Shown one piece after another: positions 1-38,319 of a stretch of 38,319 bases of DNA (positions within the stretch are counted from its first letter, which is position 1; every line of letters begins with the position of its first letter). The stretch comes from Rhodanobacter sp. (GTDB taxonomy: Bacteria; Pseudomonadota; Gammaproteobacteria; Xanthomonadales; Rhodanobacteraceae). The stretch is from NCBI GenBank assembly GCA_031274955.1, contig JAISPQ010000062.1, positions 1 to 38,319 of the forward strand, read 5' to 3'. The translations under genes were made by a program, and so were the position numbers. Under the pieces are notes generated by a model. That model did no database searches. It was not told where the DNA came from and saw only the letters and a program-made list of their open reading frames with translations.

Positions 1-207
1 CGCCGTCATCGGCCCCGTTTTGCAAAGACATCGGCGCGTCGAAGCACAAAACACGCCACGTCGTGCGGCTATCGCACGAAACGAGGGGTGGGGTGCGGGA
101 GTTTTGCAAGAGCCTCATTTGTGCAGAATTTATGTTTTCACTCTACGCCAACGTGTTGATATACTTTAGGAGAGGTGTTTTCCGGCGGGGCAGTTGGCGC
201 GGCAGCG

Positions 208-305
208 GGAAAATGTAGTGGAAGAAGGACATTTGATGCCAGATCGCATGCACATGCTGCTGACGATACCGCCGGAGAAAGTCCCCCGACTTTACCGGAT
301 TCTAT
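208..305 (+). pseudogene. IS200/IS605-type Y1 transposase (tnpA) remnant
   Basis: Translation contains VVEEGHLMPDRMHMLLTIPPEK, matching the IS200 TnpA HUH region (typically GHLMpDHVHMLlsIPPK). No intact ORF; first His of the HUH motif is Arg. Confidence 0.6.
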
Positions 306-1744
306 GCCGTTTTGTGTGGAATTTGCCATATCATGAAGCATGATGGTAGGCGCCGAACTTGCGAGGAATGGCGGGCGCCATTGGGTTGGCCGACAGATGC
401 TTGAGTTTGGACATGCGCAGGTAGGCAATCGCGATGAAGCTCTTCACGTCGCGAAAACCGCGCGCGGCTCGCTTGGCTTGTTGGAGCAGGCCATGCATCG
501 CTTCGGCATAGACGTTGCTGCGTTCGTCGAGCATGTCGCGCATCACGCCACCGAAGTGCGTCTTGATGGTCTTGGCCAAACGCTTGAATGGCACCAAGCG
601 AGAGTACCGCGCCCAGCCTATTCATTTGCTCAGTCCGGCTTGGGCAACATCTTGGCTATTGCTGGCCACCGCTTCGTGATAGACCCGTTGCAGTGCCATC
701 TTCAAGCGCCAAGCCCACGCACTCTTCAAGTTCGATCATTGCAGCCAACGCATCGCCTTGCACTGCGCGCGGCTCCATTGCTCGGGATTCTTGCACATCG
801 CTCACAACAACTGTTTGCGCGTGTCCTTGTCATCCAGGCCTGCGGCTTGCGCCACGGCCTGAGCCGAATCACACATCTCCTGGCGGCGCATTTCGTCCAT
901 CGCCTCATTGGCCAGCGCCACGACGTGAAAGCGGTCATAGCTGATCTGCACCTTGGGCAGCGACTCGGTGATACCCAAGGCATAAGCCGCGCTCATGTCG
1001 ATGCAAGCGTGCTCGATATGTTCGGGATCACCGCCGTGCGTGCTCAGGTCGGCAGCAAAGTCCTTGAGCGTCTCATGATCGCGCCCCGCACGCAGTGGCG
1101 AACGGCAGGCGCTTGGCCCGCAAGTCATGCACCACAGTGATGTATTGATGTCCGCGCTTGACGCTGGTTTCGTCCACGCCAACATGATTAACATCGGTCA
1201 TGTCGTCCTTGGCGCGCGCGGCGTGTACATAGTAGTGGACTCGCCGCCACAGGCGTTTGGAAGCCACACGCAACATATCGGCGGCCTGACTGACGGGCAG
1301 TTCCCCACACAGCGACAGCGCCAATGCCTCGAACAGCAAGGTAAAACCGCTGCCTTCACGCGCCCAGAGCACGGTCATCTGCGCGGTCTTGCCGCAAGCG
1401 CCACATTGGATGCGCGGCACATCGGCGTGCAACCACGCCTCGAACTGGAAAAAATCCAAATGGCGTCAACTGCGACGCACCCGATCGTGGATGGGTTGAT
1501 GTTGCGCCCTGCACATCGGACAAGCGGTTCGCTGCGCCGGATACGTGACATCAAAGTCGATACGCCGCTTGGCTGTCTCCAGCTCAACCTTCGATACCTG
1601 CCACGGCGGTTGCAGGCCCTAGGGTGAACAGGCTTTCGATCTGCTGGCTCAGCATGACATCATCTCCGGAGCAAGGCTACGAAGTATACGATGGAATCAC
1701 TTATCGTTATGTTTGCAAAAACGTCAAATTCCCCAGGAAAGAGC
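306..1744 (-). mobile_element. Degenerate ISL3-family insertion sequence
   Basis: Transposase fragments on the - strand bounded by imperfect inverted repeats GCCGTTTTGTGTGGAATTTG (306-325) and CAAATTCCCCAGGAAAGAGC (1725-1744). Length ~1.4 kb fits ISL3. Confidence 0.6.
331..1660 (-). pseudogene. ISL3-family transposase, disrupted by frameshifts and a stop
   Basis: Fragments in successive frames: MLSQQIESLFTLG / LQPPWQVSKVELETAKRRIDFDVTYPAQRTACPMC / FQFEAWLHADVPRIQCGACGK...VGVDETSVKRGHQYITVVHDL / CIDMSAAYALGITESLPKVQISYDRFHV / MVPFKRLAKTIKTHFGGVMRDM. Confidence 0.8.
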
Positions 1745-1801
1745 ATATGGAGCCACTTTACCTGAGGATACATAACTCTACCACAATATAGAGAACAGTC
1801 G

Positions 1802-3025
1802 ATGAAGAAGCTCTTGGTACTTGCGCGTGGCGACGGATATGTATTCAACAATCTCGCTGGCGAATCGATCCTCAAGGACTTTCCGGTACCGATCGTCGTA
1901 TTCGCAGAGAAGATCAACACTCATGTTTTCGACGGATTGGAAGGCGACGTTGCAATTGAAATCGTTCGCTACTATGACCTGCCGAATGTCCACGCACGCG
2001 CAGCACGACTACACACTGAACATGGTTTGTTGGGCATTGCCGTACTGACCGAGGAATCGGTCGAACTCGCAGCCGATATGCGGAAGAAATTGAACCTCGC
2101 CGGCACGCCCCCCGAAGAAGCGAAGCGTTTCCGCAACAAAGTGTTGATGAAACAGGTACTCGGTGCCGCAGGCGTGCGCGTTCCGGAGCATGCCGAATGT
2201 AGCGACCGCATGCACGTCGAGAGGTTGTTGACCAAGCACGGGCGACTGGTCATCAAGCCAGTCGATGGCTTCGGCTCGAAGGAAGTGGTGTTTGTTAATT
2301 CAGATGCCGAACTCGATGCGTGGTATGACAAAGGAAAATCAAAGGGCTTTGAGGCGGAAGAGTACATCAAAGGTACGCTATACCATGTCAATGCCCTAGT
2401 AAGGAACGGCGAAGCAATTTTAACTGCAAGTGCGCCTTATCTACCGGGAATGGGTAATATCGATTTTTCGAGCGGTGCCCCATTTGTAAGCGTAATGCTA
2501 ATTGCGGGCGAGCTAAAAGACCGACTCGAAGTCTTTTCCAATGATGTCATCCGTATTCTTGGTATGCAGGATGGCGTAACACACATGGAAGTCTTCCTTA
2601 AAACTGATGGAGAGATCGTGTTCTGTGAAGTCGGGGCTCGCCCGGGCGGCGGCGGTATCGTGTTGATGATCGAAGCGCAGTACGGTATTAACTTCGTGCG
2701 CGCTTCACTGTTGTTGCAGGCAGGCCGAGGCGATCTGGTCACGCTCGAGCAGCGCAGCCCGAACAAAATGGTTGGATTGATGGGCTTCCGGCACACATAT
2801 TCCTCGTTCATTGTCCGTATAGCTAAACCTGAAGCGTTTAACGAAGATTGGATTCATTTCGTGAAAATTGACAAGAAAGAAGGTGATTTCATTGCCCCTT
2901 CTGGACACTGCACCGACTTTATCGGTCTATTGATCTTTTCAGCTGCGGATTTGGGTGAATTCGAGCGCCAACGCGTCAATTTACAGCAACGTTTCTACTC
3001 CGCATTGGAAACGAAAGCTGTTTAG
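1802..3025 (+). CDS. ATP-grasp domain enzyme (putative amino acid/peptide ligase)
   Basis: 407 aa intact ORF; ATP-grasp motifs RLVIKPVDGFGSKEVVFV and MEVFLKTDGEIVFCEVGARPGGGGI. Confidence 0.8.
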   Translation: MKKLLVLARGDGYVFNNLAGESILKDFPVPIVVFAEKINTHVFDGLEGDVAIEIVRYYDLPNVHARAARLHTEHGLLGIAVLTEESVELAADMRKKLNLAGTPPEEAKRFRNKVLMKQVLGAAGVRVPEHAECSDRMHVERLLTKHGRLVIKPVDGFGSKEVVFVNSDAELDAWYDKGKSKGFEAEEYIKGTLYHVNALVRNGEAILTASAPYLPGMGNIDFSSGAPFVSVMLIAGELKDRLEVFSNDVIRILGMQDGVTHMEVFLKTDGEIVFCEVGARPGGGGIVLMIEAQYGINFVRASLLLQAGRGDLVTLEQRSPNKMVGLMGFRHTYSSFIVRIAKPEAFNEDWIHFVKIDKKEGDFIAPSGHCTDFIGLLIFSAADLGEFERQRVNLQQRFYSALETKAV

Positions 3026-3125
3026 CTAAGGAAACTCTGATTTATTCAATTCCCGCCATCTCAGCATATTGATTTTTTATTTTATGTTTTCAGCGTAAAT
3101 TTGAATAAATCAGAGCTTCCCTAGC
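3025..3125. repeat. MITE-like / hairpin element with 25-bp inverted repeats
   Basis: GCTAAGGAAACTCTGATTTATTCAA (3025-3049) versus reverse complement of TTGAATAAATCAGAGCTTCCCTAGC (3101-3125): 23/25 identical, separated by an AT-rich 51-nt loop. Confidence 0.75.
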
Positions 3126-3301
3126 GGTGGAAACACCGGAGATTACACTGAGCAGGGCGAAGGGAAGTCGCCCATCTCATCGAATCGGGACTACCTGTCG
3201 ACAAGAGTGTTGCAGTGGGACTTGAAATCGCCCAAGGCCGTAATTCTTTACTACCCGTTTGAAATAGATCTCGTTCATGCTGAACTGGCAGATAGCAATT
3301 T

Positions 3302-5887
3302 ATGACTGAGTCAATCGAAGCGACGCAAGTGCAAACGGAAGCTGTCTCGCCGACCGACATCAAAGTTCCGGCGGAGCACCTGTTCGCCACCGACGAGCCA
3401 TGGGCGTTTTGGCGATGGTCTTGTTTGCGAGGAGCCGGATTTCCCGCACACATGGTACAGAAACTGGCGGCGCCCGCCTGCGCTGCTGCTGCCGATGAAA
3501 TAATGGCTGCGGAAAGGAGTGCGACTGATTGCAAGGCAGAAACGCTTGCCCTATTCCGGCAAGCGTTCGATTCGACTGCAGACGAAGACAAAGAAGCACG
3601 CAAAGCACTGTCCCGTGCTTTGAGTCAGCTCAATAAGGGCAGAGTGCCAGATTTAGCCGGTGACCGATTCGGCGATGCCTGTCGAAAGCTGGCGTCCGCC
3701 TATGCGAAAGTCGACGACGCGCAGAAATCGTTCAAAGCAGAATTCGGCAAGGGAATTCTGGGGATATCGAGCGCCATCCGCGACGTTGCCGAAGACCCCT
3801 ATTTTTGCCAAGCAGTTCTCTTGCAAAACCGCGCGGCGATTCAGCACGTGCGTCACGCGTTTTCTACCAACCCTGTTGAAAAGAGGGGTTCCAAGGAACG
3901 ACAAAAAGAAGAGCTGGTGGCGAGCTACCTCCAGCGTTATTGCGTAAAGAACGACACCATCGGTTTCTTTGGGCCGGTTGGCTGGGCCAAGCTCGGTCGA
4001 GAAGTCGGCGACATCGCTGTTGCTCCCGGTCCCGAGATCGTTGCAACCTCGTCGATCTACTTCGAAAACTGGTGCATTGAAGCGCTGGGGGAAAAGATTG
4101 CGGAGAATCCGGCTGTTCGCCGCTGGATCGCGCCCAGACGGTCGCCCGACTGCTATCTTGACGGAGCCACGCCGCACTCCTCCGCAGGTTTCCTCGATGC
4201 GCTGTCGTCGCGACAGTTGGCTGTTTTGCAACTATGCGACGGCGAAAGAACCGGCCAGCAGATTGCAGCCGCTCTTCTGGGTTCTTCGGACTTCGTCAGC
4301 GATACTGAAATCTACGACCTGCTCGCGGAGTTCACCAACAAAAAAATTCTGGCGTGGGCCTACGATTTACCACTGGTTCTTCATCCCGAAAAATTGCTCA
4401 GACTGCTTCTGAATCGCATTGAAGACGAGGAAATACGTTGGGCGGCGCTGGTTTCCCTCGACAGGCTTGAGCAAGCCAGGGATAACCTCGCGGCAGCTTT
4501 CGGAAACGTCGATCGACTGAATCTTGCAGTCCAGGAACTCGAGCATGTCTTCGAGGACGTGACCAGCAGTGCGTGCAACAGAATGGGCGGCAAAATGTAC
4601 GCCGGCCGCACACTCTTCTACCAGGATTGTCGTCGCGACGTTGACATTGACGTTGGCCCAGACGTAATTGAATCGATTACTCCACCGCTCTCCCTGGTGC
4701 TGAAGAGCGCGCGCTGGTTCAGTCACCGTGTCGCCGAGGTTTGCCGAGAAGGATTCGTCAAGGCACACGCCAAGATGGCGCGCACTCGCTCTGGCAATAC
4801 GGCCGATGTCATACAATTCGCCAAATACCTGCAGTTGCTGCTTTTCAGCCGTAACCCTGCAACCAACATACTTACGCCGGTACTCGAAGATCTTCAAAAT
4901 CGTTGGAAGCGCATTCTTGGCTCGCTCCCTCAGGCACGGCACGTTGAGTATGCAAGCGCGGACCTGAAACCACTGGTCAACGAACTTTTCGAGGCGCCCG
5001 GACCGGGCTGGCCACTCGCGCGTCATCATAGTCCGGATGTGATGATTGGTGCCAACAGCATCGACGCGATTCGTCGTGGAGAGTATTTCTTTGTCCTTGG
5101 CGAAGTTCACGTCTGTGTGAACACATTGAATAACTCTATGTTTGTCGCACAGCATCCTTGCCCGGATGAATTTGCACAGGCTATGGCGAGCGATTTTCCC
5201 GAGGCTCGCCCGGTACTGATGGTCCCACGGACATTTACGCGGGTCACGAATCGAACCGCCGACGGGTGGAATTCTCCTCACGACTATCAGATCGAGGTAT
5301 CGCAAGATTCGATCTATGCTGGCGACCGCTCGCAGGTGATCCCCGTTTCCGCATTTGTCGTGAAGAACCTCGACAACCGTGTCGTCGTATGCACGCGAGA
5401 TGGCCGCCTGCAATTTGATGCCATCGATTTCTTTGCAGAGACGCTCTCGAGGGCTGCGGCCGCCTCGTATGATTTCATGAGAGTGGTCGGTTCTGACGAC
5501 CACAGTCCGCGCATTACAATTGATCGCATGGTTGTAGCCCGGGAGTCGTGGCGCTTTCAAGCGCAGTCCTTGGAGTTTATCCATGAAAAAGACGAACACT
5601 TGCGTTATTTGCAGGCGCGCAGGTGGATGCACCGACATAATTTGCCGCGTTTCGTATTCTTCAAAGTGGCCGTCGAAGTGAAGCCTTTCTACCTGGACTT
5701 CGAGAGCCTGATTTATGTAGAAATTTTCGTAAAAATGATCCGGAAAGTGTTGGCCAGCGATCAGGCTGAGGAACCCGTCCTGGTCTCCGAGATGGTTCCG
5801 GACCACGGGCAATTGTGGCTACCCGATGCCAAGGGCAACACCTATACGAGTGAGTTTCGATTGGTCGTCAAAGATCTTTTACCATAA
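3302..5887 (+). CDS. LanB-like lantibiotic dehydratase, N-terminal-domain type (possible PEARL-like aminoacyl-tRNA-dependent enzyme)
   Basis: 861 aa; motifs NDTIGFFGPVGWAKL and LPRFVFFKVAVEVKPFYLDFESLIYVEI typical of Lant_dehydr_N proteins; no recognisable SpaB_C/elimination domain. Confidence 0.75.
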   Translation: MTESIEATQVQTEAVSPTDIKVPAEHLFATDEPWAFWRWSCLRGAGFPAHMVQKLAAPACAAAADEIMAAERSATDCKAETLALFRQAFDSTADEDKEARKALSRALSQLNKGRVPDLAGDRFGDACRKLASAYAKVDDAQKSFKAEFGKGILGISSAIRDVAEDPYFCQAVLLQNRAAIQHVRHAFSTNPVEKRGSKERQKEELVASYLQRYCVKNDTIGFFGPVGWAKLGREVGDIAVAPGPEIVATSSIYFENWCIEALGEKIAENPAVRRWIAPRRSPDCYLDGATPHSSAGFLDALSSRQLAVLQLCDGERTGQQIAAALLGSSDFVSDTEIYDLLAEFTNKKILAWAYDLPLVLHPEKLLRLLLNRIEDEEIRWAALVSLDRLEQARDNLAAAFGNVDRLNLAVQELEHVFEDVTSSACNRMGGKMYAGRTLFYQDCRRDVDIDVGPDVIESITPPLSLVLKSARWFSHRVAEVCREGFVKAHAKMARTRSGNTADVIQFAKYLQLLLFSRNPATNILTPVLEDLQNRWKRILGSLPQARHVEYASADLKPLVNELFEAPGPGWPLARHHSPDVMIGANSIDAIRRGEYFFVLGEVHVCVNTLNNSMFVAQHPCPDEFAQAMASDFPEARPVLMVPRTFTRVTNRTADGWNSPHDYQIEVSQDSIYAGDRSQVIPVSAFVVKNLDNRVVVCTRDGRLQFDAIDFFAETLSRAAAASYDFMRVVGSDDHSPRITIDRMVVARESWRFQAQSLEFIHEKDEHLRYLQARRWMHRHNLPRFVFFKVAVEVKPFYLDFESLIYVEIFVKMIRKVLASDQAEEPVLVSEMVPDHGQLWLPDAKGNTYTSEFRLVVKDLLP

Positions 5888-6069
5888 GTCAGAAATATAG
5901 GCGACACTCGGATACCTGAAGAACGAGCGAACCAAGCCAGAGCGCGCCGCGATGCCAGACAACGGTGTGTACACTCGATCAGCCAGCTTTTCGCCTGCGC
6001 GCTACCGAGTAAAGCTGAGGCAATGCAGAACGACATCAAACCAACCTTACCTTTTTGGAGATCATGATC

Positions 6070-6387
6070 ATGAGCACTATCAAACTAGTGGACTGCGAAC
6101 ACATCATCGATGCGAACAGCGCCAACTTGACTGGTAGCAAGTTTCAAGATGTAAGTTTAGCGGAATCGCACTTCCATAGTGTCACACTTGAATCGTCTAC
6201 GATTTCGAATGCGCACTTTGGTGGTATTACATTTACTGAGATAAATTTCACGGGAACGTCGATAAGAAATGCGGATCTCACAAACTTGTCCATCGAGAGT
6301 TGCTATTATACGGGGATGAAAATCGAAGGTATCGAAGTAGAAGAAATGCTGGCTCTCTATCGTGCCTCGAAGGCCTGCAGCGCGTGA
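6070..6387 (+). CDS. Small pentapeptide-repeat protein
   Basis: Repeating A(N/D)LxxxxF-type pentads (SANLTGSKFQDVSLAESHFHSVTLESSTISNAHFGGITF...NADLTNLSI). Start at 6070 (MSTIKLV) preferred over the 6055 ORF start. Confidence 0.7.
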   Translation: MSTIKLVDCEHIIDANSANLTGSKFQDVSLAESHFHSVTLESSTISNAHFGGITFTEINFTGTSIRNADLTNLSIESCYYTGMKIEGIEVEEMLALYRASKACSA

Positions 6388-6480
6388 TCGCGAGGCCATA
6401 ATGCGCAATGTCGAGCAGTGACTGCGCAAAATCTATGCGCATCACGCTATGAGGACGCAATTTTTTCGGAGATAACGAGA

Positions 6481-7620
6481 ATGGATTTAGGGGATAGCAT
6501 CCGCAAGAGCATCACCGACCTGCTTGGCAGCGGGCAGGGAAATGTCGCTACGCCTTGTTACATTTATTCGGTAGAGCAGGTTATCGAGAATTTCAAGGAC
6601 CTCAAGGAGGTGCTCGGTACGCCGCTCGTGGTGTCGCTCAAGGCGAATCATTGCCCAGAGCTGTTGTCTAGAACTGCGTTCAACTTCGACGACGGATGCG
6701 AAGTGGCTTCGCTCGGTGAATTGCGCCTACGCGCGGGAACGCGTCGCAAGACCTATATCAACACACCCGCCTATACTAGGAAGATGGTCGAGGTCGCTTC
6801 GCGCTACAACGCGACCTTCATCATCGACTACGTCGCCCAATTGGATATCATTGCTGAAGTCAAGCAGCAGGGTGTATTCAACAATAGCGTACTTCTGCGC
6901 CTGAATTTCGACGCGGCCAGGAACGAGAACGCGCCGCCGAAAGACCATTTCGGCATGGACACAAAGAGCCTGTTCGAGGCGGCCGCCAAGGCAAGGGATA
7001 TGAAGGTGAAGGTCGCCGGGTTGCATATCTTCTGCGGCTCGAACGGCTTCGTGGATAAGTCGATGGCCTGCGTCGAAGCTGTGGACAAACTTTTCGATGC
7101 GGTAGGTAAAACACTGGGTTATCCACTCGAGGTAATCAACCTCGGCGGCGGCATTCCTTCCGACTGGCGCGAGAAGAACATCGATTTCGCGAGCTATCGG
7201 GCATCATTGCAGCCGCTGCAGCGCAAGGCCGAGGTCATTCACGAGGCTGGACGCGCGATCTTCGGATCAGCCGGCTATTTTGCGACTGAGGTCGTGAGTG
7301 TCAAGTCCATCGGTGCGAAACGTTTCGTCATCTGCGACGGCGGCATGACGCAGAACTTCCTGCTGGCCAAAACTGAACATGTAATCCGCAAATACGATCG
7401 ACCGACCTTGATCAGTGAACGCCTCACCGATGAGACTCGTGACTATACCTTCGTCGGTGCGTCGTGCAATCGCGACGACATCATTGGCGAATACAGAGAT
7501 TGTCCCCATGAAATCCTGCCAGGAGACCAAATCGTGTTCGGTCAGTGTGGCGCCTACAACGCAGTCTATACCGTCAACAAATTTCTAGCGCTGAAACACT
7601 ACGGCGAGTACATCATCTGA
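6481..7620 (+). CDS. Fold-type III PLP-dependent decarboxylase (ornithine/diaminopimelate decarboxylase-like)
   Basis: PCYIYS...VVSLKANHCPE (PLP Lys), HFGMD, GLHIFCGSN, NLGGGIPSDW, EAGRAIF, GASCNRDDIIGE, FGQCGAYNAVY. ATG at 6481 follows GGAG; ORF track starts at 6418. Confidence 0.8.
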   Translation: MDLGDSIRKSITDLLGSGQGNVATPCYIYSVEQVIENFKDLKEVLGTPLVVSLKANHCPELLSRTAFNFDDGCEVASLGELRLRAGTRRKTYINTPAYTRKMVEVASRYNATFIIDYVAQLDIIAEVKQQGVFNNSVLLRLNFDAARNENAPPKDHFGMDTKSLFEAAAKARDMKVKVAGLHIFCGSNGFVDKSMACVEAVDKLFDAVGKTLGYPLEVINLGGGIPSDWREKNIDFASYRASLQPLQRKAEVIHEAGRAIFGSAGYFATEVVSVKSIGAKRFVICDGGMTQNFLLAKTEHVIRKYDRPTLISERLTDETRDYTFVGASCNRDDIIGEYRDCPHEILPGDQIVFGQCGAYNAVYTVNKFLALKHYGEYII

Positions 7621-7628
7621 AGGATATG

Positions 7629-7655
7629 CAGGGGGCTAATCTTGCCCCTGTTTCT
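7629..7655 (+). terminator. Putative terminator after the + strand decarboxylase gene
   Basis: CAGGGGGCTAATCTTGCCCCTGTTTCTCT hairpin plus T-rich tail in the convergent intergenic region. Confidence 0.45.
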
Positions 7656-7759
7656 CTGACTCCAAGATCATCTGATCCACGCTAGGCGAAAAGCTCCCCA
7701 ACGTGCACCCCTGCATCTGGCACGAAGATGATCCTCATAATACATACGCGACGCCGCCC

Positions 7760-8197
7760 TCAGATGCTCTGGTACAACGTCATGCTGGCTTTGGCGACTT
7801 CTTCGTCCTTGCACATCGACGAGCACGAGAAGCGACAAAACCTAGACGAAGTCGCTCCGTCATCCAGGACGCTCAACGGTTTTGCCTGCATATCGATAAC
7901 ATCGCCGGGTCGCACCGGTTTTATCAACTTCACCCGCTCAATCGAAGCAATGAATCCCCCCGCTTTCTTACCCAGCCGCCAGTTGAACCAGGCACGGCAC
8001 GATTGAGCCATGCTTTCCACCAGGATTACGCCTGGTACGATCGGCTCGCCGGGGAAATGGCCGGCGAAGAACACTTCGTCACCGACGTAACGATAAGACG
8101 ATCTAATAATGCCGTCTTCATCGCTGAAGCCGGCTTCATTTACGAACCGGAAAGTTGTAGCCTGTTTTAGGTACAAATCGAGGTCAATACGTTCCAT
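7760..8197 (-). CDS. FabZ-like 3-hydroxyacyl-ACP dehydratase
   Basis: Hotdog motif FFAGHFPGEPIVPGVILVESMAQS. Start at 8197 (MERIDLDLYL), 1 nt after the upstream stop. Confidence 0.8.
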   Translation of the reverse strand: MERIDLDLYLKQATTFRFVNEAGFSDEDGIIRSSYRYVGDEVFFAGHFPGEPIVPGVILVESMAQSCRAWFNWRLGKKAGGFIASIERVKLIKPVRPGDVIDMQAKPLSVLDDGATSSRFCRFSCSSMCKDEEVAKASMTLYQSI

Positions 8198-8198
8198 G

Positions 8199-8624
8199 CT
8201 AGCGTCCGCTGATGACAATACCGACGCTCCCAATCACGGCGAGCTGCTCCTCTGAATACACTTGAAAATCGAACTCGTACAAGGTCGATCGCTCACTCAC
8301 CAATCGCGATTCCAGTCGCAATGGTAAACGCAAGGCTTCGCGAATCTTGTGCTCAATGCCACGGAACGATGCGATGACTCCATGTGATCCTTCCTTCTTG
8401 CGATCTCGAAGAACCAGGCCCGAGGATTGCGCAGCAAACTCCAAAACTGCGTAGGTATCTACCCATAGCGCGTCCGCGAAACGCTCCGGCAAACAGCGTC
8501 CATGCAAAAATTCAGTCACCACTCGGACTTCGTCCAAATAGCGCACCCGGTCGACGAACCGGAACGGCGCCGTTTGGGCGAGCCCATCGATGAGGCGCGC
8601 GGATTCGGCTTCGCCCACCTCCAT
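8199..8624 (-). CDS. Second hotdog-fold, diverged dehydratase-like protein
   Basis: 141 aa; APFRFVDRV...ADALWVDTYAVLEFAAQSSGLVL resembles the FabZ/ApeP scaffold without a clear HF..PG active-site motif. Confidence 0.55.
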   Translation of the reverse strand: MEVGEAESARLIDGLAQTAPFRFVDRVRYLDEVRVVTEFLHGRCLPERFADALWVDTYAVLEFAAQSSGLVLRDRKKEGSHGVIASFRGIEHKIREALRLPLRLESRLVSERSTLYEFDFQVYSEEQLAVIGSVGIVISGR

Positions 8625-8628
8625 CTAA

Positions 8629-9411
8629 TCAGTTTCTCGACAATGCGGTCTTGGTGAACATCGAATCCGGATACGTCGCCTTCTCGTATTCGCTCATCTT
8701 CATCCACACCGCGCTCGACGCACGAATGCCATCGACGATGACAATCTTCTCAACTTTTGGACCGCCCGCGTAGTCGTGGAAAGCCTTGTATTGGATGGTT
8801 TTGAGTAATCGCTCTGAAGCGGTGTAGTGCCGGCTTTCGACCGGCCTGTCCGTGACAAGATCGTAATCGAGATCGATGCGTGCATAGGTTGCGCCGACAT
8901 CCTTGCTCTTCAGGCCTAACTGCAACAGTTTTCCGTCCGTGGATTTGTGGCTGGACTGGATGGTGTAGTCGTTGAGGTAGGACACATTGAGCACATCGGC
9001 AATCGAAGCTGCGCCAAACACGCGCTGCAGCGGTGCGATCCGAATGATGTTCGCGCTGCTCGGCAAGTACAACCACAGGTCGCGATCGCGCAACAAGGTG
9101 CGGCGTCCGCGCTGATTCTTTGGCTCGAGCACCTCGATTAGCGCGTAACCCTTCTCGCTGATCTTCACTTCCAACTGGTGCTGATCTGAGTTGACACCAT
9201 TCTCAACGGTGATCACCTCAGCCGTGAAGTGGAATCCCGTCCCCCGGAATCCACGAAGATATTCCATGTTGCCGAGGATTCGGTTTGTAACCTGCTCGCT
9301 TACTGCGGATGGAACGGCCGCCGCGCTCGGACTCGCGTCCGACACTGCGGCGAAACAAAAGTTCGCGTGCAGCGCGGTGAGCGTGATGAAACATTTGCTG
9401 ATAAGTTTCAT
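8629..9411 (-). CDS. LolA-like outer membrane lipoprotein-sorting protein
   Basis: Start at 9411 (MKLISKCFITLTALHANFCFA, signal peptide); GYALIEVLEPKNQRGRRTLLRDRDLWLYLPSSANIIRIAPLQRV is characteristic. Confidence 0.75.
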   Translation of the reverse strand: MKLISKCFITLTALHANFCFAAVSDASPSAAAVPSAVSEQVTNRILGNMEYLRGFRGTGFHFTAEVITVENGVNSDQHQLEVKISEKGYALIEVLEPKNQRGRRTLLRDRDLWLYLPSSANIIRIAPLQRVFGAASIADVLNVSYLNDYTIQSSHKSTDGKLLQLGLKSKDVGATYARIDLDYDLVTDRPVESRHYTASERLLKTIQYKAFHDYAGGPKVEKIVIVDGIRASSAVWMKMSEYEKATYPDSMFTKTALSRN

Positions 9412-9421
9412 GGTTTTTTCC

Positions 9422-10645
9422 TCAGCGCTGCATCGCTTCATTGATCGGCAACTTGCCCGCTCGGTACGCTGGGAAGAAGCCGCCCACAACTGTTGCGACG
9501 AGCGATAGCGCCGCAGGAAGCAGGAGGATGTTGTTATTGAGCAGAATACGCAGCGGATACGAGAATGTCGATCCCGGTGGTGTTGGCATTTTTATGTTGG
9601 CGAGATTGATCAAAAGGGCAATACCTGCGCCGCATGCGACGCCGAGGATGACGGCGAGTATTCCGACCACGAGTCCTTCCGACATCACCATGACCAGTAA
9701 GTTGCCGCGCGACGCACCGAGCGCGCGTATGGTAGACAATTCCGAAACCCGCTCCATCACCGCCATCGTCATCGTGTTGAAGATTGCTGCGAAAATAATG
9801 ATGACCACTAGCACGGTCACGAACCCGAAAATGTTGTCGAACATGGTCACGATCTGATGATATTGATCGGACATGTCGGACCAGGATTTGACCTCAACTC
9901 CGCCGCCTACGCTCGCCGCTGCCGCGCGAATCCTCGTATCGGTCTGAGGTGTTTGCCGATCCTCATCGAGCAACACCACGAGATTGGTCACGGCGTCGGA
10001 CAGCAGCGTTTCCTGCATCAGGGGCAAGTTGATCTTGATGAAACGTTTGTTGAGTTCTTTAGCGCCGGTATCCATCACGCCGGTAACCTTCACGTCGACG
10101 GCGTTGATCGCTCCCTCCGAGGTCGTGACGAGAATGGTGAGCGCGTCACCCAGCTTTGCTCCCAATTCCCCCATGAGCTCACGGCCGACCAGTGCCCCGC
10201 TCTGGTTTCCTGCGAATAGCCCGGTGCCTTGAACGACCTTGACTGCATTGCTGATCTCGGCGTCTTTGTCTGCTTCGACGCCAAAGATCAGCACGCCTAC
10301 GGATTTATTTCCGAACGACACGAGACCCTGCGCCTCGATGCGCCGAGTGACCAGCCTGACCTCATCGAGCGACTTGAGGGTGTCCTCGATTCGTGTGGTC
10401 GTACCGGCATCAAGCAAGCTCTTCGCATACGACTCCTTGGCCTGCACGGTGGAAAAGATTTGGTAATGGCCCAATTGCGAATAAATACTGCCCAAGCGAA
10501 TTCCTTCATAAATCTGTGCGATATAGCCACCGAACAGGATCAAGCTGATCGTGCCGATCACGATTGCAACGCACGCGATCATGTTCTTGCGCCAGTCACG
10601 AACGACGTTGAGCAGAATCAACTTCGCGAAAAACGACAGGTACAT
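9422..10645 (-). CDS. ABC transporter permease, FtsX/MacB/LolCE type
   Basis: 407 aa; N-terminal TM, periplasmic domain, C-terminal TM block VMERVSELSTIRALGASRGNLLVMVMSEGLVVG... Confidence 0.85.
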   Translation of the reverse strand: MYLSFFAKLILLNVVRDWRKNMIACVAIVIGTISLILFGGYIAQIYEGIRLGSIYSQLGHYQIFSTVQAKESYAKSLLDAGTTTRIEDTLKSLDEVRLVTRRIEAQGLVSFGNKSVGVLIFGVEADKDAEISNAVKVVQGTGLFAGNQSGALVGRELMGELGAKLGDALTILVTTSEGAINAVDVKVTGVMDTGAKELNKRFIKINLPLMQETLLSDAVTNLVVLLDEDRQTPQTDTRIRAAAASVGGGVEVKSWSDMSDQYHQIVTMFDNIFGFVTVLVVIIIFAAIFNTMTMAVMERVSELSTIRALGASRGNLLVMVMSEGLVVGILAVILGVACGAGIALLINLANIKMPTPPGSTFSYPLRILLNNNILLLPAALSLVATVVGGFFPAYRAGKLPINEAMQR

Positions 10646-10646
10646 G

Positions 10647-11318
10647 TCAGACGTCCGCTGTTAGGATTGCGCGCATTTGTGGCTGGCCGCCTTGTTGCGT
10701 CAGTTGCCACTCGACTTCAGCGAGCGTCTCGCGCGCGCTCGTCTGCAGGTCGAGTGAAAGCTCAGCAAACCGCAGATTGTTTGTGGCCAACCGCTGATCG
10801 TCGCGGGCGACTTCGCGCTTACCCATGAATTCGGGGACTCTCGCCGCGGTCATACCGCAATTGAGCCGAGCCGTGATGTTGTCGGGATACTTGCTCACCG
10901 CGCGGTTCGAGATAATGGAACCCTTCGGCCGAATAGGTGCCGGCCTGCTGCGGACTGTCGATATGGAATGCCACCTTTTGCGCGAGTAGAGCGCGCCGAG
11001 CGCCGACATCAGCCCGACCTCGGACAGCTTCGCCCTGTCTACATTCAGTTTGTCGGACTGCGTCATCAATACCTTAATCGCAGCCGCATCGGTGTCGAGG
11101 CGATCTTCAGTCAACGCGCGATCCGCTATTGCCGAGGGAACTTCGGCAAGCGTCTTTTCGGCAGCCTGTTTGTACGAGCTTTCGTTCAGCTTTCCGGAAA
11201 TATCGGGACTGTTCTGCGCTACAGGTGCGTCAACCGCGGATTTGCCGCAGGCGCTGACGACGAGCGCGATGAGCAGTGCGGCAATAAGAGGGAGAAATGA
11301 CTTGAACATGTGTGCCAC
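10647..11318 (-). CDS. Periplasmic lipoprotein associated with the ABC transporter (possible compensated frameshifts)
   Basis: Lipobox LIALVVSAC after a signal sequence; lies between permease and ATPase genes. The middle segment reads better in an alternative frame. Confidence 0.6.
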   Translation of the reverse strand: MAHMFKSFLPLIAALLIALVVSACGKSAVDAPVAQNSPDISGKLNESSYKQAAEKTLAEVPSAIADRALTEDRLDTDAAAIKVLMTQSDKLNVDRAKLSEVGLMSALGALYSRKRWHSISTVRSRPAPIRPKGSIISNRAVSKYPDNITARLNCGMTAARVPEFMGKREVARDDQRLATNNLRFAELSLDLQTSARETLAEVEWQLTQQGGQPQMRAILTADV

Positions 11319-11327
11319 CCTCGAGTT

Positions 11328-11984
11328 TTAAAGAAGTCTTCCATCTTGCATGTTTAGCCGACGCACGGCACTGTCGGAGAAATCGCGGTCATGTGTGGCG
11401 ATGACCAAGGTGACGCCTTTTTCGTGATTCAAGCGCTGCAGCAGTTGATAGACGATCTGCGTGTTCTCGGTATCGAGGTTCGCGGTCGGCTCGTCGGCGA
11501 TAATCAATTCCGGTTTCTTCGCGAATGCGCGCGCGATCGATACCCTCTGCATCTGCCCACCGGACAACTGCTTGGGTTTGCGATCGGCGAAAGCATCCAT
11601 GCCGACATCGGCGAGCGCTTGTATTGCCTTGCTCCTCGCCTGCCGGTCCTTGAGCATGTATAGTGGGTACATCACGTTCTCGACTGCGGTCAACGTCGGA
11701 TGCAGGTTGAACTGTTGAAAAATGATGCCAATCTTTTGCCGTCGAATCTGCGCAAGTTCGGCATCGGAAGCATCGCTCACCCGCCTATCATCAAAGCTCA
11801 CATCGCCCGAGGTGGGTTGGTTGATCAGCCCGAGAATTCCCAACAACGTGCTCTTGCCGCTGCCGCTCTTGCCGGTGACACAGATCAATTCGCCGCGGTC
11901 TATGCGCAGTGTTACATCGCGCATGGCGAACGACCGTACCTGACTGTTCGCATATTCCTTGCTGACATTCTCTAGGACGAACAT
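11328..11984 (-). CDS. ABC transporter ATP-binding protein, MacB/LolD type
   Basis: Walker A GKSGSGKST, signature LSGGQMQR, Walker B ELIIADEPTANLD, H-loop ATHD. Confidence 0.95.
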   Translation of the reverse strand: MFVLENVSKEYANSQVRSFAMRDVTLRIDRGELICVTGKSGSGKSTLLGILGLINQPTSGDVSFDDRRVSDASDAELAQIRRQKIGIIFQQFNLHPTLTAVENVMYPLYMLKDRQARSKAIQALADVGMDAFADRKPKQLSGGQMQRVSIARAFAKKPELIIADEPTANLDTENTQIVYQLLQRLNHEKGVTLVIATHDRDFSDSAVRRLNMQDGRLL

Positions 11985-11987
11985 CGA

Positions 11988-12527
11988 TCAATGCTCCCCG
12001 ACATTCGGATTGATGGAGTATTCGAACATCGCAGGCAGCGTGCTGATCACGTCGCTGATCTTTGCTAGTGCTGCATTGTTGAGCCGATTACCAGTCGGAC
12101 TGATCCACCGGATCGAGAATTTGTTGTCGCCGGCGGACCAGGAGTAGAGCTTGAAGTTTGCGTCCACGCACAGGTGATCGGTCCCCCTAGCAATCAGTTC
12201 TTCGCTCTCTGCCGCGAGGTCGTAGAAAATGGCAACGCGCGGGTCCAAAAGACTGGGTGGAAGCGCAATGACCGCTGGCATCTTCACTCGCACAAGAACG
12301 AGCCGCGCGATATTTTCCTGTAGCACGGTCTCAATCAGTCGGTCGAGGAAACGATAGTATTCATAGAACGAGATCACCAGCGGCAGATCCTCGTTGAAGT
12401 GCAACTGCAACGGAATATGCAGCTCGTCCTCGGCGAACAATGCATTGCTCAACAACGCGGGAAGAATCTCGCGCTTGCGCATACCTACGTCCAGTCGTCC
12501 CTGAAACCCTTCGTTGATCATGCTCAT
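11988..12527 (-). CDS. Hypothetical protein in operon
   Basis: 179 aa, overlaps the upstream CDS by 4 nt and is packed in the - strand operon; no family recognised. Confidence 0.6.
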   Translation of the reverse strand: MSMINEGFQGRLDVGMRKREILPALLSNALFAEDELHIPLQLHFNEDLPLVISFYEYYRFLDRLIETVLQENIARLVLVRVKMPAVIALPPSLLDPRVAIFYDLAAESEELIARGTDHLCVDANFKLYSWSAGDNKFSIRWISPTGNRLNNAALAKISDVISTLPAMFEYSINPNVGEH

Positions 12528-13363
12528 GCGTGGCCTTCAATACAGATTCTCGAATGCGCATTTGTCATCACGGACAGGAAGCAACAGTAGCCTTCAGACG
12601 CAAAAGAAGAAGCAAGATAACGTTTGCTTCCGGCACCTGCGCTAGCGACGTCTCTGGCGATCGACATCCATGGATCCGAACCGCACAGATGTCCAAACTC
12701 CTCGTACAGATCCGGCAGGTACTCAATTCCGTCCATGCTGCGTTTGAGTCCTTTGCGCATCTTCTCCTCGAAATAGGGAATCGCGAGCGTGTGATCCGGA
12801 TGACTAGCCATGGTTCGCTGGATTTCGAGTGCGTAGTCGTAGAGCGCTGCGGTCGGGTTGCACTTGCTGACGGTAATTGCGCGAGCAGGATGATTCGGCA
12901 TACCATCGCCGACTTGCTCCGGGCTTTGCAGATGCACCAGCGTGACCCGATGCCCGGTCTTACCCCAGGAGACGTTGTTGTCCCAGAAACGCATTCCGAG
13001 TGGGTTCGCGTCCACGACCGAGATCAGGATGTTGCGAACGTCGGGCTTGTTGATCAGGTGCTGGCGAACCAGAAATCCCCAAGTTGCGCACTGCATCGCG
13101 TTGGAGTAGGAGCAGCGCAGGCCCGACGCTGCCTGAATCTTCCGAGTCAACGCTACCGGCTCGAACCAACCGGCCGAACAGGTGATATCGAGCGTTGAGC
13201 TACAAATATAGTGAGCGAACCCGCCGCCGCATGAACTGGACATGGCGCGCGCGACGAACCCACCCAGTTTTTCAGTCAGACGATCGACGAACACTTCGGA
13301 CGCGAGCCCGTCGAGAAAAACGCTCCTCGAAATGTCGATGTTCTTGATCGCCAAGGCTGTCAT
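12524..13363 (-). CDS. Divergent thiolase-fold / KAS III-like ketosynthase or acyltransferase
   Basis: 279 aa; SSTLDITCSAGWFEPVALTRKIQ, NAMQCATWGFLVRQHLI (candidate catalytic Cys), DLYEEFGHLCGSDPWMSI near the C-terminus. Confidence 0.6.
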   Translation of the reverse strand: MTALAIKNIDISRSVFLDGLASEVFVDRLTEKLGGFVARAMSSSCGGGFAHYICSSTLDITCSAGWFEPVALTRKIQAASGLRCSYSNAMQCATWGFLVRQHLINKPDVRNILISVVDANPLGMRFWDNNVSWGKTGHRVTLVHLQSPEQVGDGMPNHPARAITVSKCNPTAALYDYALEIQRTMASHPDHTLAIPYFEEKMRKGLKRSMDGIEYLPDLYEEFGHLCGSDPWMSIARDVASAGAGSKRYLASSFASEGYCCFLSVMTNAHSRICIEGHA

Positions 13364-13364
13364 C

Positions 13365-14399
13365 TCAGCGTATCTTGACTTTGCTGTAGATCTCGAATAG
13401 GCAGCGGTAGGAGCTGCCTTCCATGCGCGTGAACGCCATGAGGTCGCGCTGGATGGATGGATCGGAGACCGTTTCGGAAGTCACCAGGTCCAACAACAAC
13501 CGGTTCGAGGCGAACTTGATGGCGAGGGCTGCCGGCAAGCTCGGCTTCCTTTCCACCAATCCGTGGTAGTAGGTTTTGGCGATTGCTTCCAGCGCCGTCG
13601 CGCTACTGCGTTGTTGTGGCGAAAGCGCAATTCTGCCGTTCGCGTCGAGCCACTTCACGTGCGCCATCAACGCGCGAACGAAGCGCGGCCGCACCTTCGA
13701 CAGGAATATCGAAGTGGACACGAGACCTCCGCGGGTGAGCATGCGTGACTTCGGTACAGTGACTTTGCCGCTGACATTGCCCAATTGCAGGGTGCCGTCC
13801 AAGAACGGCGTACCAGACGCTGTCTTCTTGAGTTTGGCGAATTCGTCCGGCGGCACCAAGATCGAAGTCGGATAGAGCTTCTGTGTCGACGCGGCGGAGA
13901 CCGAACCGAAGTTCAACCGATGCCCTTCGATGATCCAGACCTTGTCTACGTCGAGCGCCAGCACCTCGCCATCGTTGGCAAAGACCGTATTCCATTGCTG
14001 TATCGAGCTGCCGCCGGCATCGGCCATCAGGAAGCCGCCGAACTGCGCGATCCCGCTTTCGTGCCAAGACGCAACTTCCGCCTGTTGCGCGTCGCTGGCG
14101 ATCATGCTGAACAGCAAACTGCCGAATTCACGGACCAGCGCATGAAAATTGCCACCGTAAAATCCTTCAGCGCAAATGGTCAGTTGGATCTTCTCGATGC
14201 ATTCCTCGATCGGACCGAACGACGTGCGTGCGTTACTCGCAATGGCCTTGCCTTGCCCAACCGCGAGGCAATCGTTCCCGTCGATGATCATTTGCGTGTC
14301 GACCGTCGATACGACGCCGGCCTTGATCACGTGCTTCAGATAAGTCGGGACGTCGCCGAGCTCTGACAATCCAGCGACGATGCTTTGATCCAACTGCAT
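13365..14399 (-). CDS. Diverged acyl-CoA dehydrogenase-like protein
   Basis: 344 aa; FGGFLMADAGGSSIQQWNTVFANDGEVLALDVDKVWIIEGHRLNFGSV is reminiscent of the ACAD middle domain; weak recognition. Confidence 0.45.
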   Translation of the reverse strand: MQLDQSIVAGLSELGDVPTYLKHVIKAGVVSTVDTQMIIDGNDCLAVGQGKAIASNARTSFGPIEECIEKIQLTICAEGFYGGNFHALVREFGSLLFSMIASDAQQAEVASWHESGIAQFGGFLMADAGGSSIQQWNTVFANDGEVLALDVDKVWIIEGHRLNFGSVSAASTQKLYPTSILVPPDEFAKLKKTASGTPFLDGTLQLGNVSGKVTVPKSRMLTRGGLVSTSIFLSKVRPRFVRALMAHVKWLDANGRIALSPQQRSSATALEAIAKTYYHGLVERKPSLPAALAIKFASNRLLLDLVTSETVSDPSIQRDLMAFTRMEGSSYRCLFEIYSKVKIR

Positions 14400-14499
14400 G
14401 TTGTTCTTACCTACCTGGTTGCGGCACTAGGCCAGTGTGTTGATTTCCGCACAAAAGTGAACCGTTATTTCCATTGAAGATACTGATTAGCCCCGACCT

Positions 14500-14720
14500 T
14501 CAGCCATGGAAATTGCTCACCAGCCACAAATTCGGCTCCGCACAAGGTGCGCAGAGTATCATCGCACGCAACAGCCGCGGTAGCATCTTGGCCAGATGAA
14601 AGCGTCGGTTGAAGCGATAAGCGACTTCGGCCAAATAGCGCCGCGCGTATTTGCCCTACTTGACCGCATGATAGCACCGCAGATCGCCCGTTTGACTTTG
14701 CTGAGTACGCGCATGTACGC
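14500..14720 (-). pseudogene. IS1595 (ISXO2-like) transposase C-terminal remnant
   Basis: Reading frame not in the ORF track gives YHAVK*GKYARRYLAEVAYRFNRRFHLAKMLPRLLRAMILCAP...; (Y)LAExxYRFNRRF is typical of this family. Confidence 0.65.
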
Positions 14721-14869
14721 GGCCACATCATTTGATCTGGCGCGCTGAAATGACCATTTTTGTTGCAGGAGCCGCAAAGACTTTGCGGGGACCGCAATAA
14801 AAAAGATTATGGAAAGGGTGGTTAAGAGCCGGACGAAAGTATGCCGACGGCGCGGTCGAAGTGTTGCAC

Positions 14870-15649
14870 TCAGCCGCCAAATTCGCGCAGCGCCGCCCGC
14901 ACATCCGCCTCGCCGGGAGTGCGGTTCTTGCGCTCAGCCAGCACGCCAGCAAAGCGCAGCGCCTTGACCATGTTGCGCATGCCGCCCGGCTTCGCGCTGG
15001 CGTCCATGAGTGAGCGGCGCAGCTTGGCGTCGCGGATAGCCCATGCATCAAGTGCCGCGCCCGCATCGTCGGGCGTCACGCCGGGTAAGCTCAACGTGCG
15101 GCCGATGCGATTGCGCAAGCCATCCAGCATCACCGCGCCATCACCGCCACTCAGGCGGCTATAAAGCGCCGGACTGCCGATTAGTGCAATGCCGATGCGC
15201 GCCGCGTCATGGATCGCGCGCAGTTGGTCGAGCGCGGCGTCACTCAAGCATTGCGCTTCGTCAACGATCAAGAAACGGGTAGAGCCATAGGGGCCTACAC
15301 GGCGGATAATACCTTCATGCAACGCGGCCGCGCCTGCGGCCTTTTCCGGTAGAGCGCCAACAACATCGCCGATGGCTTTCAACGCCGGCACAATGCCCGC
15401 CGTCGCGGGACTCATTGCGACGTACCGGGCACCGTCGCGCGTAACCGTGTATTCCGTGGCCGCCTCGCTCTTGCCCGCACCGCCCGGCCCGTAGAGCAGG
15501 ACTACATCATGCGTGACCTGCGCGTAACTCAGCAGTTCCATGATCTTCGTGGCGGTGGGTGTTTCGATCCAGTCTTGCGGATGGAGCAGCGTTGCCGCGC
15601 CGATGGACGTGGCTGGCCGCGCATCCGTAACAAGCGTCGCCGTATTCAT
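14870..15649 (-). CDS. MuB-like AAA+ ATPase (transposition target activator)
   Basis: Walker A LLYGPGGAGKSEAA, Walker B TRFLIVDEAQCL; immediately downstream of the MuA gene with a 4-nt overlap. Confidence 0.85.
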   Translation of the reverse strand: MNTATLVTDARPATSIGAATLLHPQDWIETPTATKIMELLSYAQVTHDVVLLYGPGGAGKSEAATEYTVTRDGARYVAMSPATAGIVPALKAIGDVVGALPEKAAGAAALHEGIIRRVGPYGSTRFLIVDEAQCLSDAALDQLRAIHDAARIGIALIGSPALYSRLSGGDGAVMLDGLRNRIGRTLSLPGVTPDDAGAALDAWAIRDAKLRRSLMDASAKPGGMRNMVKALRFAGVLAERKNRTPGEADVRAALREFGG

Positions 15650-17547
15650 AGGCGGCTCCTTTTGAGCGGCACCATCGAAGTAAAGAGGCCAACCGTGAAC
15701 GACACTTCGCCGCTTGGCAGCGCCGTCGTCGAAGAGGCCATCTTGCGTTTCGGTCGGTGCAGCTTGATGACCTTGGCTTCGGGCATCACCGGTTCAGGAA
15801 TGGCCGGCATTGCGTGCGGCTGCGCCGCCGTCCGCCATGCAAGCTCGGCGGCGGCCTTGGCCTTCACCGCCTTACGGAACCGATTCTTGGCCTTTATCGC
15901 TTCGCTCGCTTTCTCCTTCGTGTCGAACCCGGTTTTGTAAGTACACGGCACGAAACCAAGATACGTACGGTCGGGCAGGAACACATGCACGCCCGTGTGC
16001 AGGCTTTTCGGGTCGAAGTGCGCATGAACTTTCTTACCTTGATGCTCGGCCAGTGATTCAGACCAATACACATTGTCGGCAAGATGGATGGCTCCGGTTC
16101 CTTTTCTCACGGTCACCGCTTCGGTGGCGAGCAGCATCGTTGCAAGCTGCGTTTTCGTCGCCTTGGTCACCGTCGATTCGGCATACAGCGCGACAAAGGT
16201 GGCATCGAAGCTGCGTCCCGCGCACACACCGCCGCGCCGCCCGTCACGCGCATTGTGTTCGCGCACGCCGTCGTCCAGCACGCGTATGAACTCCGCGTAA
16301 TCAACCGCGCGGCTACCGTAGTTCTCCGGTTTGTTGTCGGGGCTGTTGCCAAGATATGCGCCCGCGAATTCTGGGCGCTTGGCTACATCGTCGGCAAGGT
16401 CGCGCCATGCGCGTTCGATCGGCTTGGCCTTACCGTTGTAGGGCGTAACCCAATGCACGTTCACGCCCGCGCGCGTGAGTGCGCCTTCCGGGTCTTCCGC
16501 GCGCACCTTGAAGCGGTAGCGTGTCGCCATGCCGCCCGTGTTTTGCTTGCTGGCGAATGCCCGGCCATTGTCGAGATAAGCATGCTGCGGAATGCCGTAA
16601 GCCTTCACCATGTCGCAAAACGACAGGCGCACCAGTTCGGCCGTTTCGCTCTTGCCGACGCGATACGCAAGCAGCTTGCCGGACGCGATATCTTGCCAGC
16701 CGACTAGAACCGGACGGCCAATGCTGCCGTCCGGGAACTTCACCGCGACATCGAAGGTGTGACCATCGGCGTTCACGCGCTCCATCGCGGCAAGCTCGGC
16801 GCGGCTGCGCTCGATCTTCGGTCCCATGCGCATCATGGCTTCTTCGCCTTCACGTAGCAGGGTACGCGTGGTGGCGGATAGTTCATTCACGCGGCGTTTC
16901 ACCGTGCGCAGTGACGGTAGCGGCCGCCATTCATTCGGTGCCGATCGCCTCAATCGGCGGTAACAGCTTTCCACGTTCGGCTTCTCCAGCCTCAGATAGT
17001 CCCGTTTGAACTCCGCCCATGCGTCGGGGTGAATTTCCACCCGCATGGGCTTGCCGCGTTCTTCCGGCAGCAGCAGCGCGGGCCAATGCGGCTTTGCGAA
17101 TCCGCGCACCTTGCGCCCCCATCGTTGTAGTACACTGACACTGCAACCGGTTTCGGCGGCTACTTGCGCGCGCGCGGTTTCAAGGTTCAGTGTGACATCT
17201 TTTTCCCGCAATTCGTCAACGCGCAACAACGCAGCAACGCGGCGTTCCGCCGTTTCCTTGCGTGCGCCTTTCGCGTTGTCGAATTGGGCTTGCGCCGCGC
17301 GCACTTTTTCCGTGCGCTTGGCGTTGGCGGTATTCTGCGCGATGCAGCGCTGCGTTTCGCGCCGCTCGCGCAGTGCGGCCAAGGCGCATTGTACATCGCC
17401 GGGCAAGGTTGCCTCATTATAGATGTGTGCTTCGCCACCTCGCCATTTCATGGCAGTGAAGGGCCATGCTTCAAGCGCCGCGCGCTGCTGCACACGACGT
17501 GCGCCAATCTCAAGCGCGTTTGCAATCTCCTTGACGACCACGGTCAT
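15646..17547 (-). CDS. MuA-like DDE transposase
   Basis: Start at 17547 (MTVVVKEIANALEIGARRVQQRAA). DDE candidates NADGHTFDVAV / HAYLDNGRAF / NGKAKPIERAWRDL; Mu C-terminal beta-domain-like region. Confidence 0.88.
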   Translation of the reverse strand: MTVVVKEIANALEIGARRVQQRAALEAWPFTAMKWRGGEAHIYNEATLPGDVQCALAALRERRETQRCIAQNTANAKRTEKVRAAQAQFDNAKGARKETAERRVAALLRVDELREKDVTLNLETARAQVAAETGCSVSVLQRWGRKVRGFAKPHWPALLLPEERGKPMRVEIHPDAWAEFKRDYLRLEKPNVESCYRRLRRSAPNEWRPLPSLRTVKRRVNELSATTRTLLREGEEAMMRMGPKIERSRAELAAMERVNADGHTFDVAVKFPDGSIGRPVLVGWQDIASGKLLAYRVGKSETAELVRLSFCDMVKAYGIPQHAYLDNGRAFASKQNTGGMATRYRFKVRAEDPEGALTRAGVNVHWVTPYNGKAKPIERAWRDLADDVAKRPEFAGAYLGNSPDNKPENYGSRAVDYAEFIRVLDDGVREHNARDGRRGGVCAGRSFDATFVALYAESTVTKATKTQLATMLLATEAVTVRKGTGAIHLADNVYWSESLAEHQGKKVHAHFDPKSLHTGVHVFLPDRTYLGFVPCTYKTGFDTKEKASEAIKAKNRFRKAVKAKAAAELAWRTAAQPHAMPAIPEPVMPEAKVIKLHRPKRKMASSTTALPSGEVSFTVGLFTSMVPLKRSRL

Positions 17548-17651
17548 GGCGCACTCGCAGTAAAAAGGGCCATCCATACCACCGACGCGAGCAACGTGCC
17601 GACGATCAGGCAGATCAGGTTTTCCGCATCGGTGTTGCGTGTGCGTTTCAT
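17544..17651 (-). CDS. Small single-TM phage protein
   Basis: MKRTRNTDAENLICLIVGTLLASVVWMALFTASAP; overlaps MuA start and upstream gene stop. Confidence 0.5.
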   Translation of the reverse strand: MKRTRNTDAENLICLIVGTLLASVVWMALFTASAP

Positions 17652-18028
17652 GCCGCACCCCGCTTGTCGTTGGCGTGTTTTTTCGGATGGGAACAGTACG
17701 CGTGTTTCCCAGCCATGACGCCGCATATCATCATCTCGCCGTAACGCTCGGCCTGTTTTGTCGATTCGCGCCGACGCGCTTCGTACATCGCCTTGTACAG
17801 TTCCCGCGCGTCGGCAGTCAGTATCGAGAGCGCATCCATTGCCACCAATGTGGCATACCCGGTTTCTTGCGACGGAAGACAGCTGGTCAGCGCACAGGCC
17901 AATTCTTTCACACTGTCCAAGCAGTTATAGGCTTCTTCGTTCAGTTCACTAGCGCGCGCGGCGCGGTCGTAGAACAACACGTTTTGCGTGGCGCCGCTCG
18001 GCAATGGGTAAAGGTCGCGCGCGTTCAT
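17648..18028 (-). CDS. Hypothetical phage-type early protein
   Basis: Start MNARDLYPLPSGATQN at 18028; overlaps neighbouring genes in the same operon. Confidence 0.55.
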   Translation of the reverse strand: MNARDLYPLPSGATQNVLFYDRAARASELNEEAYNCLDSVKELACALTSCLPSQETGYATLVAMDALSILTADARELYKAMYEARRRESTKQAERYGEMMICGVMAGKHAYCSHPKKHANDKRGAA

Positions 18029-18369
18029 GCCGCACCTCCCACGCGGTGCAGCACTTCGCACGCATTCTCGGCGGTGTGCATCTGCGCCACGGGCTGTTCG
18101 GCCTCGATGTAATCGCGCAGCGCGTCGTAAAGCTCGGCGTAGCGGTTGGCGCACAGATCTTCGGCGATGGCGCGCAGTTCCACCGCAAGCCTTTCAAGAG
18201 CAACGGCGCGCAATTGCCGGTCAAGCGTTTCCGAGTCGAAGAGGCGACGGCCTTCGAGCGCGCGGGCCGCGTGTTCCAATATCGCCGCCCACATCTGGCG
18301 CGGCAGCTTGAGGGGAAGAGAAAGGTTTTCAGGCATGGCCGCGCGTGCGGCCGGGATAGAACGATTCAT
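18025..18369 (-). CDS. Hypothetical phage-type early protein (first gene after the C4-like leader)
   Basis: Start MNRSIPAARAAMPENLSLPLKLPRQ at 18369 preceded by CCTGAGGATCGCACC (SD TGAGGA). Confidence 0.55.
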   Translation of the reverse strand: MNRSIPAARAAMPENLSLPLKLPRQMWAAILEHAARALEGRRLFDSETLDRQLRAVALERLAVELRAIAEDLCANRYAELYDALRDYIEAEQPVAQMHTAENACEVLHRVGGAA

Positions 18370-18377
18370 GGTGCGAT

Positions 18378-18592
18378 CCTCAGGTAGTTGAGTGACCGCC
18401 GCCTCGATGTCAAACGAGGTGACGGACGGTACGCGGTTGACATACCGGCCTGAGGACCGGCGAGCCTTGCGACTCCCGCGCACCGCCCGCCATAAATCGG
18501 AAGGGGTTGTGCCCATCGATGCAGGCAACAAAAAAGCGCCGGCATCTGGCGATGGGCGCATATGCGCCTCAGGTCTCGGGATGTCAAACCCG
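18378..18592 (-). ncRNA. C4/P4-CI-type antisense regulatory RNA leader
   Basis: Sense hairpin loops ATGTCAAA at 18407-18414 and 18581-18588, complementary loop TTGACAT at 18437-18443. CCTCAGG at 18378-18384 and 18567-18573, complementary CCTGAGG at 18449-18455. One target overlaps the SD of the 18369 gene. Confidence 0.75.
18530..18559 (-). terminator. Rho-independent terminator/attenuator within the leader
   Basis: - strand RNA GCGCC-CATC-GCCA-GATG-CC-GGCGC-TTTTTT. Confidence 0.65.
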
Positions 18593-19164
18593 GCCGCCGA
18601 TTTGGCGGCAACGGCAGCATCATGCCTCTGGCGATACCCTACAGTCAAGACTTAGTGTTTCCACTTCCTCGCGTATTTTTCCGCGCCTTCTGCCAGTGCG
18701 GTAAAAGCGGTTTTCAATGATTCCAACATGGTGACTTATCTCCGAGTTTGTGGCGCGCACAAGCTATGAAAGGGATTGAGGGACAAGCGCGTTACAGATC
18801 GCGCGCCACTTCGTGCAGCGGAATTTGATCGGTCGCAACGTTGAAATTCAGTGGCGCGGTGAAGTTGAAGACTCCGGCGGCACCGTGAACGCGAACGGTT
18901 CCATGCTACGTACAGTGGGCGGCTGTGCGCCGAGCAGGCCAACATGTTTGAGTGAAAACACGCTGGGTGTCGGATTGCCAACAGTGTCCGGCTTGAAAAA
19001 CGCCGCCGAGACATTGCGATAAGCTCCACTGCGCACGGTAAGCGCACAGGGCGATCGCGCTATGTCTTGAAGACGGGTTTTCAAGCACACTTTGGGCGCG
19101 ATAGGTGTGTACGGAGAAATGGGATGGACGCCTCCCTCTCCAAACGTGGTGGAAGCGTAAAGGT

Positions 19165-19239
19165 GGACCCTCCGGGCCGACGGCATCAATGTGCCCAAGC
19201 GAGGTAAACCGAAGTTTCCACAGGCAAACCGGAGGGTCC
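19165..19239 (+). promoter_or_regulatory. Perfect 11-bp inverted repeat abutting the IS110 transposase start codon
   Basis: GGACCCTCCGG (19165-19175) and CCGGAGGGTCC (19229-19239); ATG at 19243; the right arm contains the GGAGGG Shine-Dalgarno. Confidence 0.7.
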
Positions 19240-19242
19240 GAA

Positions 19243-20268
19243 ATGAACGATAGCAAGAATGTGATCGGCGTGGGTATCGCCAAGCGGGTGTTTCAGGTGT
19301 GCGAAGTCGATAAGGCAACGGGTGAGATGAAAAGCATGCAGCTCCAACGCGAGAAATTTCTGGAGTACTTCGCGAATCGATCGGTGTGTCTGATCGGCAT
19401 GGAAGCGTGTGGTAGCTCGCAGCATTGGGCACGCAAGCTGATCGCGCTTGGGCACACGGTCAAGCTGCTGCAAGCGCGTCAGGTGAAGGCGTTTGTCTGC
19501 GGCAACAAGAACGACGTGGCCGATGCGAAGGCGATCTGGCTGGCGGTACAGCAACCTGGCGTCAAAGCGGTGGCGATCAAGAGCGAAGCACAGCAGGCGG
19601 TGCTGGCGATGCACCGGATGCGGCAACAGTTGGTGAAGTTTCGCACCGCGCAAATCAATGCGTTGCGCGGTCTGCTGACGGAATACCGCGAGGTGATGCC
19701 ACAGGGGCGGCATGGAATCGTCAAACGTCTGCCGGAGGTCTTGGGCCAACTCGCCGATCGGTTGCCTGCGCTTCTGATCGACACCTTGCGCGAACAGTTC
19801 GCGCGCATCGGCAAGCTCGATGAGGAGGTAGCCGAGATCGAGCGGCGACTGCGTGATTGGCATCGGCGGGATGATGTGTGTCAACGAATCGCCGAGATTC
19901 CCGGCGTCGGCATGCTGACCGCGACCGCGGTGGTGGCGACGATGGGCGATGCAAATGCGTTCAAATCGGGCCGCGAATTTGCTACTTGGCTCGGTCTGGT
20001 GTCGCGGCAAACGGGCACGGGCGGCCGGGTGAAACTGCTCGGCATCAGCAAGCGCGGCGATACGTACGTGCGCACGTTGCTGATCCACGGTGCGCGCTGC
20101 GTCCTTGCGAACAGCAAATCACCGCCGGAATGGACGAGCAATCTGGCGCGACGTCGCCCGCTCAACGTAGCAGTGGTGGCGTTGGCCAACAAGATGGCAC
20201 GAACCCTCTGGGCGCTGTTGGCCCATGAGCGGAGGTATCAGTGTGGGTACGTGAGTCAGCCGGCGTAG
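19243..20268 (+). CDS. IS110/IS1111-family transposase
   Basis: 341 aa from ATG 19243; IGMEACGSSQHWARKL, NKNDVADAKAIW, IPGVGMLTATAVVATMGDANAFKSGREFATWLGLV, LLGISKRGDTYVRTLLIHGAR. Confidence 0.93.
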   Translation: MNDSKNVIGVGIAKRVFQVCEVDKATGEMKSMQLQREKFLEYFANRSVCLIGMEACGSSQHWARKLIALGHTVKLLQARQVKAFVCGNKNDVADAKAIWLAVQQPGVKAVAIKSEAQQAVLAMHRMRQQLVKFRTAQINALRGLLTEYREVMPQGRHGIVKRLPEVLGQLADRLPALLIDTLREQFARIGKLDEEVAEIERRLRDWHRRDDVCQRIAEIPGVGMLTATAVVATMGDANAFKSGREFATWLGLVSRQTGTGGRVKLLGISKRGDTYVRTLLIHGARCVLANSKSPPEWTSNLARRRPLNVAVVALANKMARTLWALLAHERRYQCGYVSQPA

Positions 20269-20545
20269 CCGACGAGCTTCACGATCGTAATCAACCAAGA
20301 GAAGGATGGTCTGCTGAAAGGTTGCGAAGGTACGTGATGAAGTGATGGCAAACAGGTCGGGCCTGATCCACCAAGCCTGAATGAGGTGCTGGGCTTTGAG
20401 CCCTTCGGAGAAATGAGGCGTGGATCAGCGAATTCCATCAGGGCCAGCGGGCATTCGAGCCTGCACTACAGGCCGGATGTAAAACTGCAGCCGTGTCCTG
20501 TACGCCATCACGACAAAACGCATCTTGTAAACGGGAGGCGTCCAT
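20269..20545 (+). ncRNA. Candidate seekRNA/bridge RNA region of the IS1111-group element
   Basis: ~270-nt noncoding 3' region between tnp stop and right subterminal IR, where IS1111-group guide RNAs are encoded; contains hairpin-capable segments. Positional inference only. Confidence 0.4.
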
Positions 20546-20671
20546 ATAAACCTCTTACAGCACAAAGAATTGGATTATGTCACAATTTATTAGCTGTTTT
20601 TCTATAAACCTATCGTGAACAACGACCCTTTGACTGATATGGGAATACATAGCGCGATCGCCCTAGGTAAG

Positions 20672-20690
20672 CGCACGGAACCCGTGCGCC
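20672..20690. repeat. Palindromic hairpin in the Mu-like element right flank
   Basis: GCGCACGG-AAC-CCGTGCGC (about 20671-20689). Confidence 0.6.
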
Positions 20691-20776
20691 ATCCGCGCGA
20701 CCGTGGTAACCAAGCCGGTGTAGCGCGAACGGCAGTGTGTTTTCATTGATTGGCTTGCACGCATTCGATCGGCTCG

Positions 20777-20802
20777 GGAACAACAACGGGATTGTTCCCG
20801 TG
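20777..20802. repeat. 9-bp perfect inverted repeat (operator or terminator-like)
   Basis: CGGGAACAA-CAACGGGA-TTGTTCCCG. Confidence 0.6.
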
Positions 20803-21067
20803 AGCACGTGAATCTCGCTAATTAAAGTGCAAACGGATCGGAGTGAAGGAACTCACCGCAAGGATTTCCACTCCCGCAAATTTATTGCGGTTGCCGCAAT
20901 GTCAGCGCAACCGCGCGGGGCGTGCGCCATCGGCGCGCATGCGGTACTCTATGGTCACCCGGCCAACAGCGTGAATCTTCCGACGCGAGGACACAACCAA
21001 GGTTGCGGATCGACTGCGGGAACTGGGAGTCCCGCGCCGAGCTCTTTTCAACTTCACACGGAACGAT

Positions 21068-21135
21068 TTCGCGGGTTGTGCTCAAAATTCGCGGGTTCGC
21101 GGGTTGGAGTTCACGGGTTGACGACTTAACCCGTT
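21068..21135. repeat. Cluster of TTC(G/A)CGGGTT motifs
   Basis: TTCGCGGGTT at 21068, 21088, 21096; TTCACGGGTT at 21110; inverted AACCCGTT at 21128-21135. Confidence 0.6.
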
Positions 21136-21309
21136 GCGTGAAAACGGCTAAAAATTTAGTTGTATCAATTGATTACATGTATTCAAGACCTGTTTCGAGC
21201 CTTCTTCGTTCCGGCAACACAACCCCGGACATTCAAATTTTCGGCCTTGTGGGGAAAAGCGCCGTAACTTTTTGCCCCGATTGAGTTTTTCGTCTCATTT
21301 AGTCCCAAG

Positions 21310-24138
21310 ATGTCCCACTCAGTCCCGGGTTCATTTGATCTGCTCCGCAGGTCATTTCATGTGTCCCCGCACATATCCCCCAATCATCCAAGCACCCCTC
21401 CCCCGCGTAGTTCTTGCCTGAAGGTATTTCTCGCCGGTCTGTTGCTGGCCCTGCTGGCACCCCTGGCCTCGGCGGCAACGATCATCGTTACCACCAACAG
21501 CGATGCCGCCAGCGGCGTCGGCACCGCCGCCAACTGCCCCGGCGCCAATTGCAGCCTGCGCGATGCCATTGCCAAGGCCGCTGCGGGCGACACCATCAAC
21601 TTCGCGTCGTCCATCTCCACGATCGCGCTGGCCGGTTACGAGATGACCGTTGACAAGAACCTGAGTATCGACGCCTCGGCCATCACCGGCGGCGTGACCA
21701 TCGACGGCACCTTGGCGGCGCAGAACAGCAGTCGCCGCGTATTCCAGGTTTCCGGCACTTTGGGCACCCCCAGCACCGTCAACTTTAATAACCTCACCAT
21801 CAAGAATGGGGCCGGTGGTATCGGCCAGGGTAGCTATACCACGCTCACATTGACCAACTGCACCGTGACGGGCAACGATGCAGGCAGCTTCAGGACCGGC
21901 GGCGGCATTGCCAGTTCGTCACAGAGTGATCTCACATTGATTAACAGCATCGTGTCCAACAACAAGGCGGGCGACTATGGCGCCGGCATCAGTAGCAACG
22001 GCGCCTCACTCACGCTGATCAACAGCACCGTCTCGGGTAACACGATTACGACGACTGGTGGCTGGGCCGGTGGCATTTTCTCCAGCAATACAGTCACTCT
22101 GACCAACAGTACCGTCTCAGGCAATACAGGCTACTTTGGCGGCGGTATCGACATGGATGGGGGGACGCTCACGATAAGCAACAGCACCATCACGGGCAAT
22201 ACGGACCCGGGTGGTGAAGGTGACGGTATTGAGCTTTGGAATGGGGCGACTGCCACGCTGATCAACACGACGCTGGTTGGCAATGGCAGCGTGGATTTGT
22301 ACAACAGTAGCTCCCACTCCGGCACCGACCCCAAGCTCGTGCAGTTGACCAACACCCTGATCGGCGCCTGTGATGACACCACCGGCGGTCTGGGCGAGAT
22401 CGCCGACAACGGCGGCAACCTCGACGGCGGCACCCAGTGCGGTTTTCCGGCCGCAAGGAGCAGCATTTCCTTTGGCTTGGGCGCGCTGGCCAACAACGGC
22501 GGCCCGACGCAGACGATGAAGCCCCTGCTCGCCACCAGCGCCCCGGTCGGCAAGGGCGTGTTGGCCGCCTGCACTGCCGCCCCCATCAGCGGCGCCGATC
22601 AGCGCGGCTACGTGCGCGGCACGGCCGCCTGCGACAGCGGCGCGGTGGAATACGCCGGTACCGAGCCGACCTACAAACTGACCCTGACCGTCACCGGCGC
22701 CGGCGGCGGCAGCGTGACCGATACGCTGACTCCTACGCATGAAATCAACGCCTGCGATTCCACCACCAGCCCCTGCGTGGGCAACTACCCGAATGGCCCG
22801 GTGACTTTGGTCGCCTCGCCCACTGCGGGTTATTCCGTGACTTGGAGCGGCGCCTGCGTGCCCGATTCCGCCAATCCGCTGCAAGCGACAGCCACCATGA
22901 ACGGCACCGCCCTGGCGTGTACCGCCGCCTTTACGCCGCCGCAGCCCTACACGCTGTCGGTCACCGTGGCCGGCCCCAGCGGCGCCGGCAGCGTCAGCGA
23001 TGATCTATCGCCGCACGTGATCGATACCTGCACCGTGGCCGGCGGGGCCAATTGCAGCGGCAGCACCAGCGGCAACGCCAGCAATCAGGTCACGCTGACG
23101 GCGAGTGCCAATGCCGGTTACAGCTTCAGCGGCTGGAGCGGCGCCGATTGCAGCGGCTCGGCCAGTACGGCCACGCTGACGATGACCGCTGACCGTAGCT
23201 GCACCGCCACGTTTGCGCGCACGCCCCATACGCTGACGGTGACCGTGGCCGGCCCGGGCGGTGCCGGCAGCGTGAGCGATGATCTATCGCCGCACGTGAT
23301 CGATACCTGCACCGTGGCCGGCGGGGCCAATTGCAGCGGCAGCACCAGCGGCAACGCCAGTAATCAGGTCACGCTGACGGCGAGCGCGAATGCCGGTTAC
23401 AGCTTCAGCGGTTGGAGCGGCGCCGATTGCAGCGGCTCGGCCAACACGGCCACGCTGACCATGGATGCCGACCGCGCTTGCACCGCCACGTTCGCCCTGA
23501 TCACCCATACGCTGACGGTGACGGTGACCAACGCGGGCGGCAGCGGCAGCGTGACGGATAACCAGACGCCGCCTGTGATCGATGCTTGCACCGCCACGGG
23601 CGGCACCTGCAGCGGCAGCGCCGGTGGTGCGGTGACGCTGACCGCTGCACCGGACGCGGGTTCGGCCTTTGGCGGCTGGGGCGGGGATTGCGCCAGTGCT
23701 GCCACGGCGCTGACGGCCACGGTAACGATGGACCAGGCGCGCACGTGTTCGGCGCAGTTCATCACGCCGCCACCGGTGACAATCGCGCTCACCATCACGG
23801 TGAACGGCGGCAGCGGCGGTAGCGTCAGCGCTCCCCCGCAAATCACCAACTGCACGTCCACCTGCTCCGGCAATTATGCCCCCGGCTCGTCGGTGACGCT
23901 GGTTGCCAGTCCGGCCTCGGGTTACGCCTTCGCCGGGTGGGGCGGGGCTTGCGCTGGTGCATCGCCGACGGTCACCGTGACGGTAAACGCGGCCACCACC
24001 TGTACGGCAGGATTCAGCGCGTTGGGGCCACCAGCACCGGGCTCGACCACCGGCGTGCCGATGCTGGATCGCTGGGCGCTGCTGGTGCTGGCGGTGCTGC
24101 TGGGTTGGACGGCGTTGCTGGTACGGCGCAAAGTGTAG
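21310..24138 (+). CDS. Secreted beta-helix (CSLREA / choice-of-anchor Q-type) protein with InlB-like repeats and IPTL-CTERM-like C-terminal anchor
   Basis: Signal/TM segment FLAGLLLALLAPLASA; GANCSLRDAIAKAAAGDTINFA; LTNSTVSGN-type beta-helix repeats; repeated AGYSFSGWSGADC; C-terminal VPMLDRWALLVLAVLLGWTALLVRRKV. Confidence 0.8.
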   Translation: MSHSVPGSFDLLRRSFHVSPHISPNHPSTPPPRSSCLKVFLAGLLLALLAPLASAATIIVTTNSDAASGVGTAANCPGANCSLRDAIAKAAAGDTINFASSISTIALAGYEMTVDKNLSIDASAITGGVTIDGTLAAQNSSRRVFQVSGTLGTPSTVNFNNLTIKNGAGGIGQGSYTTLTLTNCTVTGNDAGSFRTGGGIASSSQSDLTLINSIVSNNKAGDYGAGISSNGASLTLINSTVSGNTITTTGGWAGGIFSSNTVTLTNSTVSGNTGYFGGGIDMDGGTLTISNSTITGNTDPGGEGDGIELWNGATATLINTTLVGNGSVDLYNSSSHSGTDPKLVQLTNTLIGACDDTTGGLGEIADNGGNLDGGTQCGFPAARSSISFGLGALANNGGPTQTMKPLLATSAPVGKGVLAACTAAPISGADQRGYVRGTAACDSGAVEYAGTEPTYKLTLTVTGAGGGSVTDTLTPTHEINACDSTTSPCVGNYPNGPVTLVASPTAGYSVTWSGACVPDSANPLQATATMNGTALACTAAFTPPQPYTLSVTVAGPSGAGSVSDDLSPHVIDTCTVAGGANCSGSTSGNASNQVTLTASANAGYSFSGWSGADCSGSASTATLTMTADRSCTATFARTPHTLTVTVAGPGGAGSVSDDLSPHVIDTCTVAGGANCSGSTSGNASNQVTLTASANAGYSFSGWSGADCSGSANTATLTMDADRACTATFALITHTLTVTVTNAGGSGSVTDNQTPPVIDACTATGGTCSGSAGGAVTLTAAPDAGSAFGGWGGDCASAATALTATVTMDQARTCSAQFITPPPVTIALTITVNGGSGGSVSAPPQITNCTSTCSGNYAPGSSVTLVASPASGYAFAGWGGACAGASPTVTVTVNAATTCTAGFSALGPPAPGSTTGVPMLDRWALLVLAVLLGWTALLVRRKV
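22969..23526 (+). repeat. Tandem 279-bp (93-aa) near-identical in-frame repeats
   Basis: GATGATCTATCGCCGCACGTGATCGATACCTGCACCGTGGCC starts at 22999 and again at 23278, with long near-identity on both sides. Confidence 0.9.
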
Positions 24139-24173
24139 GCCTTGACCGGCCCCGGTGCGCCGGGGCTTGCCAG

Positions 24174-24210
24174 ACACCCCGCCGGGTATTGAACGGCGGG
24201 GTGTTTGTTT
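24174..24210 (+). terminator. Rho-independent terminator
   Basis: ACACCCCGCCG-GGTATTGAA-CGGCGGGGTGT followed by TTGTTT. Confidence 0.85.
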
Positions 24211-24415
24211 TGGGAGGAGCAATCCAGGCCCGTGACCGGCCCCGGCGTGGGCAGAGAAACGGGCCGGGTTTCGCCATCGGGTCTTTCGGGGTCAGCCTCT
24301 GCCGCAAGCGGGAGGTCGCCTGCGGCGTTCGCGCCGCATATGGGGCAGGCTCCGATTGGGGGGAATATCGAACGGTTGGATCAGCATTCACGGCGTGTCC
24401 GTGGGTGCGCCCGGT

Positions 24416-24601
24416 TCACTCCAAACGTTTTTTCCCCGCGATCGCCAGCGCGGTATCCCACTGCGCTTCCAACCGTGTGATGCGGCGGTCGTGATCACGC
24501 AGTTCGGTCGAGATTTCTTGCAGTTTGATGCCGGTGCTCTTGACGTCCTCGGCGAGTTTGAAGGCTTCGCGGATGGCATCGAACGCATCCTTGAAACTCA
24601 T
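24416..24601 (-). CDS. Small coiled-coil protein
   Basis: 61 aa MSFKDAFDAIREAFKLAEDVKSTGIKLQEISTELRDHDRRITRLEAQW...; ATGA overlap with the upstream RHH gene. Confidence 0.55.
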   Translation of the reverse strand: MSFKDAFDAIREAFKLAEDVKSTGIKLQEISTELRDHDRRITRLEAQWDTALAIAGKKRLE

Positions 24602-24912
24602 GCGCGTGCCCTGGGCCTGGCTACGCGGACAGATCCCCGTGCGGTGCGCTCGCGCGCCGCACGTTTGGCGCGCAGTTCGGCAAGCACGGAGTCAACCGCA
24701 TCAAGGCCGACACGCAATTCCCTGCGCGCTTCCTCGACCTTCGTTCGCAATTCGACGGTGAGTTCGGCGAGCAATTTTTCGTCCTTGCCCGGCCGCGTTT
24801 CGCAGCGGGAACGGACAAGCTCACCGACACTGATGCCGACGGCGGCGGCTTCCGCGCGCAGGTAGTCGCGGAAGTCCGGAGTCACGAGGAGTTGGAGCCG
24901 TTCGGTTTTCAT
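24598..24912 (-). CDS. Ribbon-helix-helix-like regulator with coiled-coil tail
   Basis: Start MKTERLQLLVTPDFRDYLRAEAAAVGISVGELVRSRCE at 24912; RHH-like N-terminus. Confidence 0.55.
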   Translation of the reverse strand: MKTERLQLLVTPDFRDYLRAEAAAVGISVGELVRSRCETRPGKDEKLLAELTVELRTKVEEARRELRVGLDAVDSVLAELRAKRAARERTARGSVRVARPRARA

Positions 24913-24922
24913 GCTGTCTCCA

Positions 24923-24942
24923 ATGAACATGCTGATGTTCAT
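24923..24942. promoter_or_regulatory. Operator-like palindrome upstream of the RHH gene
   Basis: Perfect ATGAACAT-GCTG-ATGTTCAT. Confidence 0.65.
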
Positions 24943-25211
24943 GCTAATGTCGGAATCCGACTGCGTCAAATCCACTCACGGCAGGGTGCTCTGCGAACGA
25001 AACGTATCTACGTCATCCCCGGTTCGAACAGGGAAGGGGCGGAATGAGCGCTGCGTCTTGAGCCGGACCAGCAGGGTGTCGGCCTCGACGAATTCATCGG
25101 CAGCGGCCCGTATCGTTTCGATGTGGTCTGGCATTGGCGCCAGCACATGATCCTCGTTCGCGGCGGCCTGTGGCGCATACGCAAAAGTAGGGGGTGTGCG
25201 CAGACGCACGG

Positions 25212-28200
25212 TCAATGTTCGTAGCGGTAATTGATGCCCGCGCGGTTGCCGGAGGTCGCGTTCTGCGCCTCGAAGTTCCAGCGCGGATTGAACAGGTATT
25301 TCAGTGTGACGACTTCGCCCGGTGTGAACAGGCCGACGCCGTAGCTGAGATAGAGCTTGGGCGAGAGATACTTGCCGACCGTGAACGCCGCGCCGCCGAT
25401 CGCGGTGTTGTCGGATACACCGGCATCCACGCCCAGACGCGCGCCGATATCCTTGGCGAGCAGATTGCCGCCGGCCGAGCCCAGCGCTTGTGCCGCGCTG
25501 GTGAGCATATCGCCTTCGCCGCTCTTGAGCGCCGACAGCGGCTTGCCGGTCAAGAGGTACGACAATGCTTGCGATTGCTCCATCGTCGGGTTGGAAAACA
25601 CCGTCAGCACCGGTACCAGCGCGGTACCGCGCACTTGCAGGCCCGCCGTGATGGTGTCGCTGCCGAGGCTGGAGGTGCCGAGGATCTTACGTACCGCGCG
25701 GATGTCCAGGCCCGGATTGTCCAGCGGTGTGCTGGTGAACAGCAGGCGTCCGCTTTCGATGGTCAGATCCTGTCCGTAGGCTTTATAGGTGCCGTCCACG
25801 GTGAGCGTGCCGGTGCCGGTGGCGGCGTGTCCGGGATGCTGATCGACTTTGAGTTGGCCACCGATCGTGCCGTTGAGGCCAAAGCCGGCGAGCTTGATGT
25901 CCTCACCCAGTACGACCGTCACCGAAGCGATGACCGGCAGCGGTTTGTCCGCTGCGGGCCGCTGCTCGTCCACGACATCGACATCGGGCGAGACCGACGA
26001 CACACCGCCGCCCGGCAGTTTGGCCAGATCCAGTGCGGTCTTGGGAATCTCCACGCGGCCGCCGATGGTGATGCCATGCTCGCCACGTTCGATGGTGAGG
26101 TCGGGCGAGATCACGACGTTCGCGGCCGGAATGTCGGCGGCGAGGAAGTTCGTGCCCTTGATGCTCGCCTGCAGTGGCGCGTTCGCGCCGACGCCGCCGG
26201 AGCCGGACAGTGTGAGCGTACCGTCACCGGATTTGAGCGTGCCTTGCAGCGTGAAGCGATCCATGTCGGCGGCGCGCACGCTGATGTCGCCGTCGTGCAG
26301 TTTGAGCCCCGCACTGGGAAGTTCGGTGGCGAAGCTCTTGAGCGTCAGCGCGCCGTTGATGCGCGGCGCCGAGGTGGTGCCGCCGAGCGTGTAATCCGCG
26401 GCGATGCGGCCTTGGATGTTGGCGACTTCCGGCGTCAAGAGTTCGACAAAGGCGAGGCTATTGAGCGTCAGATTCACATGGCCAGTCAAGGCTTGTGTGG
26501 TTCCCGGCGCGCCGTTGAGCGTGACTTCGCCATCGAGTTTGCCGTCGTGGTCCAGCGCAGTGTGCAGCGTCGCGCGTACCGATTGCGGCGCCAGTGTCGC
26601 GTTCAACGCGAAACCGGAATACGCAAGCAGCGGCTGATTCGCGGTGTCGGGATAAGCCACGCTGCCCTTGTCGGAATCGATCGACGCGTTGCCGCTCAAG
26701 GCGCCATTGGCCGCGCGCCGGATGTCGCCACGACCGGCGATCATGCCCTGGGCCTTCAGCGGCGCATCGGGCGCGGCGAGTTTCACGATCAACGCCAGCG
26801 GCAATCGTTCGATGCGGTATTGCGCGGCGAACGCGCCATCGCTGTCGCCGTTGCCGGCCACGCAGAGTTTGGGTCCGCCGCCGGTGAGGCAGATGTCGGT
26901 CGCGCTGAATCGCTGGCCGTTCCAATTCATTTGTGCGGCTTGTTCGAGCGCGAGCGGCGGTTGATCTTTGATCGCAAGATCAAGCGTCTTCAATGTGCCG
27001 TTCCAGCGACCGTCATCCTTCGCACTGCCGGACAGCGCCAGCCGCGCGCCGAGCGGTGTGCCCTTGGCATCGAGCGTGAGTTCGTGCGCTTGCTGATTGC
27101 CGCTGGCCGCCAGATCAATCGTATCCAGCAGCAGATCGCCGCTGGCGAGCTTGTGCGCCTTCACGTCGAAACGGCCCTGCGGCGGTTGCACGCTGGCGAT
27201 GTTGGCGCTTATATCCAGCGCGTCCAGATGCGTGGTGCCGGCCGCGATCCGTGCGCCACGCACGTTGCCGTCGATGGCGAGCTTCGGCCATTGACCCTGC
27301 ATGCGGAATTCGCCCGTGACAGAACCGGCGGCGTCGGGTAGCCAGTCGCCGAGCGAGGCGATCGCGAGCTTGAGCGTTGCGTCGCTCTTGTCGGTGCCGC
27401 CGTGACCGGCGATTTCGACACGGCTCTTGCCCGAAGCCAGCGCCAGGGTACCGTCGATCACCATGCCGGGTGCGATTTTGATATCCGCATTGCCGGATAC
27501 CGGCCGCTGGCGCAGCGTGCCGCCGAGTTTGTCCAGCTTGAGCGTGGCGTCCGGGCCATGATCGGTCAGCGTGCCGTCGGTGGCGAGAGCGAAATCCAAT
27601 GCGCCGGGCCACTGCGCGGCGAACGCGCCGGGATCGAGCTTGTTTGCGTTCGCGGTGAGTTGCCAGCCGAGTGCCGGTTTGAGCCGCACATGGCCCTGCA
27701 CGCCAAGGCCGCCCTGCGCCTGTTTGAGTTCGATGCGTTTGAGATCGATCGCATCGGGCGTGCCACCGAGATCGAACGCGAGATCGGCGAGCTTGCCGGG
27801 CGGCCCGATCGATAACGTGCCGTCGGTATGGAATTGCTGCGCGCTGCCGGAAGCCTGGAGTTTGCCGTGCGTCGCCAGCGCCTGGCCGGCGAGATCGGCG
27901 GGGATTTCCACGCTCTGCCAATCCAGCGCGAGCGTGGCCGACACGGGGTTCGCATCCAGGCGCACAACGCCACTGGCGTTCACGCTGCCCGGCATTTCGG
28001 GGCTTTTGAGCGTGAGTGCCTCGATCCTGAAGTTCTGCGCGTCGAGCGCGTAGCGTGCGGCGTCGATCTGCACCGTGTGATCGTTGACGGCAATCTGACC
28101 GCCGAGCGCGCCCTTGTGCAAATCACCGGAGCCTTGCAGATGCAGCATGAGTTGCGTCAGCGCGAGATCCTTCTGGATTTTGCGCGGATCCAGGCTCGGT

Positions 28201-29027
28201 ACGGAAATGCTCGCCGTCCACGGCAGATCGGCGGATTGTGTCAGAGTGGCCAGTACCTTCGCCGGCGTCGGTTCGTCCACGGCCAGATCGAGCTTCATCT
28301 GCGTGCCGTCGCCGTGTGCGTCGAGCGTGCCGGCGCAGGTGATGTCGCCGCACTTCCAGCGGAAGGTCACCTGACCATCGCCGGGATAGCCGGACAACGT
28401 CGAGACGGTGCCGGTAAGGTCCACACTGCCATCGCGTGCGTGCAGGTTCAGCGTCTTCACCGTCACGCCTGTGTGCGTCCAGGCGCCGGCGACGGCGAGG
28501 CTGTCGAGCGCGAACACAGGCTTGCCGTCCTGCGCGATCGCGGCCTGATTCAGGGCGAGGCGGTCGAGCACGATGTCGATCGGCGCGGCCAGCGAGAACG
28601 GCGACGGCGGTGTGGTGTCGGCGGGTTGCGGCGGCAGCGTGGTCAGCGCGACATCGACATGATCGATATCCAACTGCGTGACGTGCACACGCTTGGCGAA
28701 TAACTCGGAAGCCTTCACATCCACCACGACGCGCGCAACTTTCACATCGACGCCGGCAGATGCGTCCTGCCAGCGCACGCCTTCGAGTGTCAGCGGGCCG
28801 AGCAACACGCCGCTGCCGCGTTCGACGCGGAGTTTTCCGTCGGTGGCGCCGACCGCGCGCGCCAGTACGAAGCGGACGCCGGATTCGCTATCCAGCAGCC
28901 AGAACGCGATGGCGGCGAGCGCCAGCACGAGTACGAGCAGTGTGCCGGCCATCCATTTCAGCACGCGCCCGACGCGCGAGCGGCGGCGCGGTTGTTCGGG
29001 CGCGGGGGAGTGATCAGCGGTGTTCAT
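25212..29027 (-). CDS. tamB: Translocation and assembly module protein TamB
   Basis: 1271 aa, N-terminal TM, long beta-repeat body, DUF490 C-terminus (NPTMEQSQALSYLLTGKPL...LKYLFNPRWNFEAQNATSGNRAGINYRYEH); overlaps tamA. Confidence 0.93.
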   Translation of the reverse strand: MNTADHSPAPEQPRRRSRVGRVLKWMAGTLLVLVLALAAIAFWLLDSESGVRFVLARAVGATDGKLRVERGSGVLLGPLTLEGVRWQDASAGVDVKVARVVVDVKASELFAKRVHVTQLDIDHVDVALTTLPPQPADTTPPSPFSLAAPIDIVLDRLALNQAAIAQDGKPVFALDSLAVAGAWTHTGVTVKTLNLHARDGSVDLTGTVSTLSGYPGDGQVTFRWKCGDITCAGTLDAHGDGTQMKLDLAVDEPTPAKVLATLTQSADLPWTASISVPSLDPRKIQKDLALTQLMLHLQGSGDLHKGALGGQIAVNDHTVQIDAARYALDAQNFRIEALTLKSPEMPGSVNASGVVRLDANPVSATLALDWQSVEIPADLAGQALATHGKLQASGSAQQFHTDGTLSIGPPGKLADLAFDLGGTPDAIDLKRIELKQAQGGLGVQGHVRLKPALGWQLTANANKLDPGAFAAQWPGALDFALATDGTLTDHGPDATLKLDKLGGTLRQRPVSGNADIKIAPGMVIDGTLALASGKSRVEIAGHGGTDKSDATLKLAIASLGDWLPDAAGSVTGEFRMQGQWPKLAIDGNVRGARIAAGTTHLDALDISANIASVQPPQGRFDVKAHKLASGDLLLDTIDLAASGNQQAHELTLDAKGTPLGARLALSGSAKDDGRWNGTLKTLDLAIKDQPPLALEQAAQMNWNGQRFSATDICLTGGGPKLCVAGNGDSDGAFAAQYRIERLPLALIVKLAAPDAPLKAQGMIAGRGDIRRAANGALSGNASIDSDKGSVAYPDTANQPLLAYSGFALNATLAPQSVRATLHTALDHDGKLDGEVTLNGAPGTTQALTGHVNLTLNSLAFVELLTPEVANIQGRIAADYTLGGTTSAPRINGALTLKSFATELPSAGLKLHDGDISVRAADMDRFTLQGTLKSGDGTLTLSGSGGVGANAPLQASIKGTNFLAADIPAANVVISPDLTIERGEHGITIGGRVEIPKTALDLAKLPGGGVSSVSPDVDVVDEQRPAADKPLPVIASVTVVLGEDIKLAGFGLNGTIGGQLKVDQHPGHAATGTGTLTVDGTYKAYGQDLTIESGRLLFTSTPLDNPGLDIRAVRKILGTSSLGSDTITAGLQVRGTALVPVLTVFSNPTMEQSQALSYLLTGKPLSALKSGEGDMLTSAAQALGSAGGNLLAKDIGARLGVDAGVSDNTAIGGAAFTVGKYLSPKLYLSYGVGLFTPGEVVTLKYLFNPRWNFEAQNATSGNRAGINYRYEH

Positions 29028-30853
29028 AAATCCGGCCCGATCACAATATGCAATTCCACACTATGACTGGCCGTGCTGTCGTTGACCGGAAAACCCAGAT
29101 CCACGCGCACCATGCCGACCGGCGAGCGCCAGCGCAGCCCCAAGCCCGCGCCGATCTTCTCGCTGTAATCGCCGAACGAATCGAACGCATCGCCGGTATC
29201 GACGAAAGTCGCCACGCCCCAGTTCGGTTTGAAGTAGTACTCGTATTCGGCGCTCGCCACGAGCAGATTCCTGCCGCCGACGATCAGCGTCTGGCAAGTG
29301 GACGCTGGGCGCGCGGCGCAGTTCGCCTGGGCTACTGGCACCAGCGTCGCCGATAGCGGTGGCCCGATGGTCTGGAACGCATAGCCGCGAATGGAATGGT
29401 CGCCACCGGCGAAGAAGCGTAATTCCGGGGGCAGCTTGTTGAAATCGCCGACCGCGGTCGCGCCGAACGCGCCGCGTGCGATGAAGCGCGAGTTATCGGT
29501 GATACCGCGAATCCACTTCGCGTCGCCGGAAACCTGCGCGAAGCTGGTGTCGGCTAGCCCGCTGGGACTCGCGCGCGCGGCCACCGTCAGTGCCCAGCCC
29601 TTGCGCACGAAGTTCGGATCGTCCACCTGCTTGCGCGACAGCGAAGCCTCCGGATACAGCATCGTCGTCGAGCCCTTGATATTGGCGACGGTAAAATCGC
29701 CGGTCAGGAATTTGAGGCCGAGCGTGCGCGTCCAGTTGTGCCACAGGCGCGAATCGGTCGCGGCCAGCCCGAACGTGCGCGATAGACTGGTGTTGGTGTT
29801 CTCGTCGCGATAGTTCGCACCGAAAGCGATGTTGTGATTGTCGGGGCCGGACAGCGGAATCTGGTATTGCGTGCTCAGCGTCTTGAGCTGCGTGGCGATG
29901 ATCGCCTCGGCCTTCACCTTGTGGCCGCGCAGGTTGATCCAGCGCCGCTCGACGCCGCCGCGCACACCCGGCCCGGTATCGGTGCCGATGAACACGCCGC
30001 CGGTGTAGATCGTGCGCTTGGCCGGCGCCAGCAGCACCTTGATCGGCACGATGCCATCGTGCGCATGTTCGGTATCCGGATGCACCTGCGCGACGGAAAA
30101 ATAATCGGCGTCGATCAGCCGTTGCTGGAACGTGAGCAATTGCTCCTGTGTGTAGAAATCGCCCTTGTGCCACGGGATGTAGCGTTGCATGCGATCGTCG
30201 GAGAACTGGCCGCCCTCGAACGTCGTCTCGCCGATGCGATAGCGACGACCCGCGGCCCAGGCCAGATGGATATCGGCCGTCTTCGCCGAGCGCGCCACCT
30301 CGATCCGATGCGTGACGAGCTTTGCGTCCAGATAACCGCTGGCGAGGATCGCGGCCTGGAGAGTCGCCTTGCTCTTTTCGTAAGCGGCGTGATCCAGCGC
30401 TTGGCCCTTCGCCGGCACAAACGCGGCCAGTGCCTTCTGCACCGGGCGCTGGCCGTCCACATCGCCGTCGATCGCGATGTCCAGCGCATTCACCTTCACC
30501 GGTTCGCCGGGCGTCACATGCAGGGCGATGAGCCAGTCGCCGTTGGCCTGGCGCAGTTCGCTGTGTGTCTGTACGTCGTAATAGCCGTAAGGCTCCAGCG
30601 CCGCGCGCGCCTGCGCTTGGGTGTTCTCGTACAGGCGCTGCGCTTGCGCCGCGGTCACCTCGCGCTGGCCGTACTGTGCGGCTTCCAGACCGGCGATCAC
30701 CGCAGCCTTCAGCGGATCGTCCACACCATCGACCTGCACGCCGATATGCGCTGCCGAGGCCGCCGTGGCGGCGCAGAGCGAGCATGCCGCGAGCACAGCG
30801 CGTATCCATACGTCGATGCGTTCGCGCGGGGAGGAGTCGGCATCGATCTTCAT
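29024..30853 (-). CDS. tamA: Translocation and assembly module outer membrane protein TamA
   Basis: POTRA + Omp85 barrel; RFFAGGDHSIRGYAFQTIGP motif; start at 30853 (MKIDADSSPRERIDVWIRAVLAACSLCAATAASA). Confidence 0.93.
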   Translation of the reverse strand: MKIDADSSPRERIDVWIRAVLAACSLCAATAASAAHIGVQVDGVDDPLKAAVIAGLEAAQYGQREVTAAQAQRLYENTQAQARAALEPYGYYDVQTHSELRQANGDWLIALHVTPGEPVKVNALDIAIDGDVDGQRPVQKALAAFVPAKGQALDHAAYEKSKATLQAAILASGYLDAKLVTHRIEVARSAKTADIHLAWAAGRRYRIGETTFEGGQFSDDRMQRYIPWHKGDFYTQEQLLTFQQRLIDADYFSVAQVHPDTEHAHDGIVPIKVLLAPAKRTIYTGGVFIGTDTGPGVRGGVERRWINLRGHKVKAEAIIATQLKTLSTQYQIPLSGPDNHNIAFGANYRDENTNTSLSRTFGLAATDSRLWHNWTRTLGLKFLTGDFTVANIKGSTTMLYPEASLSRKQVDDPNFVRKGWALTVAARASPSGLADTSFAQVSGDAKWIRGITDNSRFIARGAFGATAVGDFNKLPPELRFFAGGDHSIRGYAFQTIGPPLSATLVPVAQANCAARPASTCQTLIVGGRNLLVASAEYEYYFKPNWGVATFVDTGDAFDSFGDYSEKIGAGLGLRWRSPVGMVRVDLGFPVNDSTASHSVELHIVIGPDL

Positions 30854-31065
30854 GGTCGTGCACCTTACCCCAGAATCGGCCCAATATCTCCCGCCAGTTC
30901 GCGCTAAGAGCAAGAGGCAGGGATTGGGGGTTGGTGAAAAGATCACTCCCATGCCAGCATCGGCCGTGGTAGCGCGCTTGCGATCGATCCGGTCGCCAAG
31001 CTTGCCAGCAATGTCATCGGTACCACGTTGTAACCTGCGTGCCGGAGTAAACCGCGACTGGCAAC

Positions 31066-32145
31066 TCACGTGCCGGCCAGCAGTTGCAACTGATCGGCCT
31101 GATCCTCGCGCGTGAGCGTGTCGATGAGTTCATCCAGATCGCCCTGCATGATGTCCGGCAGTCGGTACAGCGTGAGATTGACGCGGTGGTCGGTCACGCG
31201 GCCTTGCGGAAAGTTATAGGTGCGGATGCGCTGACTGCGGTCGCCCGATCCCACCTGCAGGCGGCGCGATTCCGCTTGCGCCGCACTTTGTTTGCCGCGT
31301 TCCTCGTCGAGCAGGCGCGCCTTGAGCAGGGATAACGCGCGCGCGCGATTCTTGTGCTGGCTGCGCTCGTCCTGGCACTCGACGATGATGCCGCTCGGCA
31401 GATGCGTGATGCGAATGGCCGAATCCGTCTTGTTGACGTGCTGGCCGCCCGCGCCCGAGGCGCGGAAGGTATCGATCTTCAGGTCCACGTCCTTGAGTTC
31501 GATGTCATCGACATCCTCCAGCTCGGGCAGAATCGCCACCGTCGCCGCCGAGGTATGGATGCGCCCCTGCGCCTCGGTCTCCGGTACGCGCTGCACGCGA
31601 TGCGTGCCGGATTCGTACTTGAGGCGCGAGAACGCACCGCGCCCTTCGACGCGTGCGATGACCTCTTTATAGCCGCCGTGCTCGCCGCCGCTGGATGAGA
31701 GCAGTTCGACATTCCAGCGCCGCCGTTCCGCATAGCGCAGATACATGCGCAGTAGATCGCCGGCGAAGATCGCCGCTTCGTCGCCGCCGGTGCCGGCGCG
31801 GATTTCCAGAAACAGATTGCCCTCGTCGCGCGGGTCTTGCGGCACCAGCAGGCGGTTGAGATCCTCTTCCAGTTGCGCGCGCCTGGCCTCCAGCGCGGCC
31901 ACTTCTTCGGCCGCGAGGTCTTTCAGCTCCGGATCGCGCAGCATTGCACGCGCCGCCGCCAGCGCGCTGCCGGCCGCGTCGTAGGCACGCAACGAATCGG
32001 CCAGTGGCAGCAGTTGCGCGTGTTCGCGCGAGACGTCGCGCAGGCGCCTGGCATCGGCGAGCACTTCGGCACTGGCGAGCAGGTGTGCGAGTTCTTCGTG
32101 GCGCTCGGAGAGCTGTTCGAGCTTGCGGCGGATGCTGGGCTGCAT
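31066..32145 (-). CDS. prfA: Peptide chain release factor 1
   Basis: [41 protein letters not shown]; start at 32145 ([12 protein letters not shown]). Confidence 0.97.
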
Positions 32146-32155
32146 GCAGGTGTGG

Positions 32156-32231
32156 GTTGGGGTGAGCTTGCGCACCCCAACGTTAGAGACCAAGAAAAAG
32201 AAAGTGGTGTTGGGGTTCGCAAGCTCACCCC
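32156..32231. repeat. Inverted REP doublet (REPIN-like)
   Basis: GTTGGGGTGAGCTTGCGCACCCCAAC (32156-32181) and inverted GTTGGGGTTCGCAAGCTCACCCC (32209-32231), each itself hairpin-forming. Confidence 0.75.
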
Positions 32232-32263
32232 CGCCGGCTTACTACGACTTTATGCCGCGGTCA

Positions 32264-32872
32264 TCAGTTCCTGCCGTTGTGGTTTGATCGTCGATTGTTG
32301 GACTGTGGTCCTTGCGTGGGCGCGTGGTGTGACGAAGAACGGGTAGCCGGTGACCGCATGGGGTGTTGCTGTCTGAACGATGGCCTGGACGACGGATAAT
32401 TCATCGATGAACGCGGACGCGGCGAGTGCGAGCCCAGCGGAGGACGTGGCCGCGACGAAGGCGGCCGCGCGCCGATCGGCCGATTGATCCATGTATTGCG
32501 TTGCCCGTACCACGGTCGCGAACGGTAGTAATTGTCCCAATACAGGCCCAGCGAGAAGGTGACGATCGGGATACCGATGCGCGTACCGTAGGCGGGTACA
32601 TAGACGCGTTGACCTTGATAGACGTATTGCAGGTATTGGCCGGCGACCCAGCCGCGGTTCGGACCGACGATCACATCGCACCAGGACCACTGGTCCAGGC
32701 AGCCTTGGATCGACACCAGTGTTCCGACCGGAACCACCGTGACAGCCGGATATTGCAGATCGGGCCCGGCACGCAGATTCAGATTGACGGTGGTGTAACC
32801 GTCGGCTGCCGTCGCAGCCAGCGGAACGAGGAAGAACAGCCAAGTCAGCATGGCCGATAGTACGCGTTTCAT
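32264..32872 (-). CDS. Secreted SH3-domain protein
   Basis: Signal peptide [25 protein letters not shown] then bacterial SH3 [53 protein letters not shown]. Confidence 0.8.
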
Positions 32873-33082
32873 AATATTCGCTCTCCGTGGTTCGTCGTGC
32901 CTGCCCACACTCAAACGCAGCGATTTCCAAGCTTCTCGATGCGGCGTTGTAGGCTAGGCGGATGATGGCCTGTCATTTGCCGGGCTTATCAGCTTACTAC
33001 GCCCAGCTTACAAGAACTGAACAACGGTGTGGGCTTGGCGGGGCAATGCGGGATGGTGTTAAAGGAAAGCCGTTCTTTCACG

Positions 33083-34354
33083 CTACCGCTCACGCTCGGC
33101 GCCGGGCGTGCTGTCGTACAGACGCCGCGCCGCGCGCAGCAGGTCGTCGTCGCCGCGCTGTGCGGCTGCGCGCAGGTTGGCGCTGGGCGCATGCAGCAGC
33201 TTGTTGGTCAGTGTGTTCGCGAGAAATGCGAGGGCTTCTTCGGGCGATTTGCCGCGCGCCAGCATCGAGCGCGCCTTGGCCAGGGCCTCGTCGCGGCTCG
33301 CCTCGGCACCGCGGCGCAGTTCGACTACCGGATTGTGCGCATCCAGCGCGCGCCACCAGCCCATGAAGTGATCGACCGACAGTTCGATCATCGCCTCGGC
33401 TTCGAGCGCGGCTTCACGACGCGAGCGCAGGTTTTCGTCGATCACCTGACGCAGATCGTCGATGGTGTAGAGGTAAACGTCTTCGAGTTCCGCGACGGCC
33501 GGATCGATGTCGCGTGGCACCGCGATATCGACCAGAAACATCGGTTTGCGCCGGCGTGCCGCGATCGCCGCAGCGACCTGTTCGCGCCGCAGCACCGGCT
33601 CGCGGCTGGCGGTGGAGGCGATCACGATATCCGCTTCGGCCAGATGCTTGTCCAGATCCGCCAGTGCGATCGCATAACCGCCGAAGCGGGTGGCGAGCGT
33701 TTGCGCATTGTTGAGCGTGCGGTTGGCGACGATCAGGCGGCGTACTTTGGCTTCGGCCAGATGGCGCGCGGCAAGCTCGATGGTTTCGCCGGCGCCGATC
33801 AAGAGCACGCAGGCTTTGCGCAGGTCGGTGAAGGTGCGTTCGGCCAGCCGCACGGCGGTGAATGCGACCGAGACCGTGCTGGCGCCGATGCGCGTTTCCG
33901 AGCGCACGCGCTTGGCCACGGCGAAGGTGTTCTGGAACAGCCGGTCCAGCGGCGCTTTCAGGGTCTGCGCATCACGCGCGAGCGCATAGGCATCTTTCAC
34001 CTGACCGAGGATTTGCGGCTCGCCCAGCACCATCGATTCCAGCCCGGTCGCTACGCGGAACAGATGGCGCACGGCGTCGGCATCGTGGTGGCGGTACAGG
34101 AATTCGTCGGTGCCACGGTTGACCAGATCATGATGCCGGTGCAGCCAGTCTGCCGGCACACGCTCGGCGCCGGTCTCGACCATGCAGTACAGTTCGGTAC
34201 GATTGCAGGTGGACAGGATCGCCGCTTCGCGGATCCCGGGTTCGGTCAGCAGCTTGGTCAGCGCCGGCGCCGTTGTTTCGCGCGGGAACGCCACGCGTTC
34301 GCGCAGGGAGACCGGGGCCGTAAGATGGTTGAGTCCGAGGGCTATCAGCGCCAT
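33083..34354 (-). CDS. hemA: Glutamyl-tRNA reductase
   Basis: GLNHLTAPVSLRERVAF, AAILSTCNRTELYC, SMVLGEPQILGQVKDAY. Confidence 0.97.
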   Translation of the reverse strand: MALIALGLNHLTAPVSLRERVAFPRETTAPALTKLLTEPGIREAAILSTCNRTELYCMVETGAERVPADWLHRHHDLVNRGTDEFLYRHHDADAVRHLFRVATGLESMVLGEPQILGQVKDAYALARDAQTLKAPLDRLFQNTFAVAKRVRSETRIGASTVSVAFTAVRLAERTFTDLRKACVLLIGAGETIELAARHLAEAKVRRLIVANRTLNNAQTLATRFGGYAIALADLDKHLAEADIVIASTASREPVLRREQVAAAIAARRRKPMFLVDIAVPRDIDPAVAELEDVYLYTIDDLRQVIDENLRSRREAALEAEAMIELSVDHFMGWWRALDAHNPVVELRRGAEASRDEALAKARSMLARGKSPEEALAFLANTLTNKLLHAPSANLRAAAQRGDDDLLRAARRLYDSTPGAERER

Positions 34355-34499
34355 TGTGAGATGATGGAAGGCTACGGCGGGCGGTGGCTAGTGTGAAAGT
34401 AAGTTAAGGAGTAAGGGGAGGACGGCAGGAATGCCACAAATTGTGCGGGTCGCAATCCGCGATATCAAGCAGGGCAAGGTTTTTGCATGTACTTCCAGC

Positions 34500-34865
34500 A
34501 TAGAATTTATCCTTATATTCCCACCGGCCTGCGCCGGAGACGGCGCGTGCGGGCCGCGAAAGAGCGAGGGAGTGTATGTCGATACATGACTTGAGTGTGG
34601 CAAAGGCCCGCGTGCACACCGATCCAGCCCCCCGATCGAGTCGGGGACAGGCTCTACGGGTTGTTCCGTCGAAGCCGCCATGCGACAAGGATCCTTCCCT
34701 GGAGCACCGCCGTTCGGTCTTCCCCGATCGAGTCGGGGACAGGCGCTGCCTCACCCGCCTGTCACATGCGGCGCTCACGCCGCGTGTGGGTGAGCGCCAC
34801 ATGCGATCACCTGACAACTTTGACGGGATAACGCAGGTTGGTGGGAATATAAGAACAAGTTCTAT
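34500..34865. repeat. MITE-like element with 34-bp terminal inverted repeats
   Basis: ATAGAATTTATCCTTATATTCCCACCGGCCTGCG (34500-34533) versus reverse complement of 34832-34865 (ATAGAACTTGTTCTTATATTCCCACCAACCTGCG): 29/34, all differences transitions. Confidence 0.8.
34630..34744. repeat. Two direct copies of a 23-bp REP-like hairpin
   Basis: CCCCGATCGAGTCGGGGACAGGC at 34630-34652 and 34722-34744. Confidence 0.85.
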
Positions 34866-36585
34866 TCTTCGCCATCCGAGCGTCGGCAGAGTTTGGGTGG
34901 CTTTCGTGTTCTGCGCTTTGCTTGGCGCATGTGCAGGCGTGACCACGCCGCACGCGCAGCGTGGCGCTACGCAGCCAGCTATCGCGCCGGTCGCAGCCGA
35001 TCGCGATCTGTTGTTCATGCTGATGACGGCGCAGTTCGCCTTGCAGAACAATGATCTGGCCGGCGCCGCGAAGGGCTTCACCGAAGCGTCCGTACTTTGC
35101 GAGGATCCCAAAATCAGCGAGGAAGCCACGCACCTCGCGCTCGCAGTCAAGGATTGGCCGTTGGCTGAGCATGCGTTGATGCGCTGGCAACAGCTGGCGC
35201 CGCGGGATACCGGCGTGCCGCAGGCGCGCGCCTGGATCGCCCTTGGACAACAGCGCAGCGACGCGGCGTATACCGATCTGAAATCGCTCGCTGCACAGGG
35301 GAATGCCGATGCGTGGCGCTTGATCGCGCAGGTGTTGCTTAATGCGCCGGACAAGACCATGGCCGCGCATCTGCTGGAGCGTCTGGCTACACCGCCGCAG
35401 TTGGGCAAACAACAGAACGATTGGATCGCGGCCAGTCAGCTCGCTTTCGCGCTTGGTGACAAGGCGCAGGCGCAGCATTTGGCCGATACGACGGTGACAC
35501 GTTTCCACGGCGACGAGGCGTATATGTGGAGCGCGCGGCTGGCGATCGATCGCGGCGACAAGTCTGCGGCACGCGCGGCGTATGCCGAGGCGCTGCGGCA
35601 CGTTCCCGGAAACCCGCGTCTGCGCAGCGGTTACGCGGTGTTGCTGGCCGATGGTGGCGACAATGCCGGCGCTGCACGCGTGCTTGCCGGCGGGGCACAG
35701 GACGACACCACGTATGGCGCGCGGGCGGCGTATATGGTGCGCGCCAACAACAAGGCTGCTTTGAATGCGCTGTATCACGAAGTGTTGGCGGACAAGAGCC
35801 CGCGCGACGGGCGGCGCCTGTATCTGTTGGGCCAGATCGCCGAGATGATCGGCCGGCGCGAGGAGGCGCTGTCGTGGTATCGCGCGGTCGGCGACGACGA
35901 CGAACACGGGTTCGATGCGCGGATGCGCGAGGCGACCGTGCTGAACGAACTGGGCCGTACGGAGCAGGCCATGGGTTTCCTGCAGCGGCTCGAAAATCAG
36001 GCCGGCGTGGAGGACGACGCGCGCAACAAGATCTGGTTGCTGGAAGCGGACATTCTCATGCGCAAGGATCGTTCGCGCGAAGCGCTCGCGATCTACACGC
36101 GCGCGCTGGAAGGGCGACCGGACGAGCCGCGTTTTCTGTATATGCGCGGTCTGCTGCTGGTCGAAAGTGGCGATATGGCCGCCGGCGAGCGCGATCTGCG
36201 CCGCGTCATCGAGATCGAACCGAACGATGCCGGGGCACTGAATGCGCTGGGTTACACGCTGGCCGACGGCTCGCACAAAGGCGACCCGCAACAGCGCGAG
36301 GCGCTGGATCTGATTCAGCGCGCGCTCAAACTGAAGCCGGAAGAGCCTGCGATCATTGATAGCATGGGTTGGGTACATTACCGCATGGGTGATCTGGATG
36401 CCGCGCTGCAAGATTTGCGTCGCGCCTACGCCAAGCAGCCGGACGCGGACATCGCCGCGCATCTGGGCGAAGTGCTGTGGATGAAAGGCAAACATGAGGA
36501 AGCGCGCAAGGTCTGGGACGAAGGCCGCAAGAAAGACGCCAAGAACAAGACGCTGCTTGAGGCGATCCGGAGACTGACGACATGA
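34801..36585 (+). CDS. TPR-repeat outer membrane lipoprotein
   Basis: Lipobox FCALLGAC; multiple TPRs; immediately upstream of lolB. Start uncertain: 34801 ATG lies inside the TIR-bounded element. Confidence 0.85.
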   Translation: MRSPDNFDGITQVGGNIRTSSILRHPSVGRVWVAFVFCALLGACAGVTTPHAQRGATQPAIAPVAADRDLLFMLMTAQFALQNNDLAGAAKGFTEASVLCEDPKISEEATHLALAVKDWPLAEHALMRWQQLAPRDTGVPQARAWIALGQQRSDAAYTDLKSLAAQGNADAWRLIAQVLLNAPDKTMAAHLLERLATPPQLGKQQNDWIAASQLAFALGDKAQAQHLADTTVTRFHGDEAYMWSARLAIDRGDKSAARAAYAEALRHVPGNPRLRSGYAVLLADGGDNAGAARVLAGGAQDDTTYGARAAYMVRANNKAALNALYHEVLADKSPRDGRRLYLLGQIAEMIGRREEALSWYRAVGDDDEHGFDARMREATVLNELGRTEQAMGFLQRLENQAGVEDDARNKIWLLEADILMRKDRSREALAIYTRALEGRPDEPRFLYMRGLLLVESGDMAAGERDLRRVIEIEPNDAGALNALGYTLADGSHKGDPQQREALDLIQRALKLKPEEPAIIDSMGWVHYRMGDLDAALQDLRRAYAKQPDADIAAHLGEVLWMKGKHEEARKVWDEGRKKDAKNKTLLEAIRRLTT

Positions 36586-37205
36586 TGATGATCCGCGCCG
36601 CGCGCTTCGCGCCTTTGCTGGCCGCGCTGCTGCTCAGTGCCTGCGTCGTCACCACGCCAACGAAGAAGCCATCCCCCGAGCCGGTTGCCGACGACACGCT
36701 GGAGCGCCAGTCCGCGCGCGAGGCGCAACTCGCCATGCACGCAGCATGGGGCCTGCAAGGCCGTCTTGCGGTATCCGATGCGCACGACAGCGGCAGCGGA
36801 TCACTGGAATGGTTGCAGGAGGGCAGCGCATTCCGTTTCAGTGTGCATGCGCCGGTGACCGGCAAGACCTGGGTGCTCACCGGCGACGCCGAGCGGGTGC
36901 GGCTTGAAGGTCTGCGCAAGCGACCGATCAACGGCAACGACGCCGCGCAGCTTCTGGAGCGTGAATTGGGCTGGCATGTGCCGGTTGTACAACTCGCCTC
37001 GTGGGTGCGTGGCGCGCGCGCGCCGGGCGATGCGCGCGTGAGCTTCCGCGACGACGGTCTGCCGGCACAGATCGATCAGGACGGCTGGAGCGTGCAGTAT
37101 CTGGACTACGATACGAGCACCGATCCCGCGTTGCCGAACAAGGTGTTCGCAAGCAAGGGCGATACCAAGGTGCGCCTCACGATCCGTGAGTGGGCGTTGC
37201 AGTGA
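36582..37205 (+). CDS. lolB: Outer membrane lipoprotein LolB
   Basis: Lipobox LLLSACVV; WGLQGRLAVSDAHDSGSGSLEWLQEGSAFRFSVHAPVTGKTWVLTGD; followed by ispE. Confidence 0.93.
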   Translation: MMMIRAARFAPLLAALLLSACVVTTPTKKPSPEPVADDTLERQSAREAQLAMHAAWGLQGRLAVSDAHDSGSGSLEWLQEGSAFRFSVHAPVTGKTWVLTGDAERVRLEGLRKRPINGNDAAQLLERELGWHVPVVQLASWVRGARAPGDARVSFRDDGLPAQIDQDGWSVQYLDYDTSTDPALPNKVFASKGDTKVRLTIREWALQ

Positions 37206-38089
37206 ATGCGGCCACGGCCGCTGCGCCGCGATCGGCGCACGGCTGGAGCGAATGGCCGGCACCGGCCAAGCTGAATCTGTTCTTGCATATCGTCGGCCGC
37301 CGTGCCGATGGCTATCACCTGCTGCAGAGCGTGTTCCAGTTGCTCGACTGGGGTGATACGGTACGCCTGCGTCCGCGTGCCGACGGCGTGATTCATCGCC
37401 TGGACCCGTTGCCGGGCATTGCCGTGGCGGACGATCTGGCCGTGCGCGCCGCGCACGCCTTGCAGGCGGAGACCGGCTCGCACTGGGGTGCGGATATCGC
37501 GATCGACAAGTGCATTCCGCTGGGCGGCGGCCTCGGCGGCGGCAGTTCCGATGCGGCCACCGTGCTCGTCGCCCTGAACCGGCTCTGGGATACGCATCTG
37601 GACGAGGATCGCCTGGCCGGGATCGGCGTCCGGCTCGGCGCCGATGTGCCGGTGTTCGTGCGCGGCCGCAGCGCCTGGGCGGAAGGTATCGGCGAATGTT
37701 TGACGCCGCTGGACCTTCCGCAGCGCTGGTATGTGCTCATCGATCCCGGCGTCAGGGTGCCGACCGCCGATCTTTTCCGCGCCGCCGATTTGACACGTGA
37801 CGCGCCACATCTGACAATTCCGTGCTTTTTTTCGGGCGCCCCCACGACCAACGTGTTCGAGCCGGTCGTGCGTGGACGCTTCCCGGAGGTGGCGCGTGCC
37901 CTGGATTGGCTCGGCGAGCGCGCTGCGGCGCGGATGAGCGGCTCGGGCGGATGCGTATTCGCCGAGGTCGCCGGCGCCGGGGCAGGGCATGCCATCCTCG
38001 CGGATTGTCCGCGGGAATGGTGCGGATTCGTCGCCCGGGGTGTGGCGCGGTCTGCGCTGCTGAGGCGTTTATGCGACGGTAGCGAGTGA
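37190..38089 (+). CDS. ispE: 4-diphosphocytidyl-2-C-methyl-D-erythritol kinase
   Basis: PAPAKLNLFLHIVGRRADGYHLLQSVFQLLDWGD and PLGGGLGGGSSDAATVLVALN; possible alternative GTG start at 37202. Confidence 0.96.
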   Translation: MGVAVNAATAAAPRSAHGWSEWPAPAKLNLFLHIVGRRADGYHLLQSVFQLLDWGDTVRLRPRADGVIHRLDPLPGIAVADDLAVRAAHALQAETGSHWGADIAIDKCIPLGGGLGGGSSDAATVLVALNRLWDTHLDEDRLAGIGVRLGADVPVFVRGRSAWAEGIGECLTPLDLPQRWYVLIDPGVRVPTADLFRAADLTRDAPHLTIPCFFSGAPTTNVFEPVVRGRFPEVARALDWLGERAAARMSGSGGCVFAEVAGAGAGHAILADCPREWCGFVARGVARSALLRRLCDGSE

Positions 38090-38095
38090 TTTGTT

Positions 38096-38167
38096 TGGGG
38101 CGTCGCCAAGCGGTAAGGCACCGGGTTTTGATCCCGGCATTCGTAGGTTCGAATCCTGCCGCCCCAG
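38096..38167 (+). tRNA. tRNA-Gln (anticodon TTG)
   Basis: Acceptor TGGGGCG/CGCCCCA, anticodon arm CCGGG-TTTTGAT-CCCGG, T-arm GTAGGTTCGAATCCTGC; just after ispE. Confidence 0.95.
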
Positions 38168-38175
38168 TTATTATT

Positions 38176-38204
38176 GAGAAAGGGCATCCTGCCCTTTCTC
38201 AAAA
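38176..38204 (+). terminator. Hairpin terminator after tRNA-Gln
   Basis: GAGAAAGGGCA-TCC-TGCCCTTTCTC, 11-bp perfect stem. Confidence 0.6.
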
Positions 38205-38319
38205 CGCACGGGCGGCGGCGGAGCCGCGCCACGTGCTGCGCCGGATCGACGCCTTGCGGCGCCGATCCGCGGGCGATCCATCCATGGATCGCACTCATGC
38301 CGTCTGTTGACGGCCTGAT

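What the first reader, a model, noticed from the sequence alone, without database searches (positions are those of the whole stretch)
1802..14399. Hybrid putative biosynthetic locus: LanB-like/ATP-grasp/PLP module facing a lipid-type operon with its own Lol/Mac-like exporter
Seen: four + strand genes (ATP-grasp, LanB-like, pentapeptide-repeat, PLP decarboxylase) converge on nine tightly packed - strand genes (ACAD-like, KAS III-like, unknown, ABC ATPase, lipoprotein, FtsX/MacB permease, LolA-like, two hotdog proteins). Transposon debris flanks both sides. Knowledge: LanB/ATP-grasp enzymes act in RiPP and aminoacyl-tRNA-dependent peptide pathways; KAS/hotdog/LolA-like combinations occur in aryl-polyene-type pathways. 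Inference: the two halves may make and export an acylated amino acid/peptide-like envelope metabolite. I do not recognise this combination as a described cluster. No ACP, ketoreductase or thioesterase is visible, so it would rely on host ACP/CoA pools, or the halves may be unrelated neighbours.
Basis: partly seen in the sequence, partly recalled or inferred. Interest (0 to 1): 0.85.

Follow-up and report, generated by a model that had tools for sequence, protein, structure and literature searches.

The report
Afc-type lipopeptide locus with a PEARL
This low-GC island carries about half of a nonribosomal lipopeptide pathway related to the Burkholderia antifungal AFC-BC11 machinery, with a tRNA-dependent ligase-like enzyme added that the known versions lack, so it looks like a variant of a recently solved peptide-making route rather than two unrelated gene groups.

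Summary
The 13 genes are real and lie in a low-GC island (about 54%, against 64% to the right). They are not random neighbours: eight (PLP decarboxylase, ACAD-like, KAS-like, 'unknown', ABC ATPase, lipoprotein, FtsX, LolA-like) have homologs in one co-directional operon in two other, unnamed gammaproteobacterial genera (11 genomes hit, 10 regions compared). Seven of the eight have homologs in the Burkholderia afc cluster, which makes the lipopeptide AFC-BC11 without condensation domains (PMC12186527). The '+' strand decarboxylase is the AfcP homolog, so it ties the two halves together. ATP-grasp, LanB-like and pentapeptide genes were found in no other afc-type locus. The LanB-like protein groups with actinobacterial proteins often encoded beside NRPS/ACP genes, has no elimination domain, and keeps candidate residues of PEARLs (aminoacyl-tRNA peptide ligases). 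Best reading: an afc-type lipopeptide pathway with PEARL/ATP-grasp extension and its own Lol-like export; a new variant of a known kind. The product and the PEARL step are inferred.

The parts
1802..3025 (+). ATP-grasp ligase; nearest solved structures are L-amino-acid ligases (BL00235 and 4wd3)
   Evidence: Pfam PF13535 5.6e-11; PDB 3vot 6e-13, 4wd3 6e-11
3302..5887 (+). LanB-like protein, probably a PEARL-type aminoacyl-tRNA-dependent peptide ligase
   Evidence: PF04738 4.5e-33; 30-37% to actinobacterial 'lantibiotic dehydratases', several beside NRPS/ACP genes; invariant R43, R212, D579, E601, R747, F786, E851-x-R853
6055..6387 (+). small pentapeptide-repeat protein, role unknown
   Evidence: PF13599 3.7e-11
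6418..7620 (+). AfcP-like PLP decarboxylase (predicted to act on carrier-bound aspartate)
   Evidence: 36% to AfcP, 1e-59; in plasmids Burkholderia AfcP comes first at 195-208 bits, next listed record 97 bits; 37-41% to decarboxylases of two other gamma genera
7760..8233 (-). FabZ/FabA-like dehydratase (hotdog)
   Evidence: PF07977 6.6e-14; FabZ 4.5e-18, below cut-off
   Evidence: no Pfam/NCBIfam match
8629..9411 (-). LolA-like periplasmic protein (AfcH-like)
   Evidence: PF17131 5.3e-24; AfcH 24%, 2e-8
9422..10645 (-). LolCE/FtsX-type permease (AfcG-like)
   Evidence: lolCE 5.8e-28, below cut-off; AfcG 29%, 3e-34
10647..11318 (-). lipoprotein with a paralog on contig C23
   Evidence: 34% over 207 aa, 5e-34
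11328..11984 (-). LolD-type ABC ATPase
   Evidence: LolD 9.2e-63, below cut-off; 41% to the afc ABC domain
11988..12527 (-). AfcM homolog
   Evidence: profile comparison E 4e-6, 25% over 96 columns
12524..13363 (-). AfcL-like KAS III-related acyltransferase; Cys92/His225/Asp230
   Evidence: 29% to AfcL, 9e-22; Cys92 aligns with AfcL Cys111
13365..14399 (-). AfcJ-like acyl-CoA-dehydrogenase-related protein
   Evidence: 36% to AfcJ, 2e-55; best PDB folds of the model are ACADs incl. TcsD and ColB1 (pLDDT 50)
800..1460 (-). ISL3 transposase remnant bounding the island on the left
   Evidence: PF13542, PF01610
14483..14809 (.). IS-like remnant bounding the island on the right; a relative (75-89%) lies beside the C23 cluster

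Best explanation
The locus is roughly half of an afc-type lipopeptide pathway on a horizontally acquired island, with an added PEARL-type module. An AfcQ-like A domain loads an amino acid, probably Asp, on a small ACP (both encoded on contig C23). The window's AfcP-like decarboxylase turns it into a beta-amino acid on the carrier. ACAD-type enzymes (window AfcJ-like, C23 AfcE-like) desaturate it. The acyl part is made or trimmed by FabG/KAS/hotdog proteins, and the AfcL-like enzyme takes the acyl-peptidyl chain on Cys92 for transfer. [quoted passage not shown] the ATP-grasp ligase would make a further amide bond. The LolD-like ATPase, FtsX permease, lipoprotein and LolA-like carrier move the product from the inner membrane toward the outer membrane. 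Shown here: gene homology, synteny in other genera, residue conservation. Inferred: every reaction and the product.
For: Homology of window genes to AfcP, AfcJ, AfcL, AfcG, AfcH and the afc ABC ATPase and to AfcM. A single operon joining AfcP, AfcJ, AfcL, AfcE, ACP, ABC, lipoprotein, FtsX and LolA homologs in two other gamma genera: nine genomes of one, G1344 of another, full layout in G1097 with an AfcM-like gene. C23 of the same MAG: ACP, AfcE 41%, AfcO 34%, AfcQ 29%, AfcR 26%, second AfcL 32%. AfcL catalytic residues kept. LanB-like relatives lie in NRPS/ACP clusters, as for SnaE (PMC11212132). PF14028 was not found in the MAG, and reported PEARL residues have conserved candidates. Chemistry of afc: PMC12186527.
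Against: C23 and the window are not shown to be joined; both contigs begin in multi-copy repeats and the MAG is 81% complete with 3.6% contamination. No clear AfcA (fatty acyl-AMP ligase) ortholog was found, and genes for the AFC malate-fatty-acid part are not seen in window or C23. The PEARL residue match rests on order and spacing, not on an alignment with a PEARL. No other afc-type locus seen carries the LanB-like, ATP-grasp or pentapeptide genes. The PF14028 search had no ringing control.
Confidence: 0.62

Rival explanations
1. The afc-type core is real, but ATP-grasp, LanB-like and pentapeptide genes belong to a separate small pathway that was dropped next to it by the mobile elements.
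For: No afc-type locus seen elsewhere has them; the LanB-like protein was not found in 60 relatives or 398 other Pseudomonadota genomes; gaps of 276 and 167 bp.
Against: They are co-directional with the AfcP homolog, the pentapeptide gene only 30 bp before it; relatives of the LanB-like protein occur with ACP, A-domain and PLP genes.
Confidence: 0.3
2. The island is a decaying, non-functional remnant, split by transposons.
For: Transposase debris on both sides, two contigs, and missing AfcA/AfcN-type genes in window and C23.
Against: All 13 ORFs are open and tightly arranged; catalytic residues of the AfcL homolog are kept.
Confidence: 0.15
3. The LanB-like protein is a true dehydratase half (glutamylation) and the product is a RiPP-like dehydrated peptide.
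For: PF04738 match.
Against: No PF14028 match in the MAG and no precursor peptide gene noted; nearest relatives are largely NRPS-associated.
Confidence: 0.06

Closest known systems
afc cluster of the Burkholderia cepacia complex (AFC-BC11), PMC12186527
   Same: AfcP, AfcJ, AfcL, AfcM, AfcG, AfcH and ABC homologs in the window; ACP, AfcE, AfcO, AfcQ, AfcR-like genes on C23
   Different: 24-41% identity, split over two contigs, a second AfcL and FabG/KAS/hotdog genes; ATP-grasp, LanB-like and pentapeptide genes added; citrate synthase, O-methyltransferase and AfcN not seen
afc-like operon of two unnamed gammaproteobacterial genera (G783, G1061, G1081-G1097; G1344)
   Same: gene order AfcJ-AfcL-AfcM and ABC-lipoprotein-FtsX-LolA; decarboxylase 37-41%
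   Different: one operon, with an FAD-dependent halogenase-like and an alpha/beta-hydrolase-like gene (named by eye), no LanB-like or ATP-grasp homolog found
PEARLs, including NRPS-associated SnaE (PMC11212132, PMC11962472)
   Same: PF04738 homology, no elimination domain found, conserved candidates for ATP and tRNA contacts
   Different: no carrier peptide gene noted; substrate unknown; no activity shown
LolCDE/LolA lipoprotein sorting
   Same: LolD- and LolCE-like scores and a PF17131 LolA-like partner
   Different: all scores below the NCBIfam cut-offs for the true Lol proteins; genes sit in a biosynthetic operon

Membership tests
afc-type (condensation-domain-free) lipopeptide cluster | AfcP-type decarboxylase in the cluster | tested here: met
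   36%, 1e-59; best plasmid hits are AfcP
afc-type (condensation-domain-free) lipopeptide cluster | AfcL with Cys/His/Asp triad | tested here: met
   Cys92, His225, Asp230 invariant; Cys92 aligns with Cys111
afc-type (condensation-domain-free) lipopeptide cluster | one carrier protein and an AfcQ-type A domain | tested here: inconclusive
   both on contig C23 of the same MAG, not shown to be linked
afc-type (condensation-domain-free) lipopeptide cluster | fatty acyl-AMP ligase AfcA | tested here: inconclusive
   only partial matches scattered in the MAG
afc-type (condensation-domain-free) lipopeptide cluster | product is an N-acyl beta-peptide | not testable with these tools
   needs metabolite analysis
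PEARL | PF04738 homology | tested here: met
   4.5e-33
PEARL | no PF14028 elimination domain nearby | tested here: met
   no match in the 13 proteins, none in the MAG; control genomes did not ring either
PEARL | ATP- and tRNA-contact residues | tested here: inconclusive
   candidates conserved in 8 sequences against residues in PMC11962472; no PEARL sequence was aligned
PEARL | aminoacyl-tRNA-dependent peptide ligation | not testable with these tools
   needs enzyme assay
class I lantibiotic dehydratase | glutamate elimination domain PF14028 | tested here: not met

The most novel reading that the evidence does not exclude
A hybrid route in which a condensation-domain-free, ACP-tethered beta-peptide is finished by aminoacyl-tRNA-dependent (PEARL) and ATP-grasp ligation, replacing the Lys-CoA release step of AFC-BC11.
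Probability: 0.35. Interest if true: 0.75.

Novelty: new variant of a known kind. Interest (0 to 1): 0.6.

Why it matters
The afc pathway was only solved in part in 2025 and is described for Burkholderia; how its peptide is finally released was left without an enzyme (PMC12186527). Finding afc-type operons in other gammaproteobacterial genera, and one with a PEARL-like protein, gives new members for comparing which genes are core, and a concrete candidate for tRNA-dependent chain extension in a carrier-protein pathway.

Tried and rejected
A genome-contig scan with AfcJ patterns found only Burkholderia; it did not report the gamma genera found later, so the pattern method misses members and absence elsewhere is not shown. 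An AfcJ search of 369 genomes of the class and LanB-like searches of 61 and 399 genomes found only the MAG itself. The AfcL homolog in 299 genomes of the order gave one further weak hit, G109 at 4e-4, whose neighbours did not look related. AlphaFold of the AfcL homolog was too poor to use (pLDDT 35). An attempt to join C23 to the window by contig ends failed: the ends are repeats. A PDB search with the LanB-like sequence alone found nothing; with the family profile, TbtB weakly. A paper search for LanB-like, PEARL and ATP-grasp terms together found none. Aryl-polyene and RiPP readings were considered and dropped once the afc homology was clear.

Full report
What is there. The window is contig C212 of a 2.7 Mb MAG in 250 contigs, 81% complete. 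The stated 13 ORFs exist in a low-GC stretch between ISL3 remnants and Mu-type transposition genes. The LanB-like gene was not found in 60 relatives and the AfcJ homolog not in 368 other genomes sampled from the class, which fits recent acquisition.

Identity of the '-' operon. Pfam names only some genes. A tblastn search of plasmids with the KAS-like protein found three Burkholderia records. The surrounding cluster has, beside a LysR gene, AMP-ligase, ABC, FtsX, LolA-like, ACP, KAS, decarboxylase and ACAD genes. I identify it as the afc cluster from gene content and order in PMC12186527 and PMC6301696; the letter assignments to ORFs are mine. Direct comparison gives AfcP 36%, AfcJ 36%, AfcL 29%, AfcG 29%, AfcH 24%, ABC 41%, and AfcM by profile. 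The published catalytic Cys111 of AfcL is residue 111 of the Burkholderia ORF and aligns with window Cys92. For the AfcJ-like protein the model is weak (pLDDT 50), but its first 16 PDB matches are ACADs or ACAD-fold flavoproteins, and an AfcJ profile weakly matches ordinary ACADs.

Do the halves belong together? Yes, at least through the decarboxylase. An AfcL profile found one further genome, G783; AfcJ then found ten genomes of its genus, G783 included, and G1344 in another family. Nine regions of that genus (all but G1073) and G1344 were compared with the window, C23 and afc proteins. Each carries, in one direction, AMP-ligase, AfcP, AfcJ, AfcL, AfcE, ACP, ABC, lipoprotein, FtsX and LolA homologs; the lipoprotein is mostly detected through its C23 paralog. 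The layout in G1097 also shows an AfcM-like gene, an outer-membrane protein and others. ABC-lipoprotein-FtsX-LolA and AfcJ-AfcL-AfcM keep the window's order. In G783 the ABC and FtsX genes read in two frames each, possibly frameshifts.

The missing pieces. Contig C23 of the same MAG holds an ACP, AfcE-, AfcO-, AfcQ-, AfcR-like and a second AfcL-like gene, FabG, a KAS fusion, a small thioesterase-like ORF (by eye), a lipoprotein 34% like the window's, and a relative of the same IS-like remnant. Both contigs begin in repeats found on other contigs, so linkage is open.

The LanB-like and ATP-grasp genes. The LanB-like protein is 30-37% identical to actinobacterial proteins, several encoded beside A-domain, ACP, MbtH or NRPS genes (L005 has no such neighbours). 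Yu and van der Donk characterised one such NRPS-associated enzyme, SnaE, as PEARL-like (PMC11212132). Residues reported for BhaB7 (Arg34, Arg208, Asp558, Glu575, Arg715, Phe755, Glu813, Arg815; PMC11962472) have candidates R43, R212, D579, E601, R747, F786, E851, R853, invariant in the eight-sequence alignment. Tyr205 matches Y209, which is not invariant. R747 and F786 fall in the block that aligns with TbtB. This matching is by order and spacing only. The ATP-grasp is nearest to L-amino-acid ligases among solved structures; its plasmid relatives are varied.

Verdict. New variant of the afc kind. That the core is afc-type I put near 0.85; that the LanB-like protein works in it, near 0.5; the overall statement, with linkage to C23 and the extension step, at 0.62.

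Noticed in passing
L027 (Gemmobacter fulvus plasmid p1): An alphaproteobacterial cluster with an AfcQ-like A domain (37%), ACPs, KAS III and an AfcP-like decarboxylase in the same ORF as an ACAD, next to ABC/FtsX genes.
   Followed up: partly
L004, L028, L029 (Streptomyces plasmids): Two LanB-like genes with A domain, PLP enzyme and ACP (L004, L028); one with methylaspartate mutase, ACP, AMP-binding and ATP-grasp genes (L029).
   Followed up: partly
L040/L041, L084/L085: The gamma afc-like operon carries an FAD-dependent halogenase-like protein and an alpha/beta-hydrolase-like protein (by eye).
   Followed up: no
L008 10260-11368: afcJ reads as two ORFs in Burkholderia sp. FXe9, so it may be frameshifted there.
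   Followed up: no
window 1-119 and C23 1-118: Dispersed repeats of about 115 bp at contig ends, ending in TTTTGCAAGAGC.
   Followed up: partly
window 21310-24138: Large repetitive surface-like protein ending in a hydrophobic VPMLDRWALLVLAVLL segment, resembling an IPTL-type sorting tail (by eye).
   Followed up: no

Follow-up and report, generated by a model that had tools for sequence, protein, structure and literature searches.

Transposition of the Mu type is a textbook case of control by DNA-binding repressors, and in Mu-like phages the genes c and ner lie ahead of A and B in the early region. In the satellite phage P4, an antisense RNA (the CI RNA) constitutes the main immunity and the replication operon is located behind it, while the logic of the C4 RNA of phage P1 is reportedly that worked out by Citron and Schuster in 1990. 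Polarity dependent on Rho is known in both P1 and P4. The work of Citron and Schuster (1990) on the P1 C4 is cited in PMC12197685, and the C4 and c4-a1b1 RNAs are both already contained in the study by Weinberg and colleagues in 2010 (PMC2864571). Further, in Gifsy-1, the IsrK RNA activates orf45-anrP in trans, with coupling through an upstream ORF (PMC4825925). As the C4 RNA family is already known, what is new in the present case is what the C4 RNA controls, and no published report linking C4 to Mu-type transposases or transposable phages was found in the open-licence literature. The stretch of Rhodanobacter DNA analysed here (38,319 nucleotides, referred to as the window) carries a leader on its reverse strand, in which a C4-type antisense RNA probably acts as the switch of a Mu-type transposition operon.

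The RNA encoded at 18497-18415 on the reverse strand is a member of the known C4 family. The Rfam match covers the model over its full length and lies well above the curated threshold (Table 1), as had been anticipated in the first-pass annotation, which proposed an antisense RNA of this type from the letters alone. In both the Rfam alignment and the minimum-energy fold (-51.8 kcal/mol, z -6.3), a long closing stem surrounds a GGGAGUC/GGCUC hairpin and a UCCUCAGG hairpin, and UAUGUCAA is single-stranded in the junction. The three-helix fold is supported by covariation among 32 aligned C4 homologues, where paired cells make up 91.7% of the fold alignment and 70 cells show double changes, against 24.3 +/- 3.7 in shuffles (0/500); kinship among the sequences inflates these figures, and slid controls are far lower. 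The antisense unit of the first-pass annotation is also present, and its string CCTCAGGCCGGTATGTCAA occurs a single time in the window (18455-18437, reverse strand). However, the two adjacent hairpins that had been drawn for this unit cannot coexist, because one CCGG arm is common to both, and they are therefore mutually exclusive.

Reading along the reverse strand, the order of the elements is the promoter-like site, the a1b1/isrK-like region (18625-18530), C4, the second target (18414-18377), orf1, orf2, MuA and MuB. The module to which the span 18378-18592 had been assigned is thus real but longer than described, as it starts near the promoter-like site at 18648-18619 and takes in the isrK-like segment. 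One promoter-like site of this kind was found against 0.3 expected in shuffles, and its match to the consensus should not by itself be interpreted as evidence of function. The a1b1 match in the window is below the curated threshold of RF03163, with the homologous stretches in the related loci L050 and L051 lying above it; by its position and its pairing (the right letters in the right place), the segment in the window would nonetheless work like c4-a1b1. Similarly, the isrK-like segment, which ends in GGCGC-TTTTTT and is likely a terminator or attenuator, is below the curated threshold of RF01394 in the window and above it in L051, L052 and L061. Exactly two copies of the pattern TTTGACAT-N5..30-CCTGAGG are present in the window (18588-18567 and 18414-18378; 0 expected in 100 shuffles), and the two occurrences, both on the reverse strand, flank the C4 RNA, one on either side, in agreement with the two target-like units noted at the outset. 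In the downstream unit, CCTGAGGA lies directly upstream of the ATG at 18369 and it is, as had also been recognised, the Shine-Dalgarno sequence of orf1. The perfect complementarity claimed between loops and targets holds for 7 nt in each motif and for 8 in the case of CCTGAGGA, but not for 8 throughout.

Table 1. Coordinates of the features of the module and its surroundings in the window
Feature	Position	Strand	Match or remark
Promoter-like TTGACT-18-CATGAT	18619..18648	-	9/12 consensus match, upstream of leader
a1b1-like upstream target	18573..18625	-	RF03163 c4-a1b1, 38.1 bits (threshold 46.7), E 3.7e-8 for this stretch
isrK-like segment ending in T run	18530..18612	-	RF01394, 40.1 bits (threshold 50), E 2.6e-7 for this stretch
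Upstream target segment TTTGACAT	18581..18588	-	
Upstream target segment CCTGAGG	18567..18573	-	
C4 antisense RNA	18415..18497	-	RF01695, 68.8 bits (threshold 45), E 1.7e-11 for the window
Antisense loop CCTCAGG within C4	18449..18455	-	
Second antisense segment ATGTCAA within C4	18437..18443	-	Junction, unpaired
Downstream target segment TTTGACAT	18407..18414	-	
Downstream target segment CCTGAGGA	18377..18384	-	Also Shine-Dalgarno of orf1
orf1	18025..18369	-	114 aa, first gene behind the C4 target
orf2	17648..18028	-	126 aa, start overlaps orf1 stop
MuA-type transposase	15646..17658	-	Open frame, 670 aa; PF02914 179 bits, PF09039, PF09299; phrog_310 423 bits
MuB-type transposition protein	14870..15649	-	259 aa, start overlaps MuA stop; PF09077, AAA_22; phrog_296
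Fragment similar to I-type head protease upstream of C4 in L052	18893..19027	-	56% over 45 aa, E 2e-13
IS110-family transposase gene	19105..20268	+	PF02371, PF01548; insertion upstream of module
P4-like tyrosine integrase fragment	20706..20852	-	47% over 49 aa to L061 integrase, E 3e-8; element membership uncertain

The genes behind the second target form a Mu-type transposition module. MuA and MuB, which the first-pass annotation had named as an operon, are both identified unambiguously by Pfam and PHROG, and the acidic residues of the DDE core of MuA are invariant in the alignment. Neither orf1 nor orf2 belongs to any Pfam or PHROG family; homologues of orf1 come after C4 in L050, L051, L052 and L061. 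From orf1 to MuB each gene overlaps the next by a few bases, and the Shine-Dalgarno sequence of orf1 is therefore the entrance to the whole operon. No gene of the Ner or CI type was found in the 10 ORFs scanned around the operon or in orf1 and orf2, so that the arrangement of c and ner ahead of A and B, which is present in related loci, is not seen here, as first stated; the genome is an 80.8%-complete draft and such a gene could lie elsewhere in it.

When this arrangement is compared with the described systems, the likeness to P1 and P7 is extensive, as it includes the RNA fold, the two antisense segments and the a1b1 upstream target (RF01695 and RF03163), as well as a downstream target over the Shine-Dalgarno sequence of a small first gene with more genes behind it. 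However, P1 adds this RNA to a protein repressor, and the output there is Ant, an antirepressor encoded behind icd, whereas the window has orf1-orf2-MuA-MuB as the output and a search nearby revealed no protein repressor. With P4 the window shares an antisense RNA with an operon behind it, but P4 has the alpha primase-helicase and a tyrosine integrase, while the window operon has MuA/MuB and only an integrase fragment is present upstream. The early region of Mu (c, ner, A, B) likewise has MuA and MuB as an operon; however, Mu and the nearby relatives that were examined possess c/CI-like and Ner proteins, and in the window the C4 RNA is found instead.

Based on these comparisons, we infer transcription, repression, polarity and immunity at this locus along the following lines. 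Transcription would start upstream of the a1b1 element; some transcripts would end at the isrK-like terminator and the rest would continue through C4, orf1, orf2, MuA and MuB. The folded C4 RNA would then present CCUCAGG and AUGUCAA, pair with the two segments ahead of orf1 and cover its Shine-Dalgarno sequence, with the a1b1 segment serving as a second pairing site or a decoy. If orf1 is not translated, then MuA and MuB would be shut off through translational coupling and/or Rho polarity; as the direct target of C4 is orf1, the control of MuA/MuB would have to run by one of these routes. A resident copy would silence itself as well as any newcomer whose loop letters match, whereas copies with other loops would escape, an immunity proposed by analogy with P1 and P4. 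The C4 module occupies the position that c/ner have in related MuA loci.

A different reading of the same arrangement is that C4 mainly controls orf1, an Icd-like effector, and that MuA/MuB downstream are under their own control. The target indeed covers the Shine-Dalgarno sequence of orf1 only, and in the P4-like locus L061 (tRNA-Leu, integrase, int-alpA RNA, AlpA, C4, orf1) a homologue of orf1 is found behind C4 and no MuA is seen up to the contig end. However, orf1, orf2, MuA and MuB overlap, so that a further promoter would hardly fit between them; a Ner or CI gene that could provide the alternative control was not found near the operon, and the linkage between C4 and MuA is kept across MuA proteins down to 38% identity. 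Due to these observations, we regard control of orf1 alone as unlikely.

The isrK-like segment raises the question of the sign of regulation. As in isrK-orf45-anrP of Gifsy-1, the window has an isrK-like leader, a terminator open to read-through and a short first ORF that would be coupled to the gene behind it, but the output in Gifsy-1 is an antirepressor and IsrK acts there in trans as an activator. Because of this activation in trans, regulation at the leader could be more complex in sign than simple repression, with a second layer possible. If the short isrK-like RNA were the main regulator, activating the operon in trans as IsrK does in Gifsy-1, then its match with the T run, the matches above threshold in three related loci and the published activation with upstream-ORF coupling (PMC4825925) would all be accounted for. 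However, compensating changes have preserved the C4 structure and both of its antisense segments, and activation alone leaves the absence of c/ner unexplained; a main role for the isrK-like RNA is thus quite improbable, somewhat more so than control of orf1 alone.

The pairing between antisense and target segments, on which the C4 switch depends, can be followed between loci, as the letters of the two co-vary among the MuA loci. In the window the pairs are CCUCAGG/CCUGAGG and AUGUCAA/UUGACAU, while the genome G012 has CUGUCAA/UUGACAG, and G115 and G140 have CCUUGUG/CACAAGG. When the segments were exchanged between loci, the own pairs exceeded all 5000 permutations in three of the four pairings (loop with upstream target, loop with downstream target, and second segment with upstream target), whereas for the remaining pairing, between the second segment and the downstream target, the result of the same 5000 permutations was not clearly above chance, and this pairing is the weakest of the four. 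Two further C4 RNAs are present in the window's own genome (G000:C6:13183-13269 and G000:C127:2581-2663), near P4-like integrase genes. The loop letters of both differ from those of the window C4, and the duplexes of their loop segments with the downstream target of the window are weaker (-10.4 and -14.2 kcal/mol, against -19.3 for its own); with the upstream target, however, one of the two comes close to the score of the window C4. The weaker cross-duplexes on the downstream target are as expected for separate immunity groups, to which these C4 RNAs would belong. The specificity lies in two segments, each some seven letters long, and changing a few bases in pairs could therefore be enough to create new immunity groups; how immunity specificity evolves in such a transposing element would in this way become readable and testable.

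Across the order, MuA was found in 14 of 398 genomes, at 15 places. At four of these (the window, G012, G115:C21 and G140; two of the four on short or truncated contigs) a C4 RNA lies about 0.7-1 kb upstream of MuA on the same strand, and the order C4-orf1-...-MuA-MuB is shared by the window and the three other genomes. The MuA proteins of these loci are 38-53% identical to that of the window, and in a tree of 44 MuA proteins, made by a quick method and with L052 on a long branch, the four C4-linked proteins form one clade (SH-aLRT 100), while a C4 upstream of MuA is absent for all the other 40. The nearby MuA loci without C4 that were examined carry Ner-type (PF13693) and/or divergent CI-like repressor genes. 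Among the 80 genome loci and 144 viral rows of the MuA alignments, some of which overlap, a scan found C4 upstream of MuA only in L063 (= G012) and L065 (= G115). MuA also has matches in annotated phages and plasmids. Searches of viral contigs with the window MuA alone and with orf1 returned no loci. A second MuA is present in the genome of L051 (L055, G115:C73, 9297-13365), without C4 and with an I-type protease like that of L052 about 2 kb downstream.

It is mainly this conservation of the C4-MuA linkage across a diverged clade that leads us to believe in its function, and, judging from the same order, the single clade and the joint letter changes, C4 is not a chance neighbour of MuA. The identity of C4, the logic of its two targets and its placement ahead of MuA/MuB are thus supported from several sides, viz. 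the Rfam match, the target pattern, the Pfam and PHROG assignments and the comparative data. The possibility that C4 was left behind by a nearby P4-like element and came to lie next to MuA by rearrangement, without function for it, has in its favour the gene fragments and the IS110 in the window and the P4-like C4 elements in the same genome. However, one and the same order is seen in four genomes whose MuA proteins are diverged and form one clade, the loop-target pairing persists despite letter changes and the frames of MuA and MuB are intact; this explanation is already disfavoured by the conservation, and we consider it highly improbable. The simplest reading of the sequences is instead that C4 replaced c/ner once, long enough ago for MuA to have diverged to 38-53% identity, and an antisense RNA seems to have taken over from c/ner throughout this clade of MuA. 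Such an exchange of the regulation of a transposing element looks ancient and rare, and it does not appear to have been described before.

What kind of element is served by this control is best seen in G012, where the insertion (about 8.55 kb, from about 10,226 to 18,776 in L050) is bordered on both sides by CTAGC, an apparent 5-bp target duplication, and the genes flanking it lie almost side by side in other members of the genus, the window's own genome included. The apparent ends, which were assigned by eye, are TGT...ACA: the insert appears to start with TGTAGGCGGACAAAAGTAATGACACC and a second tandem 23-bp copy, and to finish with the inverted copy GTGTCAATACTTCTGTCCCCGCACA. A search of 100 relatives found this end motif in no other of them, and it is not in the window or L052. 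The element has genes for a 137-aa protein, AlpA, Mor, an HTH_17 protein, an I-type protease and a 200-aa protein; it further contains an int-alpA RNA and C4, orf1, orf2, MuA and MuB, with MuA and MuB as the last genes before its end. Capsid, portal and tail genes were not recognised in it, only the I-type protease and Mor, and the C4-MuA system may therefore belong to a small transposon or satellite of the Mu type and not to a complete phage. The proposal that Mu-like transposition is under antisense-RNA immunity is consistent with the presence of C4 ahead of MuA/MuB; however, its wording as phage immunity is too strong, because the sole sibling with resolved boundaries is this element of about 8.55 kb without recognised virion genes.

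Traits of P4 satellites are distributed over these loci. AlpA, the int-alpA RNA and C4 occur in L050, which extends the likeness to P4 noted above, a primase-like gene follows orf1 in L051 and has a homologue in L052 (65% identical), and the window has the integrase fragment; a full primase-helicase was not found in L050, L051, L052 or the window. The P4-like locus L061 shows the setting in which a module of this kind is otherwise seen. Tentatively, the elements of about 8.5 kb could be transposing satellites of Mu-like phages with RNA-based immunity, which combine control of the P4-satellite kind with MuA/MuB, although we hold this to be rather doubtful at present. On this tentative reading, AlpA, the int-alpA RNA, C4 immunity and, in some of them, a primase remnant would make up the control part, and Mor and the I-type protease could act on the late genes and capsids of a Mu-like helper. 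The element in G012 points to small elements in which a P4-like control module is combined with a Mu-type transposase and which standard annotation would miss. The element in the window is itself damaged, with the protease fragment, the IS110 insertion and the integrase fragment upstream, and, set as it is among fragments and IS110, this copy may no longer be mobile. Adjoining MuB, at 9422-14399, is a cluster of genes, either host genes or cargo, for the ATPase of an ABC transporter, a permease of the FtsX type and three proteins that match no Pfam or PHROG family.

C4 RNAs are also found in other settings in genomes with MuA. The Mu-like viral contigs L181 and L273 resemble the window in having a C4 with its target before the next gene, but their C4 is located 4-5 kb downstream from MuA, and the gene that follows it encodes Ant (Bro-N) or Rha, which is the P1 arrangement (L181, C4 at 8385-8465 with the gene at 8508-9212; L273, 7521-7604 with 7651-8286). 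The supposition that C4 near MuA always belongs to a P1-type C4-ant module was rejected, as L181 and L273 have such a module in this downstream position and the arrangement in the window differs. In L301, where C4 (7472-7556) is likewise 4-5 kb downstream from MuA, it stands before a 70-aa ORF that has no family assignment. Lastly, some relatives (G063, G074, G123, G108, G026 and G050) hold 10 to 19 C4 copies per genome, with varied loops.
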